In this document: positions 1-64,000 of the stretch, piece by piece
Position numbering within the stretch: the first letter of the stretch is position 1
How the letters are laid out: the number at the start of each line of letters is the position of its first letter
Source: Rhizophagus irregularis
Lineage: Eukaryota > Glomeromycota > Glomeromycetes > Glomerales > Glomeraceae
Reading direction: 5' to 3'
Assembly: GCF_026210795.1 (NCBI RefSeq)
Contig: NC_089456.1
Location: 808,501-872,500, forward strand
DNA: 64,000 bases
The notes under the pieces: generated by a model
Seen by the model: the letters and a program-made list of their open reading frames with translations, nothing else
What the model was told of the DNA's origin: nothing
The model's database searches: none
Program-made: the position numbers and the translations under genes

Positions 1-169
1 TACCAAATAAGTATAAAATTCCCACAATCAGTCATTTAAATCACAAAACATTTATTGCTATTATAAACAGTAAAACGGTAAAACTATAATGCTGGCCAAC
101 CTTATACCGATAATAATGTAGGCCGTATAAGAAAAATTTTTCTACACGTTTTTTTAATAAAAAAGATCG

Positions 170-841
170 ATGTGGCTTTGTAATAATCTTCGGTCTTCTC
201 TAATTAGACATTATACAAGAAATATGAGCAGCCAATTTCAAACCGTCAATACTACTAAAGCACCTAGTGCTATTGGGCCTTACTGTAAGCTAGTTCAATA
301 GTTCAAATAATGGATAGATATAAAACGTCGAGTACTTAATTATCATAAATTTTATAAAATATTAGCTCAAGCTATTATTGCAAATGGGTTTGTTTATGCT
401 TCAGGACAAATACCCGTTGTTCCTGAGACAGGAAACATTATAAGCGATGATGTTAAAGAACAAACGGTACTCATTTTAATAATAAGACTGTTTTATATAA
501 ATTTTGCTTTTAACATTTTTATATATTTATAGAAACAAGTTATAAAAAATTTGACGAATGTACTTGAGGCAGCAAATTCTTCATTGTCGCAGGTTGTGAA
601 AACTACTGTATTCATTAAAGATATGAACGATTTTTCTTCAGTAAATGAAATTTACGGCGAGGTACAATTTGTTTACTGATTTTATTATTAAAAAAAAAAA
701 ATCTAATTATTTTATTTATTTATTTAGTGCTTTGGAAGTAGTCGACCAGCTAGAGCTTGTGTTGAAGTATCTCGTTTACCAAAAGATGTTAAGGTTGAAA
801 TTGATGCTGTTGCTCTTGTGAATAGTGTAAGTAGTGTATAG
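170..841 (+). CDS. MMF1: RidA/YjgF/Mmf1-type reactive-intermediate deaminase, mitochondrial form
   Basis: Four exons (170-284, 366-466, 533-661, 728-841) join in frame to about 152 residues. The RidA core is clear: an AIGPYSQAI-type segment, then YASGQIPV, and a C-terminal part with [14 protein letters not shown] and VEIDAVA. The family hydrolyses reactive enamine/imine intermediates released by PLP enzymes; fungal Mmf1 acts in mitochondria. The first ATG (170) adds 18 residues that are rich in Arg, Ser and Leu and lack acidic residues, as in a mitochondrial presequence. The in-frame ATG at 224 would give the short cytosolic-type protein. Introns are 66-81 bp with GT-AG borders. The family call is firm; the targeting is inferred. 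Confidence 0.9.
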
Positions 842-1299
842 TAAACAAAAATATAGTATATGAATAAACAAATAATTTCCGAGTGATCTCTTTATCCATT
901 AGTTTTTTGTAACCTCAAGCTTCTCGAAAATTTAATCTACCAATTCGATTTGGTCTTTTAGTCTGACTTTCTTTTTGATAAAATGTTCTATTTCTTTAAA
1001 AGTCTTACTTGAATGGGCCAAAAATAGTAGATCTTTCCTTTTATGGATAATTTTTGATAATTCTAGTCAGGAAATTATTTCCTTTTTAGATACTGGCTGG
1101 CATTATTATAATTCCGACCGTATTGTAAAATTTTCGAAAAATTCACAATTACATGACTTCTGACTGGAAATGCTTATTCACGTGTGCCCCGCACGTTAAA
1201 GATTTCTCACAATCTTACTATGCACCCAATCCTAAGATTATCCGGACAATTGATAGATAAAATAAAAATCACTGATCAACTTAGCCACGATCTCATTCT
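842..1299. other. Intergenic, no gene seen
   Basis: This AT-rich spacer lies between the RidA-type gene and the biotin ligase gene. The 62-codon frame at 975-1163 has no recognisable motif, and I treat it as chance. The stretch probably holds the 3' UTR of the first gene and the promoter of the second. Confidence 0.5.
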
Positions 1300-3548
1300 T
1301 TGATGAAATCTTCCAAATTTTTTAAAAATTTACAAAGCAGGCATATAAAAAATATGAGAACAAAAATTTTAGTATATTCTTCCAATATTACCTTAAATCA
1401 TCATTTTTCAATTTTAAATTCAATGTTTAATACATTTTACGATGTAATTCAAATTGATTTAAATAATTTATTAAATGATCCTTGGTTTGATACTACTTCA
1501 TGTTTAATTTTTTTGTCTTCAAATAATAATTTAAATTGTTTAAATAATTTAAATTATAATCAAAAAAGTGTTCAATTTGAAAAGAATTTTAAAGATTATT
1601 TAAAATTTGGTGGCAATTATTTTGGTATCGGTTTTGATGCTTGTCAATTTTTACAAAAAAATTTATCCACTCAATTTCAAAATGATATTTTTAATTATAA
1701 AAATTTGATTTTAAATGATCAAAACGATAAAATTGAATTACCTTTAAAATTAAATAGAAAATTTTTATTAAATTATTTTCCTTCCGTTCCAAATCAAATT
1801 AAAATTCCTTGTGATAATAATGCGATTGGTTATTTTGATAATTTAATTAATAATAATATTATTAATTCTGTTTCAACTTATAATAATTGTTCTACTATAA
1901 TTCAATATAATATTGATAAAGGTAAAATACTTTTATGTGGGTTTGATCCTTTTTTAAACAATATTCACATTGAACAAAATCATTTTATAAGATCTTTATT
2001 CTCAATTTTTGGTTTAAATTTAGTTAAACAAAATGAAATTTTAATTCCAAAATTATCTTACACTTTACATTTAACTTCAATAAGACCTGCTTTAACCAGT
2101 ATATTGTTAAATAATATAAACAATTTAATGGATTCTGATAATATTATAAGAGCATCAAATGATTCTTTTAAAATTATAGAAAATTCTAATTCTTTTCATA
2201 ATAATCAAGATTTATATACGAATGTTGATTATAATAATAACATTGATATTCCAAAATCAATTGTTATTTATCATGATCAACCTCCCCCTTCTTCAATCAC
2301 TCCTTTCTTTAATTTTAAAGATTTTTTGAACCATCTTTCGGAAGAAAGAAATATTAAACATGGTGGTGGTAATAATATGGAATTTGGTTCAACTGTACTT
2401 TATGGTGAAGTGGTATCGAGTACTCAGACATTATTAGATAAGTAATGTATCCATTACATGTATCTAAAAGGATAAAATATCTTTTTGTTGAAATAATTTT
2501 CTTTTTTTTCTCATGTTTTTAATAATTAGAAATTTTAAATTTACAAAAAATTTGCCCACTGGACTTGTTTTCGTAGCTACACAACAAATTCAAGGACGAG
2601 GTCGTGGTAGCAATTCTTGGATTTCACCTCCTGGATGTCTCCAATTTTCTATTATTTTAAGACATCCATCAAATTCGTCATCGCCTGTTGTCTTTATTCA
2701 ATATCTCTTATCATTAGCTGTAGTTGAAGCTGTTAGAACAAAGAAAGGTTATGAGGTTTGTGTTATTATATAAAATTTAAAAGTATAAAAAATATATATT
2801 ACATATAATATACATGCCATAGGATATTCCTCTTCGATTGAAATGGCCAAATGATATCTATGTGGAATCATCCTCACCTAATGATGAATCAGTTAAATCA
2901 CCTAAAATTATTAAAATTGGTGGTGTAATTGTTAATTCACAATATACTCAAGATGAATTAGATGAATTCCTTTTAATTGCGGGTAAATTAGTCTTCAATA
3001 ATTACAAAAAATAAAATATATATGTATACATATTCTAATAGTTTTTCTGTACACAAGGATGTGGAGTTAACGTAAGCAATTTAGCACCCACAACTGCTAT
3101 CAACCATATAATATCTTTATATAATCATGCTAATAATACTCAACTAGAGGAATTTTCTCAAGAACAACTTTTAGCTGCTATCCTTGTAAAATTTGAATCA
3201 TTTTACAGTGATTTTTGTAGGAATGGATATGGATTTGAACCTTTTCTTGATATTTATTATGAAAGATGGTTACATACGTTTGTATTGATTTTTCACATTC
3301 TATAATGACTGATCAATTTTGATGCTTTAATTGACTGGTTATTATAAATATATATTTTTTACAGGGATCAAGTTGTCAATTTAGAAACACATGATAATCA
3401 GAAAGCTCATATTATTGGAATTAATGAATTTGGTTACTTGAAAGCTAGTACCATAAGTGACGGTGTTAATTTGGAGGAAATAATTACTTTGGAGCCCGGT
3501 GGTAATAGTTTTGATATGATGAAAGGGATGATAACTCGTAAATTATAA
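1300..3548 (+). CDS. BPL1: Biotin-protein ligase (holocarboxylase synthetase), eukaryotic long form
   Basis: Five exons (1300-2441, 2530-2755, 2823-2982, 3058-3277, 3365-3548) give about 643 residues, close to yeast Bpl1. The enzyme activates biotin to biotinyl-AMP and attaches it to carboxylases such as acetyl-CoA and pyruvate carboxylase. Residues 19-360 are the N-terminal glutamine-amidotransferase-like half, which is very Asn-rich here. The catalytic half begins at GEVVSSTQTLLDK (about 368), followed by the GRGRG nucleotide-binding motif (403-407), SWISPPGCLQFS, KWPNDIY (463-469), KIGGVIVN and GCGVNVSN. The C-terminal cap includes YYERWLHT and the EPGGNSFDMMKG region. A second Met at residue 19 could be the true start. 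Confidence 0.93.
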
Positions 3549-3669
3549 TATAATATTTGGGAATTCATGTAATTATTAATAGGAAAAAAGTATGAAATAA
3601 TAAACTAAGTTCATTAAAATATTAAAAATATATCTATTTATATCTATATATCATCTATTATCTATCTAT

Positions 3670-6232
3670 CTAAAATTTGTTATATGAAGAACCATCCCAT
3701 TTTGTCACAGGGAATCCTGAAACTTCATTATCATTGATTTCCTGTCTTGAAGTTCCTTCTTGTTTCCTCTTTTTCAGAGAACCATCACTCATTTCAACAA
3801 TTGCTGGCCGTTTTGTTGGTATAACTTTCTTCTTTTGTGATAACATCCAATCCCAAAGTTCTATTTCATCAACGAGATCATATAATACATCCTCAGTTAT
3901 ATATTCCATATATCGTTCAGACATTGGACGCCATTTACGAATACCAGTACTCTTCTTATGAGGATTTAATGAAGAAGAGGATGATGAAGAAGAGGATGAT
4001 TGTTTAGATAATAAAGATTTTGAAACTGAAGTTTTTGACAATGAAGACATAGTCGGTTTATTAATTGCAAGATCTAATTCTGGATCCGGAGGTGGTGGAT
4101 ATCTAAAATGTGGTCCAAAATTTAAAGTACATGTACCACCTCGATACATGGATACAGCTGGATAATATCCGAGAGATCCATCATCCTCAGTTAAATCATC
4201 ATCGTTAGTATATTTGTCAATTGTGGGTAAAAATGAATATAAATTCTCAAAAGCAATACCCTGACAAATTCCGTTTTTATAAACTATTATTTTTGACCCT
4301 GGTAAAATTGGAATTTCTGGTTGTAGATGTGTTGGCTTTTGCTCTTTTTGTTGTTGTTGCCACCAATATTTTTTCTCTTTTTTCTTTTCGGGCAATTCTA
4401 ATAACTGATTCATTTGATGTGTTGGTTTAAAGTCTTTATATTCAAAAATTGTATCTCCTTTAAATAAAATTGGTATTCTATGCCTTTTCGGACTCTTTGG
4501 TTGATAGTCTGAAACCGCCTTTTTCAATTGCGGTAAACTAATATAAAGACCTATAACATCCCCCGTTTTAAATGGCTCGCCGTATTGTGTAGGACGGGAT
4601 TGGTGTACCTTTTGTCCAGTTAGATCTCTAAAACCATAACTATACGCATCAGAACCAACCGGAGAATTTCTATTACCTAACGAATTGATAATAACCAGTT
4701 AAAATTAAATTAAAAATTAAGAATATTTACAAATATTACATTAAAAATTAATACCTTCTCTACGAGCCCAACCTACTCTTACATGTGCACCATCCTTTCC
4801 ATCCATTTTACCTTCACCGCCACGATCAATAAAAACTTCAAAAAACCATTTCCCTTCCTTCACAGGACAATTAGCTCTAGCCATTGAAAATCCAAAATCC
4901 GTAGTGGATGTTAACTGATCACCACTTATCCATACGGATAAGCTTGCGTCTTCTTTAGAAAGTCGTAAACCATATGGAGGCAATTCAGAATTACGATATT
5001 GTATATATGGGAATAATTTATCTGCTTGACACGGTAAATATTTAAAACCATGTCGAAGATTATTTTGTTCTCCGGATTGACCAAATTCCGTAATTGATGA
5101 AGAACTTGCCTCCATTAATGCAATTACAGTATTTGAACGATTAGACTGTGCTTGGCTGTTGGAAGTTCCGGGTTGTTCTGAAGAAGAACGAAATGGTGTT
5201 AATTGGCGTTTTGAAGATGAAGGATGCGTAATTGTTGATGATGATGTCTCGTCCTGAGTTCCAGAATCGTAAATTGCACGAGTACTGTTATTCACTGCTT
5301 CTCTCTGAGCTCGTGCAGGTGTTCTCGAATGCGAAACCTAGATAAAAATTTCAAGTAAATTTATCGTAAATACTTCGTACATTCTTAAATAATTAAAGTT
5401 ACCCCGAAATGGCCTGGCCTGATATTCCACAAATTTGGATCCACAAGACAAAAATTCGAACTTGCTGAACGATTATTTTCATCTTTAGCAACAAAAAGAT
5501 CTTTTGTTGAATATAAGCATGACCCAAGAGTTGCCCACCTTTTAAAAAAAGAAATTAATAAAATAAAATACGTTTCAATATAAATCATTTAGTACCTACC
5601 AAGTTGCAGTTCGAGAACGTTCTGTGCACAAAGAAGACCAATTTTTATCAACGAATGGTCTTAAATGTTCATTTTTATTAAAATAATATTGGAATATGGG
5701 TAATTTCTTTGCATGTGCTGAAGAATATATAGAATCTCCTTTGTGAGCTTTAGATTCTGTCATATGTTGCTGAAGCATTAAGTTTGCTATAGCACAACCA
5801 CCAATTTCTTTCCATCCTGCTTGAATTCGCTTTTTAATTAAAACATATAATAATATACATATAATAGCTTATAAGAATATAATGAGACTAAAAGAAGTAA
5901 AGTACAATTTACCTTAAAACTCTCGCTGGAAGAATTATTACACCATTTACAAGTAAATTTATAATTGGTGAAAATTGGGATATTGGTATCAATTGAAATT
6001 TTAGTACATTTTGCGTGAAACCAATTCAAACAACCTATAAAAAGAAACAAATCAAAGGTTGTTCAAAAGAATTAGCTATTAATCAAAATAAAATACTAAG
6101 TTACTAACCTGAACATTGGAGAGATACTTCTGTCAAGTTCCTATCTTTACCACAGTAACAGTACATGTGCTCCTCATTGAGAGTATGCAAGTTGTTCCAA
6201 GTAAGGCTACCTGGGTCATATTGAGTATCCAT
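3670..6232 (-). CDS. ASH2: ASH2-like subunit of the COMPASS (Set1/MLL) H3K4 methyltransferase
   Basis: Six exons in minus-strand order (6232-6109, 6034-5913, 5829-5600, 5538-5403, 5337-4755, 4676-3670) give about 733 residues. ASH2 binds RbBP5 and DPY30 homologues and stimulates histone H3 Lys4 methylation in the nucleus. An atypical PHD-like zinc module (Cys/His at residues 25-75: CYCGKDR, QCSGCLNWFHAKC, CKWC) precedes the winged-helix-like part (GWKEIGGCAIANLML, then FNKNEHLRPFVDKNW). A Ser/Thr-rich linker follows. The SPRY domain (about 310-490) is split by the last intron and contains VRVGWARREG, then DAYSYGFRD and GDVIGLYI. The C-terminal tail, rich in Ser and Lys, is longer than usual. 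The gene is divergent from RPL36 across a 307-bp spacer. Confidence 0.9.
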
Positions 6233-6539
6233 GCAAAAATTTATTCGAGTAAGAAATGTCAACGAAAATAAGTTTTGATAATCACGAAATCACATGATCA
6301 TTTTATATACTTTGTTGATTTTTTATATCACATCATTTGCACATGATGCCAGCGAAATGATAATATTTTATCATGTGATTTAAACGTAACGTTTATTCTA
6401 CAAAAGGGTAGTCATAAAACAGCTGATTTGCTGATTAAAGATTGCAGATCTGCAAAAATTTTTTTTTTTTTAAATCTCTCTATCCATTTGTCATCCTGTA
6501 ACGTTTTCTTTTTATTGGATAAAGAAAGAGAAATTACAC
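6233..6539. promoter_or_regulatory. Bidirectional promoter region, ASH2 / RPL36
   Basis: This 307-bp spacer separates the two divergent start codons. It contains a T-rich tract just upstream of RPL36 and a short inverted motif around repeated catgtga/tcacatga words (about 6290-6380). No TATA box or binding site can be named with confidence. Confidence 0.5.
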
Positions 6540-7117
6540 ATGGCGGATAAACAAGCAAAGGAAAAAAAACCAAAGTCTGGTATTGTTGTTGGTTTAAATA
6601 AAGGTCACAAAGTATCCGCTCGTGAGGCAAGACCAAAGCCTTCTCGAAGAAAAGGAGTAAGTTACTATTAGATCAATACATATTTTTGTTCTTTATGTTA
6701 AAGAAGTTCGTGTTTTAGTCGAATAAATAGACAATGAAAACAAAGATTCTAATTAAATAATTATTATATTATGTTCTTAAACTTCTTAATAAATTTATTA
6801 ATTCAAATTTTTCCAATAGGTCCTTTCTCATCGAGTCAAGTTTGTTCGTGAGCTAATCCGCGAAGTTGCTGGATATGCACCTTATGAGAAACGTGTAATG
6901 GAATTGTTAAAGAATTCCAAAGATAAGCGTGCAAGAAAATTAGCAAAGAAGAGAGTAAGGAATCATTTATTTTGAATTTTATTTTTTATTTTTTATCTTT
7001 ATTTTGCCAATAACTTACAATTTATTATTATGTAATTAGCTTGGTACCTTTGTTAGAGCAAAGAGAAAAGTTGAAGAACTTAGCAACATCATTGCTGAAT
7101 CACGTCGTGCTCATTAA
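6540..7117 (+). CDS. RPL36: 60S ribosomal protein L36 (eL36)
   Basis: Three exons (6540-6656, 6820-6954, 7040-7117) give 109 residues, slightly longer than the usual 100-105. The eL36 signature is plain: [50 protein letters not shown] and [13 protein letters not shown], with a very basic composition. It is a structural protein of the large cytosolic ribosomal subunit. All three exon junctions are in phase zero. The start is the first ATG after a pyrimidine-rich leader. Confidence 0.96.
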
Positions 7118-7411
7118 ATTTGAAAAAAAAACAATAATGTAGATAATTATCTTTTTGGATAATTGATATTATAAAATGAATATAATATATTATTTGCTCA
7201 TTGAAATAAAATAAAATATCAAAATTTTAATTTTTCACTGCCTATGAAATATGATGTGTATTATTAAATATATGAATAATATGAATAATATGAATAATGT
7301 AATTAATATTAACCAATATGATTTTGTAATTGTATACATATATATATAAAAAATTAATTAAAATAATATCTAAATTACAAATATGAATGTCTATTAAAAA
7401 ACACTTATTCT

Positions 7412-8022
7412 TCAATAGTGATTTTTTATACTATTAATAAAATACTCGGGATATTCTTTTGGAATTGGAGGAGAAAGTATTTTTGGTTGACTTTGTTCAG
7501 GTTCAAAATACCAAGTTTGTTTACGACCATCTTCGTCTTTAATTTGATGTAATAAAATTTGACAGATATCATGTTTCGATCTATAAAAATGACCATGTAA
7601 ATGTATCACGTATCCTTTATGAGCAGTAGGTGAAATAAATCCACCTGGTAGGAAAGTCCATTGTTGATTTGATGCTTCTGTTAATGGTTTACGATCCCAT
7701 TGACATAAATGCGTTCTGTGAAACGTTCGAATATAACCTTTTTCGATATCCAATACTTTTCCGGAGGCTTTATTAACGATGTACCCATTATCATATTTCC
7801 AAAGCTAAATAATATAAAGTTTATTAGAAAAAAAAAAATACTTTTAAATTTTTTTAATAAATAAATATATTTCTAATTTACCTGACTATCCGCATCAAAA
7901 CCAAATCTTTGTTTACTAGTAACAATTCTTGCACCAGAATTTACGGAAAGACAATGTGGTTCAAGTACATGATTATTCGTTTGAGACTTTATATAAAACC
8001 ATCCTTCCGGAAAACCGTTCAT
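7412..8022 (-). CDS. Ricin-B-lectin-like (beta-trefoil) domain protein, 177 aa
   Basis: Two exons (8022-7882 and 7804-7412) give 177 residues. The chain starts with a GWFYIKSQTNNHVLEPH segment and contains the repeated trefoil pattern of short beta strands ending in aromatic residues: LWKYDNGYIVNKASGKVLDI, LCQWDRKPL..SNQQWTF and HKGYVIHLHGHFY. This resembles one ricin-type carbohydrate-binding module. There is no signal peptide, membrane segment or catalytic domain, so a cytosolic lectin or glycan-binding role is only a guess. The family call rests on the I.N..SG..LD and QW patterns, and another beta-trefoil family cannot be excluded. Confidence 0.6.
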
Positions 8023-8969
8023 TTTTTTTTTCAAAAAAAAAATAGAAGTGAGAATAAAGTTGTTATTAAATGCCTTTATGATATATATATATAGAAATAA
8101 AATTATGTACGATGTGATTTTGTGGTACAGAAATAAACAATTAATATATTACATTACCAAATAAAGAAGAAGTCTAGAAATTTCTAAAATTAAAACTTTT
8201 CCGAAAATGCAAATTTCCCACATATTTACATTACTGAATCATGATGAAATCACATATATTTAAGGAAATTGCCAAGGAACGTCATTTATTTACCAAGAAA
8301 ATATAATAATATGACCAAAATTGCTTATTTACGCCATTTTGTAATCAATGCCTAGATCATCAAACATGCCAACTGTACGTCAGAGTCCATGTGTATTATA
8401 TACGTTATTCCCCCCCATAATAATAAATTAATGCGCAATATCAGTTTATGCTAAAAGTTATATAAATAAAAAATATGTATTATAATGATTTTTTTATACT
8501 GTTATGTATCTAATTATCCCCAAAATCCAAAAAAAAGCAATAAAAATAATAAATAATAATATAAATTCAATTCAACCAGCGCCTAAAAATTTTTTCATAT
8601 TGTTATTATAAATATCTTAAAAAAAAAAAGGAAAGACCAAAATGCACTTCCTATAATACAATCTACTATCTGCAATATCCTATATTTCGAATATTCGATA
8701 TTGTTTTAGTTCATTATTCTATTTGTCATTGATTAAATGACATTATATTGTACATTCATAATAAAAAGAATGATTATTATTTTTTTTTTTTTGCAAATCA
8801 TGCATAAAAATGCGCTCTTCTTTTTTGACCTTTCTTTCTCCAAAGAAATTGATTAGCTCGAAAATTTGTGTGCATGTGGTTTTTTTAAAAAAAGGAGAAT
8901 ATACATGATTTTTATATAAAGATTTCTAATATATATAACAAACACCAACCTGTTATTTGACGAAATCAA
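8023..8969. other. Intergenic, about 950 bp, no gene seen
   Basis: This AT-rich stretch has long A and T runs and lies between the lectin-like gene start and the 3' end of the SRPK gene. Its right part is probably the 3' UTR of the kinase gene, and the part near 8030-8300 is probably the lectin promoter. I see no RNA gene or repeat. Confidence 0.5.
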
Positions 8970-11572
<2,603 letters not shown>

Positions 11573-11838
11573 ATACAGAAAGTTACGAAAGAGGTTGTTC
11601 TCTCGATTCGGAAAGGATTTTTGGCAATAGACAGTTACAAGATAGGTGATATAACATTCTCTCTCAATTTCACTGATTGTGATATTAAGATTGTGATATT
11701 AAAATGTAAAGCTGAAGCCACATTTTAATCACTATTATTTATAATGTCAAATGTTAATTGGCTCCATTAGTTTCACGTGATGATAAATGTTAACATAAAT
11801 CCGATGAATTGAAAAAAAAAAAATACCAGTTGATTACA
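11573..11838. promoter_or_regulatory. Bidirectional promoter, SRPK / eIF3g
   Basis: This spacer of about 265 bp separates divergently transcribed genes. An A run lies just upstream of the eIF3g start. I can name no specific site. Confidence 0.45.
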
Positions 11839-13247
11839 ATGTAAGTAACAGATCTTTTTACATTTAATTACTGTAGATAATCAATAAATTTGTTTTCATT
11901 TATGACAAAATAGGAATGTAACAAAATCAAGCTGGGCTGATGAAGTTGGTGAAGAATTTGGTAAGTAACTTGTTCAAAAGCTAAAAAAATTGATCTATTC
12001 GAGAAATCACCAAGTTATATTCTTTTTTTTTTTATAGATCTTCCATTTGAAACTTATACTGACGAAAATGGAGTCAAAACAATAATTGAATACAAAACAA
12101 ATGATGATGGGAAAAAAGTAAAAGTATGTTCTTTCAAAATATAGTCACAAACAAAAAATGTCGAACATAATTATTAATCATCTATGTATTATCAGGTTAC
12201 TAGAAAAATCAAGAAAACCTTGATTACAGAACGCGTCAATAAGGTTGCTGCTGAGAGAAAGGTATGCTACTTATAAACTTTTGAAAGGTAAATATATGAT
12301 CTCATGATTTGTCTTAATTCTATTTAGAAATGGGCTAAATTTGGTGACGAACGAGGAAAGAAAGCTGGCCCTGATCTTAGTACAACAAGCATTGACCAAC
12401 AAATCTTTTTAAAATTATCAACTACTGGCAAAGTATGTGAAGTAATATTTAATTCATTTGGTTTCTAACAATCTATAACTTATTTATCAATTATATTTAT
12501 ATAGCACGCTGAATCAATTGAAGAAAGCGATTTAAATAAGAAAAAAGCAGCTTTGATAGGGAAAAAAATTCTTTGTCGTATTTGTAAGGGTGATCATTTT
12601 ACAACTAAATGTCCTTATAAGGATACTCTTCAACCTTTGGATGAACTAAATAAAGACTTAGAAGCCACTAAGGAAGCTGGTAAGTTTGATGATTGGGCTT
12701 GATTAGTTTTAGGTTTAATCTAAATTTTAAAATTTAAATTATTAGCTCCAGTTAATGAGCCAGTAGCTCCCGAAAATTCTGCGGGAGGAAAGTATATTCC
12801 CCCCAGTATGCGTGCTGGAGCTAAGTCGACAACCGGTGACTCATATAAAGAACGACGAGGTAAGATTTTTAAATTGATCAATAAAATTTATAATTTCTTT
12901 TTGCCTAATTTGAATCTTTCCTTTTTTAGACGATGCCACAATTCGTGTTACAAATTTGTCTGGGGACACTACTGAAGGTGATATACATGACCTTTTCCGT
13001 CGCTTTGGTGGTATTTCTCGTGTTTATCTAGCTCGCGATCGGGAGACGAATATTTGTAAAGGGTTTGCATTTGTAAGTTTTGTACTACGTGATGATGCTG
13101 CTAAAGCATTACAGGCCATTAACGGTTACGGTTATGATAACTTGATTTTACGAGTAGAATGGGCCAAGTAATATTTTTTTTTTTTTGCTTTGTTTTCCAT
13201 TTATATTATAATTAAATTTTGTTTTTTATAGATCTTCTACTTCCTGA
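11839..13247 (+). CDS. TIF35: Translation initiation factor eIF3 subunit g
   Basis: Nine exons (11839-11840, 11914-11960, 12038-12123, 12196-12261, 12328-12432, 12505-12679, 12746-12859, 12930-13167, 13232-13247) give 282 residues. The start codon is split: AT ends exon 1 and G opens exon 2, because the unspliced ATG is followed directly by TAA. The N terminus ([14 protein letters not shown]) and YIPPSMR are eIF3g hallmarks. A CCHC zinc knuckle ([15 protein letters not shown], about 143-157) precedes a C-terminal RRM (about 202-278) with RVTNLSGDT and KGFAFVSF. The final 16-nt exon changes WAK-stop into WAKSSTS, matching the family ending better. The protein belongs to the eIF3 complex and supports scanning and reinitiation. 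Confidence 0.92.
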
Positions 13248-13546
13248 CTTTCTATTTCCTTTATTCTCACTTATTTCGTCATCCAGTTGTGGATTATACG
13301 TAAAGCTTTACCTAATAAAAATTATTTTAATGTATTTTAATTTATCAATTTAATATATAAAATATCGTAGTTATTTAATGAGGTCAATTCATTTTCGGTG
13401 TAACCATTTTTTGTATTATATTACAATTTAAATTGCAAAAATTGCAAGAAAATAAGAACAAATTATAGCTATCACACTCAGTTCGATACAAGTGTAAAAA
13501 GAAACCTACTAATTAAAAATAAAAATTGTTCATTTTAATTTTTAAT

Positions 13547-14512
13547 TTATTTATCAATTTTTTTCCCTTTACTTTCACGAAAACTTTCAATTCTCGCGTC
13601 TTCCAGTAAGAAATTATACCAATAAGCAATTAAATAGATAGTGCTAGCATGCCAAAGTGCATGAGCATCTAAAATTCCCCACCATGGAGGAAAATCAAAA
13701 ATCTCAAGTGACATTGCGCATAAAATTAAAATAATGCCTACGATTGGTTTCCAAGCATCATCAGGCCTTTTATACCAATGTGATATTGACCAACTAATCC
13801 ACAATGCATTATTTGACATTCCAACAGTAACATTTGCTAAAATATTATACTCATAATCAAACTTTATAAAATGTAAATATGATACATGTGCTATATATGC
13901 TGATATACATATAATAGCCCATATACTAGTTCGTTGAATATTACGTATTTGAAATATGCGCAAAACTCCATAAAATAAAGAATATAAAATTGAAAGCCCT
14001 GCCGAATAATAATCCAACCTTTCTGTTAAAGGAAAATCTCTTGAATGATAAACAGTCGACCATATCCAACTATTTATACCAATATAGGCATAAAAAATAT
14101 AAAATTTTTTCATATAATAAGAATCTGGAATATTACGTTTTAAGAGTGGTAGATAACGATAATGTACATATCCATTTAATATGCTAAACATTACACTAGC
14201 GGGTTCTTGTATTCCAAATAGACGGTGAAAAGGCCATTTCCCATAATATTGGACTATTTCTTTGTTCTGACTTATAGCTTCGTTAGTTATCTTGTGTATA
14301 CAATTGTATTTACAATTATCTTCACATGTCCAAGAAAAGAATCGTAAGTATAAAGGCAAAGTAGAATCTTGTGAACATTCTGTCGAGAAACAAGTATTAA
14401 CACACGTCTGAAATTCTTCACTTCGATCTCCTGCTGAAGAAAAAACTGGCGGTAAATATAATAAAATAATGGATAAAGAAAAAAGTAACAATTTTGATTT
14501 TAATGAAATCAT
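13547..14512 (-). CDS. PER1: Per1/PGAP3-family GPI-anchor remodelling membrane protein
   Basis: A single intronless frame of 321 residues, usual for the family. A signal peptide (about 1-26) is followed by the Cys-rich lumenal part (FQTCVNTCFSTEC, SWTCEDNCKYNC), then YYGKWPFHR and GIQEPASVMFS. About seven membrane segments follow, with the conserved motifs NSWIWSTVYHSRD, TERLDYYSAG and DAHALWHASTIY, whose His and Asp residues mark the CREST-type hydrolase fold. The family removes the sn-2 acyl chain from GPI-anchored proteins in the ER/Golgi, enabling lipid remodelling. It lies head-to-head with the Rpr2-like gene. Confidence 0.94.
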   Translation of the reverse strand: MISLKSKLLLFSLSIILLYLPPVFSSAGDRSEEFQTCVNTCFSTECSQDSTLPLYLRFFSWTCEDNCKYNCIHKITNEAISQNKEIVQYYGKWPFHRLFGIQEPASVMFSILNGYVHYRYLPLLKRNIPDSYYMKKFYIFYAYIGINSWIWSTVYHSRDFPLTERLDYYSAGLSILYSLFYGVLRIFQIRNIQRTSIWAIICISAYIAHVSYLHFIKFDYEYNILANVTVGMSNNALWISWSISHWYKRPDDAWKPIVGIILILCAMSLEIFDFPPWWGILDAHALWHASTIYLIAYWYNFLLEDARIESFRESKGKKIDK

Positions 14513-14703
14513 TTGTATTCCGCTGTAATTTGTTATATATGATACTTATTGACAATTTGTTAAAAGATAGACAATAAAAAACTGAAAAGGAAACGCGGAA
14601 GAAATTATGATTTAGAGAAATTCCGAAAACCCATGATTGTTACACAAGATAAAATCTGGCATATCTACATTTGACAAAAAAAAAATTTTTTTTTTAAAAA
14701 AAA

Positions 14704-15532
14704 ATGACTTCCCAAGATGCATCAAATCGACTTCAATTTCTTTGGAATGCGTCACATACATTTTTATCAACCGTGCCTAGTCTTTCTGCTTTTTATATGC
14801 AGCAATTTAATCAATTTTCTGCTGAAAAAGAATTGAGTCTTGCCGAAGCTGTTAAACGAAAATATTGTAGTTATTGTGGTAGCATTTTTCTCCCAGGTAT
14901 AAATAGTCAAGTTAGAATTGAGAAAAACAAAAAAAGAAAAGGAAATAAAAAAAAGAATTCAGATCTCGATTTAGTTGGACAACCGAAAGGTAAACCATTA
15001 TTGTTTTTTTATATTTTTAGTCAAATTAATTTTAATCAACTTGTGTATTATAGAATCGAATGTAATTAAGCAAGAGAAAAACTCCCAAGAAAAAAAAGAA
15101 AAGAGACAAATAATTTATATTTATCCATCGAATCATAACAATAATCCAAAAAAACAAACGCATATTAAACGTCAACATAAGAATCATGTATCTTATGTTT
15201 GTAACACTTGTAATCGTGAAACAAGATTCGCCGGAAATACCATGAAAGATACAATTAAACAGAATTCAGATGTTAAACAACAAAAAGAATATACTTCTAG
15301 CTTCACCACGTCTGTTTCCCAAGATTTCACCTTACATAAAATGGCGTCATTGAACTCATCTTTATCAACTCAAGATAAGTCTTCAAATTGTAAAAAGACA
15401 AAGAAGAAACAAAAGAAAATGCAACTTCAGCAGTTACTGGCCGAGGAAAAAAGAAAAAGCTCTGATAAAAGAAATGATTTTAATAATTCTTCAGATGGAT
15501 TAAGCTTGAAAAATTTCTTGTCATCATTATGA
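14704..15532 (+). CDS. Rpr2/Rpp21/Snm1-type RNase P/MRP subunit-like protein
   Basis: Two exons (14704-14989 and 15054-15532) give 254 residues. Two CxxC pairs could form one zinc site: KYCSYCGSIFLPGIN (about 53-67) and YVCNTCNRETRF further on, separated by a Lys-rich insert. The CxxC-x-FLPG-N-x-VRIE pattern is the Rpr2/Rpp21 zinc-ribbon signature. An N-terminal helical part (RLQFLWNASHTFLS) precedes it, as in these proteins. The C terminus is highly basic and ends LSLKNFLSSL. Such proteins are subunits of RNase P (tRNA 5' processing) or RNase MRP (rRNA processing). I cannot tell which one this is. Confidence 0.72.
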
Positions 15533-16512
15533 TATAGTATTGATTTTTCAACCGTTCATTTGAATCATTTTAGTATAGCCGTATAGGAATGTTAAAATAT
15601 TCAGAGTTTAATTTTATTGCTCAAGTTGGTTTGTATCTGACTTGACTTTTAACTGTTTTTAACTTCAAAAGGTTTCATTGTAATAAGAACAAAAAAAATT
15701 ATATAATATATAATTATCAAATGATATATAATTATCAAATATATAATTATTAAGTAATATATAATTAATAATAATACATTCAAACTAGTTTATTGTAAAC
15801 CTGGTTTTAAACTGAGTTTGACTGGATTTGGAACCTAAACTGAACTGCTTTTTTTAGTATATATTATAAACTTATTAAACTTACTTAAATATCTGAAAAA
15901 CTTGATAAACAATGGCCGGAGTTATCATTAATTTTTAAATATAAAACCCATGTAAATTCTATTAAATTAATGCTTAATTTAGTTTAGCTTTCTTGAATAA
16001 GACAATAAGACTGGAATTCCGTTATGGTCCTTATCTTGTTTTATGAGGATAATCGTACAGTAGTATATTATTGGTTACGAATTAGGTTAGCGCACACTTA
16101 ACAACAATTTTGCATTGTAGTTAGGTCAGAAAAAATTGTTAAGATGTTCTATATAGAAAGTCATCATAAGCCTTACATAAGCCTGGATAAGCCCCTACAA
16201 GCCTTTATACATAGAAGTCACATGACTTTTCTGACGTTGAATTAATTTATTTATTATTTTGGGGTAGTTGCATGATGCATGCGTGGCAAGTTAAAATGAC
16301 AAATCATAATCAATTATGCACGTAATCTTAATTTTTTTTTTTTTTTTTCATATTTAAATAGTTACTGTACCCGGGGCGGGATTTTTTTCGATCAGTTGTA
16401 TTCATTCACGCATTTTTTCATGCTCTTTTATTTAGAAAAAATTTTTTGTGTATTCTGTTAAAGCTTTTTCATATACATTTCCAAAATTTACCGCATAAAC
16501 AAATAACTTGAA
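15533..16512. other. Intergenic, about 980 bp; short AT repeats
   Basis: No gene is visible. Positions 15705-15775 hold several copies of an atataattatcaa word, a simple AT repeat. Near 16330-16350 is a T tract followed by a GC-rich patch (cccggggcggg, about 16370) that stands out from the surroundings. It lies upstream of the MTHFR start and may be part of its promoter. Confidence 0.5.
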
Positions 16513-19119
16513 ATGAAAGTTATTAACAAAATTCTTAAGGCTCACGAAGAAGGAAGACCTTCCTGGTCCTTCGAATATTTTCCTCCAAAAACTCAACAGG
16601 TTTATATAAATTTAATTCTTCACTATTCCATTAACCAAGTTATATTATGAGAACTGCAAAACAATTTACGTCGGTTGTAGTTGACCTCAATAAAAACGCG
16701 AATTTGTGTTCGAATGAGTTTTCCTCATTTATACAAATTCTAATGTTTATCGAATATAAATTATAGTAAAAAAAATAAAAAAATTATTTGTTAAGCCATG
16801 AAAATATAAAAATTGACTAAATATAACAAACACTTCGCTCGTATCTTTACATGGTTTATCATACTAGGGTGTCCAAAATCTTTACGATCGTATGGAGCGT
16901 ATGTATCGTCTTGGACCTGAATTCATTGATGTTACATGGAACGCTGGTGGTACTACTTCGCAACTTACGAGTGAAATCGTGGCTACTGCGCAATCTGTAT
17001 ACGGCTTAGAAACGATTATGCATCTTACATGTACAAATATGCCCAAAGAAAAAGTTGATAAAGCACTTAAGGTAACTAATTTCTCGTTTTTCCCGTTAAT
17101 TGACTTTCATATGTATTCTCACGTTTATATTATAAAATTATTTTATTCTCAGGATGCAAAAGAATGCGGTTGTCAAAATATTCTTGCTCTTAGAGGTGAT
17201 CCACCTCGTGGTCAAGAACACTGGGAAGCATGTGAAAATGGGTTTTCACATGCCATTGATTTAGTTCGTTATATTCGCCAGCAATATGGGGATTACTTTG
17301 GTATTGCTGTTGCTGGATATTGTGAAGGTCATGTTGATAATCCTGATAAAGATGATGATCTTTATCGACTCAAGGAAAAGGTTGATGCTGGTGCAGACTT
17401 CATTATCACACAAGTGTTCTATGATGTTGATATATTCTTGAATTGGGTCAAAAAATGTCGCGCTATTGGCATTTCTTGTCCTATTATTCCCGGGATTTTG
17501 CCAATTCAAAATTATTCTGGTTTTAACAGAATTATAACTCTTTCAAAAACTATCGTTCCACAATTTGTGTTAGAAGAATTGGAACCAATTAAGGATGATG
17601 ATGCTGCTGTTAAGGAATATGGTATTAGGTTGGCTGTTGATATGATCAGAAAAATGTTCGCTGATGGTATAAAATGCTATCATTTTTATACCATGAATCT
17701 TGAGAGATCAACTCGATTAATTTTAGAAGCTCTAGAATTTGTTCCTCCTATAGAAAACGTGAAACCTTTACCTTGGTGTCCAGTGAGTGTTGATATATCT
17801 TTTTTAAATATGTATATAATAAACATATATAGTATCATGCTTAATAGTATCTATTACGCGATATTTAGTCTCTTTCGGCAAAACGCAAGAAAGAAAATGT
17901 TCGCCCTATATTTTGGAGAAATCGCACGAAAAGTTATATTGCTCGAACAGAAGCATGGGATGAATTTCCTAATGGTAGATGGGGTGATTCCCGCTCGCCT
18001 GGTAATTAAAAAGCGGCTCGTCAATTTGTTTATTTATATAAAGTAAATTTATATATGCTAATTTATAAATTCTTCAAATTTTCGATTAGCTTTCGGTGAG
18101 CTTGATGGTTACGGAGTTTCTCTTAAACACAGCGTAAGTATTAATTTTGTCATTAACTAATTTTTATAAAAAATTTCAACAAAATTCAATCTTTTTTTTA
18201 CATTCTTAATTAAAGAAAAAGGGAGCTTTGGAGTTATGGGGATATCCTCAAAAACATAGCGATATATTTGATGTATTTGTTCAATATTGTCGTGGTGAAG
18301 TAAATTCTTTACCATGGTCTGATCAACCTCTAGCTGAAGAAAGTAATATTATCAGAGAACAATTAGCACATATTAATTCCTTGGGATATTTAACAATCAA
18401 TTCACAACCTGCTGTTAATGGAGTTCGTAGTGATCATAAGATTTTTGGTTGGGGCCCAAAAAATGGATATGTTTATCAAAAGGTAAATATTCTTATTTGT
18501 ATTCAATTACACGTTAATATATTAATTATCCTTATTATTTATTACTTAGGCATATTTAGAAGTTTTTATTTCTCCTACACAACTTGATGCTCTCATTGCA
18601 AGAATTGAGCGTGATACTAATATAACATATTATGCTGTAAACAAACAGGTAATTATTAATCATATAAAGGTTTATTTTGGTTGTTTATTGGATCAAAATT
18701 TTAAATTTTACTTTTTAGGGAGATTTAAAAACAAACACTCAAAGTGATGGGCCAAATGCTGTTACTTGGGGAGTTTTTCCTGGAAAAGAAATAATTCAAC
18801 CAACAATTGTTGAAGCAGTGAGCTTTACGGCTTGGAAGGTAATAAAGATAAATTTTTTTTTTTGGTAACTTTTCATATAATTGTAAATTTCGATTATTAA
18901 TTTTATTAATTTTAAATTTTATGATAGGATGAGGCATTCGAATTATGGAATGAATGGACCAAAATTTATGATACGGATTCCATATCCGCTAAACTGATTA
19001 CAGATATAGCGGATAATTGGTATCTTATTAATATAGTGCATAACGATTTTCATGATAGTGATGGCATATTCAAAATTTTTGAACAAATTTCTGTCACAGA
19101 CTATGAAGCTGATCGTTAA
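16513..19119 (+). CDS. MET13: Methylenetetrahydrofolate reductase
   Basis: Nine exons (16513-16599, 16868-17071, 17153-17782, 17869-18001, 18090-18133, 18216-18482, 18550-18648, 18719-18838, 18928-19119) give 591 residues, the eukaryotic length. The enzyme reduces 5,10-methylene-THF to 5-methyl-THF for methionine synthesis. The N-terminal TIM barrel (about 1-300) shows [10 protein letters not shown] with the catalytic Glu, [53 protein letters not shown] and [10 protein letters not shown]. The C-terminal regulatory, SAM-binding half carries [51 protein letters not shown] and a C-terminal [10 protein letters not shown] segment. All junctions keep the frame. Confidence 0.96.
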
Positions 19120-20339
19120 ATTTACACGAGTAGAATATTAAACATAAAAACATTTAATTTATGTTGCTGGTAGGTAAATATGTATAGATGGTTCTCTAAT
19201 TTGGGAACAAACTCTGATGAAAATGTAAAAGTATCTATAGAGCAACTTTACATTGATTAATTTTATTTTATTTTATTTTATTATTTTTTAAAAAAAACTG
19301 TTCTTACTATCATAAAATTAATTCATTTGGATGTTAATTTAAAATTGGCTTAGCTTGTATAAGAAATTTGTATTATTATAATGGTACAGTACATATATAC
19401 ATATTTTTTTTAATACCTTTTTAATATAAAAATACATATCAAAAATTGTTCAGTATTAAAAAAACCAAAACAAAACTAAACTCTCTTTTTTGTAAATGCA
19501 TAATATCCTCATGGCAAATCAAATTTTGGTGTCACTACACGAATTTCAGAATCTGTTCAGGTGTTGAGATCAGTTAAGTTTAAATAATGTACTTAACCAG
19601 CTTTAGAATTTAGTATTTTGTAATTAATGATGACGTATAGATATCACTGATTACAAATTAAATTAAGGCACATTTAAACCGCAACAATTATTGAGATAAT
19701 AGTAGCGGTTTAAAGATATAGAGCTTTGTCGATTTAATTTGATGTTTACGTCTTTTATAGCATGCAGTCTCATCAACTTTACGACTCATTTAATCCTTAA
19801 TTCCTTATAAAAAATTTCAACAATAGATAAATAAACCAAAAAACTGAGAAAGTTGAAAGATGGGTAGGTGTGATGTATAATTTTTTCCGGATGATATTTT
19901 TGACAAATATATTCACATCACCCGAAAAAAAACCCAAAAAGAACTATAAATGTTTAAGGCATATCGTTCATGTTTGATTGTTATTGGGAAATTGTGATTT
20001 TCATGATTAGCAGAATAAGAATATAAGCAAGTCCCCATAAACATCAATGAACGATATCACCATCCCATCATAACTGAATACCACCATATACTGACCTGAT
20101 ATAATGTATATTCATCCATACAACCCTTAAGGAATAAAAGGAAAAAAAAAAATTGATCGGGAATAAAATAAAACTAATAAATGAGGGAATACAAGCTTTT
20201 GTTCAGGTAATTATACTAATTATTTGCAAAAAATGATTATGATAATTAATAAAATCTAATTACATAAATATGAAATATAGATCCATATCTTTCTCCCTTT
20301 TTTTGCAAATTTAGAACAAGAAGCTCATATCCTTCCCAT
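19120..20339. other. Intergenic between convergent genes, about 1.2 kb
   Basis: This lies between the 3' ends of MTHFR and the dsRBD-type gene and holds both 3' UTRs. It has homopolymer runs and no tRNA, repeat array or credible ORF. A weak inverted pair (tgtgatgt at about 19868 and acatcac at about 19915) is probably chance. Confidence 0.5.
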
Positions 20340-21968
20340 TTACTCATTATTCTCATAAAATTTGTATGCAAGCTCAGCTACTTCCTCCTTTGCATCTACT
20401 TTCTTAGAACATAACTTACTTCCAGTAAAAACACGATTATTAATTGTAACGCTACATCGATATCCTCCATATATATTATGGAAGTCAAAATCAGGCTTTT
20501 CCAAATTTCTTTTTTGGCAAAGTTCATGAAGCAAAGTAACATGTTTCTTTCGTAAAACTCTTCCATTTTTATCAGAGACCACCTTTTCAGGAGCTCTCTT
20601 TGGTTTATGCAAAGCCGCGGCAGCACATAAACGTTTACTTTTACGGTTTCGAACAAAATTCTTTTTTGTAGATCCATTTTTATTATGTGAGGCAGGGACA
20701 GCATACGGATGAAATCCATTATTGACACTTGTTTGAGTTATTGAAGAAGAATTCACTGCGTTAATATATGGTACGCTAGATACACTAGTTGACGGAGATC
20801 CAATTTGACACTCGACCGAAGTTGGAGAAACGTAAGTTTCCGGTTTAACTTCAACATTGTTGAAAAAAGGAGCAGTTGAGGTGCTAATACATCCATATGA
20901 ATCAACCGCCTGTTGATGGTTATAACCAATTAAATTATTATTTATATTGTTATTAGTATTACCGTTTGGATTCTGATATCCTAATGATTGACCATATGTA
21001 AGATTCGTAGCAGCTTGGATATTATTACTCATAGTTGGCATATAATAATTAGTATAGGTGTCGTAAGGGTAAACATAACCATTCGGAGAATAATTTACAA
21101 GAGGAGTTGGTTGCGTTGATTCCAGTATTTTTTTAGTATCTTCCTTAAAATCACATTTATACAATCCTTGTCGCATCTTTTGGTTCTTGATCTTTCGGCT
21201 GATATCTGCTTGCTCTTTCTCAACAAATTCATTATATAATATATCAAAAGCTATTTGAGATATATGGTCTTTTGCATCTTTTTTAACCCAGAATACATGT
21301 TCAGAACTAAATTTCCTCGAATTTACTTCGCAATCCATTAAGTATGTTCCAATCCATTCCTGTCTTACGTGATAAACAGGTTGCCCAATTTTATGGTATT
21401 GACAGAATTCAAGCAACATAACGCAAGGTCTTTCATTGACATGCGTTTCTTTAAATTTTTTTAACCATTCAATAGAACGAGGAATCATATCTGAAGGTTG
21501 CATCAACTTTCCAATTTGTCTTACTCCTTTACAGAACCTCCCATCCTTCTTTGGAACTGTGTGAGATTTAACAAGAGCATCCTTAATTTGTTTAAAAATG
21601 ATTGGCATTTGTTGTTCTAGGGTTAACAAAGCAATTTTCGCAGCATCTTCTTTTGCTTCTTGTTTCTTTAATTTTAATTCTGGAGACCTAAAACTTTGGT
21701 CAAGAAATTCTACGGTACAGTAAAATCCATTAGCAATAAGTTCTTGGGTGTAAGCATATACTGGAGGAGCCGGTGTCTTCAACTTTTGATGTATAGTATT
21801 TAGCCAAGTGATCGGATTTAACTCATTATAATCGGCCTCGCTCCAACGTTTTAATACTATAAGACCTGGAGGGTCACATGAATTTTGAACTGGAAAATTA
21901 TTTACACTAGGGCTTGATGCAGCAGCTCGAGTTTGAGCTTTTAATTTTCCTTTGACGTCTTTTGGCAT
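20340..21968 (-). CDS. Intronless protein with three dsRBD-like segments, 542 aa
   Basis: One uninterrupted frame of 542 residues in a neighbourhood where most genes have introns. Three segments resemble the double-stranded-RNA-binding fold. The first (about 50-118) has an alpha part WLNTIHQKL, the strands YCTVEFLDQSF and the end KKQEAKEDAAKIALLTL. The second (about 180-265) has VMLLEFCQYHKIGQPVY and ends KKDAKDHISQIAFDILY. The third (about 475-542) has LLHELCQKRNLEKPDFDF, YRCSVTINNRVFTG and the ending KKVDAKEEVAELAYKFY. The K-x2-(A/D)K(E/D)-x2-A pattern is the best evidence. A long Asn/Ser/Tyr-rich linker (about 285-440) and a basic stretch precede the last segment. No catalytic domain is seen. 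RNA binding is inferred. Confidence 0.7.
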   Translation of the reverse strand: MPKDVKGKLKAQTRAAASSPSVNNFPVQNSCDPPGLIVLKRWSEADYNELNPITWLNTIHQKLKTPAPPVYAYTQELIANGFYCTVEFLDQSFRSPELKLKKQEAKEDAAKIALLTLEQQMPIIFKQIKDALVKSHTVPKKDGRFCKGVRQIGKLMQPSDMIPRSIEWLKKFKETHVNERPCVMLLEFCQYHKIGQPVYHVRQEWIGTYLMDCEVNSRKFSSEHVFWVKKDAKDHISQIAFDILYNEFVEKEQADISRKIKNQKMRQGLYKCDFKEDTKKILESTQPTPLVNYSPNGYVYPYDTYTNYYMPTMSNNIQAATNLTYGQSLGYQNPNGNTNNNINNNLIGYNHQQAVDSYGCISTSTAPFFNNVEVKPETYVSPTSVECQIGSPSTSVSSVPYINAVNSSSITQTSVNNGFHPYAVPASHNKNGSTKKNFVRNRKSKRLCAAAALHKPKRAPEKVVSDKNGRVLRKKHVTLLHELCQKRNLEKPDFDFHNIYGGYRCSVTINNRVFTGSKLCSKKVDAKEEVAELAYKFYENNE

Positions 21969-22375
21969 GGCTCTAAAATTTCTCTAGAAAGTTTTTACCT
22001 TGCACATTGTATAATGAACAGCAAATCATTTAAATCATTTCACCTGACTGACATCGATATTATATCATGATCAGCTGACAATTAACTAAAGTTTTTAATA
22101 GATTTTATAGAGATCAACAACTTTGGTTCTAATATAACAGGGTTTTTTCTTTGGTGGTTCTATTGGTCAGTGAGTAAGGTATAATTATAATGTTTGACAA
22201 AGGGTTTTAAGTGGTATATCAAACTATCATTTTAATTTAAGCTTTATTGTATAATTTGAATATAGTATTATATAGATAGATACAAACTTTAAAAATTAAA
22301 ATTACTAAACTAAAAAACCATTAGGTTAAATTATATGATCTCTTTTTTTAAAAAAAAATTTAGTAAATTTAAAAA
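21969..22375. other. Intergenic, about 400 bp
   Basis: Promoter side of the dsRBD-like gene and 3' flank of the small coiled-coil gene. No feature is recognised. Confidence 0.45.
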
Positions 22376-22624
22376 TCAAGATTGTTTTTTTTCTTCCGTA
22401 GGTTTTGGCTTCTTTTCATCTTCAAGTTTAGGAGTTTGCTCTTCCAGCATAGCATCTATTTTTGCATTTAAATTATCAAGTCTCTCATCAAGCTCGTTTA
22501 ATGCTCCCTCCGCCTTATCCATATCTTTAAGTATTTCGTTAATATTTAAATTTTCGTCTATAATAGAATCTACCGATAATTCCGACTGATTAGTTGGGGA
22601 TTTAGGAGATGCGGAACCAGGCAT
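22376..22624 (-). CDS. Small acidic coiled-coil protein, 82 aa
   Basis: An intronless 82-residue frame. It has a Ser/Pro-rich start, then a heptad-like helix (about 26-65: ILKDMDKAEGALNELDERL and DNLNAKIDAMLEEQ), then a Lys/Glu/Pro tail. The codon pattern and clean coiled coil argue for a real gene. The helix resembles the short coiled-coil UPF0184/bublin (BBLN) proteins, which also have a central D-L-x2-L-x2-L pattern, but I cannot confirm homology. No neighbour suggests a role. Confidence 0.55.
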   Translation of the reverse strand: MPGSASPKSPTNQSELSVDSIIDENLNINEILKDMDKAEGALNELDERLDNLNAKIDAMLEEQTPKLEDEKKPKPTEEKKQS

Positions 22625-23329
22625 TTTTATGAATTGCTGTTTTCTTAATTCTTATGGGAAATTAAATATTCGTATTTATTGACTGCAAAAAAAAAGAAAA
22701 AAAACAATCTTATTATAAATAAAAAAAAAAATCAAATAAAAAAATAATAATAACTAACTAACTGAAAGGATAAATACTTTTTTAATATAACTGATAATTA
22801 GAGTTTATAGATTGTCTTTTCAAGAACAAACATGTTAGAATGCAGGAAAATCCAATTTATATTCGTTTTACATTGATACTGTTTCACCAAAATGATAAAA
22901 AAAACCAAAAAAACGTGGAAGCGTGTATTTCATGTACTGCCTATATTAACGTGTGGTTGATTTTGTTGAATAGCATAATTTTAACGCTTATATTTCCATC
23001 ATCTCCTTTTCCATTAGGAGAATCAAAACGGTGCAAGTCACCTTTGCAGGTGGAGTATACGATCCACTTCGAGACGTTTTTTCTAACTGCATTTACTTAT
23101 TTTTTTTTTTAAAAAAAATAAAATAAAATAAAATTTAGATCTCATTAACGGTTGCAACATCGAAACATAAGTCTCTCCTTTATATTTATTCCTATCATTT
23201 CCTTCGAACAATTTTAAATTCCTAACTTATATTGCTCTCATATAACGAAACTACAAACAAGATCGTACCATAAACGTTTTTTTTTTTTATCGCAATAGTT
23301 TGAAAAACAATATTGCGACCTCATAAAAT
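22625..23329. other. Intergenic, divergent promoter region upstream of the DOCK gene
   Basis: About 700 bp between the divergent coiled-coil gene and the DOCK start. It has many A and T runs, including a T tract just before 23290. The 90-codon frame at 22840-23112 has no motif and is not credited. Confidence 0.5.
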
Positions 23330-26300
23330 ATGATATCAACTTCCGTTTGGACGCCTTTGCCTAGATTTGGATATGGGTTTGCTATTTATCCTTTTACACC
23401 TGGAGCGCAAACAAATTCGTCTGATTCAACAAAAGAAAGGCCTCAAGAAGATATTCAAGACTATCCTAAGGAAGAACTTCCGGAAAAGCCAAAAGAAACA
23501 CCTGTACCTGAAGCTGCTGAAAATAATGTTTCATCTGATACAGCATCGATATCTTCTGAAAATTCAAATTCGCACATTATAACATATCAAGTCACTCTTG
23601 AAGTAGGTGATGAAGTATACGTTTTTGAGGAACAAGGGGATTGGTATCGTGGTTATGTCGTTTCTCAATTACGCCAAACCGAAGAACCTCAGGTTTATGT
23701 CGGAATTTTTCCAATGAATCATGTTTATATAAAAGAATATTTAGAAGACTTGGAATTACAAGTATATGATACACATAGTAGCGATTCTGCTCCCTTTTCT
23801 CCGAGAGGTGAACGAAGTAATCGTCCTCCACCTCCTTTACCGTCTCTTAAATGCGGCGATGATACAATTAGTGGTAAAACTGAACCATTGGTGGATGAGA
23901 TTGCTAGCACAGTAAGAGAATGGAGTAGTCTTTTACCAAAATATCTGGAAGAGCGAAAATATGACATGTTCACAACAGTCAAGGATCAAATAAATAATTT
24001 ATTACAAGGACGTCGACAACTATTAGCCCAAACCTTATCTCAAGATGAATTAAGCAAATTACGTAAAGAGCTTATTAATAAGTTAGTTTCCGGAAATTTA
24101 ATTCAGGATTTGGATATTATCGTACGAAATCCCGAAAGAGGTTTTTTAGCAGATGAGACCAATATATCTGCTATTCGACTTTACCAATTGCAGTCTCAAT
24201 TGTCACTTTTAAATGTAGATAAATCAAAGTCTGACTCAATTCTTATGAGTCCTATAAGTCCCTCTTCATTAGCACCTTCCGGTAGTAGTTACTTCCATTC
24301 CCAAAATTCAGGTTCAGCAACCACTGACAATAGTAGCCATGCACCGAAATTTTATCATGTCTTTTTAGATCTAAAAGCTTGGGTTGCTTCCATTTCAGCT
24401 CCCGGGGAATATACCGAACTTTATTTTTCATTATATACAAAAGCGGACTCAAAATTTATTACTGAGGAATATTTTATTATATTGAACCATAATGGTGTTC
24501 CAAAAGATGAAAGCAAAATTGGCAAAATTCGGACAATTTTTACTGATCTTTCGCCTCATGACATCCAGGAACAAATTTATCTTGTATGCAGAATTGTACG
24601 TACAGGAAGTATGAAATTAGCCGATAAGGATAAGGAAGTTACAAAAGAAGGTGGTTCAATGACTTCATTATTTTCAAAATCATCAAAAGATATGGATCAA
24701 GTTGATCAATTATCACAATCTAATGGAAGAATAACGCCACAAACTTTCCGTAGGCCGTTTGGTTGTGCCGTTCTCGAAATAACTCATCTTCTTCAAGGTA
24801 AAGAGAAGGAAACTCTCAGTGAGCATGTGATGCCCATATATGTACCCATTCAAGAGTCAACATTTGCTACCCTACACGAAGATATTATGCATAATCACAT
24901 TAAGGAGTATGAAAAATCTCCACGTGCTGAAATGGTTAGTGTCTCACTTAGACCATATTATGGCGAGACCACAACTATTATTAAAGAAAATCCTGCGCTA
25001 CTCCAAGATATTCCAATCACATCTCGCCTTGGATTTGCTGATGTTGTATTTCCTGGGGATACAAGAAATGAAATTTATCTTAAACTTATATCAGGAGATT
25101 TTACGCAAGGTCGCACTACAACGGCTAAAAATGTTCAAGTGACAGCTGAAGTGAAGTTAAACACAGGAGAAACCTTAGAAAATGTGATATCACAAGGAGC
25201 TGGTGAACCTAAAGTTTCACAATTTGAATCCCTGGTTTTTTATCATTCAAATAATCCTATATGGGGTGAATTGATTAAATTAAATATCCCGGTAGAATTA
25301 TTTGAACAGGCTCACGTATTTCTTACCTTTCGGCATCGTTCTACTAAGGATAAAAAAGAGGATAAAATTTTCGCGTTTGCTTATATGCCCTTATTTTCCG
25401 AAAATAGGGCATTTATAAGTGATGGTAAACATTCACTTGTTTTATATAAATATGATAAGCAATGGACGAATCCTTCTATTTACCTCAAAGCACCATGGTC
25501 TCCCACTGCTACAGTTTCTGATACAGCCTCAACACATTCTTCCGTAAATTCACATTCTTCACATAAAATGGTTCCTTCTTCTAAAGATACTGTAGTAATC
25601 TGGACATTTTTATGTTCGACAAAGTACACTCAAAATGAAATCCTCCTTAAATTATTAAATTGGGAAAAGCAGCTTATGTCAGATGTAAACGAGATAATGC
25701 CGGTTTTGAAGAAATTTACCTTTGTGAGTGAAGTAGAAATAGTCAAATTTCTCCAAGATATCTTTGATGCACTTTTTGGTATACTCGTATCAACAAGAAA
25801 TCAACAAGGAGAGCTTGATGATTTAATATTCAATGCCCTTGTTATAATCCTTGGAATAGTGTCTGATAGGCGATTCATGAATTTTAGGCCAGTACTTGAT
25901 GTATATATTGAAAAACATTTTTCGTGTGCAGCCGCGTCTTCTCATTTAATACGTTCAATGAATCGACTTGTATGTAATCCGACAAGCCCAGATAATGCTC
26001 AAAGTTTGCGCTCAGCTATAAAAGTTTGGCAATATATTTTTAAGATAATAATGCGATCTCGCGAACTTCAGCGAACAAAAGAATCCAATATGGGATTGTC
26101 TGGTAATTATGTTGAAGAACAATTCAAAGAAGAACTATTTTCCTTATTTAAAAGTATTGATAAGCTAATGTCTATAACAACACCTCAGTCTATAATTGGG
26201 ACACAAACATTAGCATTACAACATTTCGCTTCTATTTTTACAGATCTTGGAAAATGCTTTACTCCTGGTGATCTTGTACAAATTGCAATCCGTTTCACGG

Positions 26301-29300
26301 AATCCGTCAGATTGCCAAAGGGTAAATTATTAGCATATAAATTATTAGTTATACTTCAATTTTGTCGTGGACCTTTATTTGAAAATGCGGAATCTCGCGC
26401 AACTCTTTTACGAGGAGTATCTGAATGGGTTATAGATCATATGGGTAAATGGGAAAGAACTAGCAAACAAAATGGTGATAATGACTCTGTAAGGATGCAA
26501 TGGCAAGATGGTATTCGATTATGCGTGACCATTATTGCTGTTATGTTAGAAAGTTTACAATGCTCAATTGAAAGAGCGACTGATGAAGAAACTAAAGAGA
26601 GTGAAATTGAAAATGTTAAGGTTATTCTACCACTTATGATGAAATTATGTGAGTCATATCGAGAGTTGCACATTACAGCTGATGAAATACATCCTCAACG
26701 AGAGCGAACAGCGTCTAGTGGGGCCGTATTATCTTCAGCAATATTTTCTTGGTCGTACTCGCTGTCTGGTGTTACTGCACCGACATCGACAACGGGTTCA
26801 TATAGAAGTTCAAAAGAATTTTTACTCTCTCCATTACAGAATTCATTTTCATCAGGATTAGGTGAAATAGCTGCTGTCATACTACAAATAATGTTTTTAT
26901 TAACTCAGGAACATATGAAGGAACATTTTTTATCTACTTATTATAGGGAAGGACATGAAGCAACAGCAGAATTTTTGATTTTATTATTTCAAGTTTCTCG
27001 ATCTATACTTTTAAATGAAGCTTTCCCAGAGTCATGGTTAAACATGAATATAATGGCTCATAAAGTATTTCTGAAATTCCTTGAGCCTATTTCATCTTTA
27101 ATGGAAAAAAATTATATCCCGGATAAAGAAATTCCAGATACATTCAATGAACAATTGTGGAAAGAATATTTTAACTGCCTATTATCTTTATTGACAAGTA
27201 AACATTTAGTAATCGAAAATTTTACTCCTCAGAAACGTCGTGCAATATGGCGTTTAGCTGGAGATCTTAGAGGAAGAGCTGCAAAATTATTATCTACTTT
27301 ATGGGATGCTATAGGATGGGAACATGGCAAAGATGGTAAATTAGGCGGATATCAAGTTCGTTTCATTAATACTTTATTGGGACCAATTTTAGAATTATGT
27401 TTATCTCATCATGATGAATTACGTTCTGCTGCCATAAATGTATTATTCGGTATGATTGTTACTCAATATACAATGGATGAAGATTTTAAACAAATGGAAT
27501 CGGATATTATTGATACTTTAGATAAATTATTTATGTCTGAGAATAAAGGAGATGAAATATCACGAGCATATTTCATAGTCCAATTACGTAGACTTTTTGA
27601 AAATGCTGCAGTTGAAGAAGCTTTACGTGAAACAGTAATGAAGTTTTTAGACTCTCTTAGCGAATTTTTGGAACTATTATTAGGTGTTCGCGAGTTACCG
27701 GAGGGACAAGAGTTTCAGGATGATCGTATAATGTGTACATTGAAATTGATGAAATTTATAAAATCTATCGATAGAGAACAAATTTACATTAAATATGTAC
27801 ATCAACTTGTTCAAATGCAAGTTCATAGTCATAACTTTGTAGAAGCTGCTTTGACTCTTAAGTTACATTCAGATTTATATGATTGGGACCCAAATTCAGA
27901 AGTTGAAGCATTACCTGAAATGGATTTTCCAAAACAATCACCTTTTGATAGAAAGGAACGGTTATATATACAAATATTAGACTATTTTGTAAAGGGTAAA
28001 GCATGGGAATGTGGGATTGAGATATGTAAGGAGTTGGCTCATCATTTTGAATACACAACTTATGATTATCAACGTCTCAGTAACATATTGAAGCAACAAG
28101 CCGTATTACATGAAAATGTAATCAAGAAAGAACGATATTTCAGTGAATACTTCCGTGTAGGTTTTTATGGTAGAGGATTCCCCGCAAGTTTACAAAATCG
28201 GCAATTTATTTATCGTGGTTATGAATGGGAAAAGATTGGAGCTTTTTGTGAACGTATGCAAAATAAGCATCCCCAAGCAGTATTACTGAAGTCAAATAGT
28301 ACTCCTTCTGATGAAATTCTTTATGGAGATGGTCAATTTTTACAAGTTACTGCTGTTATGCCTGAACCTAACAGTAATCATCCTGTTTTCAAAGGAGATG
28401 TTCCTTCATCTATTAGAGCATATTATGAGCACAATTCGGTAAATACATTTAGTTTTTCAAGACCTGTAAATAAAAATCCTGATGGAGTAAAATCATCAAA
28501 TGAGTTTTTGGATTTATGGACTGAAAAAACCATAATGGTCTCAGAAGATCATTTTCCAACTGTGCTTCGTCGTTCTGAAATAATTCAAGTTACTGTTTCT
28601 GAAGTTTCGCCAATTGAAAATGCAGTGTTAGCTATGAATGCTAAGAATCGCGAATTGAAAATTTTAGAAGCCAAATACAATGCTTATCTTACATCATCCA
28701 AGGCAGTTGGTAAAGTTAATACGAATCCCTTGTCCATGTCATTAAATGGAGCAGTAGACGCACCTGTTAACGGTGGTGTTCCAATGTACAAAAAAGCCTT
28801 TTTTGGTGATGACTTTTTAGCATCTAATCCGGATAAAGAAATATTTGTAAATCAACTAAAAAAAGCTATCGACGAACAGGTCAATATCTTATTAAATGTG
28901 ACTTTTTTGATTATATTATTTAAAAAATTAAAAAAAAATTTTTTTCCAAAAAAAAAATAGGTTGATATTGTTGATAGATGCTTGGAAATACATGATCGTC
29001 TTGTGTCTACAGACATGCGACCTTTGCATGATACTTTAGTTAAATGTATGTTAATTAAAAAAATATCGTTTAGTATTACTCTGAATTATATGAATAATTA
29101 AAAATATATATATTTTTTTTCAGTCTTTCTGAAAAACTTCGCAGAAGAAATAAATCGATTAGCAGAGAGCAGAAATATGGAACCAATTGCCGAACCAAAG
29201 GTAATGACACCACCACCTAATCGAATTGTATCTACCGTGATATCACCGTCTCCATCTTTCCTACCTCCACTAAATACCAACAAACCGTTCCGCGTCACTT

Positions 29301-29656
29301 CTTTGTATACGAATTCACCTACAAACACTGAACAGACATCACCCATATCACCTACAAACTCAAATTCATCAATCATAACACGAGTAGCAGCAGCAACTTT
29401 CAATTCCTCACGTAACTCTATCAGCACGCAAGGCAATATATCAAATAATTCTATATATACTAAACGGATATCTGAATCTTCGGAAGGTAGTAGTGGGAAT
29501 ATTCCTCCCAATAGTCCTAATGGTGATACAATTACGGAAATACCAGTTATTGAAAAACGACAAACAACACGTAAAGGATCAATTGTATTTGGTGATAGAA
29601 GGATGACCATTAAAAAAGGATGGTCTTTTAATCGTAATAGAAGTACGACGCAATAA
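23330..29656 (+). CDS. DOCK-family Rho/Rac guanine-nucleotide exchange factor with N-terminal SH3
   Basis: Three exons (23330-28879, 28961-29045, 29124-29656) give 2055 residues. The N terminus has a split SH3 domain (YGFAIYPFTPG, then LEVGDEVYVFEEQGDWYRGYV and VGIFPMNHV, about 12-135), as in DOCK180 and fungal relatives. A C2-like DHR-1 region lies at about 570-740 (ITSRLGFADVVFPGDTRNEI to KHSLVLYKYD). A long helical middle follows. The DHR-2 exchange domain (about 1450-1850) includes ERYFSEYFRVGFYGRGFPAS, FIYRGYEWEKIGAF and the C-terminal PLHDTLVKFF segment. The Ser/Pro/Thr-rich tail may be regulatory. Such proteins, usually with ELMO partners, activate Rho-type GTPases at membranes. One huge first exon is unusual beside the intron-rich neighbours. 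Confidence 0.93.
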
Positions 29657-30048
29657 AAAACGATTGATTAGGTTAAAAATAATATTGAATTTTTCGAGTC
29701 GATGGAAGTTAATAATACATTATTTATTTTATTATATACATATATTGTATGCATATATAGATATATTAATTAACACATATATAATATTTGTTTTATAAAT
29801 TTAATTAATTAATTAATCAATACTGATTTGATCAATAACTATCTATTTATTGTACCTTATGAATTATTATAATATTCGATCTATTCAGCTGTCCTTAAAG
29901 ATAGTTCCCAACTTTGAGGAAAACGCTGGCCTAAGTATTAATACGCAAATTTGAACGTATGCGACTCCAATAACGATGGGTCCCAAAATCAGATATTTCA
30001 AAATATAAAAAATCCGAGATATCATTTAATAGAAATTTGTGCTTGTTG
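29657..30048. other. Intergenic between convergent genes
   Basis: 3' UTRs of the DOCK gene and CLF1. It contains AT simple repeats (about 29730-29820) and nothing else recognised. Confidence 0.5.
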
Positions 30049-32939
30049 CTACTCTTGAATCTCTTGATTTTGCTGTTGCTGTTGTTGCTATAATAAATGA
30101 AAAAAGAATTTAAAACCATATAATTACTTCTTGTAGAAAAAGTTATACAAACCTGTTGCCTCCAAGCATGCGCCATTGCCAATAATTTGAAATTAGGTTG
30201 TTGAGTTTGATCGTCAGGAAATATGTAATCAAAATATTCTTCCCAAGCAACACCTGTCTGTCCCTCAGTTTCCTCAAGTTTACGTCGTTTCTTAACGACT
30301 TTAGGCATTTTAGCTTCAACGGTAGAAAGTGTTTCCTGATTGCCATGGTTTGTTTCAAATTCTTTCCATGATTCAAGAAGCAAAACGCGCTATTGAATAA
30401 TTAAGAGTTATTAAAATATCATAAAGAAAGCGAAAAATAAACATAAAATTTTATCATTTATGAGAGATCGAGTACCTCCTCTTTCAATTCTTTTTCTTTC
30501 ATGCTTTGATAAGCATTCTCAAATACTTTGCGCGCTCTTTCCAATGCACCTTGCTTGTCTCCTTCATCAGCATTTAGTTCAAATTGCGCAAAACTGATCC
30601 AAACTTTAACATGACCAGTCTTTTCCAATAAACGTTGATACAAAAGACGCGTCTTTTCGAATTCCTCTTCTGTAAATTCAAAATCAATATACGCTTTCCA
30701 TAATAACTCTGGCATATCTAAAGTGGGCTGTTCTACAGCCAATTCGAATATTGCCCGACATCTGTCATAGTCACCTAACATTCTTTCTAGCTCCGCGAAC
30801 TTAATCCATGCATAACAATTGGATGGATTATGTTCCAAATATTTAGTATATAGAGTACGACAACGATCGAATTCTCGTAGCTTTTAACATAAAATTGACT
30901 TCTATTAATATCTATTACGATTAAATTAGTAATATACACACTATTTACCTGCAATTCGATTTCAATATATCCTTTAAACAATCTATCTTTTGGACACATC
31001 CCTGTTTGGAATTAAATTTATGAATATCAATGATAAGCATTACATAAATAATAATATAATTATAAAAAATAAATAAAATAAAATAAATACCTATTGCCAT
31101 TCCCAAACTCTTTCTTGCCGCTTGCAAGTCCAAACGCCGTATTTCAAATTGTGCATATAGTAACCATATCTTTGCAAATGTAAATTTCTTGTGAGGTAAT
31201 ATCTTCAAACATTCTTGATAAATTTGGCGCGTCCTATCATAATCCTGGTTTAACGGATCAAAAGCATATTATTACTATACAATATATAAAATACGGTAAA
31301 CATTATTTCTCGAAATCCAATCCATAATTACTTTGGTTTCAAGCTCTTCGTATAACGCATAATTTATCCATAAATATATATATCGCCTCCAGAACCGTTT
31401 CTCTTGTGTCGGAGGTACTTGTGCAATGGCACGTTCGTAAATTTCACGAACTTTTTCAATATCGCTCGCATTTTCCTCTAATCTCGCGTAATCAAACCAT
31501 ATGTCATAATTCTTTGGGTTTGCTGCTAATTCCTTTAAAAAAAAGCTATAATATGAGTTTAATGTTATCTTTCTAATAGTTAAGGTTGTTTAATCTCTAC
31601 CTCGTCATATTGCAACCTTCGCTTTCCAACCACCACGTCTTCAATTTCATCTTTGTCACCATGTTGTTTTTCAAATTGAGTGTACGCGTTATATAGTGAT
31701 TCAGATTTGGATCTAGGTAGCTTGTCCAACGCATATTTATAAATAATACGTGCTCTTTCAAACTAAAATTGTAATAAAAATATGTAAAATCAAAAGAAAA
31801 AGAATACCAATTTTCTGCGACTATATGCAACTACAACTACGCACCTCTTTCAACCTAGTTTCAAATTTTGCAAATGCTATGAATATCTTTTGGTCCATAT
31901 GATCTTCACCTAGTACTTCAATGGCTTGACTAAGAATCTCTCGACACTTCTCTATGCATAAAATAATAGGTACTTATTAGGTAAATTATTCTTTAATTTA
32001 CTATAGGATAAAAAAAGAAATATTCACCCAAATTATTCTGCTCCTCTTCAAATTTAACCCATTTCAGCCAATTCTTTGGTTCTGGATGTACATTAACGAA
32101 CCTCTCATAAATTGCTCTTGCTCTATCAATTTCTTTGTATCTTTTTTCCATTTTTATATAAGCATTCCACGCTGATTCATCCGGTTCCCACTGCATCCAA
32201 CGTTCAAATATTTGACGTGCTCCTGCAACATTTCCCAACATTTCTTCCATATAAGTATATTTGTACCTTTGATAATATTAATTAATAAGTCAACTTAAAC
32301 TATTTGATAATCCCATATTTAAATATTAAAGAACTCACCAAAATTGGTCCACTCGTGGTAATAAAGTAACAGCGCGATCAAACAAATTTCTAGCATGATT
32401 GATATTGCGATTCTTCATTTCCATTTCAGTATATTTAATAAAAAGGGTAACGTTGCGCGAATCCACATCCAATGCCCTTTCATATATCGAACGCGCTCTA
32501 TAAGAAGAGTGATTGCATGAAGTTTAAACTTTAAATATCTCGAATACATAAAAAAATTTAAGTCTTTTAATAAAGAAACCTATTTAATTCTTTTTGACTT
32601 TCTTCCCATGCTGCATATTTCAACCAACTTCCGATATTTAATCTATTTCTTCTTATAGCATCTTCAAATTCTTTCCTTTTACGTAAACGATATTCTGACA
32701 ATTCTTCTAAGTCGGAAATCTTTTGACGAGGTGCTTTCTTCGCAGATTCTTGTCTCTCTTTGGCTTCACGAAGAATTTGTTCAGCTGTAATTTGAATCGG
32801 CGCAGGATTTTTGTTTTTGATCTACATAGAAGTACAAAATTTTAAATCAAACAAAGCATTTAACATTTAAGTATATAAAATTTACCTTTGGAGGACCTCG
32901 CTGTTGTTTATAAAGATTTGGTACTTGTGATGGATCCAT
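30049..32939 (-). CDS. CLF1: Pre-mRNA splicing factor CLF1 / Crooked-neck (HAT-repeat protein)
   Basis: Twelve exons in minus-strand order (32939-32886, 32821-32580, 32497-32339, 32266-32028, 31951-31845, 31762-31601, 31532-31332, 31244-31091, 31001-30949, 30880-30476, 30389-30153, 30087-30049) give about 683 residues. The chain consists of HAT (half-a-TPR) repeats of W-x-Y/F and ARxIYERAL type, such as [53 protein letters not shown] and [13 protein letters not shown]-terminal [19 protein letters not shown] is diagnostic for the family. It is a scaffold of the Prp19/NineTeen complex in the activated spliceosome. The last exon encodes a short poly-Gln tail (eight Gln across the junction, then NQEIQE). 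Confidence 0.95.
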
Positions 32940-33240
32940 TTTGAAAGTCGATAGATATAAGTTCTCTTGACAAACGATTTTTATTTTTTTATATGATACA
33001 GATCTTTTTTTTGATTAGGTATTAGACGTATTACCATTTCTATCGACTTGCACGTGATGATAAGTGTTTTTTCGATATATCCGATATATCGATATATCCA
33101 AACGTATTACAAGGAATTTTGTTATTGAATTGGCAAAATGATATAATATCCCAAGCAAAAAATTTTACAACGGGAAAATCTGAAATTTACTCAAAAGAAA
33201 CCTCATCAAGATAGTTTAATTAAATATCAAATACACCAAA
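32940..33240. promoter_or_regulatory. Bidirectional promoter CLF1 / STK16-like kinase
   Basis: 301 bp between divergent start codons. Positions about 33072-33098 carry an overlapping gatatatc palindrome (tcgatatatcc repeated three times). This could be a shared operator-like site or chance AT symmetry. Confidence 0.5.
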
Positions 33241-34814
33241 ATGTCCTTAGTATTGAGCTCAGTGCGGGACACTCTATATGCCGTTACTTCTTGTTGTTTT
33301 CCGAATCCAACACTTCACATAAATCGCCGAACCTTCAAGGTGATAAAATTACTTGGTGAAGGGTGAGTATTATTTTAAAGTATTTATGTTTTCTTCTGAT
33401 CCTTAGATATAAAAGTTAAATCAATCTGTGACTATATAGAGGATTTTCCTATGTTCATCTGGTACAGGATACCAGCACTGGTCGATATTACGCTTTAAAA
33501 AAGATTCGTTGTCAATTTGGTTCCGATTCCGTGAAAGATGCCATGAAGGAGGTGGATATGTATAGATTATTTTCACATGAGAACATTATCAAAGTCATTG
33601 TAAGTTTGCATATTCAATCAATATTTAAGAAATTGAAATTTTAGGTTAATAAGCTTATGTGTTAGGATACTTGTGTTGTTCAAGATAAAAACGGTGGTAA
33701 AATCGTTTATATATTTTTACCATATTATAAGGTTAGTCATTATTCATTACTTTCGTATTTAGAATTCAACATATTTATATTTAAAGTTGATGATATAGAG
33801 CGGACTTCAAGATGTCATCAACAATAATTTGGAAAATAATAAATATTTTAGTGAGAAAGAAATGTTGAAAATTTTTAGAGGAATTTGCTATGCTGTTAGA
33901 GCTCTTCATACTTATAGATTTCCTAGTGTTCCTTTACGATCAGAGAATGGAATAACGAATTCAAATTTAAATGGAATAGAAAATGAAATGAATAATTCAA
34001 TATCGTTACAATCCAATAATTCACAAAATGAGGATGGTGTTGTACCATTTGCACATAGAGATATTAAACCTGGGTAAATAAAAGCACTTATTATCTTCAA
34101 TTTAGTTTTATTTGTTTTTCAAGTAATTTAATAAAATTTTTTTCATAGTAATATTTTGCTAACAGATGATGCTGATTCGCAACCCATATTGATGGATTTT
34201 GGGTCTTTGGTTCGAGCACGAATAAAGATTCAAACTCGCAATGAAGCTTTAATGCAACAAGACTTAGCAAGTCAACATTCCACTATGCCATATCGGGCAC
34301 CAGAGTTGTTTGATGTAAAGACTAATGTTGAACTTAATGAAAAAGTTGATATTTGGGTAAGTTGGTAAAAAAGTCAGTCTTTACTCATATTTAAATTAAC
34401 CTCATTTTTTTCATAAAAAGTCATTAGGATGTACTTTATATGCTATGGCTTACGGATCATCACCATTCGATAACAATATTAATGAGCAAGGTGGATCGAT
34501 TGCTTTAGCTGTCCTCAACGCACAATTTCGTTTCCCCCCCACTGAGCAAGACAAGTAATTAACGAACAATTTTTTTTTGTGACATGATTAACCAAGGTTC
34601 AAATGTACTTAATTTATATTTAATATAGATATTCTCCAGAGTTTAAGGATTTGATCAGTTTTATGTTAAAGGTAGACCCCAAAGATCGGCCGGATATTCA
34701 TCAAGTATGTCTTTATTTTTTCCTTTGGTGATTACCCTAATCATTGTCTAATGTGAAGTTTTTACATAGGTTATTGCTAAAGTTGACACACAATTGGAAC
34801 AATTAAGCTCTTGA
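33241..34814 (+). CDS. ENV7: Serine/threonine kinase of the STK16/Env7 (NAK-like) family
   Basis: Eight exons (33241-33362, 33440-33599, 33666-33731, 33799-34073, 34149-34356, 34421-34554, 34629-34704, 34770-34814) give 361 residues. The N terminus has Cys-Cys (TSCCFPNP), as in the palmitoylated, membrane-attached STK16/Env7 kinases. The kinase core shows LLGEGGFSYVHLV (glycine loop), YALKKIRC, a Ser/Asn-rich insert at about 145-185, then FAHRDIKPGN, LMDFGS in the DFG position, TMPYRAPELF and DIWSLGCTLYAMAYG. Yeast Env7 acts at the vacuole. STK16 acts at the Golgi. The gene symbol is given by family only. Confidence 0.88.
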
Positions 34815-35465
34815 AGGATAAATGAATCCCAATACTTTATAGCCAATAACTTCAAACTATTCTTGTTTTTTTTCTTATAATTTTTCATTCATATTCTTCT
34901 ATTTGAAATACCTAATATGTATTCTTTTCTCTACGTGTATTGATATGTTTACTATAAATGTTGCATTATATTAGTTATGTCTGCTTTGAAAATTGTATTA
35001 ATTATTGTATCTGTACTTGATTTATTTAGTCAAAATGGAAATAAAAGTAAGTCTCATAAATTTAATTATTATGATGTATTAGGCGACCACCTGAAATGCA
35101 ACTTAGTGTAATTTTAGCCACGTTCAGCAGCATTAAGAAATTAACTATATTATGGTTGTACGTACAAACTGGACACCAGCGTAACTACCAAAAATTATTG
35201 TCACGTGATCAATTTTACCGATCATAACTAGGTTTTTTTTAAATGAAACTTTATACAATAATTATTCAGCTTTTAAAATCATTGTTTATATAGGAATGCT
35301 TGCCTTCTCTTCAAGTTAATTATAGTTAAAAGGATTTGATTTTAAAACTGCATAGTACTTAATTGTTTTGGTAAATTTTTATCATCTATTTTTGGAAATA
35401 ATCTGCAAATTTTTGATTACATGCCAGTAGTTATACTAGGAAAATCATTAATATTAATGCTATTA
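34815..35465. other. Intergenic flank left of the transposon stack
   Basis: 3' UTR of the kinase gene, then about 450 bp of non-coding sequence. It marks the change from gene-dense to repeat-rich DNA. No feature is recognised. Confidence 0.5.
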
Positions 35466-35754
35466 CCGGACACTTCTAAAAAATGACCATTAAATCACAT
35501 TATTTCAACGTCCAGTGATCAGAATTTAACGATTTATGATTCATTGGATTCGTCTAATTGAGACGCATCTAACCGCAGTATTTTCAAGTCTGTAAGTTCA
35601 ATAGATCAGAAGTTATTGCTGAATGTCTAAAAACAGTAAAATGCAAATAACTTTTGATCCATCAATTCCAGAGTAAAGATGTTAGCCGTAACTGTAATAT
35701 TAAGACACAGTGTCATATGTAATAGGTTGCAACCTATTTACATTAAAAAGCAAA

Positions 35755-35850
35755 AGTTGTAATGCTGTAATTAGGTTGTAATGCCATAATTAGGTCGTAA
35801 TACTGTAATTAGGTCTTAATGCCGTAACTAATCCGTAATGCCGTAATTCC
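35755..35850. repeat. Subterminal repeats of element A, left arm
   Basis: About six imperfect copies of a word of about 18 bp, gtaatgctgtaattaggt, varying as gtaatgccataattaggt and gtaatactgtaattaggt. Inverted counterparts lie at 42045-42150. Runs of short subterminal repeats are typical transposase-binding sites, so that role is inferred. Confidence 0.7.
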
Positions 35851-36431
35851 GAAATTAAGTATGTAATTTCGGCCAGAATTATGCACTTAATTTTAGCAGA
35901 AATTAACAAATATCCTAAAAAGGAAGTGATGTTACACAAAATTCCAGTGTCGTTCTAACTAAAATCAATTTTGTGGAACGGCTATCGCCAAAAAAGGAAA
36001 GATATGCATTCCGTTTGGCTGAATTATGATTTTCGGCTGAAATTACATGTTTAAGTGAAATTACGTTAATTTCGGCCGGAATTATATTTCGGATTTCGGA
36101 TTTCGGATTTCGGATTTTAGGAAATATGTGCCCGTGTAATTTCAATTTTAAGGGGTAAATAATATCAAAAAAATAATACCGTATAATCCTGAAATTAAGC
36201 ACCCCCCGAAATTAAACACCCCACATTATATATATATACTAAAAATAAGCACTCCCAAAAAATTGAAGTTTTTTATTATTTAAACATTATAAATGTTATA
36301 ATTACAAATCAATTAACTTTATTAACTTTATTAAATGATACAAAATTATTACTTTATCTATTCATTTATACCAATGTCCGAATCATCACAGCTTATGTCA
36401 TCCTCCAAATTGTCATCACTAACATCGTGTT

Positions 36432-39400
36432 TAGAGCTCTGAATGGGTCAGGTCAGGTCGGGTTTTTGACTTGACCCGATCCAATATTTTTTTTTCGGGT
36501 CAGACTAAATGTAACCCAATGTAAATTTATGATTTATCCGACCTGATCCGTGGGTCAAATCAACCCGATTAATATATAAAATCAATTTAAATCGCAAATT
36601 GCAAATATCATATTTTTATAATTTATTATATCGTTATATTATTTATTATTATAATGTAATTACTAATTAATATTAAAAAAAGATTAAATTTTAATTATAT
36701 TACCAAATACTAGCGCTAATATTAATTGCTAAACGGCCTAGAATACTTAATCCAATTTTTAAGCAACATACACGCTCGAATTGTTTCAATTCCTAAACTA
36801 GAACGCTTTTTTGTTATCAAATCGGTCCCACCTGAAAAAATTCTTTCAACAGGTACACTGGTTCCTAAAATCGAAAATCATACTATTGTTAATAATATAA
36901 TTAATTAAAAATTAAATAAATAATCTTAATTTACATTTTACCTGGTACGCTAAATAATCTCGCGCATGGCCAAGACGCAGATAAGTAGCTTCGTGCGCCT
37001 AAAAAGAATATTTAGATAGTTAAATTATTTAAATTACGTATATATTATTCAGATAAAACTTTACAAATATACTTGCCTTCCACCATTGTAAAGGATTCAT
37101 CTTAAAACTAACTACTGGTTTTCGAAGGTATTCATCCAATTCATCTTCTTCAGATGAATCATTACCAATTTCAAATAAGCTAAAAAAATTTTCCTGATCA
37201 TTTTCTTGAACTTCTAAGTTGCTATTATTTAATAAAGGATCATTTTGGTAATGTTCATTGTATGTATCCTTGATAACTTTTATTGCAGCATCAATATACT
37301 CTTGCTCCCATTCCTGTTGAAGATAATACTTTAATTTCATTCGTGGATCCAGTACTAAAAAAAAAATTATAATAAGTTAATAAATGCATAAACATATTAA
37401 TTATTAAACAATAAATAAAATAAAATAAAATATTCAATACTTGTAGCAATCGGGTAAACATGTGACTCGTCTGTTTTGGCATAATACGTTTTGAGCTTTT
37501 CATACCCTTTTGTTATAGCAGTTCTTATTTCGGAAATTGTACAATATTCTTTGTTTTTATTGTCGTGAAGCTTTTCTAAATGATCCAATAAAATATTGTA
37601 AACAGGAATTGATGAAGAAAGGGTAATATATTGTGCCTTTGACATTTCTACAGTAGCTTTATGAAAGATCTAAAATTATAAAATTATACTTAGAAATAAT
37701 TTATTAATTAATTTAAAATTACATTGAAATCTAATAAACACTTTACCTCAAATACACGACATAATTCTTTCATCTGATTCCACTCTTCTGTAGAAATAGA
37801 AAATTCTTCCAATTCACATTCAATCATTGTTGTATCATGGAGAGGCTATATAAAATTATTAACATATTTAGTTAATCATTTTTATAAATTATAATTTAAA
37901 ATTTCAAGATTATACTTGCTTTTTGAAGTTCAAGAGCACGTTTTAACATCATGTATGTCGAGTTCCATCTTGTTTTAACATCCAAAACGAGATTTAGATT
38001 TTTAACATCTTCATAAAGATCACATTGGGAAGAAAACCTTGCACGACGTTGTGGAGAAACGCGTATTTTTACGATAAGTCTTCTCAGCTAAATATTTATT
38101 AGAAGTTAGAAATTTATAATTAATTATTCTGATTTTATTTTATATTATTATTATATTTACCTTAGGTATCATTTCATATGTATGAGTAGTACGGCTGTTG
38201 CAAAATTCTTCCAAGATCATGTCTTCATCCTGTGCTTCTTCAGCTTTAATTTGCTTTAATATTTCCTGTACTGTAAGATTCATGATATGTGCTATACATC
38301 TTATATGATTTCATTTATGGTGAAAATTGATTCGATTTTCAGTACATGTATGTTCAAATGACTTTAAAAAAGTATTGTTGTTTGCTGCATTATCAGCAGT
38401 GATACCAAGAATCTAATTATAAATAATTTAAAAGTTTTTATTTTACTTAATACATAAAATTTCAAACCAACTTATTAGTTACCTTCGTTAATATTTTTTT
38501 TTCTTGAAGACATGCTGCGAATGCCTTTGCCAAGTTTGCACCTGAATGAGGTCCTGAAAGATCAATGAAATCTACAAGAACATTCCTAAGCATTCCAATC
38601 AACATCAATAAAGTGTCCAGTTATACCGTTAATCCAATAATGTTAGGTGATGTCCATGCATCTATTGCAAAACTTATCTTTCCTGGAGTATTCTTTAATT
38701 AAAGATAAATTAGTAGTTTAATCAAATTAATTGTAATATCAATATCAATATATCACAATTGATATTTACTAACCTGTAGTAAATCTTGCATATTTGATTG
38801 ATGGGTTTTATATAACTTTAAAATATCCGTTTTCACTGTATCTGCTGAAGGAATGAACGCCATTGGATTGCAAGAATGTATTACATGATGAAATTCAGGA
38901 GATTCTACAACTGTGAACGGCTGATCATCAGCGGCAATCCATTCAGCAAGATTTTTACGAAAGATTTCGTTAGAAAATTTCTGTAAATGTATATAAATTA
39001 ATTATTAATTATTACTTTAAAATAAAATAAATTAATATAAATTATACTTCCTATTTGTTCATTTGACTGTATAAATTTTTTCATAAATTCAGCTTGCTTC
39101 GCAATAGAAGGATTGATTTTTTCTGGATGTACTTTATTAAGATGACAGTTTAAATTACCAGTTGATCCACCTTTACTCATATCATATTTACCACCTCTAT
39201 TAAGTATTGTAACAATTATCTAATTTGTTCAATTACTAGTAAATATATATTGACTATTGTGTTAATTTTTACCCACAATATCGACATTTTGCCCATAAAC
39301 CACCATTATTATCTCTAAATTTATCAAAGTGATTCCATACGAAGCTTCCTTTTCTATCATTTTCGTCTAAAGTACTTAAACCTGAATTTGAATTATCCGG

Positions 39401-39848
39401 TAGTCCGCCTTCTACTTGATTTTCTAATCCATCTTCTCGATTCAACTTCTTCAAGATTTTCTTCGTAGGAGCAAATTCAGTTGTTTCTTCTTCTATATCT
39501 GCATTAATTTCACGATAACGACGCTTAGACATTTTGTAAAAGAATATTACATTTTGTAAAAGAATATTTTTAAGCGACGTGTGAAAAAAAAAAATTAGAT
39601 TGATATATATTAATAATCAAGTAAATCAACTTACTTATTTGGTTAGTTAATTTTTATTTATAGTATACAATAATCAAACGATCAGCAATTAATTGAATTT
39701 ATTATTATATACTCTAACTCGGGTTATCCGGATCGGGTTAAAGGCTTGACCCGACCTGATATCAGATCAATATTTCACCTACCCGATCTGAATTTTTCGG
39801 GTTAACCCATCGGGTGACCCATTTTACCCGATCCGATTCGGAGCTCTA
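36432..39848 (-). mobile_element. Element C: hAT transposon with perfect 8-bp target duplication
   Basis: The 3417-bp element has short inverted ends: left tagagctctgaatgggtc, and right, on the other strand, tagagctccgaatcgg. Both ends carry arrays of gggtca/gacccga words. The direct duplication atcgtgtt is exact at 36424-36431 and 39849-39856, as expected for hAT. It lies in the acidic C-terminal tail of the element B transposase. Confidence 0.93.
36722..39532 (-). pseudogene. hAT transposase of element C (BED finger plus RNase-H-like and dimerisation domain)
   Basis: Minus strand, several exons with plausible introns. Exon 1 (39532 downward) has a BED-type zinc finger (FVWNHFDKF to WAKCRYCG, continued by GGSTGNLNCHLNKVHPEK). 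Then come QPFTVVESPEF, ISFAIDAWTS, ILGITADNAANNNTFL, IRCIAHIMNL, KTRWNSTYMMLKRAL and, at the end, the dimerisation motif VPVERIFSGGTDLITKKRSS with a stop at 36722-36724. Stops inside conserved segments (about 38310 and 38620) indicate inactivity. Only light decay suggests a fairly young copy. Confidence 0.88.
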
Positions 39849-40312
39849 ATCGTGTTCCAAATTATCATTAATACCATCCTCCAGATCATCATCACTAATA
39901 TCAATAATTTCATTATCAAAATTCTCTACTTCGTCCAAAGCGTTTGAGATACCACAAGTTTTAAAAGAATCAATGATGATCTCATCAGAAATTCCATCCC
40001 AAGAACATTTCACCCATGCGTACACATCACTGAATTTGGCACGTCAAAGGTTACCTTTATTTGTTTGTCCAGCACCACCAGCAGCCATCCACAAGTGCCA
40101 TTCCTTACGTAAGTTTGCTTTAAATGGTTTATTTATCGCAACATCAAGCGGCTGACATAAACTTGTTAGGCCACCCAGAATAATGCCTAAATCAAATCCA
40201 TAATCACGGAACTTCTCTTTTACTGATTTCTCCAAGTATCCTCGAAAAGAATCATAAACCATTAACTTTGGAGCTCTAGCTCCAGTTCTCTTGTTAATTT
40301 CGTCACCTAGAT

Positions 40313-40606
40313 AGGACCCCGGATATCTCCAAAACAGGTCATAAGTCACACTTTCGGCAGATTGGCCCATTTTTGGAATCAAAAATCGTTTTTTGTAAAT
40401 ATCTCGGCATCCAGTGGTCCAATTTTGATGAACTTTTTTTTTAAATTGTAGAGCTAAATGAGGGCTACAAAATAAAAAAAAGTTCATTAAAATTGAATTA
40501 CTGGATGCTGAGATATTTACAAAAAACGATTTTTTGAGTTTCAGCAAAAAGGGGTGTTTTTGGCCAAAAGTCCATTATGACCTTTATATTAGATATCCGG
40601 AGTCCT
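40313..40606. mobile_element. Element D: palindromic MITE with 8-bp duplication inside the element B transposase
   Basis: 294 bp, largely one inverted repeat: left aggaccccggatatct, right aggactccggatatct on the other strand. Both arms carry an aaatatctcggcatccagt-type segment. The target duplication acctagat is exact (40305-40312 and 40607-40614). Deleting the element and one copy restores an open frame across the transposase (DYL then GDEIN). The 8-bp duplication points to a hAT-type parent. Confidence 0.9.
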
Positions 40607-42044
40607 ACCTAGATAATCAATATACCGGTTCATCAATTCGCTATCCATCCAACCTTTATCTTGAAACCATACTACTACTCCAGGAGGTATTTTTTCACCT
40701 TTTGATAATTGCTTACCCTTAAAGATACAAATTAGAGGAAGCTTGGTTCCATCTATAAATTGGAATCATGAATTTTTGTAAAATTTAAAAGTTTCTTATC
40801 ATAAAATTGAAAAAAAAGATACTACCCGCAGCACATGTCAAAACTACTGTAAATCAGTTTTTGTCATTGCCAGTGCTGCAGATCTGAACAGTTTTTTCTC
40901 CTTTTTGATCAATAGTAAAATTATCCGCCATATCGAACCACACTGGAGTTTCGTCCATATTGAAAATATTGCATAAGTCAAAAGATTTTCTGGTTCTCAA
41001 GTTATTAATAAATTAATGAAATTTAGCCAAAGTTTCTTCTGTTTGACTTGGTAGCTTCTGAGAAATCTTTGTGTGTCATCTCCAGGATAGCTTATATCTT
41101 TTCATGAAGGAGAATATCCACTGACATGAAGTTTTAAATTCTTTTGCTGAACCACCATATAAAGTTATCATTTCACGCTCCTTCAGGATATTTTGCATTT
41201 TAATTCGTAGAATTGTATAAGTAACAGCCAATCCGTTTTCGTTCAATAAGCCAAGTATACAGCTTTTCTTCAGCCTCAGGATAAAAGGCTTTTTGGCTCC
41301 ACACTTCGTTTACTGTCTTGGTTAAGTTCAGAATCCCAGCCTTTGCTTGCCGTAACCCAATGTCCTACTATACTGGCGTTAAGATCAAAGTGTCTTGCCG
41401 CTTTATTTCGTCCGTATAGCTTAGCGTAAGTGATAACCTGTTTCTTTTAATAAACAGAATATGAGAAACGCTTTTATTTATTGCGCAAAGCCTTCAGCAT
41501 TTTTTTGTGAGAGTTTTAAACAGGTTACGAAACATATTTCGCATAAGTCCCATATTTATAAAAATCATTCAGTTATACAAATTATCGATCGTAGTACCAT
41601 CGTAGTATGAATTAGCAGTCTAAATCTCAATTTTGCGATGCAATTTTCAAAAATTTTTAAAGAGAAAGTAATATTTATAAAATCACCTAAAATTAAGCAC
41701 CCCTATAGTAAAAAAAGGGTGTTTAATTTCAGGATTATACGGTAATAATGATTTTTTTTTTGTATATGTAAATTATGTATAAAATCATCTAATTATTATT
41801 AAAGATATTATGCTAATTTAATATAAATTTTTTGAAAAAAACTTAATATTTCCCACCTTCCATCTACCCCTAGGGATTTTAGTTCATTATATAATTTTTT
41901 TCTTTACACGAATGCGTATACAAAATACAAAAAAAATGTGACGCGTCTTATATACCCCTTAAAAATTAAAATTACATGACATATAAACTATTGCAATTTA
42001 CTTTTATAATTCATTACTTTTATTTTAAATTTTTATGCCATTAA

Positions 42045-42150
42045 AAATTATGACATTACAGCCTAATTATAGCATTACAACCTAATTACAGCATTACGAC
42101 CCAATTACAGCATTACGGCCTAATTACAGTATTACAAAAAGTGTTGTAAC
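42045..42150. repeat. Subterminal repeats of element A, right arm
   Basis: Inverted counterpart of the left-arm run: about five copies of a word like cctaattacagcattacg. The run is cut at its inner edge by element E at 42166, and the remainder continues after 45657. Confidence 0.7.
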
Positions 42151-42436
42151 TGTAATGCTATATACCAGTGATGTGCTTGGAAGGCTTCCAATGACTTTTT
42201 GTTGGAATTGGAAGGCCTGTTGGAAGATTTGGAAGTATTGGAAGATTTCAATTTTCCAATAGGTCATGTGCATTGGAAGCTTCCAATCAAAATTTTGTAC
42301 TATTGGAATTGGCTATTGGAAGATCAATACCGCTTCCAATGCTTCTAATACTATTTCGGTAATAGATAATCTTGTACAATAATAAAAAAATTTAATCAAC
42401 GCGTCATTTAATCATCTTTTTCTCACACTTTCTAAA

Positions 42437-45381
42437 ATGAGTACTAAAAGAAAATATAAACCAAAAAATCATCGTTTAACACAATATATAAAAGTGCTTG
42501 GCAAACAAAATAATTGGAATAATTATGCTGTTTGTCTTGCATGTTCTGAAAATTTAGAAGAGAACGAACTGTCAAAGCTTACATTTACAAATAAAAAACT
42601 GCAAGTAAAAAATCATTTAAAAAATTGTGCATTTTTTCGGGAAAAAATTGGTAGTCAGAAAGAAGTAGATGCTATTATTAATCTAACAGACAATGAAAGT
42701 GAGGAAATTGCAAAGAAAAAACGTTTAATAGCAGATTCAGATTCTGGTAAGATTGGAAGAGAAAAGGTGTTAAGATACTTGGAATCTATGCAAAGTAATC
42801 TTGATACTGTATTTTTTAAAACAATAGAAGGAGAAATTTCTTCAGCTCAGTCCTTTGTCTCAACATCAACAACGTTATCTAAACGCCATCTTCATCCAGT
42901 TAAAACTGGTGATAATGTAATGGGAAATATTCTTGTTCGGACGCCTACAAAAAAAGAGCAACCTGTTTTTGAACGTCTTTTATTAAGAGTAACAGTATCA
43001 AATGGATTTCCACTTCAATGGATCAAAAACACTGGTAAAAAAATGGTCTATCCTACACATATCCTACACATATCTTACATATATCGGGTACTCAAAATGT
43101 AGAAAATCATCTACATCAAATAATACACGTATAAATGCAACGTATGGATACATATATATAGTATATATGAGTGTATACAATGTATATGTATTCTCTATAT
43201 ATTAATGCGATATATGTATGATATATATATTAGTACCCGATATGTGTATGATATGTGTATTATTTGTGTATGATTTTCTACATTTTGAGTACCCAATATG
43301 TGTAAGATATGTGTAGGATAAATCATTTTTTTACCAGTGAAATCAAGCAACATTAGATTTATTTGAGTTTTTAAATCCACACCTAATTTTATCAGGACGA
43401 AAAGTACTATCAAATCGTATATTGAATAATGAAACGGAAAGTATAGATAAATTACAAAATGAAAAATTAAGTAATGATCAGATTGGTGTAACATTAGCGT
43501 TTGATAGATGGAAGAATGTATTAAATCAGCATATATTTGGATCATTATTTATTACATCTTCGGGTAAAATTTTAATATGGAATTCATCAGATATTAGCAG
43601 TGAAAGAGAACGTATGATTGAAATAATTCCTAAAATTGAGGATTTAATTAAAGATGCAGGAGTTGACTTAGGTGCAAAAGTAATTGCTATAATTTCAGAT
43701 AGTGCAGCAGCTTATGCTGGAGCTCGTTAAGAATTAAGTAAATTTGATTTATAAAGCATTTTATATTATTACTACTGAAAAATAACTCATATTTTTTTTT
43801 TATTCATCTTTTAGACGACGACTTCGGTTAGAATATCCTCATATTATTTTCTTACCATGTTTCACACATCAATGTCAGTTAGCGATCTGTGATATCTTTA
43901 AAGAATCACTTACATTAAAAAGTGCATCAGCAAAAGCAATCACAGTAGCAGCATATTTTAAAAATGGAAATAATAGCTATTTTATCGGTAAATTATGTGA
44001 TATACAAAAAGAATTATATAATAAATATTATTCAATTATGGTTCCATGCGAAACTAGGTGGAACAGCCATTTCTATTGTTTTAAAAGTTTAATTCGATCT
44101 AAACAGGCATTAAGGGTAATATAATTTTCTTAAATTTAATATTATTTGATTCATTTCATTTAGTTAATTTATTATTCTTATTAATATTCTTTAGAATTTG
44201 GCAATTCGGCATGAGCGTTCACAATCTACACCAGCAGAAGCAAGTACTTCAACATCAAATAATACCAATAAAATTTATTTGAATAAAGACATTTGTAAAA
44301 TTCTTCTTGATAATGATTGGTGGAATACAATAGAATCTTTACAAGAAGTTTTATTACCTTATTGTGGCGTTTTAAATAAGCTTCAAAGTGACAAAGCACG
44401 TCTTTTTGAATTACTTCATGCATTAGGATATTTTATTCAGTTTTGGAATCAGTTTCCAAATATTGAATTAGGCGAAAAAATGATAGAATGATTAGAAAAA
44501 CGGTGGAATCAATGGGAGCAGCCATTACTTTTACTTTCATTTATGCTCCATCCAAAGTATCGGCTTACATATTTCAATCCTAGTATTGAAAATTTGTCAT
44601 TTACTACATTGGGACGCTATTTAACATATTATTATAAAGCGTGGTTCCAGAAAAGACCAACCCGTTTATTGTTAGATTTTGAGGATTATCGCTAAAAAAT
44701 TGAACCATTTGATGATGAAACTTTTGGACAATTTGGTGGTGATGTATTCAAGTTCTGGAAGTATATTAAAGGTGATTATAAAGAATTAGCCAGTATTGCT
44801 CTAAGAATTTTCGGAATCTGTGTAAATGCTGCTTCAGTAGAACGCATGTGGTCTTCCATGGGATTTTTGCATACGAATCGTCGTAACCGATTGAATGTAA
44901 GTTCTATTAATAAATTTTAATAATAGTTATTTAAAATTTGCTAATTTAATTAATTTTTTAGAATGACAAAGTTTTATCAATGAGTAAACTTCGTGCATCT
45001 ATTAATTTCTCACTTAGGAAAAAAGAATTGCAAAAAAATGAAGTGGAGTTTTTTGATTTAAATGCTAAACCAGTTGATGATTCTGCAGAAAATTTACAAC
45101 AAAATCCTATAGATGATGAAGAAATTACTGGAGATGAAAATATTATAACTTCTAAGCGTTGGGAAAATGAACTTGCTGAATGGGAATCAATGTTAATAGA
45201 AGAAGAGGTATCCCGATTGGAAGAAGAAGAAGCCTTAAGAGATAATCCAGGAAGTTTGAGAGGTGACCTTTTGACAGAATATACACATCCGGCAATTGAT
45301 ACTAGGGCAAAATGGGATCTTAAAACTTTATTTAGTTCTGTTATTGATATTCCTAAATACTTATCAAATGAATCAATTTAA
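42437..45381 (+). pseudogene. hAT transposase of element E, interrupted by MITE G and stops
   Basis: Plus strand. A BED-like N terminus (RLTQYIKVLGKQNNWNNYAV, CLACSENLEE..LKNCAF) is followed by FPLQWIKN, where insertion G breaks the frame. It resumes at QATLDLFEFLNPHLILSGRK, then GVTLAFDRWKNVLNQHIFG, VIAIISDSAAAYAG, FLPCFTHQCQLAICDIF, VPCETRWNSHFYCFKSL and the end domain SIALRIFGICVNAASVERMW plus HTNRRNRLN. In-frame stops at about 44489 and 44694 and a damaged splice donor near 43730 make it a pseudogene. The acidic tail ends at 45381. Confidence 0.87.
43030..43339. mobile_element. Element G: CACTA-like MITE in the element E transposase
   Basis: 310 bp with inverted ends cactggtaaaaaaatg and its complement, and arms built of tacacatatc words. 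The flanks share aaa (43027-43029; 43340-43342). Removing the element plus one aaa joins WIK with NQATLDLF in frame, so a 3-bp duplication fits. CACT ends with 3-bp duplications are the hallmark of CACTA/EnSpm elements. It has no coding capacity. Confidence 0.78.
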
Positions 45382-45707
45382 ATAATAATGTTTGTTTTTT
45401 CCCATTATTTGTTACAGCAGTTTATATATAACATAATTTGCTAAATAAAATTTAGTTGCTCAAACTTTTAAATGTATATTTTTAAAGTTTTATTAATAAA
45501 TGTCAATAAATATTTCTATTGAATAAAAAATATGTCACGTGAATTAAGTGCTTCCAATCTTCCAATAGAAATCTATTGGCGTTGGAAGGTTTGGAATTGG
45601 AAGAATTGGAAGATTCCAATAGCTTCCAATCTTCCAATACACATCACTGCTGTATGCTGTAATATTATGGCATCAGCCAATCAATTATGGCTAACATCTT
45701 TATTCTA

Positions 45708-46763
45708 GAGACATGAAAATAATTGATACAATGTACCTTAACAAGATAAATCTAATGAATCATATTTCATCATTTTAAGTTTAATAGGGAAGAAAACATT
45801 GTGAAATTTGTATTTGCTAAAATTTTAAAGATAAAAAATAAATTACTTCATAAAGTTAAATCACATTATTTCAATAACCAGTGAACAGAATTAAATTATT
45901 TATGATTCAATGAATTCATATTATCAAGATGCATCTAATTGCAGTGTTTTTATATCTCTAAATTTGATGGATCATATGTTATTTTCAACAGTAAAATGCA
46001 AATAATTTAAGGTTACAGGCGAAACCCCATAGTAAATGTGAAACTTGACAAAACTATATTAAAATATTAATAAAAATTTGGCGAAACTTGACTATAAAAA
46101 TCATATAAAATGACAAAACTATAATAAACTCTTATAAAAAAATTGACGAAACTGAGATTTAGACGTTTTTCCAAATTCAAAAACCAGTTTAGCCCGCAAC
46201 CTTAAAATAATTCATTATTCACTTTTAAAAATTTGACATATATGTTATGCATCAGATGTCGATTTGCGTCAGATAATAACTGCATATTTTAAAGAAGGAA
46301 ATTTCCACCAATATGAATCTGAACATGTTGAAATTTTAGCATTATATATTTAAAAATATGATGAACTAATTTACTTAGGCAATAAAGGCACATTAAGACT
46401 GAAAAATTTTATGTTTAATTATAGCTAAAATTTTGAATAACATTATCTACGATATTAGCTGATATATAATTCAGCATTAAACATTAATGGTTCAGGATAT
46501 ACGCAAATAATTATGGTACACAGATTTACTTATAAAATGAAAGACAATTTAATTAATAAATAAAAATGTTTACTTATAAGAAACTATTCAAAATTAGCAT
46601 CTAACGCATGTCAGTTGTCATCTGATGCAAATCGACATCTGACGTACAACATATACAAATTTCAAACCATTTTCGATTCTTCTTTATTGAACTTAGAAAG
46701 ATGAAATATGATTCATTAGATTTGTCTTGTTAAGATACATGGTATCTATTATTTTCATGTCTC
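45708..46763. mobile_element. Element F: foldback element in the right arm of A, TA target
   Basis: 1056 bp. Ends gagacatgaaaataat on both strands, followed by about 80 bp of inverted match (cttaacaagataaatctaat against cttaacaagacaaatctaat). TA flanks both sides (45706-45707; 46764-46765). Removing it restores the arm of A (ttattctagaattgatag, matching the left arm). At about 45870-46000 it carries a diverged copy of the module also found in A. A further small element (46010-46202) seems to be inserted in it. Confidence 0.8.
46010..46202. mobile_element. Element O: small TA-flanked MITE inside element F
   Basis: 193 bp. Ends aggttacaggc and aggttgcgggc on opposite strands (9 of 11 match), with TA on both sides. 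It carries aaacttgac/ttgacgaaac words. The short ends make this less certain than its neighbours. Confidence 0.5.
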
Positions 46764-46978
46764 TAGAATTGATAGATCAAAAGTTATTTACATTTTACTA
46801 TTTTTAGACATTTAGCAATAACTTCTGATCTATTGAACTTACAGACTTGAAAATACTGCGGTTAGATGCGTCTTAATTAGACGAATCCAATGAATTATAA
46901 ATCGTTAAATTCTGATCACTGGACGTCAAAATAATGTAATTTAATGGTCATTTTTTAGAGGTGTCTGGATACTTTTAG

Positions 46979-47601
46979 CAGGTAGATGTATATACACCTC
47001 TCACTATAAGAATACCTGTAACTGTTGTTTAGTAATACAGTTGCAACAATTGCTTAGTAATATTTATTAATAAAAATCATATATAAAAATTTAAATAAAA
47101 AATCATAAATTATATCTTTTCTTTCATATATTTATTTATATATCAAACAATAATATTTTATTAGATGCCTTGCATTTCTTATTAGTTCTTAATTGTATAT
47201 TTTTAATATATTTTTTTTTTAAACATTATAAAGAAAGCAAGTTCTTTTTATTAATTTCTTAATTTATCTTTAGATTTTTTAATAAAGTAAGAAGAAATAT
47301 GATGATACCAAATTACCAATCTAACTTTTTGCCTTTAATTTCTTCCTATAAAATTGTTAAAATCTTCTTATTTTTCAAAGTAAATTATAAGTTTATGCTT
47401 ACAATCCTCTAATAATCTTAAAGGCTTTATAACTATTTATGACTATTAAAGTCAGATGGAATTAATTGTTATAAAAAAGTAAAGCCATGCATCTAGCTTA
47501 CGATCAGAAAATTGGTGTCCTTGTGGATATAATAACTTTAATTCTGAGATCAGTTCTATTATATTACATTCATTTTGATTCCATTTGGCAAATAAATTAT
47601 A
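46979..47601. other. AT-rich non-coding stretch
   Basis: About 620 bp to the right of element A. I see no frame or repeat that I can name. Confidence 0.4.
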
Positions 47602-48355
47602 TCATTCAATGCTAGAAGTCTGACGCTGAAGATGATATTCATATAATTTTTTCATTAGATTAAAATTATCCCATTCGTAAGAAGCATATTGTGAAATGTG
47701 TATCTTGACTAATTTTTGTAATATAACCTCATCTTCCAACCCAAATAGTTGTATTCCTGAAAATTTTTGAATAAAACCTGAATTTTTCCAAACATTATTT
47801 GGAATAGCTTCCACAAATGTTTTTTGAAGTTTAAAATCTTGATAAATACATATGTGACATTTATTATCTTCAATTTTGGATACAAATATAGCTGGACGTT
47901 TTTTATACAAATAAATAAGTGATGATTTGTAACTATTGCCTGCTTTATTCCAATCCGAACATGTAGATGAACCAATCCATAAATAAATATCCCATAATCA
48001 CCAAGTTGACATGTAAATGAATAAAAATCAATATTAGATGAAAGAACATCTATTATGTTTTATTATTCCATTCCATAACAACATGATCAGAATAACGTAT
48101 TTTATTTTGAAAAATATTTTGATATGTTTTGGAAATTGCCTTAGTTGCACTTGTTTCTATAACAAAAAAATCACAACTTTGATAGTAATATTCAGGTAAC
48201 ATGGAATCAGAACTAGGATTTTGTATTGTTATATAAAAATCACGTTCATTTAAACGTGTACTAATTTTTTGATCTACTCTAATGGGAAATTTGGGTAGTA
48301 GTATGTAAGTCAGAAATACTTGGAACTTCTCACCAATAACGTGAAAAAGGTCCAT
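47602..48355 (-). pseudogene. Fragmented unknown gene
   Basis: Two minus-strand frames, 48355-48053 (100 codons) and 47910-47602 (102 codons), are joined by short frame pieces (DVLSSNIDFYSFTCQLGDYG; then STCSDWNKAGNSYKSSLIY), so one protein with at least two frameshifts is likely. Protein-like segments include YYYQSCDFFVIETSATKAIS, YSDHVVMEW and KKRPAIFVSKIEDNKCHI. I do not recognise the family. It could be a host gene family that expanded, or part of an element. No catalytic motif is seen. Confidence 0.5.
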
Positions 48356-50109
48356 AGTAAAGGTTTTCTACAAGTGAGCCAGTTTCTAATAAAATAACAT
48401 GTACTTGACTACTTGAGACATGGTTAGTCTCAGATTTTACGTATTTTTACAAGTTTATTATATGTGAAGTATTATCTTTGATTTATTAAATTTCACTGTA
48501 TATTACTAATATTTTTCTTTGATTTTTTTTTTTGAAAAATGGCATTCTAAAACAAATGAATGTAAAGTAAACAGGAAAGAAGAAAATTTTATTCTTTTTT
48601 GTATTTTTTTTTTTATTAATAACATTCATTGATTTTTTTTAAAAAATGGCTCTTTAAATTTTTTAAGATGAAATAAATACAAGGTACATTACAGAAAAAA
48701 GAATTTAGTTTAAAGTTTTTTTTCATTAAGACCTGATCCGCCTATGATTAGCAGTGAATTACTATATAAATTCAGGGAAAAGTACTATAAGCAAAAATCA
48801 AAATTGAAAAAATGTTACACAACTAAAAACTACAAGTGATATCATTGTGGCACTAAAAACCATGTGATAAACTTTAAATGCCAAGAATCATATCAGATCT
48901 ATCAGTTTCACCAAAAATATCCAGTTTATCAGGATATTTGATATAGCGAAAAAATTTTGATATATTAAAAATCTATTATACTAAATTTTTTTAAAAAATT
49001 TATACTAATAAAATTAATGTACACTATATTTTAATTTTTTCAATCTAGTTTAAGTCATAAAGGTCACGAAAATGAATATAAAATGTTTTTAAGTAATATA
49101 TAACTTCAGCCAGAATTAAAATTTTTATAATTCTGTTCAAAATTAAGATTTATTGACTTAAATTTTATTGGTTAATTATTATATGATTCAGTTAATCAAA
49201 TTATTTTTATTATAGCTGGTTAGAAAATTGATTTGTTATAGCAAATATCGAGCTTTTACTAGTAAACTCTGATATATCGAAACTATTTTAATATACATGA
49301 TTTGGTTCTAGCAAAAAAGTCCAGTTTAAGCCTAAATTCAGTTTATCAAAAATCTGATTTATCAAATTTCACTATGTATTCTTAGTGAAAAAAAAAATAA
49401 AAAAATAAAATTCCTATTTTTAATTTACTATCTTATATTTAAAGATGTTAATCGTAATTCAAAAAAGTGCTGTAACATAAAATTTTTATATACTGTAATT
49501 AATTAAGGCTATAAAAATCTTATACTGTAGCTGTAGAACACTTTATTAAGAAAAGTTGAGTTCTAATTGTGAACTTCATAAAATTAGTAAATTAAGGTAA
49601 TTTTGGACATACCAACTCATTAGAACAGTACTTTTAATATAATCAATAGAGCTTTATATTTAAAAAAAATAAATTTTTTTATTTTATAAATAATTATTAA
49701 TCTATACAGTCAACTTCCTCTATAGTCACTCCTGTTATAGTCACATTCTACTATATAGTCACACCAGTTAAATGTTCAAAACACTTTATTATTAAAATCT
49801 ATTCTATAAATATAATCTATTCTATAAAAAATTTTTTATTAATATATTATAAACAAAAATTTTTTTTTCTGAAAGGTTAAATAAAGTAATATATAATTAA
49901 AATAAAATTTCAAAAAAAATTTTTTGGCCAAACTTTTTCTTTTGCTATAAGTCCGCCCATATATAAAATAATTATCAGAAAAAAGAAATTTATAAAAAGT
50001 TAATATTTTAATATTTTAAAATTTTTAATTATGATTTATAATAATACTTATAATATTTACAAATAATATATAATTAATATTAAATATTAATTTTTTAGAT
50101 TTTTAAGTA
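48356..50109. other. AT-rich, decayed repeats without a clear gene
   Basis: About 48940-49370 has a possible small element: ends tagcgaaaaaattttgat and, on the other strand, tagtgaaatttgataaat. No target duplication is assured. At 49707 a solitary pogo-type end is present (listed separately). The rest is low-complexity AT sequence. Confidence 0.4.
49707..49770 (+). repeat. Solitary terminus of a pogo element related to H
   Basis: Begins cagtcaacttcctctatagt after a TA and continues with tatagtcac words, close to the termini of element H (cagtcgtcccctcatagtca on its right). No matching opposite end was found before retroposon M at 50123, so it looks truncated. Confidence 0.6.
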
Positions 50110-50736
50110 TTTATAATTATACTTTTTTTTTTTTTTTTTTTTTTATGTTTTAGGACTGTCATCACATGCGCTCACCAGATCTATATGGAGGAAGCACTAC
50201 AACTAAAGTTGCACTCCTACCGTTGAGCGACAGATAACCAAACAACCTACTCTAATTATTTAGAAGTAACCAGATGTTCATCCCCCTACCCCCTATATAC
50301 CACACTAGGAAGACGACCCAAGTTTATACCCACACAAGGATAGATCGTAATGTAGCAAGGTTTCTGACACAGTTATACTACCCACTAGCGCCTGTCAGAA
50401 GTAAACAACCACCTATGTACAGCAGATATAACAGAGCAGACATCTAGAAGTCCTTCCATGATGGTTAGCTTAGAGGTACTGCAATACCAAGACTACTAAT
50501 ATGGCCTTACTCAAAGCCCACTACAGGCTGTAATTACCATACCAGCCCACCATAGTTGTAAATCCCCCAGTAGTAATAGCAGTGACTACCAGAACAGTAA
50601 GCTGCTAAGGGTACTGGAATCACCCCTTTATTATAAGTAACCAACCCAGTTACTCAGGGATCACCACTAGTACGTCAAATTCACTGAGGAATTGAACCTC
50701 ACCTTAGAACTTTATATACCTGTGAGCCTACGAACA

Positions 50737-51536
50737 TATACATGAAGTTGAAATTAAAGCCCAAAAGTAGAAATATTTCGACTTGGAAAGGTCAAAAGTC
50801 GAAATTAAAGTCGAAATGGTCAAAATTACATCATAGTCATGTGATTTTTATAATTATAATTTAATATAAAATTTTAAACGTGAATAACTCCGTCAATATT
50901 GATGCTACAGATATGAAATATATATCATTGGAATCCTCTCGATTAGCTGAATCCAACCGCGTAAAGATCATAAAAATCGAATCACTGGATGCGGAGTTCG
51001 TTAACTTTGAATTTTAAAATTATTGTTTACTATAAAAATTATAAGACTATTTAATACCAAATTTTAAACGTGAATAACTCCGTCAATATTAATACTACAA
51101 ATATAAAATACATATCATCGGAATCCTCTCGATGAGCTGAATTCAACCGCGTAAAGATCATAAAAATCGAATCACTGGATGCGGAGTTCGTTAACTTTGA
51201 ATTTTAAAATTATTGTTTACTATAAAAATTATAAGACTATTTAATACCAAATTTTAAACGTGAATAAATCCGTCAATATTGATGCTACAAATATGAAATA
51301 CATATCATTGGAATCCTCTCGATGAGCTGAATCCAACCGTGTAAAGATCATAAAAATCGAATCACTGGATGCGGAGTTCGTTAACTTTGAATTTTAATAT
51401 TATTGTTTACTATAAAATCATATGACTATGACATAATTTCGACCATTTTGACTTTTGGAGGGGCTCAAGTCGAAATCATTTCGACCATTTCGACCATTTC
51501 GGAGTTCAAAATTAACCAATTTCAGTTTCATGTATA
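50737..51536. mobile_element. Element J: MITE with 8-bp duplication, carrying a 190-bp tandem repeat
   Basis: 800 bp with inverted ends tatacatgaa and subterminal tcgaaatggtcgaaat-type words. The target duplication tacgaaca is exact (50729-50736; 51537-51544), within retroposon M. The interior is three tandem copies of a 190-bp unit. The 8-bp duplication suggests a hAT-like mover. It has no coding capacity. Confidence 0.87.
50871..51425. repeat. Three tandem 190-bp units inside element J
   Basis: Units start at 50871, 51061 and 51251, each opening attttaaacgtgaataa. They are near-identical, and the third is truncated by about 15 bp. Each contains cactggatgcggagttcg. On the other strand each unit aligns with the internal module of elements A and F. 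Confidence 0.88.
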
Positions 51537-52134
51537 TACGAACATCTCCAATCAGCCTAAATCTATTAGAAGGTAAACTACTGCTAAGACATTACATTTG
51601 AGACTTTACCATCTATGAGGACCATTTAGCGTAGTAAACCCCCACAGTAAAGTTTACCACACCCTTAGTGGTATCGTAGAGTGACCACCAAGACAAAAGC
51701 TCACCCAGATGGTATGCAAGCAGTGACCATCCAGACATGACAATAGGCTTCCCAATGGCCTCATAGGAAACGCTAGAAGGACACCATGATACCCTTTGTT
51801 GAAATATACCGCCAACCAGTACATACTAATTCACCATGATGCAGTCCAGCCTACACTAATCCCTGTACCTTTACACTATTGGTAGTAGTGTCTGCAGTAA
51901 AATTCTTTTAATTTCCATGATCGGTGGAATTGAACCTACGACTTCACCATACTTAGGCTTCACAAGGGAACTCACAGACTAACCAATGAGCCAAGGATGA
52001 CATTTGTGTTTATAATTATACTACTTATTCTAATTCAAAATTAAACTTAACTTTAAGTAAATAATAATAATAACAATTCAATTATGTTAAAATATTTAAA
52101 TGAAAATATATACAAAAAATTTATGAATTTTAAG

Positions 52135-53248
52135 TAGAGTTCCAAATGGGTCAGGTCAGGTCAGGTTAATTGATAAACCTGACCTGAAATTTTTTTTCAG
52201 GTCAGGTCAGGTCAGGTTATATCAGGTTGTCTGTTTGACCTGACCTGACCTGAAACCTGAAAATTTCCAGGACTATTTTTATTAAAGTATTGAAAAAAAA
52301 CAGTACAAAACTTTTTTTTTAATATAATATTATGAAAAAAAAACGTTTTTGCAACGTTTTTTATTAAAATATTGAAAAAAAATATTGCAAAACATTTTTT
52401 TTAATATAACATTATGAAAAAAATGTTTTCACAACGTTATTATTGAAATATCAAAAAAAAAAACGGTACGAAACATTTTTTAATATAATATTATGAAAAA
52501 ACGCTTTCGCAACGTTTTTTCTCAAAATATTGCGATTCAACATTTTTATATTAAAATCATATAAAAAAGTGAATCCCAATACTGCAATTCACTTTTTTAT
52601 ATTGATTTTGTATAAAAAAAGTGAGTTGCAGTATTGTGATTCACTTTTTTATATAGATTCTATATAAAAAAAGTGAGTTGCGGTATTGTGATTCACTTTT
52701 TTATATAAATTCTATATAAAAAAAGTGAGTTGCGGTATTGCGATTCACTTTTTTATATAGATTCTATATAAAAAAAAGTGAGTTGCGGTATTGTGATTCA
52801 CTTTTTTATATAAATTCTATATAAAAAAAGTGAGTTGCGGTATTGCGATTCACTTTTTTATATAGATTCTATATAAAAAAAGTGAGTTGCGGCATTGCGA
52901 TTCACTTTTTTTATATAAAATTTTATATAAAAAAAGTGAGTTGCGGTATTGCGATTCACTTTTTTATATAGATTTTATATAAAAAAAGTGAATCACAATG
53001 CCGCAACTCACTTTTTTTATATAGAATCTATATAAAAAAGTGAATCGCAATACCGCAACTCACTTTTATTATATAAAATCAATATAAAAAAGTGAATCGC
53101 AATACTGCAACTCACTTTTATTATATAGTAGAATCAATAGTTTCAGGTCAACAGGTCAATCAGGTCAGGTCAATCTTCATACCTGACCTGAATTTCAGGT
53201 CAGGTCAGGTCAGGTTACCTGAATTTGGCTGACCTGTTCGGAGCTCTA
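52135..53248. mobile_element. Element K: non-autonomous hAT with a hairpin array
   Basis: 1114 bp with ends tagagttccaaatgggtc and, on the other strand, tagagctccgaacaggtc. The 8-bp duplication attttaag is exact (52127-52134; 53249-53256). Subterminal caggtcaggt runs flank both ends. The terminal tagagctc resembles element C, so a C-like transposase could mobilise it. The interior is non-coding. Confidence 0.9.
52569..53115. repeat. Eleven imperfectly palindromic 24-bp cores at about 52-bp spacing
   Basis: Cores of the form gtgagttgcggtattgcgat followed by tcac start at 52569, 52621, 52673, 52725, 52778, 52830, 52882, 52936, 52988, 53040 and 53092. The first is inverted, the next seven share one orientation and the last three are inverted. 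Linkers are poly-A/T plus tatatagattctatata, themselves palindromic. Each unit can fold into hairpins. Confidence 0.92.
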
Positions 53249-53305
53249 ATTTTAAGTATATTTTCTGTCACCAGTTTATGATAAAAATATTGATTTACTT
53301 TAATA

Positions 53306-53527
53306 GTGAAAGATAAATCAAATTCAGTTTTTCAGACTAGACTAGCCAAAATGGCAATGAATTATTTGGCTATACTTTCTACTAGTGTGCCTTCAGAAAA
53401 ATGTTTTTCAACTAGTAAAAATTTAATTACTAACAAATGTAACAAATTGGCAGAAAAAACTATAAGATCTTACATATGCTTAAAATTTGGTTATCAGAAC
53501 AGATTATTGGATGATATATTTGAATAA
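53306..53527 (+). pseudogene. hAT transposase C-terminal fragment (element L)
   Basis: A 73-codon frame with the hAT dimerisation signature: KMAMNYLAILSTSVPSEKCF, STSKNLITNKCNKLAEKTIR. The rest of the transposase is missing upstream, where element K and retroposon M lie. It resembles the ends of C and E but differs in sequence, so it is a third hAT lineage. Confidence 0.8.
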
Positions 53528-53699
53528 TTATAATTTTTTTCATTTTTTATTTTAAATAATTAATGTATTAAAAATTATCGCAAAAATACAAATTTATTTG
53601 AAATAATTAATATATTAAATATTATTAAATTGCAAATAAATAAAATAAATAGTAGTTTTTAATAAATTTTACTAATTGATTTATATTTTATTATATATA

Positions 53700-54035
53700 A
53701 TTTGAATTGAATTATCAAATTGTCAAATTATCAAATCAAATCAAATCATCAAATTGTTCAAATCATTTAAATTATCAAATAGCCAAATCAAATCAAATCA
53801 AATTGTTAAATCAAATCAAATCTCAAATCAAATCAAACCAAATTGACTTAAATCTCAAACTTATTAAACTTTATTTAATTTGAATAAGATCAAATTTAAA
53901 TCAAATCAAATTGAATTAAATTAAATTTTGAATCAGATTTGAATAATTTGAATTTGAAATTTTTAAATTTGATTCGACTAAATCAAATTTAAATTTAAAC
54001 TGATTTGAATTGATTCGATTCATGTAAAACACTAA
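53700..54035. repeat. aaatcaaat-type subterminal repeats of element L
   Basis: Dense direct and inverted copies of aaatcaaatc/gatttgattt ending near attcgattcatgtaaaacac. Such runs sit next to hAT ends and probably form the right terminus of the element whose transposase tail lies at 53306-53527. I do not find the left end in this window. Confidence 0.6.
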
Positions 54036-54689
54036 CCTAATTAATGTAATTAATCTATTTATTGACTGTTATTTTTATAAATAAAGTTAATTTTATTAAT
54101 ATTGTAGAAATAAAAAAACCATATTAAAAGAATGTTATTTTTGTTAAATATAAATATAATAGGATTTTACTAAAAATTATCAGTGATGATCATCATCACA
54201 TATAAAAATATTTTTTGAATTTTCAAAATTTTTGACTGGAATATTATTCTAATTATAATATAAATATTATTACTATATGTAAATTTATATTTCTCTTAGA
54301 TTATAAAGGCTGTTATTCAAATAGTTTTTGAGAAAAACAGAAAAGTTTGATTTTATAAGTAAAATACAATATAATTTTCAAAATTTTAGTGTAATTAGTA
54401 ATAAGGTTTGTTTTACATATTTATTATTTAAATTGAAATTTTTGAAAAAAAATTTATGGTTTTTTAACTCTGGCCAAAATTATAATTTTCGGCCAGAATT
54501 AAGTGGTGACCATTTTTGTCATACATAATCATGCATATTTTGACGGGTCAAGAAAGTAATACGAGAAGGTAATTTTTGCACCACTGTATCACTATATTTT
54601 TCCATAACAATGAACATCCGTTTACGTAATCGTGCCAGTTAAACGACACGGGAAAATGTAACCCTTTAGTTTGTACCTTTTCCATAAAG

Positions 54690-56810
54690 ATGGCAGACGA
54701 TTTTTGTGATTTTATGGACATTGACGATGAATATGTTTTACAAGACATCACTTCGCAAATTGTAGAGTTCCGTAAAGATAACATTTTAGAAGCGCATTAT
54801 GAGAGTTCTTTAACGGTGTGTGTTTTCTTGTTAACGCGTTTTTGTAATTCATGCTGCTTAACTCTGATATAAATTAGCTAGACACAAGAATTTGTTGCTG
54901 AACAATCTCTCGAAAAAATTCAATACATTTCTGTGGTAGTCGTTGACACGAACTTCTTGATATCACACCTTGCCTTCTTGAAAGCTCTCATTTTTGAACA
55001 TGCAAAAAAGTACAAACTACTTATTCTAATACCATGGATAGTTTTACAAGAACTTGATGGGTTAAAAAGTGCTCTGTGGAAGAACAAGTCATCGTCAAGT
55101 CAACACGAAGTTGGGAATTTGGCACAAACCGCAATTAAATTTTTGCACAGCTGCTTAATTAACAGGGAGGAAGGATTACGCGGACAAAAAATTGATGAAA
55201 GAATAGAAATAAATGAGGTAAAATCAGTTTTGCCTAGTTATTGAATATATATATATAATAATAAATTTATTTAAATTGAATATGTAAATTTAATTTAAGA
55301 ATAATGATGATAAAATATTAGACTGTTGTAGGTTTGTTGATTTATTTAATATTAGTTAACATGTAACTTCTTTAAAATATTGCTTTTTAACAATTTGATT
55401 TTTTTCAAGATACTTTCAAATGGTCTCACAATGTCCTATTGTCCTTTTATCTAATGATAAAAATTTGTGCGTAAAAGCGATGATTCACGGTGTGTGCTTT
55501 TAATATTTATTTATTTTCATTTCACAAAGAAAAAAATATAATGTTAGAATATTTAGATGTAATAACGGCATCTTATCAGAAGTCGAAAGGATTTGATAGT
55601 ATTTTGGAGAAAATATTATCTAAAGAAAGGTCCGACTCTGACGAAATAATATATTTACAGAATAATGAAGTGAATCCTCAAAAGTATTTTCCTAATGAAT
55701 CAAACATTACAACAAAACCTAAAGATAACAATGGAAAATTAGGACACGGTCAGGTATTTTGTATATATATTCGTTAGTCATTTCAACTTTAAAGTAGATA
55801 TTGCCGAATTTCAATCTGGTGAATTTGTACAATAGGATGCTGACACAATGATGATGGATTGTGATGATGTCCCACTGGATTTTTCATCCTTAACACAAAA
55901 TCAAGTATCAACGTATGAAGTTCAGTCACAAAATTATCCTATACCATCTGCGATTCCGAAACAAAAGTTACATAATCCAGAAAATTTTTCCCTCTACGAT
56001 TCAATCCATGCACCAATGAATCAAGGAAACAATCCAGTCAACAATACAATTTCATTTAGAACCCAAAATAATTATAATTCGTTTCTTTATGATTCAATTA
56101 ATGCACCAAAGAATAAATTTGTAGCGATTTCAACACAAAATAACTATAATCAAGAGTTTTCATCTCTTGACGATTCAATCCATGCACCAAAGAATAAAAG
56201 AAGGGATTCATATGCAGTTTCAAGTAATAATAATCTTATTTCGCAAGAAGTTATCGCACAAATCTTGAACGATAATAATGGTCATAAGAGGAAAGAATCA
56301 ATAGGAAAATCAATAATATTTGAAAGGACACTATGTGTTCCAGAATGTATATTATCAAGAAAGATTGAATTATCTCAAGAGCATCTTGTGACAAAAATTA
56401 TTACAAATCTCAATAATTTGCTTCCATCTGCAATTTCATTCCATTTTCAACAATGCTTCGATGACCATTGGACCTACGTTGTTAAAGATCCTCAGCCTTG
56501 GTCTCTATCTACAATGTTAAAGTTTATGGAACGTTATTGGTTTACAGTATTTTCAGAAGTTTTTCGGGGAATAAATATTGAAATTATTAAAAATATGATC
56601 TCATTTATTTCTCAATGGGAGAGTTACAGACATAATGGAAAAGTTAATTTTATCACAAGAGATGTAATGCAATTTATAGAAAACTCGGAGATCATATTCA
56701 TCATGATATACGTTGATGTAAAATGGAATAATGAATCAACAATTGATTTAAAACAAATTACAAAGAATTGGTGGAATGAATTTGAATCTTCACTTACCAT
56801 GATTCTATAA
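54690..56810 (+). CDS. SWT1: Transcriptional protein SWT1, PIN-domain endoribonuclease
   Basis: Six exons (54690-54815, 54882-55217, 55300-55331, 55410-55489, 55530-55753, 55836-56810) give 590 residues. Swt1 is a PIN endonuclease acting in nuclear mRNP quality control. The PIN core (about 58-195) shows VVVVDTNFLISHLAFLKALI, LLILIPWIVLQELDGLKSAL and, after two short exons, LLSNDKNLCVKAMIHG, giving the conserved acidic residues. Next comes a low-complexity linker with three DSI(H/N)AP(M/K)N repeats (about 318-386). The C-terminal helical domain (about 440-590) has HFQQCFDDHWTYVV and FMERYWFTVFSEVF. This is the only host gene recognised inside the repeat block. Confidence 0.9.
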
Positions 56811-57988
56811 ACGCATTTATTAATTCTGAAATAAAGTTTGATCAGTAATGAACATAAATCGCAATATTATATATGTATTGGTTATATCCTGGCTAAAGGG
56901 ATAGGTATATGATCGGCTAATAGGCCGATCATGTATAATTTATTGTTGAATCCTATTTTCTTTCGCATGTTTTCAATTTTTAAAAAAAGAGAGAAAATTT
57001 AAAAAAGCTTCAGAACTATCAGTCTATATCACGCTTGAAAAACAATTTTGATATTACGGATAAATTAAAAGAAAGTTTTTCTCATTTGGAAAATGAAATC
57101 TTTCTGCAAAATCTCCTAGGAACAGATAAATAAATACATATAAAATTTGCTACTCAGCAGGTATAACTATATTTAATATTATTACACCCGGAATTTGTGC
57201 GCAGCAATTATAATATAAAATTTTCAAAAGATACTTGACATATTTTTTACCTGTTCTGCAAGTTTACTTCAAATACCAAAAGTTGTCATTTTTATCGAAA
57301 TCAATTAATATTTTTGTAATTAATATGCAATTTTACATATTTTCAAATAAAACTAATCACTTACTATATTTTCTATAATAAAGAATTAAATTGAACTAAT
57401 TAAGATATTACCCAATTTATAAAAATTTTAATTTTTACTACTATTATTATCCAATAATTTAATGCCTGCATAACATGGTTTATTAATATGCAATTACAAA
57501 AACAAAAATTTATATTGGTCACCTAAAAAAATATGAACCAATAGGAAAGGAAAATCAAGTAATACTATATTTGTGAAAAAAAAAATCATAGAAAATTACT
57601 TAAATACATTGGAAAAGGAAAATAAAAAACTAAACATCCAAATACTCTCTTTGCACTACTCTAAAACTAAGTAAATTTATAACTAATTTGTATTGTCAGT
57701 TTAAACTAAACTACTTAACATTTTTAATCTTTTTATTTGTTTTGCATAATTTCTGTTTGTATTTTTTTGTAATCTTCGGATGTTTTATCTGACTTCAAAT
57801 TATTAGTTATAAATTAATTTCTTATTAAAGTTTTTGTAATATTTCAAAAATAAACTTGTATAAATTCATATTTTAACTTATATAATTGTAAATTTTCTTA
57901 TATTCTAAAAATTTATCTGGAAATAAATTATATATAATTATATAATCTCTTTTTCTTTTTCTTAGTATAAGTAAATATAATCCAAATA
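56811..57988. other. Intergenic, AT-rich
   Basis: About 1.2 kb between SWT1 and the poly(A) end of the LINE. It includes the SWT1 3' UTR and no recognised gene or element. Confidence 0.45.
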
Positions 57989-58213
57989 TTTTTTTTTTTT
58001 TTTTTTTTTGCAAGGTAGTGCAATTTGTGAGTTTATTAATTATATATAAGAATACAAAAGCATCTGTTATATAACTAATTTATTAAAACTCCAAACCAGT
58101 TCCCCATCCATAAGATTGCTCCTGTGCCCTACCATCACCTTATAAAATTCACCTATATCCTTCTATAGTTACTATTGAATTATATAGGATCACCATATTA
58201 TAAGATTTCAGTA

Positions 58214-60779
58214 CATCGTCCCCCTCTATAGTCACCCCTATATAATAACACCCCCTATTTACATATCATCAGTTTCGTTTTTTAAATTTTTTTATTAAAT
58301 GCCCCCTTTTGTAGTCACAAATCGATTATAGTCACTATCACACTAATAGTTACCCCGATATAATAATTAACATATGAAAATTTCCCCTTATATAGTCATA
58401 TCACGTGATTAACAATGTATTCGGAATATATCGCGCGTTTTGTGCATAAAATGAATTTTCCTTTTAAGTTGATAATCACCACATGTTTCGAACTTTTTCT
58501 TTACAATTTTTATTTGAAAATGTTTTATTTTTCGATTTCAAACTTTTTTCATTACATAAATTCATCCTTTTACAAAAACTATCTTTTTCACTTTTTTTTA
58601 TATCTAATATAATGCCACCTATACGTTTACAAAAAGCAAGGAGAATTCGTTCTGCCATTAGTAATGAAATAAAAAAAGAAATATGTGAATATATAATGGC
58701 AAATAGTAACGTGAAACAGGAAGAAGTTGCACTTTACTTTAATACAAAATATAATGAATTAAACATTCGATAGATCAACTGTATCAAAAATATGGCAAAA
58801 TCGTGAAAAGTGGATGGCAGTTCTTTCAACTTCACAGACTGCATGTACATTTCGTCATCGCTCAGTTCAGTATCCAGAACTTGATAAGGCCTTGCAAATT
58901 TGGACAGCACAAGCAGCGACCGCTGGACTTCCTTTAACTGATACGATTTTACAACAAAAAGGAATAGAACTTGCACAAATGTTAAATATTGGAGAAAATC
59001 AAATAAAATTTACTAATGGTTGGGTGTACAGATTCAAAAAACGGAATGGACTTCAAAGAGTTAAGTTTTCAGGTGAGGCTAATAGTGCCCCTATAGAAAC
59101 TCTTCAGAAGAACGTGTACGTCTTCGTGCACTTTTAGCTAAGTATGACGAAGGAAGATATTTATAATGCAGATGAAACTGGGCTTTTTTTCCGAATGGAG
59201 CCAAACCAAACGTTGAGTACTGGTGCAGTTGCGGGGCGTAAAATGGTAATTTTTATTGTAATAATTTTTCGTTAAAATAACTCTTTAAATGTTTTTTATT
59301 TTTCTGTAATCACTTTTTGACAAAATAATTATTTTCTGTAGGACAAAAGCCGAGTTTCTGTTTTATTTTCGTGCTAATGCTACAGGATCTCATAAAATTC
59401 GTCCTTTGGTAATTGGAAAATCATTAAATCCCCGATGTTTTAAAAATCTCAACAAGTCAACTCTTCCAGTCATTTATCGAGCCAATTCAAAAGCATGGAT
59501 GAGATCTGATATTTTCATTGAATGGCTTAAACACCTTGACTATTACTTTCGCACAATGGATAGAAGAGTTTTACTTCTTATTGATAATGCAGGATCCCAC
59601 TTTAATCCAAAAAGATTTAAAAAAAATGATGATATGGATGATGAAGAAATTTCAGAATCTGATGACGAACAAGAATCTAAAAAACAAAAGAAAAAAGAAA
59701 AACCTGCTGTTGATCTTACTAATATTGAGCTTGTTTATCTTCCACCAAATACAACCGCTCATCTCCAACCTATGGATGCAGGTATTATCCATAGTTTTAA
59801 AGCTAAATATAAACAAGAATTTTGTAGACATTTAATTCGGCAGTTTGATTCTGGAGTTGATCATGTTAAGTAAGTTTAAAAAATTAACATTATTTTTCTA
59901 TTAATGTTATTAATTTATTATTTTATTTAGAAATAAGTTAAACATTAAGGAGGCAATTGATTATATTGCTGAATCATGGAATAATGTCACTCCAACAACA
60001 ATTCAAAATTGTTGGATCAAAACAGGTATACTTCCATCTTGTGATGATGATAATACGGATGAAGAAGATTTAGATGATGATGAACTTGAAAATCTTCTTA
60101 TTAATTTGCCGGAAGAAACTGCTGATGTATTGGAATATTTTCAGTTGCTTGATCGTGAAATTCCAACTGAAGACGCCCTTACTGAAGAGCAAATTATTGA
60201 TATGGTGCGAAATGAAGAAAATCAAGTAGAAGAAAGTGAAGATGATGACGAAAATGAAGAAATTCCTCTGATATCAGTGAAAAAAGCAATTAATGGGTTG
60301 GAAACTTTTGTTAATTATTTTGAACAACAAGAAGATTCCGAGTTTAATATTGGTGATTTGCGTATTTTTAGAAAATACTTACGAGTAATTAGAGTTAGAG
60401 AGATCAATGCAAAAAAGCAAAGTACACTTGATGGTTTTTTTGATAGGTAAATAACATTAATATAATTTTTAATAATTGCGAGATGTAATACTTTTATTAG
60501 TTATAATAGTTATAATAGTTATAATAGCGTAAAATAATAAAATCGGATTTGATATACATATTAGAAGGCAACGTGCTTTATTTTTATCATGTTATATAAT
60601 TATATTTAATTTTAAAATAAAGATTATTATATAAAAATAACAAATAAAAAAAATTTATAGTCACGCTAATACAAAAATTTTATATATATGTGACTATATT
60701 GTAAAAGTCTCATATAAGCGCTCTACATAGTCGCAGGCATTGTGTGGTCCCAAGAGGTGTGACTATGAGGGGACGACTG
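58214..60779 (+). mobile_element. Element H: pogo/Tigger transposon in the LINE 3' UTR
   Basis: 2566 bp. Left end catcgtccccctctatagtc, right end on the other strand cagtcgtcccctcatagtca, TA on both sides (58212-58213; 60780-60781). It carries a plus-strand DDE transposase pseudogene. The LINE 3' UTR continues on both sides of it. Confidence 0.9.
58612..60450 (+). pseudogene. Pogo/Tigger DDE transposase of element H
   Basis: Plus strand, with frameshifts near 58768, 59105, 59150 and 59370 and two probable introns (about 59247-59340 and 59870-59930). The N-terminal HTH (ISNEIKKEICEYIMAN, then DRSTVSKIWQNREKW) and CENP-B-like part (NGWVYRFKKRNGL) precede the catalytic core: YNADETGLFF (first Asp), RRVLLLIDNAGSH (second) and ELVYLPPNTTAHLQPMDAGI (third). 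The C-terminal acidic tail ends STLDGFFDR. The breaks make it inactive, while the catalytic triad itself is preserved. Confidence 0.9.
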
Positions 60780-60798
60780 TATATGCTTCCACTACCCT

Positions 60799-62310
60799 CT
60801 AAACAAAGAAAAAAAAAAGGGTTATGTTATATTTATATATTTTTTTGTTGTTATATACTTTCCAAAATACCCTATTTCCCTCTTTAATAAATTGATTTAT
60901 ATATTGTCTTGCTTTTTCTAATGCTATTGACCATTGTTCATTATGTTTTAATATTTTCCTCTTTTCCAAATCATATATGCCATCCTCTGTCTGTAAAGTT
61001 AGAATCCTTTTATATACAATACGTTGATGTGCTAATGGTTTTTTTCTTAAGTCTTGTTTTTTTATACCCTTGGTATGCTCCCATTCTGCTGTTACCTTGC
61101 AACGTGGTTGCCAAATAATATTGTAAAATTCATTAACAAATACTTCTAGAAAGAGGGCTGCAATAGTTAATGCTATTCTTTTTGTCTTGACAATAATTTT
61201 GAGCTCCCTGTATTTTTCTTTTGGAAAGAAACTTCTTATCATTAAATGAATATGCGGAATGGGTAAATCAAGATTAGCATCAATAGTATGGGCAAAGAAG
61301 TTTCTGTTCCATATGAGTAATTGTTGTATATCTTCCTGACTTAATTGAATATTTTTTTCTTGTAATAAGAAGTTCTTGATTGTTTGATTACATTTACATA
61401 CAGTATTGTTAGCTATAGTTATCCATTTATCACTGAGCTGTTTGCAGTATATCATATGATCATCATCTTCATTTTCTTCAAGACAAAACCTGCACTTTAC
61501 ATCTCCATATAAGTCATATCTTCTTTTTTTCATGATTTCTAAAGTTGGAAGCAAATAATTTAAAAGTTTCAAGTGTTTGATAAATCTGTCATTTATCATT
61601 GATGTTGTGCAGTTAGATCCTGTGTTTTTTTTAAATAATGTCCAGGTGACTTCTTCTTCTATTGTGTCAGGTGTCTGAAAATACTGATCTATGTGTACGA
61701 TTGAGGGACCATGCTGCGTCTTTAATGTGGATTCACACAAATTATCTATGAATTTTCTGATGTGCCTGTCAACTCTTATACCATCCCAATAAATGTCATA
61801 TATTAAATCTTTTTGTTGTGAATCTTTAATTTTGATGCAAGTTAAACTATTAGTATCATTTTTCGCTACCCTATCTGCTTCTTCATTGCCTTTGACTCCA
61901 GAATGACCTTTGACTTTTACTAACTTTATTTCTAACCGTTTGCTGTCAATAAGGTTAATTATACAACTTACTATGCTGTAGTTGTTGCATTTGCACCAAA
62001 TTCTTGTTTTGTTTTTTCCATTTGTTAAATTTGTTCTTATGTAGTTGATACTATCTATAGCAGCTTGTGAGTCAGTAAGGATATTTGCTTTCTGACCTGT
62101 TTGTAAAACCAATATAGCTGACAAGATGGCTCCTAATTCTGCACGTGTGGATGAGGGCCAGTCTGTGATTGAACTACTACACTCCAGTATTACTTCGTCT
62201 TTACTATTCAGTATCACCGCCTGTACCCATGTATTTTGTAAAAGTGTTAGAACTATTGTTAAAGCGGTTTGTTAATGAGCCATCTGTGTAAATATTAATC
62301 ATGTCAGGAT
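60799..62310 (-). pseudogene. LINE RNase H domain and C-terminal region
   Basis: A 472-codon minus frame (62217-60799) starts within the RNase H domain: ITDWPSSTRAELGAILSAIL, ILTDSQAAIDSI, VKVKGHSGVKGNEEADRVAK. The preceding piece IYTDGSLTNRF (about 62300), with the first catalytic Asp, lies in another frame, so a small indel separates them. The C-terminal part includes a CxxC-x7-H-x4-C-like CRFCLEENEDDDHMIYC, typical of LINE ends. Confidence 0.88.
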
Positions 62311-62782
62311 GGGTTAAAGGTTGATCTTATTTGTTGTAGCAACGCTATATGCTGTGTCATGGCTTCATTGTTCACTAACGTGTTTTGTATTAGAGCCGTG
62401 TCATAGATCTACCATTTGTATGTAACTGGGGCTATGCTCTACATTTTGTTGTAATTGTGGGTAGCCTCTGGTTTCTATAATGTCCTTGATTATTCTAGTA
62501 TCTGGATCAGTTCGGTATTTGGATACTCTATTTATACATGTTAACGACGTGCGGTCTTTATTGAAGAAGCAACCACGGTTTTCTTTGTTGACCCTTCTGT
62601 CGTTTAGTGAGCAACCTCCACATCGCTTAATTAATTTATATGGCACTTCGTTCATTCATTCTGCTCACTCGTCAGCTGTGGTCCAATGTTGTATCGTATG
62701 TTTACCTGTTTGAAGTTTTTTGTTAATTTGTCCAAATGTTAACGTATAATCTTGTTGCATATGGACGAATTCTTTTTTTCTA

Positions 62783-64000
62783 TTATCTGTAGATGGTAAC
62801 TTCTTTGGCATCCCTGAACGCCTGTGCGTTTTTTAAATACATTCCATCATTTTCTAATCTATTTTCTGAGTCAAAGGGCGCCTTATCCGTCATATAATAG
62901 TTTTTTAGGTTGGGTGCCTTTTGTATGATATCTGTTAGTGAATTAAACCATTGCGGAGTCCTGCCTCTTGCTGGTCTTTTATTGATGTCACAGATTTGTT
63001 GCCATGTGACTGTGTCCGAAGCGTCCTGATTAACTAATTGTAATGCACCGTAGATCGACATAGATGCAGCTTTTCTTATAATGAATTCTTTGTCTTTCCT
63101 GTGCATCTTTGACGCTTGTTGATATACAAAGTTTCTTACGTTCGGTCCTATTAGTGGTATGTCCCATTCTTCGTTATCTGTTAATGGTTGAAATTTAAAT
63201 AAATAGTCGTGTGCTTTTCTCATTACGTTGTAGGCGTGATTGTTAGGCATTTTGTTGAGAACTGTGACGTCCGGCTCCATCAATAAAATGCAAGACGTTA
63301 TATTTAATATTAGTTGCGCCTTTTTTAATCTCATTTTAACTACGTCCACCTGTTTCGATTGCGAGTTAATGGTGACTAGGAATTCTGATATTTGCGCTGC
63401 TATTTGATTTCTCCACAGGTTCTTTAATTTGCCTTGTGCTGAGTGGAGAAGAATGTTGTCATGACAGTTGCTGGGCAGTCGCGTCTTATGTTTAATTGTT
63501 TGCATAACCGGCTTAAAAATTTCCTCATATTTTTTGTCTTCCCACACGGTTGTTTTAAGCCTATATTCTAGTCGCGGGAGTAAAACAGTGTTAATAATGT
63601 AGATCGCTTGCGCATGTGTTATGTGTTTGTGTCTAATCGCCCCTACTATTGTCGATATCTCTTTCTTTACTATAGCTTCTATGTGTTTGTCTCCTTTGTC
63701 TGCTTTGAACCATACTCCCAGAATGCGTATTGGAACTGATCCCTTGTTGACAAACACTTTGTCGTTATTTTTCCCTATCTCCAAGAACCTTTCGTTTTCG
63801 TTGCTTTCTTCCGGATTTACAACGATAATTTCAGTTTTTTCCCCGTTAATTTTTATGTCATTGATATCAAAAAATTCGTCCGCAATTAGTAAAATTTCTT
63901 CTGCTTCATTTTTACTTTTGGCGATCCATTGTGTGTCATCTGCGTATGCCGACACGGCGGTTCGTACTGTTATTTTCCGTTTATTATTATTAAAAACGTT
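62783..64000 (-). pseudogene. LINE reverse transcriptase, C-terminal part (open at the right edge)
   Basis: A minus frame open from 64000 to a stop at 62783. The catalytic YADD box (SAYADDTQWIAKS) lies at about 63945-63955. It is followed by KINGEKTEII, the PIRILGVWF motif and the thumb region (LLPRLEYRLKTTVW). Downstream, the frame continues only in pieces (62655-62401 and others with stops) up to the RNase H part, so the element is decayed. The residues before YADD lie beyond the window. Confidence 0.88.

What the first reader, a model, noticed from the sequence alone, without database searches (positions are those of the whole stretch)
35508..51425. A shared module of about 120 bp in element families with different target duplications
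Elements A (35508-35640 and inverted near 46800-46940), F (about 45870-46000) and J (three units, other strand) share the same order of words: ccagtgat, then ttggattc (spacing 32 bases in both A and J), then gtattt about 34 bases later, then tcaat and a final tatt. Element D carries the first part (25 of 31 positions match J). A, F, J and D have different termini, and where known their duplications differ (TA or 8 bp), so the module is not explained by common ancestry of whole elements. It may be a mobile cassette, a protein-binding site, a structured RNA or a conserved hairpin arm.
Basis: partly seen in the sequence, partly recalled or inferred. Interest (0 to 1): 0.75.

Follow-up and report, generated by a model that had tools for sequence, protein, structure and literature searches.

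The report
Palindromic block shared by unrelated transposons
A roughly 120-base near-palindromic stretch of non-coding DNA sits, often in several copies, inside several families of small jumping genes whose ends and insertion footprints suggest that they are moved by different enzymes, so it looks like a reusable part that these elements have passed around.

Summary
A and J share a 107-column ungapped match that 0 of 1000 dinucleotide shuffles reach. Genome-wide, two module words give 1361 and 1296 hits, reversed controls 0.

One correction: the window's A and F copies are one element, A(+) B(-) F(+) B(+) A(-), cut by a 10,029-bp insertion and two small ones.

The module is a ~120-bp imperfect palindrome. 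Between-family identity is 0.44-0.71 within 60 bp of the dyad and 0.27-0.32 beyond 90 bp. It lies between unlike termini with different target duplications: A (TA), W (4 bp, mostly TTAA), and X, D, J (8 bp, three different termini).

Hairpin or RNA function is not supported: arms swapped between modules pair as well as real ones. Yet conservation is mirror-symmetric, and changes private to one copy are as frequent at conserved as at variable non-CpG columns.

Best reading: a reusable non-coding cassette of non-autonomous DNA transposons, probably bound symmetrically by a dimeric protein (inferred; the within-family selection test is not significant). A 4.27-kb TTAA element with W-like ends lacks it.

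The parts
35466..35673 (+). Left arm of an A element, with an outer A module at 35506-35639
   Evidence: 98% to genomic copy L002:459-666; 94% complementary to 46761-46968; module 103.9 bits
35674..45702 (.). 10,029-bp insertion that splits the A element; inverted ends taaagatgttagcc, 8-bp duplication with one mismatch; D lies inside it
   Evidence: left piece ends at L002:666, right piece starts at L002:659, an 8-bp overlap
40313..40606 (.). Element D: 294-bp palindromic element, ends aggaccccggatatctcc, 8-bp duplication acctagat
   Evidence: 875 first-look candidates, of which 40 were scored (a palindrome may count twice)
40404..40534 (+). Module-like centre of D, matching on both strands; the most diverged member
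   Evidence: 15.8 and 12.3 bits; 25 of 30 with J
45703..45787 (-). B module of the same A element, inverted; its outer end is cut by the insertion
   Evidence: 40.0 bits, was not in the profile; 90% complementary to 46677-46769
45872..46005 (+). F module, an internal part of the A element
46008..46648 (.). Two further small insertions inside the A element (about 46008-46204 and 46243-46648)
   Evidence: right piece aligns to L002:659-963, 956-993 and 987-1326
46683..46807 (+). B module, direct copy
   Evidence: 67.4 bits
46794..46926 (-). Outer A module of the right arm; the element ends near 46990
   Evidence: 100.8 bits
50737..51536 (-). Element J: ends TATACATGAAAC.. and ..TTCATGTATA, 8-bp duplication tgttcgta, three 190-bp units
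50861..50995 (-). J module in unit 1
   Evidence: 102.5 bits
51051..51185 (-). J module in unit 2
   Evidence: 97.7 bits
51241..51375 (-). J module in unit 3
   Evidence: 99.7 bits

Best explanation
The module is a ~120-bp, dyad-symmetric, non-coding cassette that several non-autonomous DNA transposon families in this genome carry in their interior, singly or in arrays of up to seven copies. SHOWN: it is one homologous sequence family with clear edges; it lies between unlike termini whose target duplications differ (TA, 4 bp, 8 bp); a larger element with ends like one of these families lacks it; its conservation is mirror-symmetric while its arms do not covary. INFERRED: module copies reached different terminal-repeat families by capture (nesting, or template switching between repeats) and were then amplified by each family's own transposase. 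INFERRED, less sure: the symmetric conserved words (CCAGTGAT, TTGGATTCGTCTC and their mirror copies) are half-sites for a dimeric DNA-binding protein that is not the transposase, so that elements carrying the module did better and it was taken up repeatedly.
For: Homology and scale: 706+655 hits, control 0; 666+630, control 0; 170+132, control 0; 31 of 40 sampled loci match the window-only profile at E<=1e-6 by my count of its rows; the loci had been picked by a 21-26-base word of the module. Edges. Different termini and duplications. Arrays: J one to seven listed 190-bp units, two to six in the ten fetched copies; X six modules; A five. Mirror-symmetric conservation: r=0.54, the highest of 80 dyad positions (all 80: mean 0.02, sd 0.16); 0.56 without CpG columns; 0.54 with 24 hand-picked rows, roughly one per module type (others mean 0.00, sd 0.15). 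Not plain mutability: changes seen in a single copy, per site x copy, are 0.0077 at conserved and 0.0081 at variable A/T columns, 0.0139 and 0.0158 at non-CpG G/C columns. A TTAA element with W-like ends and no module: L100.
Against: No binding protein is known and none was sought. The selection test that leaves the focal family out and counts each variant once is only suggestive: private to shared variants 62:19 at conserved and 69:36 at variable non-CpG columns, odds ratio 1.70, p=0.14; A/T columns alone 2.8, p=0.10; G/C columns alone 0.89, p=0.83. Counting all within-family changes, A/T columns differ (0.0135 against 0.0343) but non-CpG G/C columns do not (0.086 against 0.088), and this count is partly circular. 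Over all columns, within-family divergence is lower at conserved columns (195 of 6630 against 440 of 6601; rank correlation -0.50) and itself weakly mirror-symmetric (0.29, p=0.04); with it regressed out the mirror correlation is 0.44. Mirror symmetry is strong for pairs whose consensus is complementary (0.61, 30 pairs) and weak for the rest (0.29, 20 pairs). B and F copies inside A have drifted far, so not every copy is constrained. L100 matches the W end pattern over 25 bases only, with 2 mismatches at either end, so it may not be W's true partner, and one of three such stretches was read. D joins the family only through J and a weak profile score. J and the Y arrays have similar termini (TATA..TG...CCGAAATT) and grouped modules, so that pair is explained by shared ancestry.
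Confidence: 0.55

Rival explanations
1. Passenger satellite-like filler. An ancestral palindrome multiplied into arrays; arrays were swept into new non-autonomous elements whenever ends closed around nearby repeats. The module does nothing.
For: Module copies of one locus differ nearly as much as copies of different loci (mean identity 0.71 over 19 pairs within a locus, 0.61 between loci); array members of related elements fall in different clades, with modest support; the module-free L100; the within-family constraint test is not significant.
Against: Does not predict mirror-symmetric conservation, which private changes in single copies do not explain, nor the few indels within the core.
Confidence: 0.3
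2. One old element family with re-invented ends.
For: J and Y have similar termini and grouped modules; A and F turned out to be one element.
Against: Identity between families falls to background outside the module, and duplication lengths of 2, 4 and 8 bp point to different transposases.
Confidence: 0.05
3. Structured RNA or DNA hairpin under selection for pairing.
For: The consensus is self-complementary at 30 of 50 mirror pairs; the dyad register pairs far better than slid registers (62.5% against 35-42%).
Against: Right arms swapped between modules pair as well as the real ones: 0.511 against 0.512 with D left out, 305 of 500 swaps at least as high; with D 0.517 against 0.510, 79 of 500. 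Per-pair shuffles: 37 of 500 reach the cells paired and 36 of 500 the covariation score, 56, 204 and 189 of 500 the other three measures. Some mirror pairs are conserved as mismatches (column pair 11/99 is G/A in 33 of 43 rows with letters). No Rfam family reaches its gathering score in 35400-51600.
Confidence: 0.05
4. Transposase binding site (sub-terminal repeat of a long terminal inverted repeat).
For: In A the outer module lies inside the 208-bp terminal inverted repeat.
Against: The same module sits in the interior of W and in tandem units in J, in families with different duplications; L100 lacks it.
Confidence: 0.05

Closest known systems
Tetris / DAIBAM foldback elements of Drosophila virilis (PMC4079207, abstract and outline seen)
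   Same: Non-autonomous DNA elements of modular structure whose arms hold ~220-bp internal tandem repeats
   Different: Tetris and DAIBAM share terminal sequence and probably one autonomous element; here the ends differ and the interior is shared
Satellite-like arrays carried by non-autonomous Helentrons in Crassostrea gigas (PMC7492417, title and start of abstract in the listing only)
   Same: Short arrays of satellite-like units dispersed by mobile elements
   Different: One element group there; here elements with TA, 4-bp and 8-bp duplications, and a palindromic unit
SINE families with a shared central domain (CORE-SINE, V-SINE recalled; HaSE1/HaSE2 in PMC3272025, start of abstract in the listing)
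   Same: A conserved internal domain shared by element families that differ in other parts
   Different: Retroposons; no palindrome and no arrays that I recall
MITEs of Rhizophagus irregularis as curated in PMC11075540 (passages seen)
   Same: TIR elements of 50 bp to 1 kb without a transposase domain; about two thirds of this fungus's TEs unclassified before curation
   Different: The passages I saw describe no module shared across superfamilies

Membership tests
One homologous module family | Similarity above composition-matched chance in a fixed register | tested here: met
   A-J 0 of 1000 shuffles; J-D 0 of 1000; but A-D 287 and 106 of 1000, F-D 565 of 1000; genome words with zero reversed controls
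One element family with re-made ends | Similarity extends beyond the module; one duplication length | tested here: not met
   Identity falls to background outside the module; duplications of 2, 4 and 8 bp
Structured RNA or hairpin | Compensatory changes across mirror pairs beyond what swapped arms give | tested here: not met
Known RNA family (Rfam) | Match at the gathering score | tested here: not met
   Window 35400-51600 only; 6 matches, all under their gathering scores
Tc1/mariner-like (A element) | TA duplication and terminal inverted repeats | tested here: met
   TA on both sides in 12 of 14 copies with both ends found, of 20 loci; 5 of these read TATA on both sides
Tc1/mariner-like (A element) | Related autonomous copy with a DDE/D transposase | not tested
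   Not searched by protein; two 5-6 kb versions found by end spacing proved to be A copies with nested insertions
hAT-like (X element) | 8-bp duplication, hAT-type ends | tested here: inconclusive
   8-bp duplication exact in 4 of 7, 5 of 7 with one mismatch, of 15 loci; that such ends are hAT-type is recalled; hAT-type domains in L081 and L084 are not shown to belong to X
piggyBac/TTAA-type (W element) | TTAA duplication | tested here: met
   4-bp duplication in 10 of 10, TTAA in 9, ATAA in 1
piggyBac/TTAA-type (W element) | piggyBac transposase in a partner with the same ends | tested here: not met
   6 of 6 ORFs of 90 aa or more in L100 have no Pfam match at E<=0.1; L100 may not be the partner
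Dimeric protein-binding site | Mirror-symmetric conservation without pairing | tested here: met
   constraint within families only suggestive
Dimeric protein-binding site | A protein binds it | not testable with these tools
   needs the bench

The most novel reading that the evidence does not exclude
A cross-superfamily cis-element: a host-encoded or transposon-derived dimeric protein recognises the palindrome and favours any element that carries it (for example by nuclear positioning, replication timing or escape from silencing), so that DNA transposons with different transposases have repeatedly taken it up and multiplied it internally.
Probability: 0.25. Interest if true: 0.85.

Novelty: new variant of a known kind. 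Interest (0 to 1): 0.62.

Why it matters
Non-autonomous DNA transposons are usually classified by their ends and their interiors are treated as filler. Here the interior is the shared, conserved part and the ends are what varies, across elements that different enzymes probably move. If the module is functional, it gives a concrete bait for finding a factor that unrelated transposons exploit. It could also help to classify the large unclassified repeat share reported for Rhizophagus irregularis (PMC11075540, passages), if that is the organism, and it warns that repeat libraries built by sequence similarity can wrongly merge unrelated families through such modules.

Tried and rejected
Rejected: separate A and F families; RNA or hairpin constraint; CpG decay or plain mutability as the whole cause of the conservation pattern; one family with re-made ends; transposase site.

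Led nowhere: exact scans for module words in viral contigs and in bacterial and archaeal genomes gave 0; other fungi could not be searched. Rfam gave only sub-threshold hits. An autonomous A element was sought by end spacing; two 5-6 kb candidates (L102, L103) were A copies with nested insertions. The scan of 31 loci for terminal repeats and duplications was clear for few: J in L029 (8 bp), L069 (TA, cagatggtggcctaaatgatccgg), L063-L065 (ttaa, ggcatgatccgcc), L056 (tgtaca); the other rows I set aside as ambiguous or empty.

Results against my reading: the leave-family-out selection test is not significant; all within-family changes at non-CpG G/C columns do not differ between conserved and variable columns; within-family divergence is itself weakly mirror-symmetric; A-D and F-D similarity is at chance level.

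Rows dropped: the pair analysis used 44 rows: 43 of the 57 forms listed, plus D. The 14 left out by hand are nine further A-family forms, four short or gapped ones and L074. In one search, loci without both ends found are not in the denominators (A 6 of 20, X 8 of 15; J, D and W none). Nine of 40 sampled loci (L045, L063-L065, L067, L070, L071, L073, L079) do not reach E<=1e-6 with the window-only profile.

Papers: PMC11075540 passages; PMC4079207 and PMC3442997 abstract and outline; all others search listings only. Searches made; the parts of their listings that I saw name no such module, which does not show that it is unpublished.
Full report
SETTING. The window lies in G000, 146.7 Mb in 32 contigs. 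Size and contig number fit Rhizophagus irregularis; that name is recalled and comes from no call.

THE OBSERVATION. A and J1 align without gaps over 107 columns with a score of 29 (68 matches by arithmetic); 1000 dinucleotide shuffles reach at most 15. J1 and D match over 30 columns with score 20 (22 for D's other arm); 0 of 1000 shuffles reach either. A against D is at chance (287 and 106 of 1000 shuffles reach it for the two D arms), so is F against D (565), and F against J1 alone is weak (14 of 1000). With a sequence-only profile built from the seven window copies, an unused copy (about 45682-45787, minus) scores 40 bits, D 15.8 and 12.3 on its two strands, and the best hit in the window outside these elements 10.5.

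ONE ELEMENT, NOT TWO. F lies inside the A element in other genomic copies. An alignment of 20 loci, with the inverted B arms, gives a ~0.9-kb element whose module order is A(+) B(-) F(+) B(+) A(-). In the window the left arm 35466-35673 matches genomic copy L002:459-666, and the right piece from 45703 starts at L002:659. The 8-bp overlap is a target duplication (7 of 8) around a 10,029-bp insertion with inverted ends taaagatgttagcc. Two smaller insertions lie at about 46008-46204 and 46243-46648. I therefore read all A and F copies in the window as one A element.

HOW MANY. The word CATCCAGTGATNNGATTTTNATGAT with up to 3 mismatches has 1361 hits in the genome against 0 for the reversed word; D arms can match it with 3 mismatches, so many hits may be D. 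TTGGATTCRTCTCATYGAGAYGCATC with up to 3 has 1296 against 0. A third word with up to 1 mismatch has 302 against 0. Only the first 100 places of each were listed. Forty loci picked from these lists were fetched; 31 of 40 match the window-only profile at E<=1e-6, mostly over about 100 bases or more (my count), although each was chosen by only a 21-26-base word. Iterating on all loci then held gave 211 non-overlapping copies and 57 forms under 85% alike.

WHERE THEY SIT. Families whose ends were checked in several copies: A, ends CACCCACCTGCCAAAAGTATCCGG, TA on both sides in 12 of 14 copies with both ends; J, ends TATACATGAAACCGAAATTGG, exact 8-bp duplication in 8 of 11 (9 with one mismatch); D, ends AGGACCCCGGATATCTCC, 8 bp in 11 of 11; X, ends TAAAGCTCYGAATGGGTC, ~1.2 kb with six modules, 8 bp in 4 of 7 (5 with one mismatch); W, ends TTCGTGATCCGCC, ~0.5 kb with one module, 4 bp in 10 of 10, TTAA in nine. 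Single loci add L069 (TA), L063-L065 (ttaa, half-module only) and Y (8 bp gtagtggc, ends like J's, read by eye at one locus). One search lists J with one to seven 190-bp units (best 40 candidates only); the ten fetched copies have two to six. Y carries three direct copies about 148 bp apart.

EDGES. With modules aligned on their dyad, mean identity between families is 0.44-0.71 within 60 bp, 0.33-0.37 at 60-90 bp, and 0.27-0.32 further out, against 0.289 for unregistered flank. The shared part is therefore about 120 bp.

PALINDROME WITHOUT COVARIATION. One dyad stands out: 0.517 of mirror cells are Watson-Crick; the next best register has 0.388, and all but the five best average 0.279 (sd 0.036). 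But giving each module another module's right arm pairs as well: 0.511 observed and 0.512 swapped with D left out (305 of 500 at least as high); 0.517 and 0.510 with D (79 of 500). Per-pair shuffles give a slight, inconclusive excess (37 and 36 of 500 for cells paired and covariation score; 56, 204 and 189 for the other measures). Selection for pairing, or arm-to-arm conversion, should have left more.

MIRROR-SYMMETRIC CONSERVATION. Column conservation correlates across the dyad with r=0.54, the best of 80 dyads (all 80: mean 0.02, sd 0.16); 0.56 without CpG columns; 0.61 for pairs with complementary consensus and 0.29 for the others; 0.54 with 24 hand-picked rows. Plain mutability does not explain it: changes seen in only one copy are as frequent at conserved as at variable columns (A/T 0.0077 and 0.0081; non-CpG G/C 0.0139 and 0.0158; CpG columns are too few to judge, 1 change at conserved ones). 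All within-family changes together are rarer at conserved columns (0.029 against 0.067); by base class this holds at A/T columns (0.0135 against 0.0343) and not at non-CpG G/C columns (0.086 against 0.088), and the comparison is partly circular. Within-family divergence is weakly mirror-symmetric too (0.29); with it regressed out the mirror correlation is 0.44. The leave-family-out version, counting each variant once, gives 62:19 against 69:36, odds ratio 1.70, p=0.14; A/T alone p=0.10, G/C alone p=0.83: suggestive at best, not shown.

TREE. X modules form one clade (97/91). Y modules are split, one pair joining J (91/90). The two modules of L057 and of L061 fall pairwise into two clades (94/78 and 98/76), which suggests that this array is older than the split of those elements. 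A's outer and F modules pair (100/98), B stands apart. D sits on a long branch and its place is unsure.

TRANSPOSASE SITE? The W-type ends also bound three ~4.27-kb stretches (C19, C22, C24). The one fetched, L100, has several ORFs without a Pfam match and no module (best profile hit E 2.4). It shares only about 25 end bases with W, so this is evidence, not proof, that the module is not needed for that transposase.

CONCLUSION. A dyad-symmetric non-coding cassette shared by DNA transposons of at least three duplication classes. Capture and amplification are inferred from anatomy; protein binding from the mirror symmetry. Nothing here identifies a protein. Other fungi could not be searched; exact words were absent from the viral and prokaryotic collections.

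Noticed in passing
window 35674-45702: A 10,029-bp insertion with inverted ends taaagatgttagcc and an 8-bp duplication (7 of 8), holding element D and two sets of 19-bp tandem repeats (35756-35850 and 42046-42140, inverted to each other, 82%); one 221-aa ORF at 42437-43102.
   Followed up: partly
L100 (G000:C24:2058860-2063330): A ~4.27-kb element with TTAA-flanked ends like W; six ORFs without any Pfam match at E<=0.1; end pairs of equal spacing also on C19 and C22. An element nested in L103 has ORFs that look alike by eye.
   Followed up: partly
L081:1671-2195 and L084:2097-2840: hAT-type domains (DUF659; hAT C-terminal dimerisation) within about 0.5-2.5 kb of X elements; whether they belong to an autonomous X relative is open.
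   Followed up: no
L083:6744-7727 and L084:7041-8000: Endonuclease/reverse-transcriptase-type ORFs (Exo_endo_phos) about 2.6-2.8 kb beyond a Y and an X module array.
   Followed up: partly
window 50737-51536 and J copies genome-wide: The number of 190-bp units in J varies from copy to copy (one to seven listed), a possible length marker between strains.
   Followed up: no
L063, L064, L065: A ttaa-flanked element (ends ggcatgatccgcctaagaa) in which only about 26-30 bases at the outer end of the module are matched, in inverted pairs, as in D: perhaps a half-module form.
   Followed up: no
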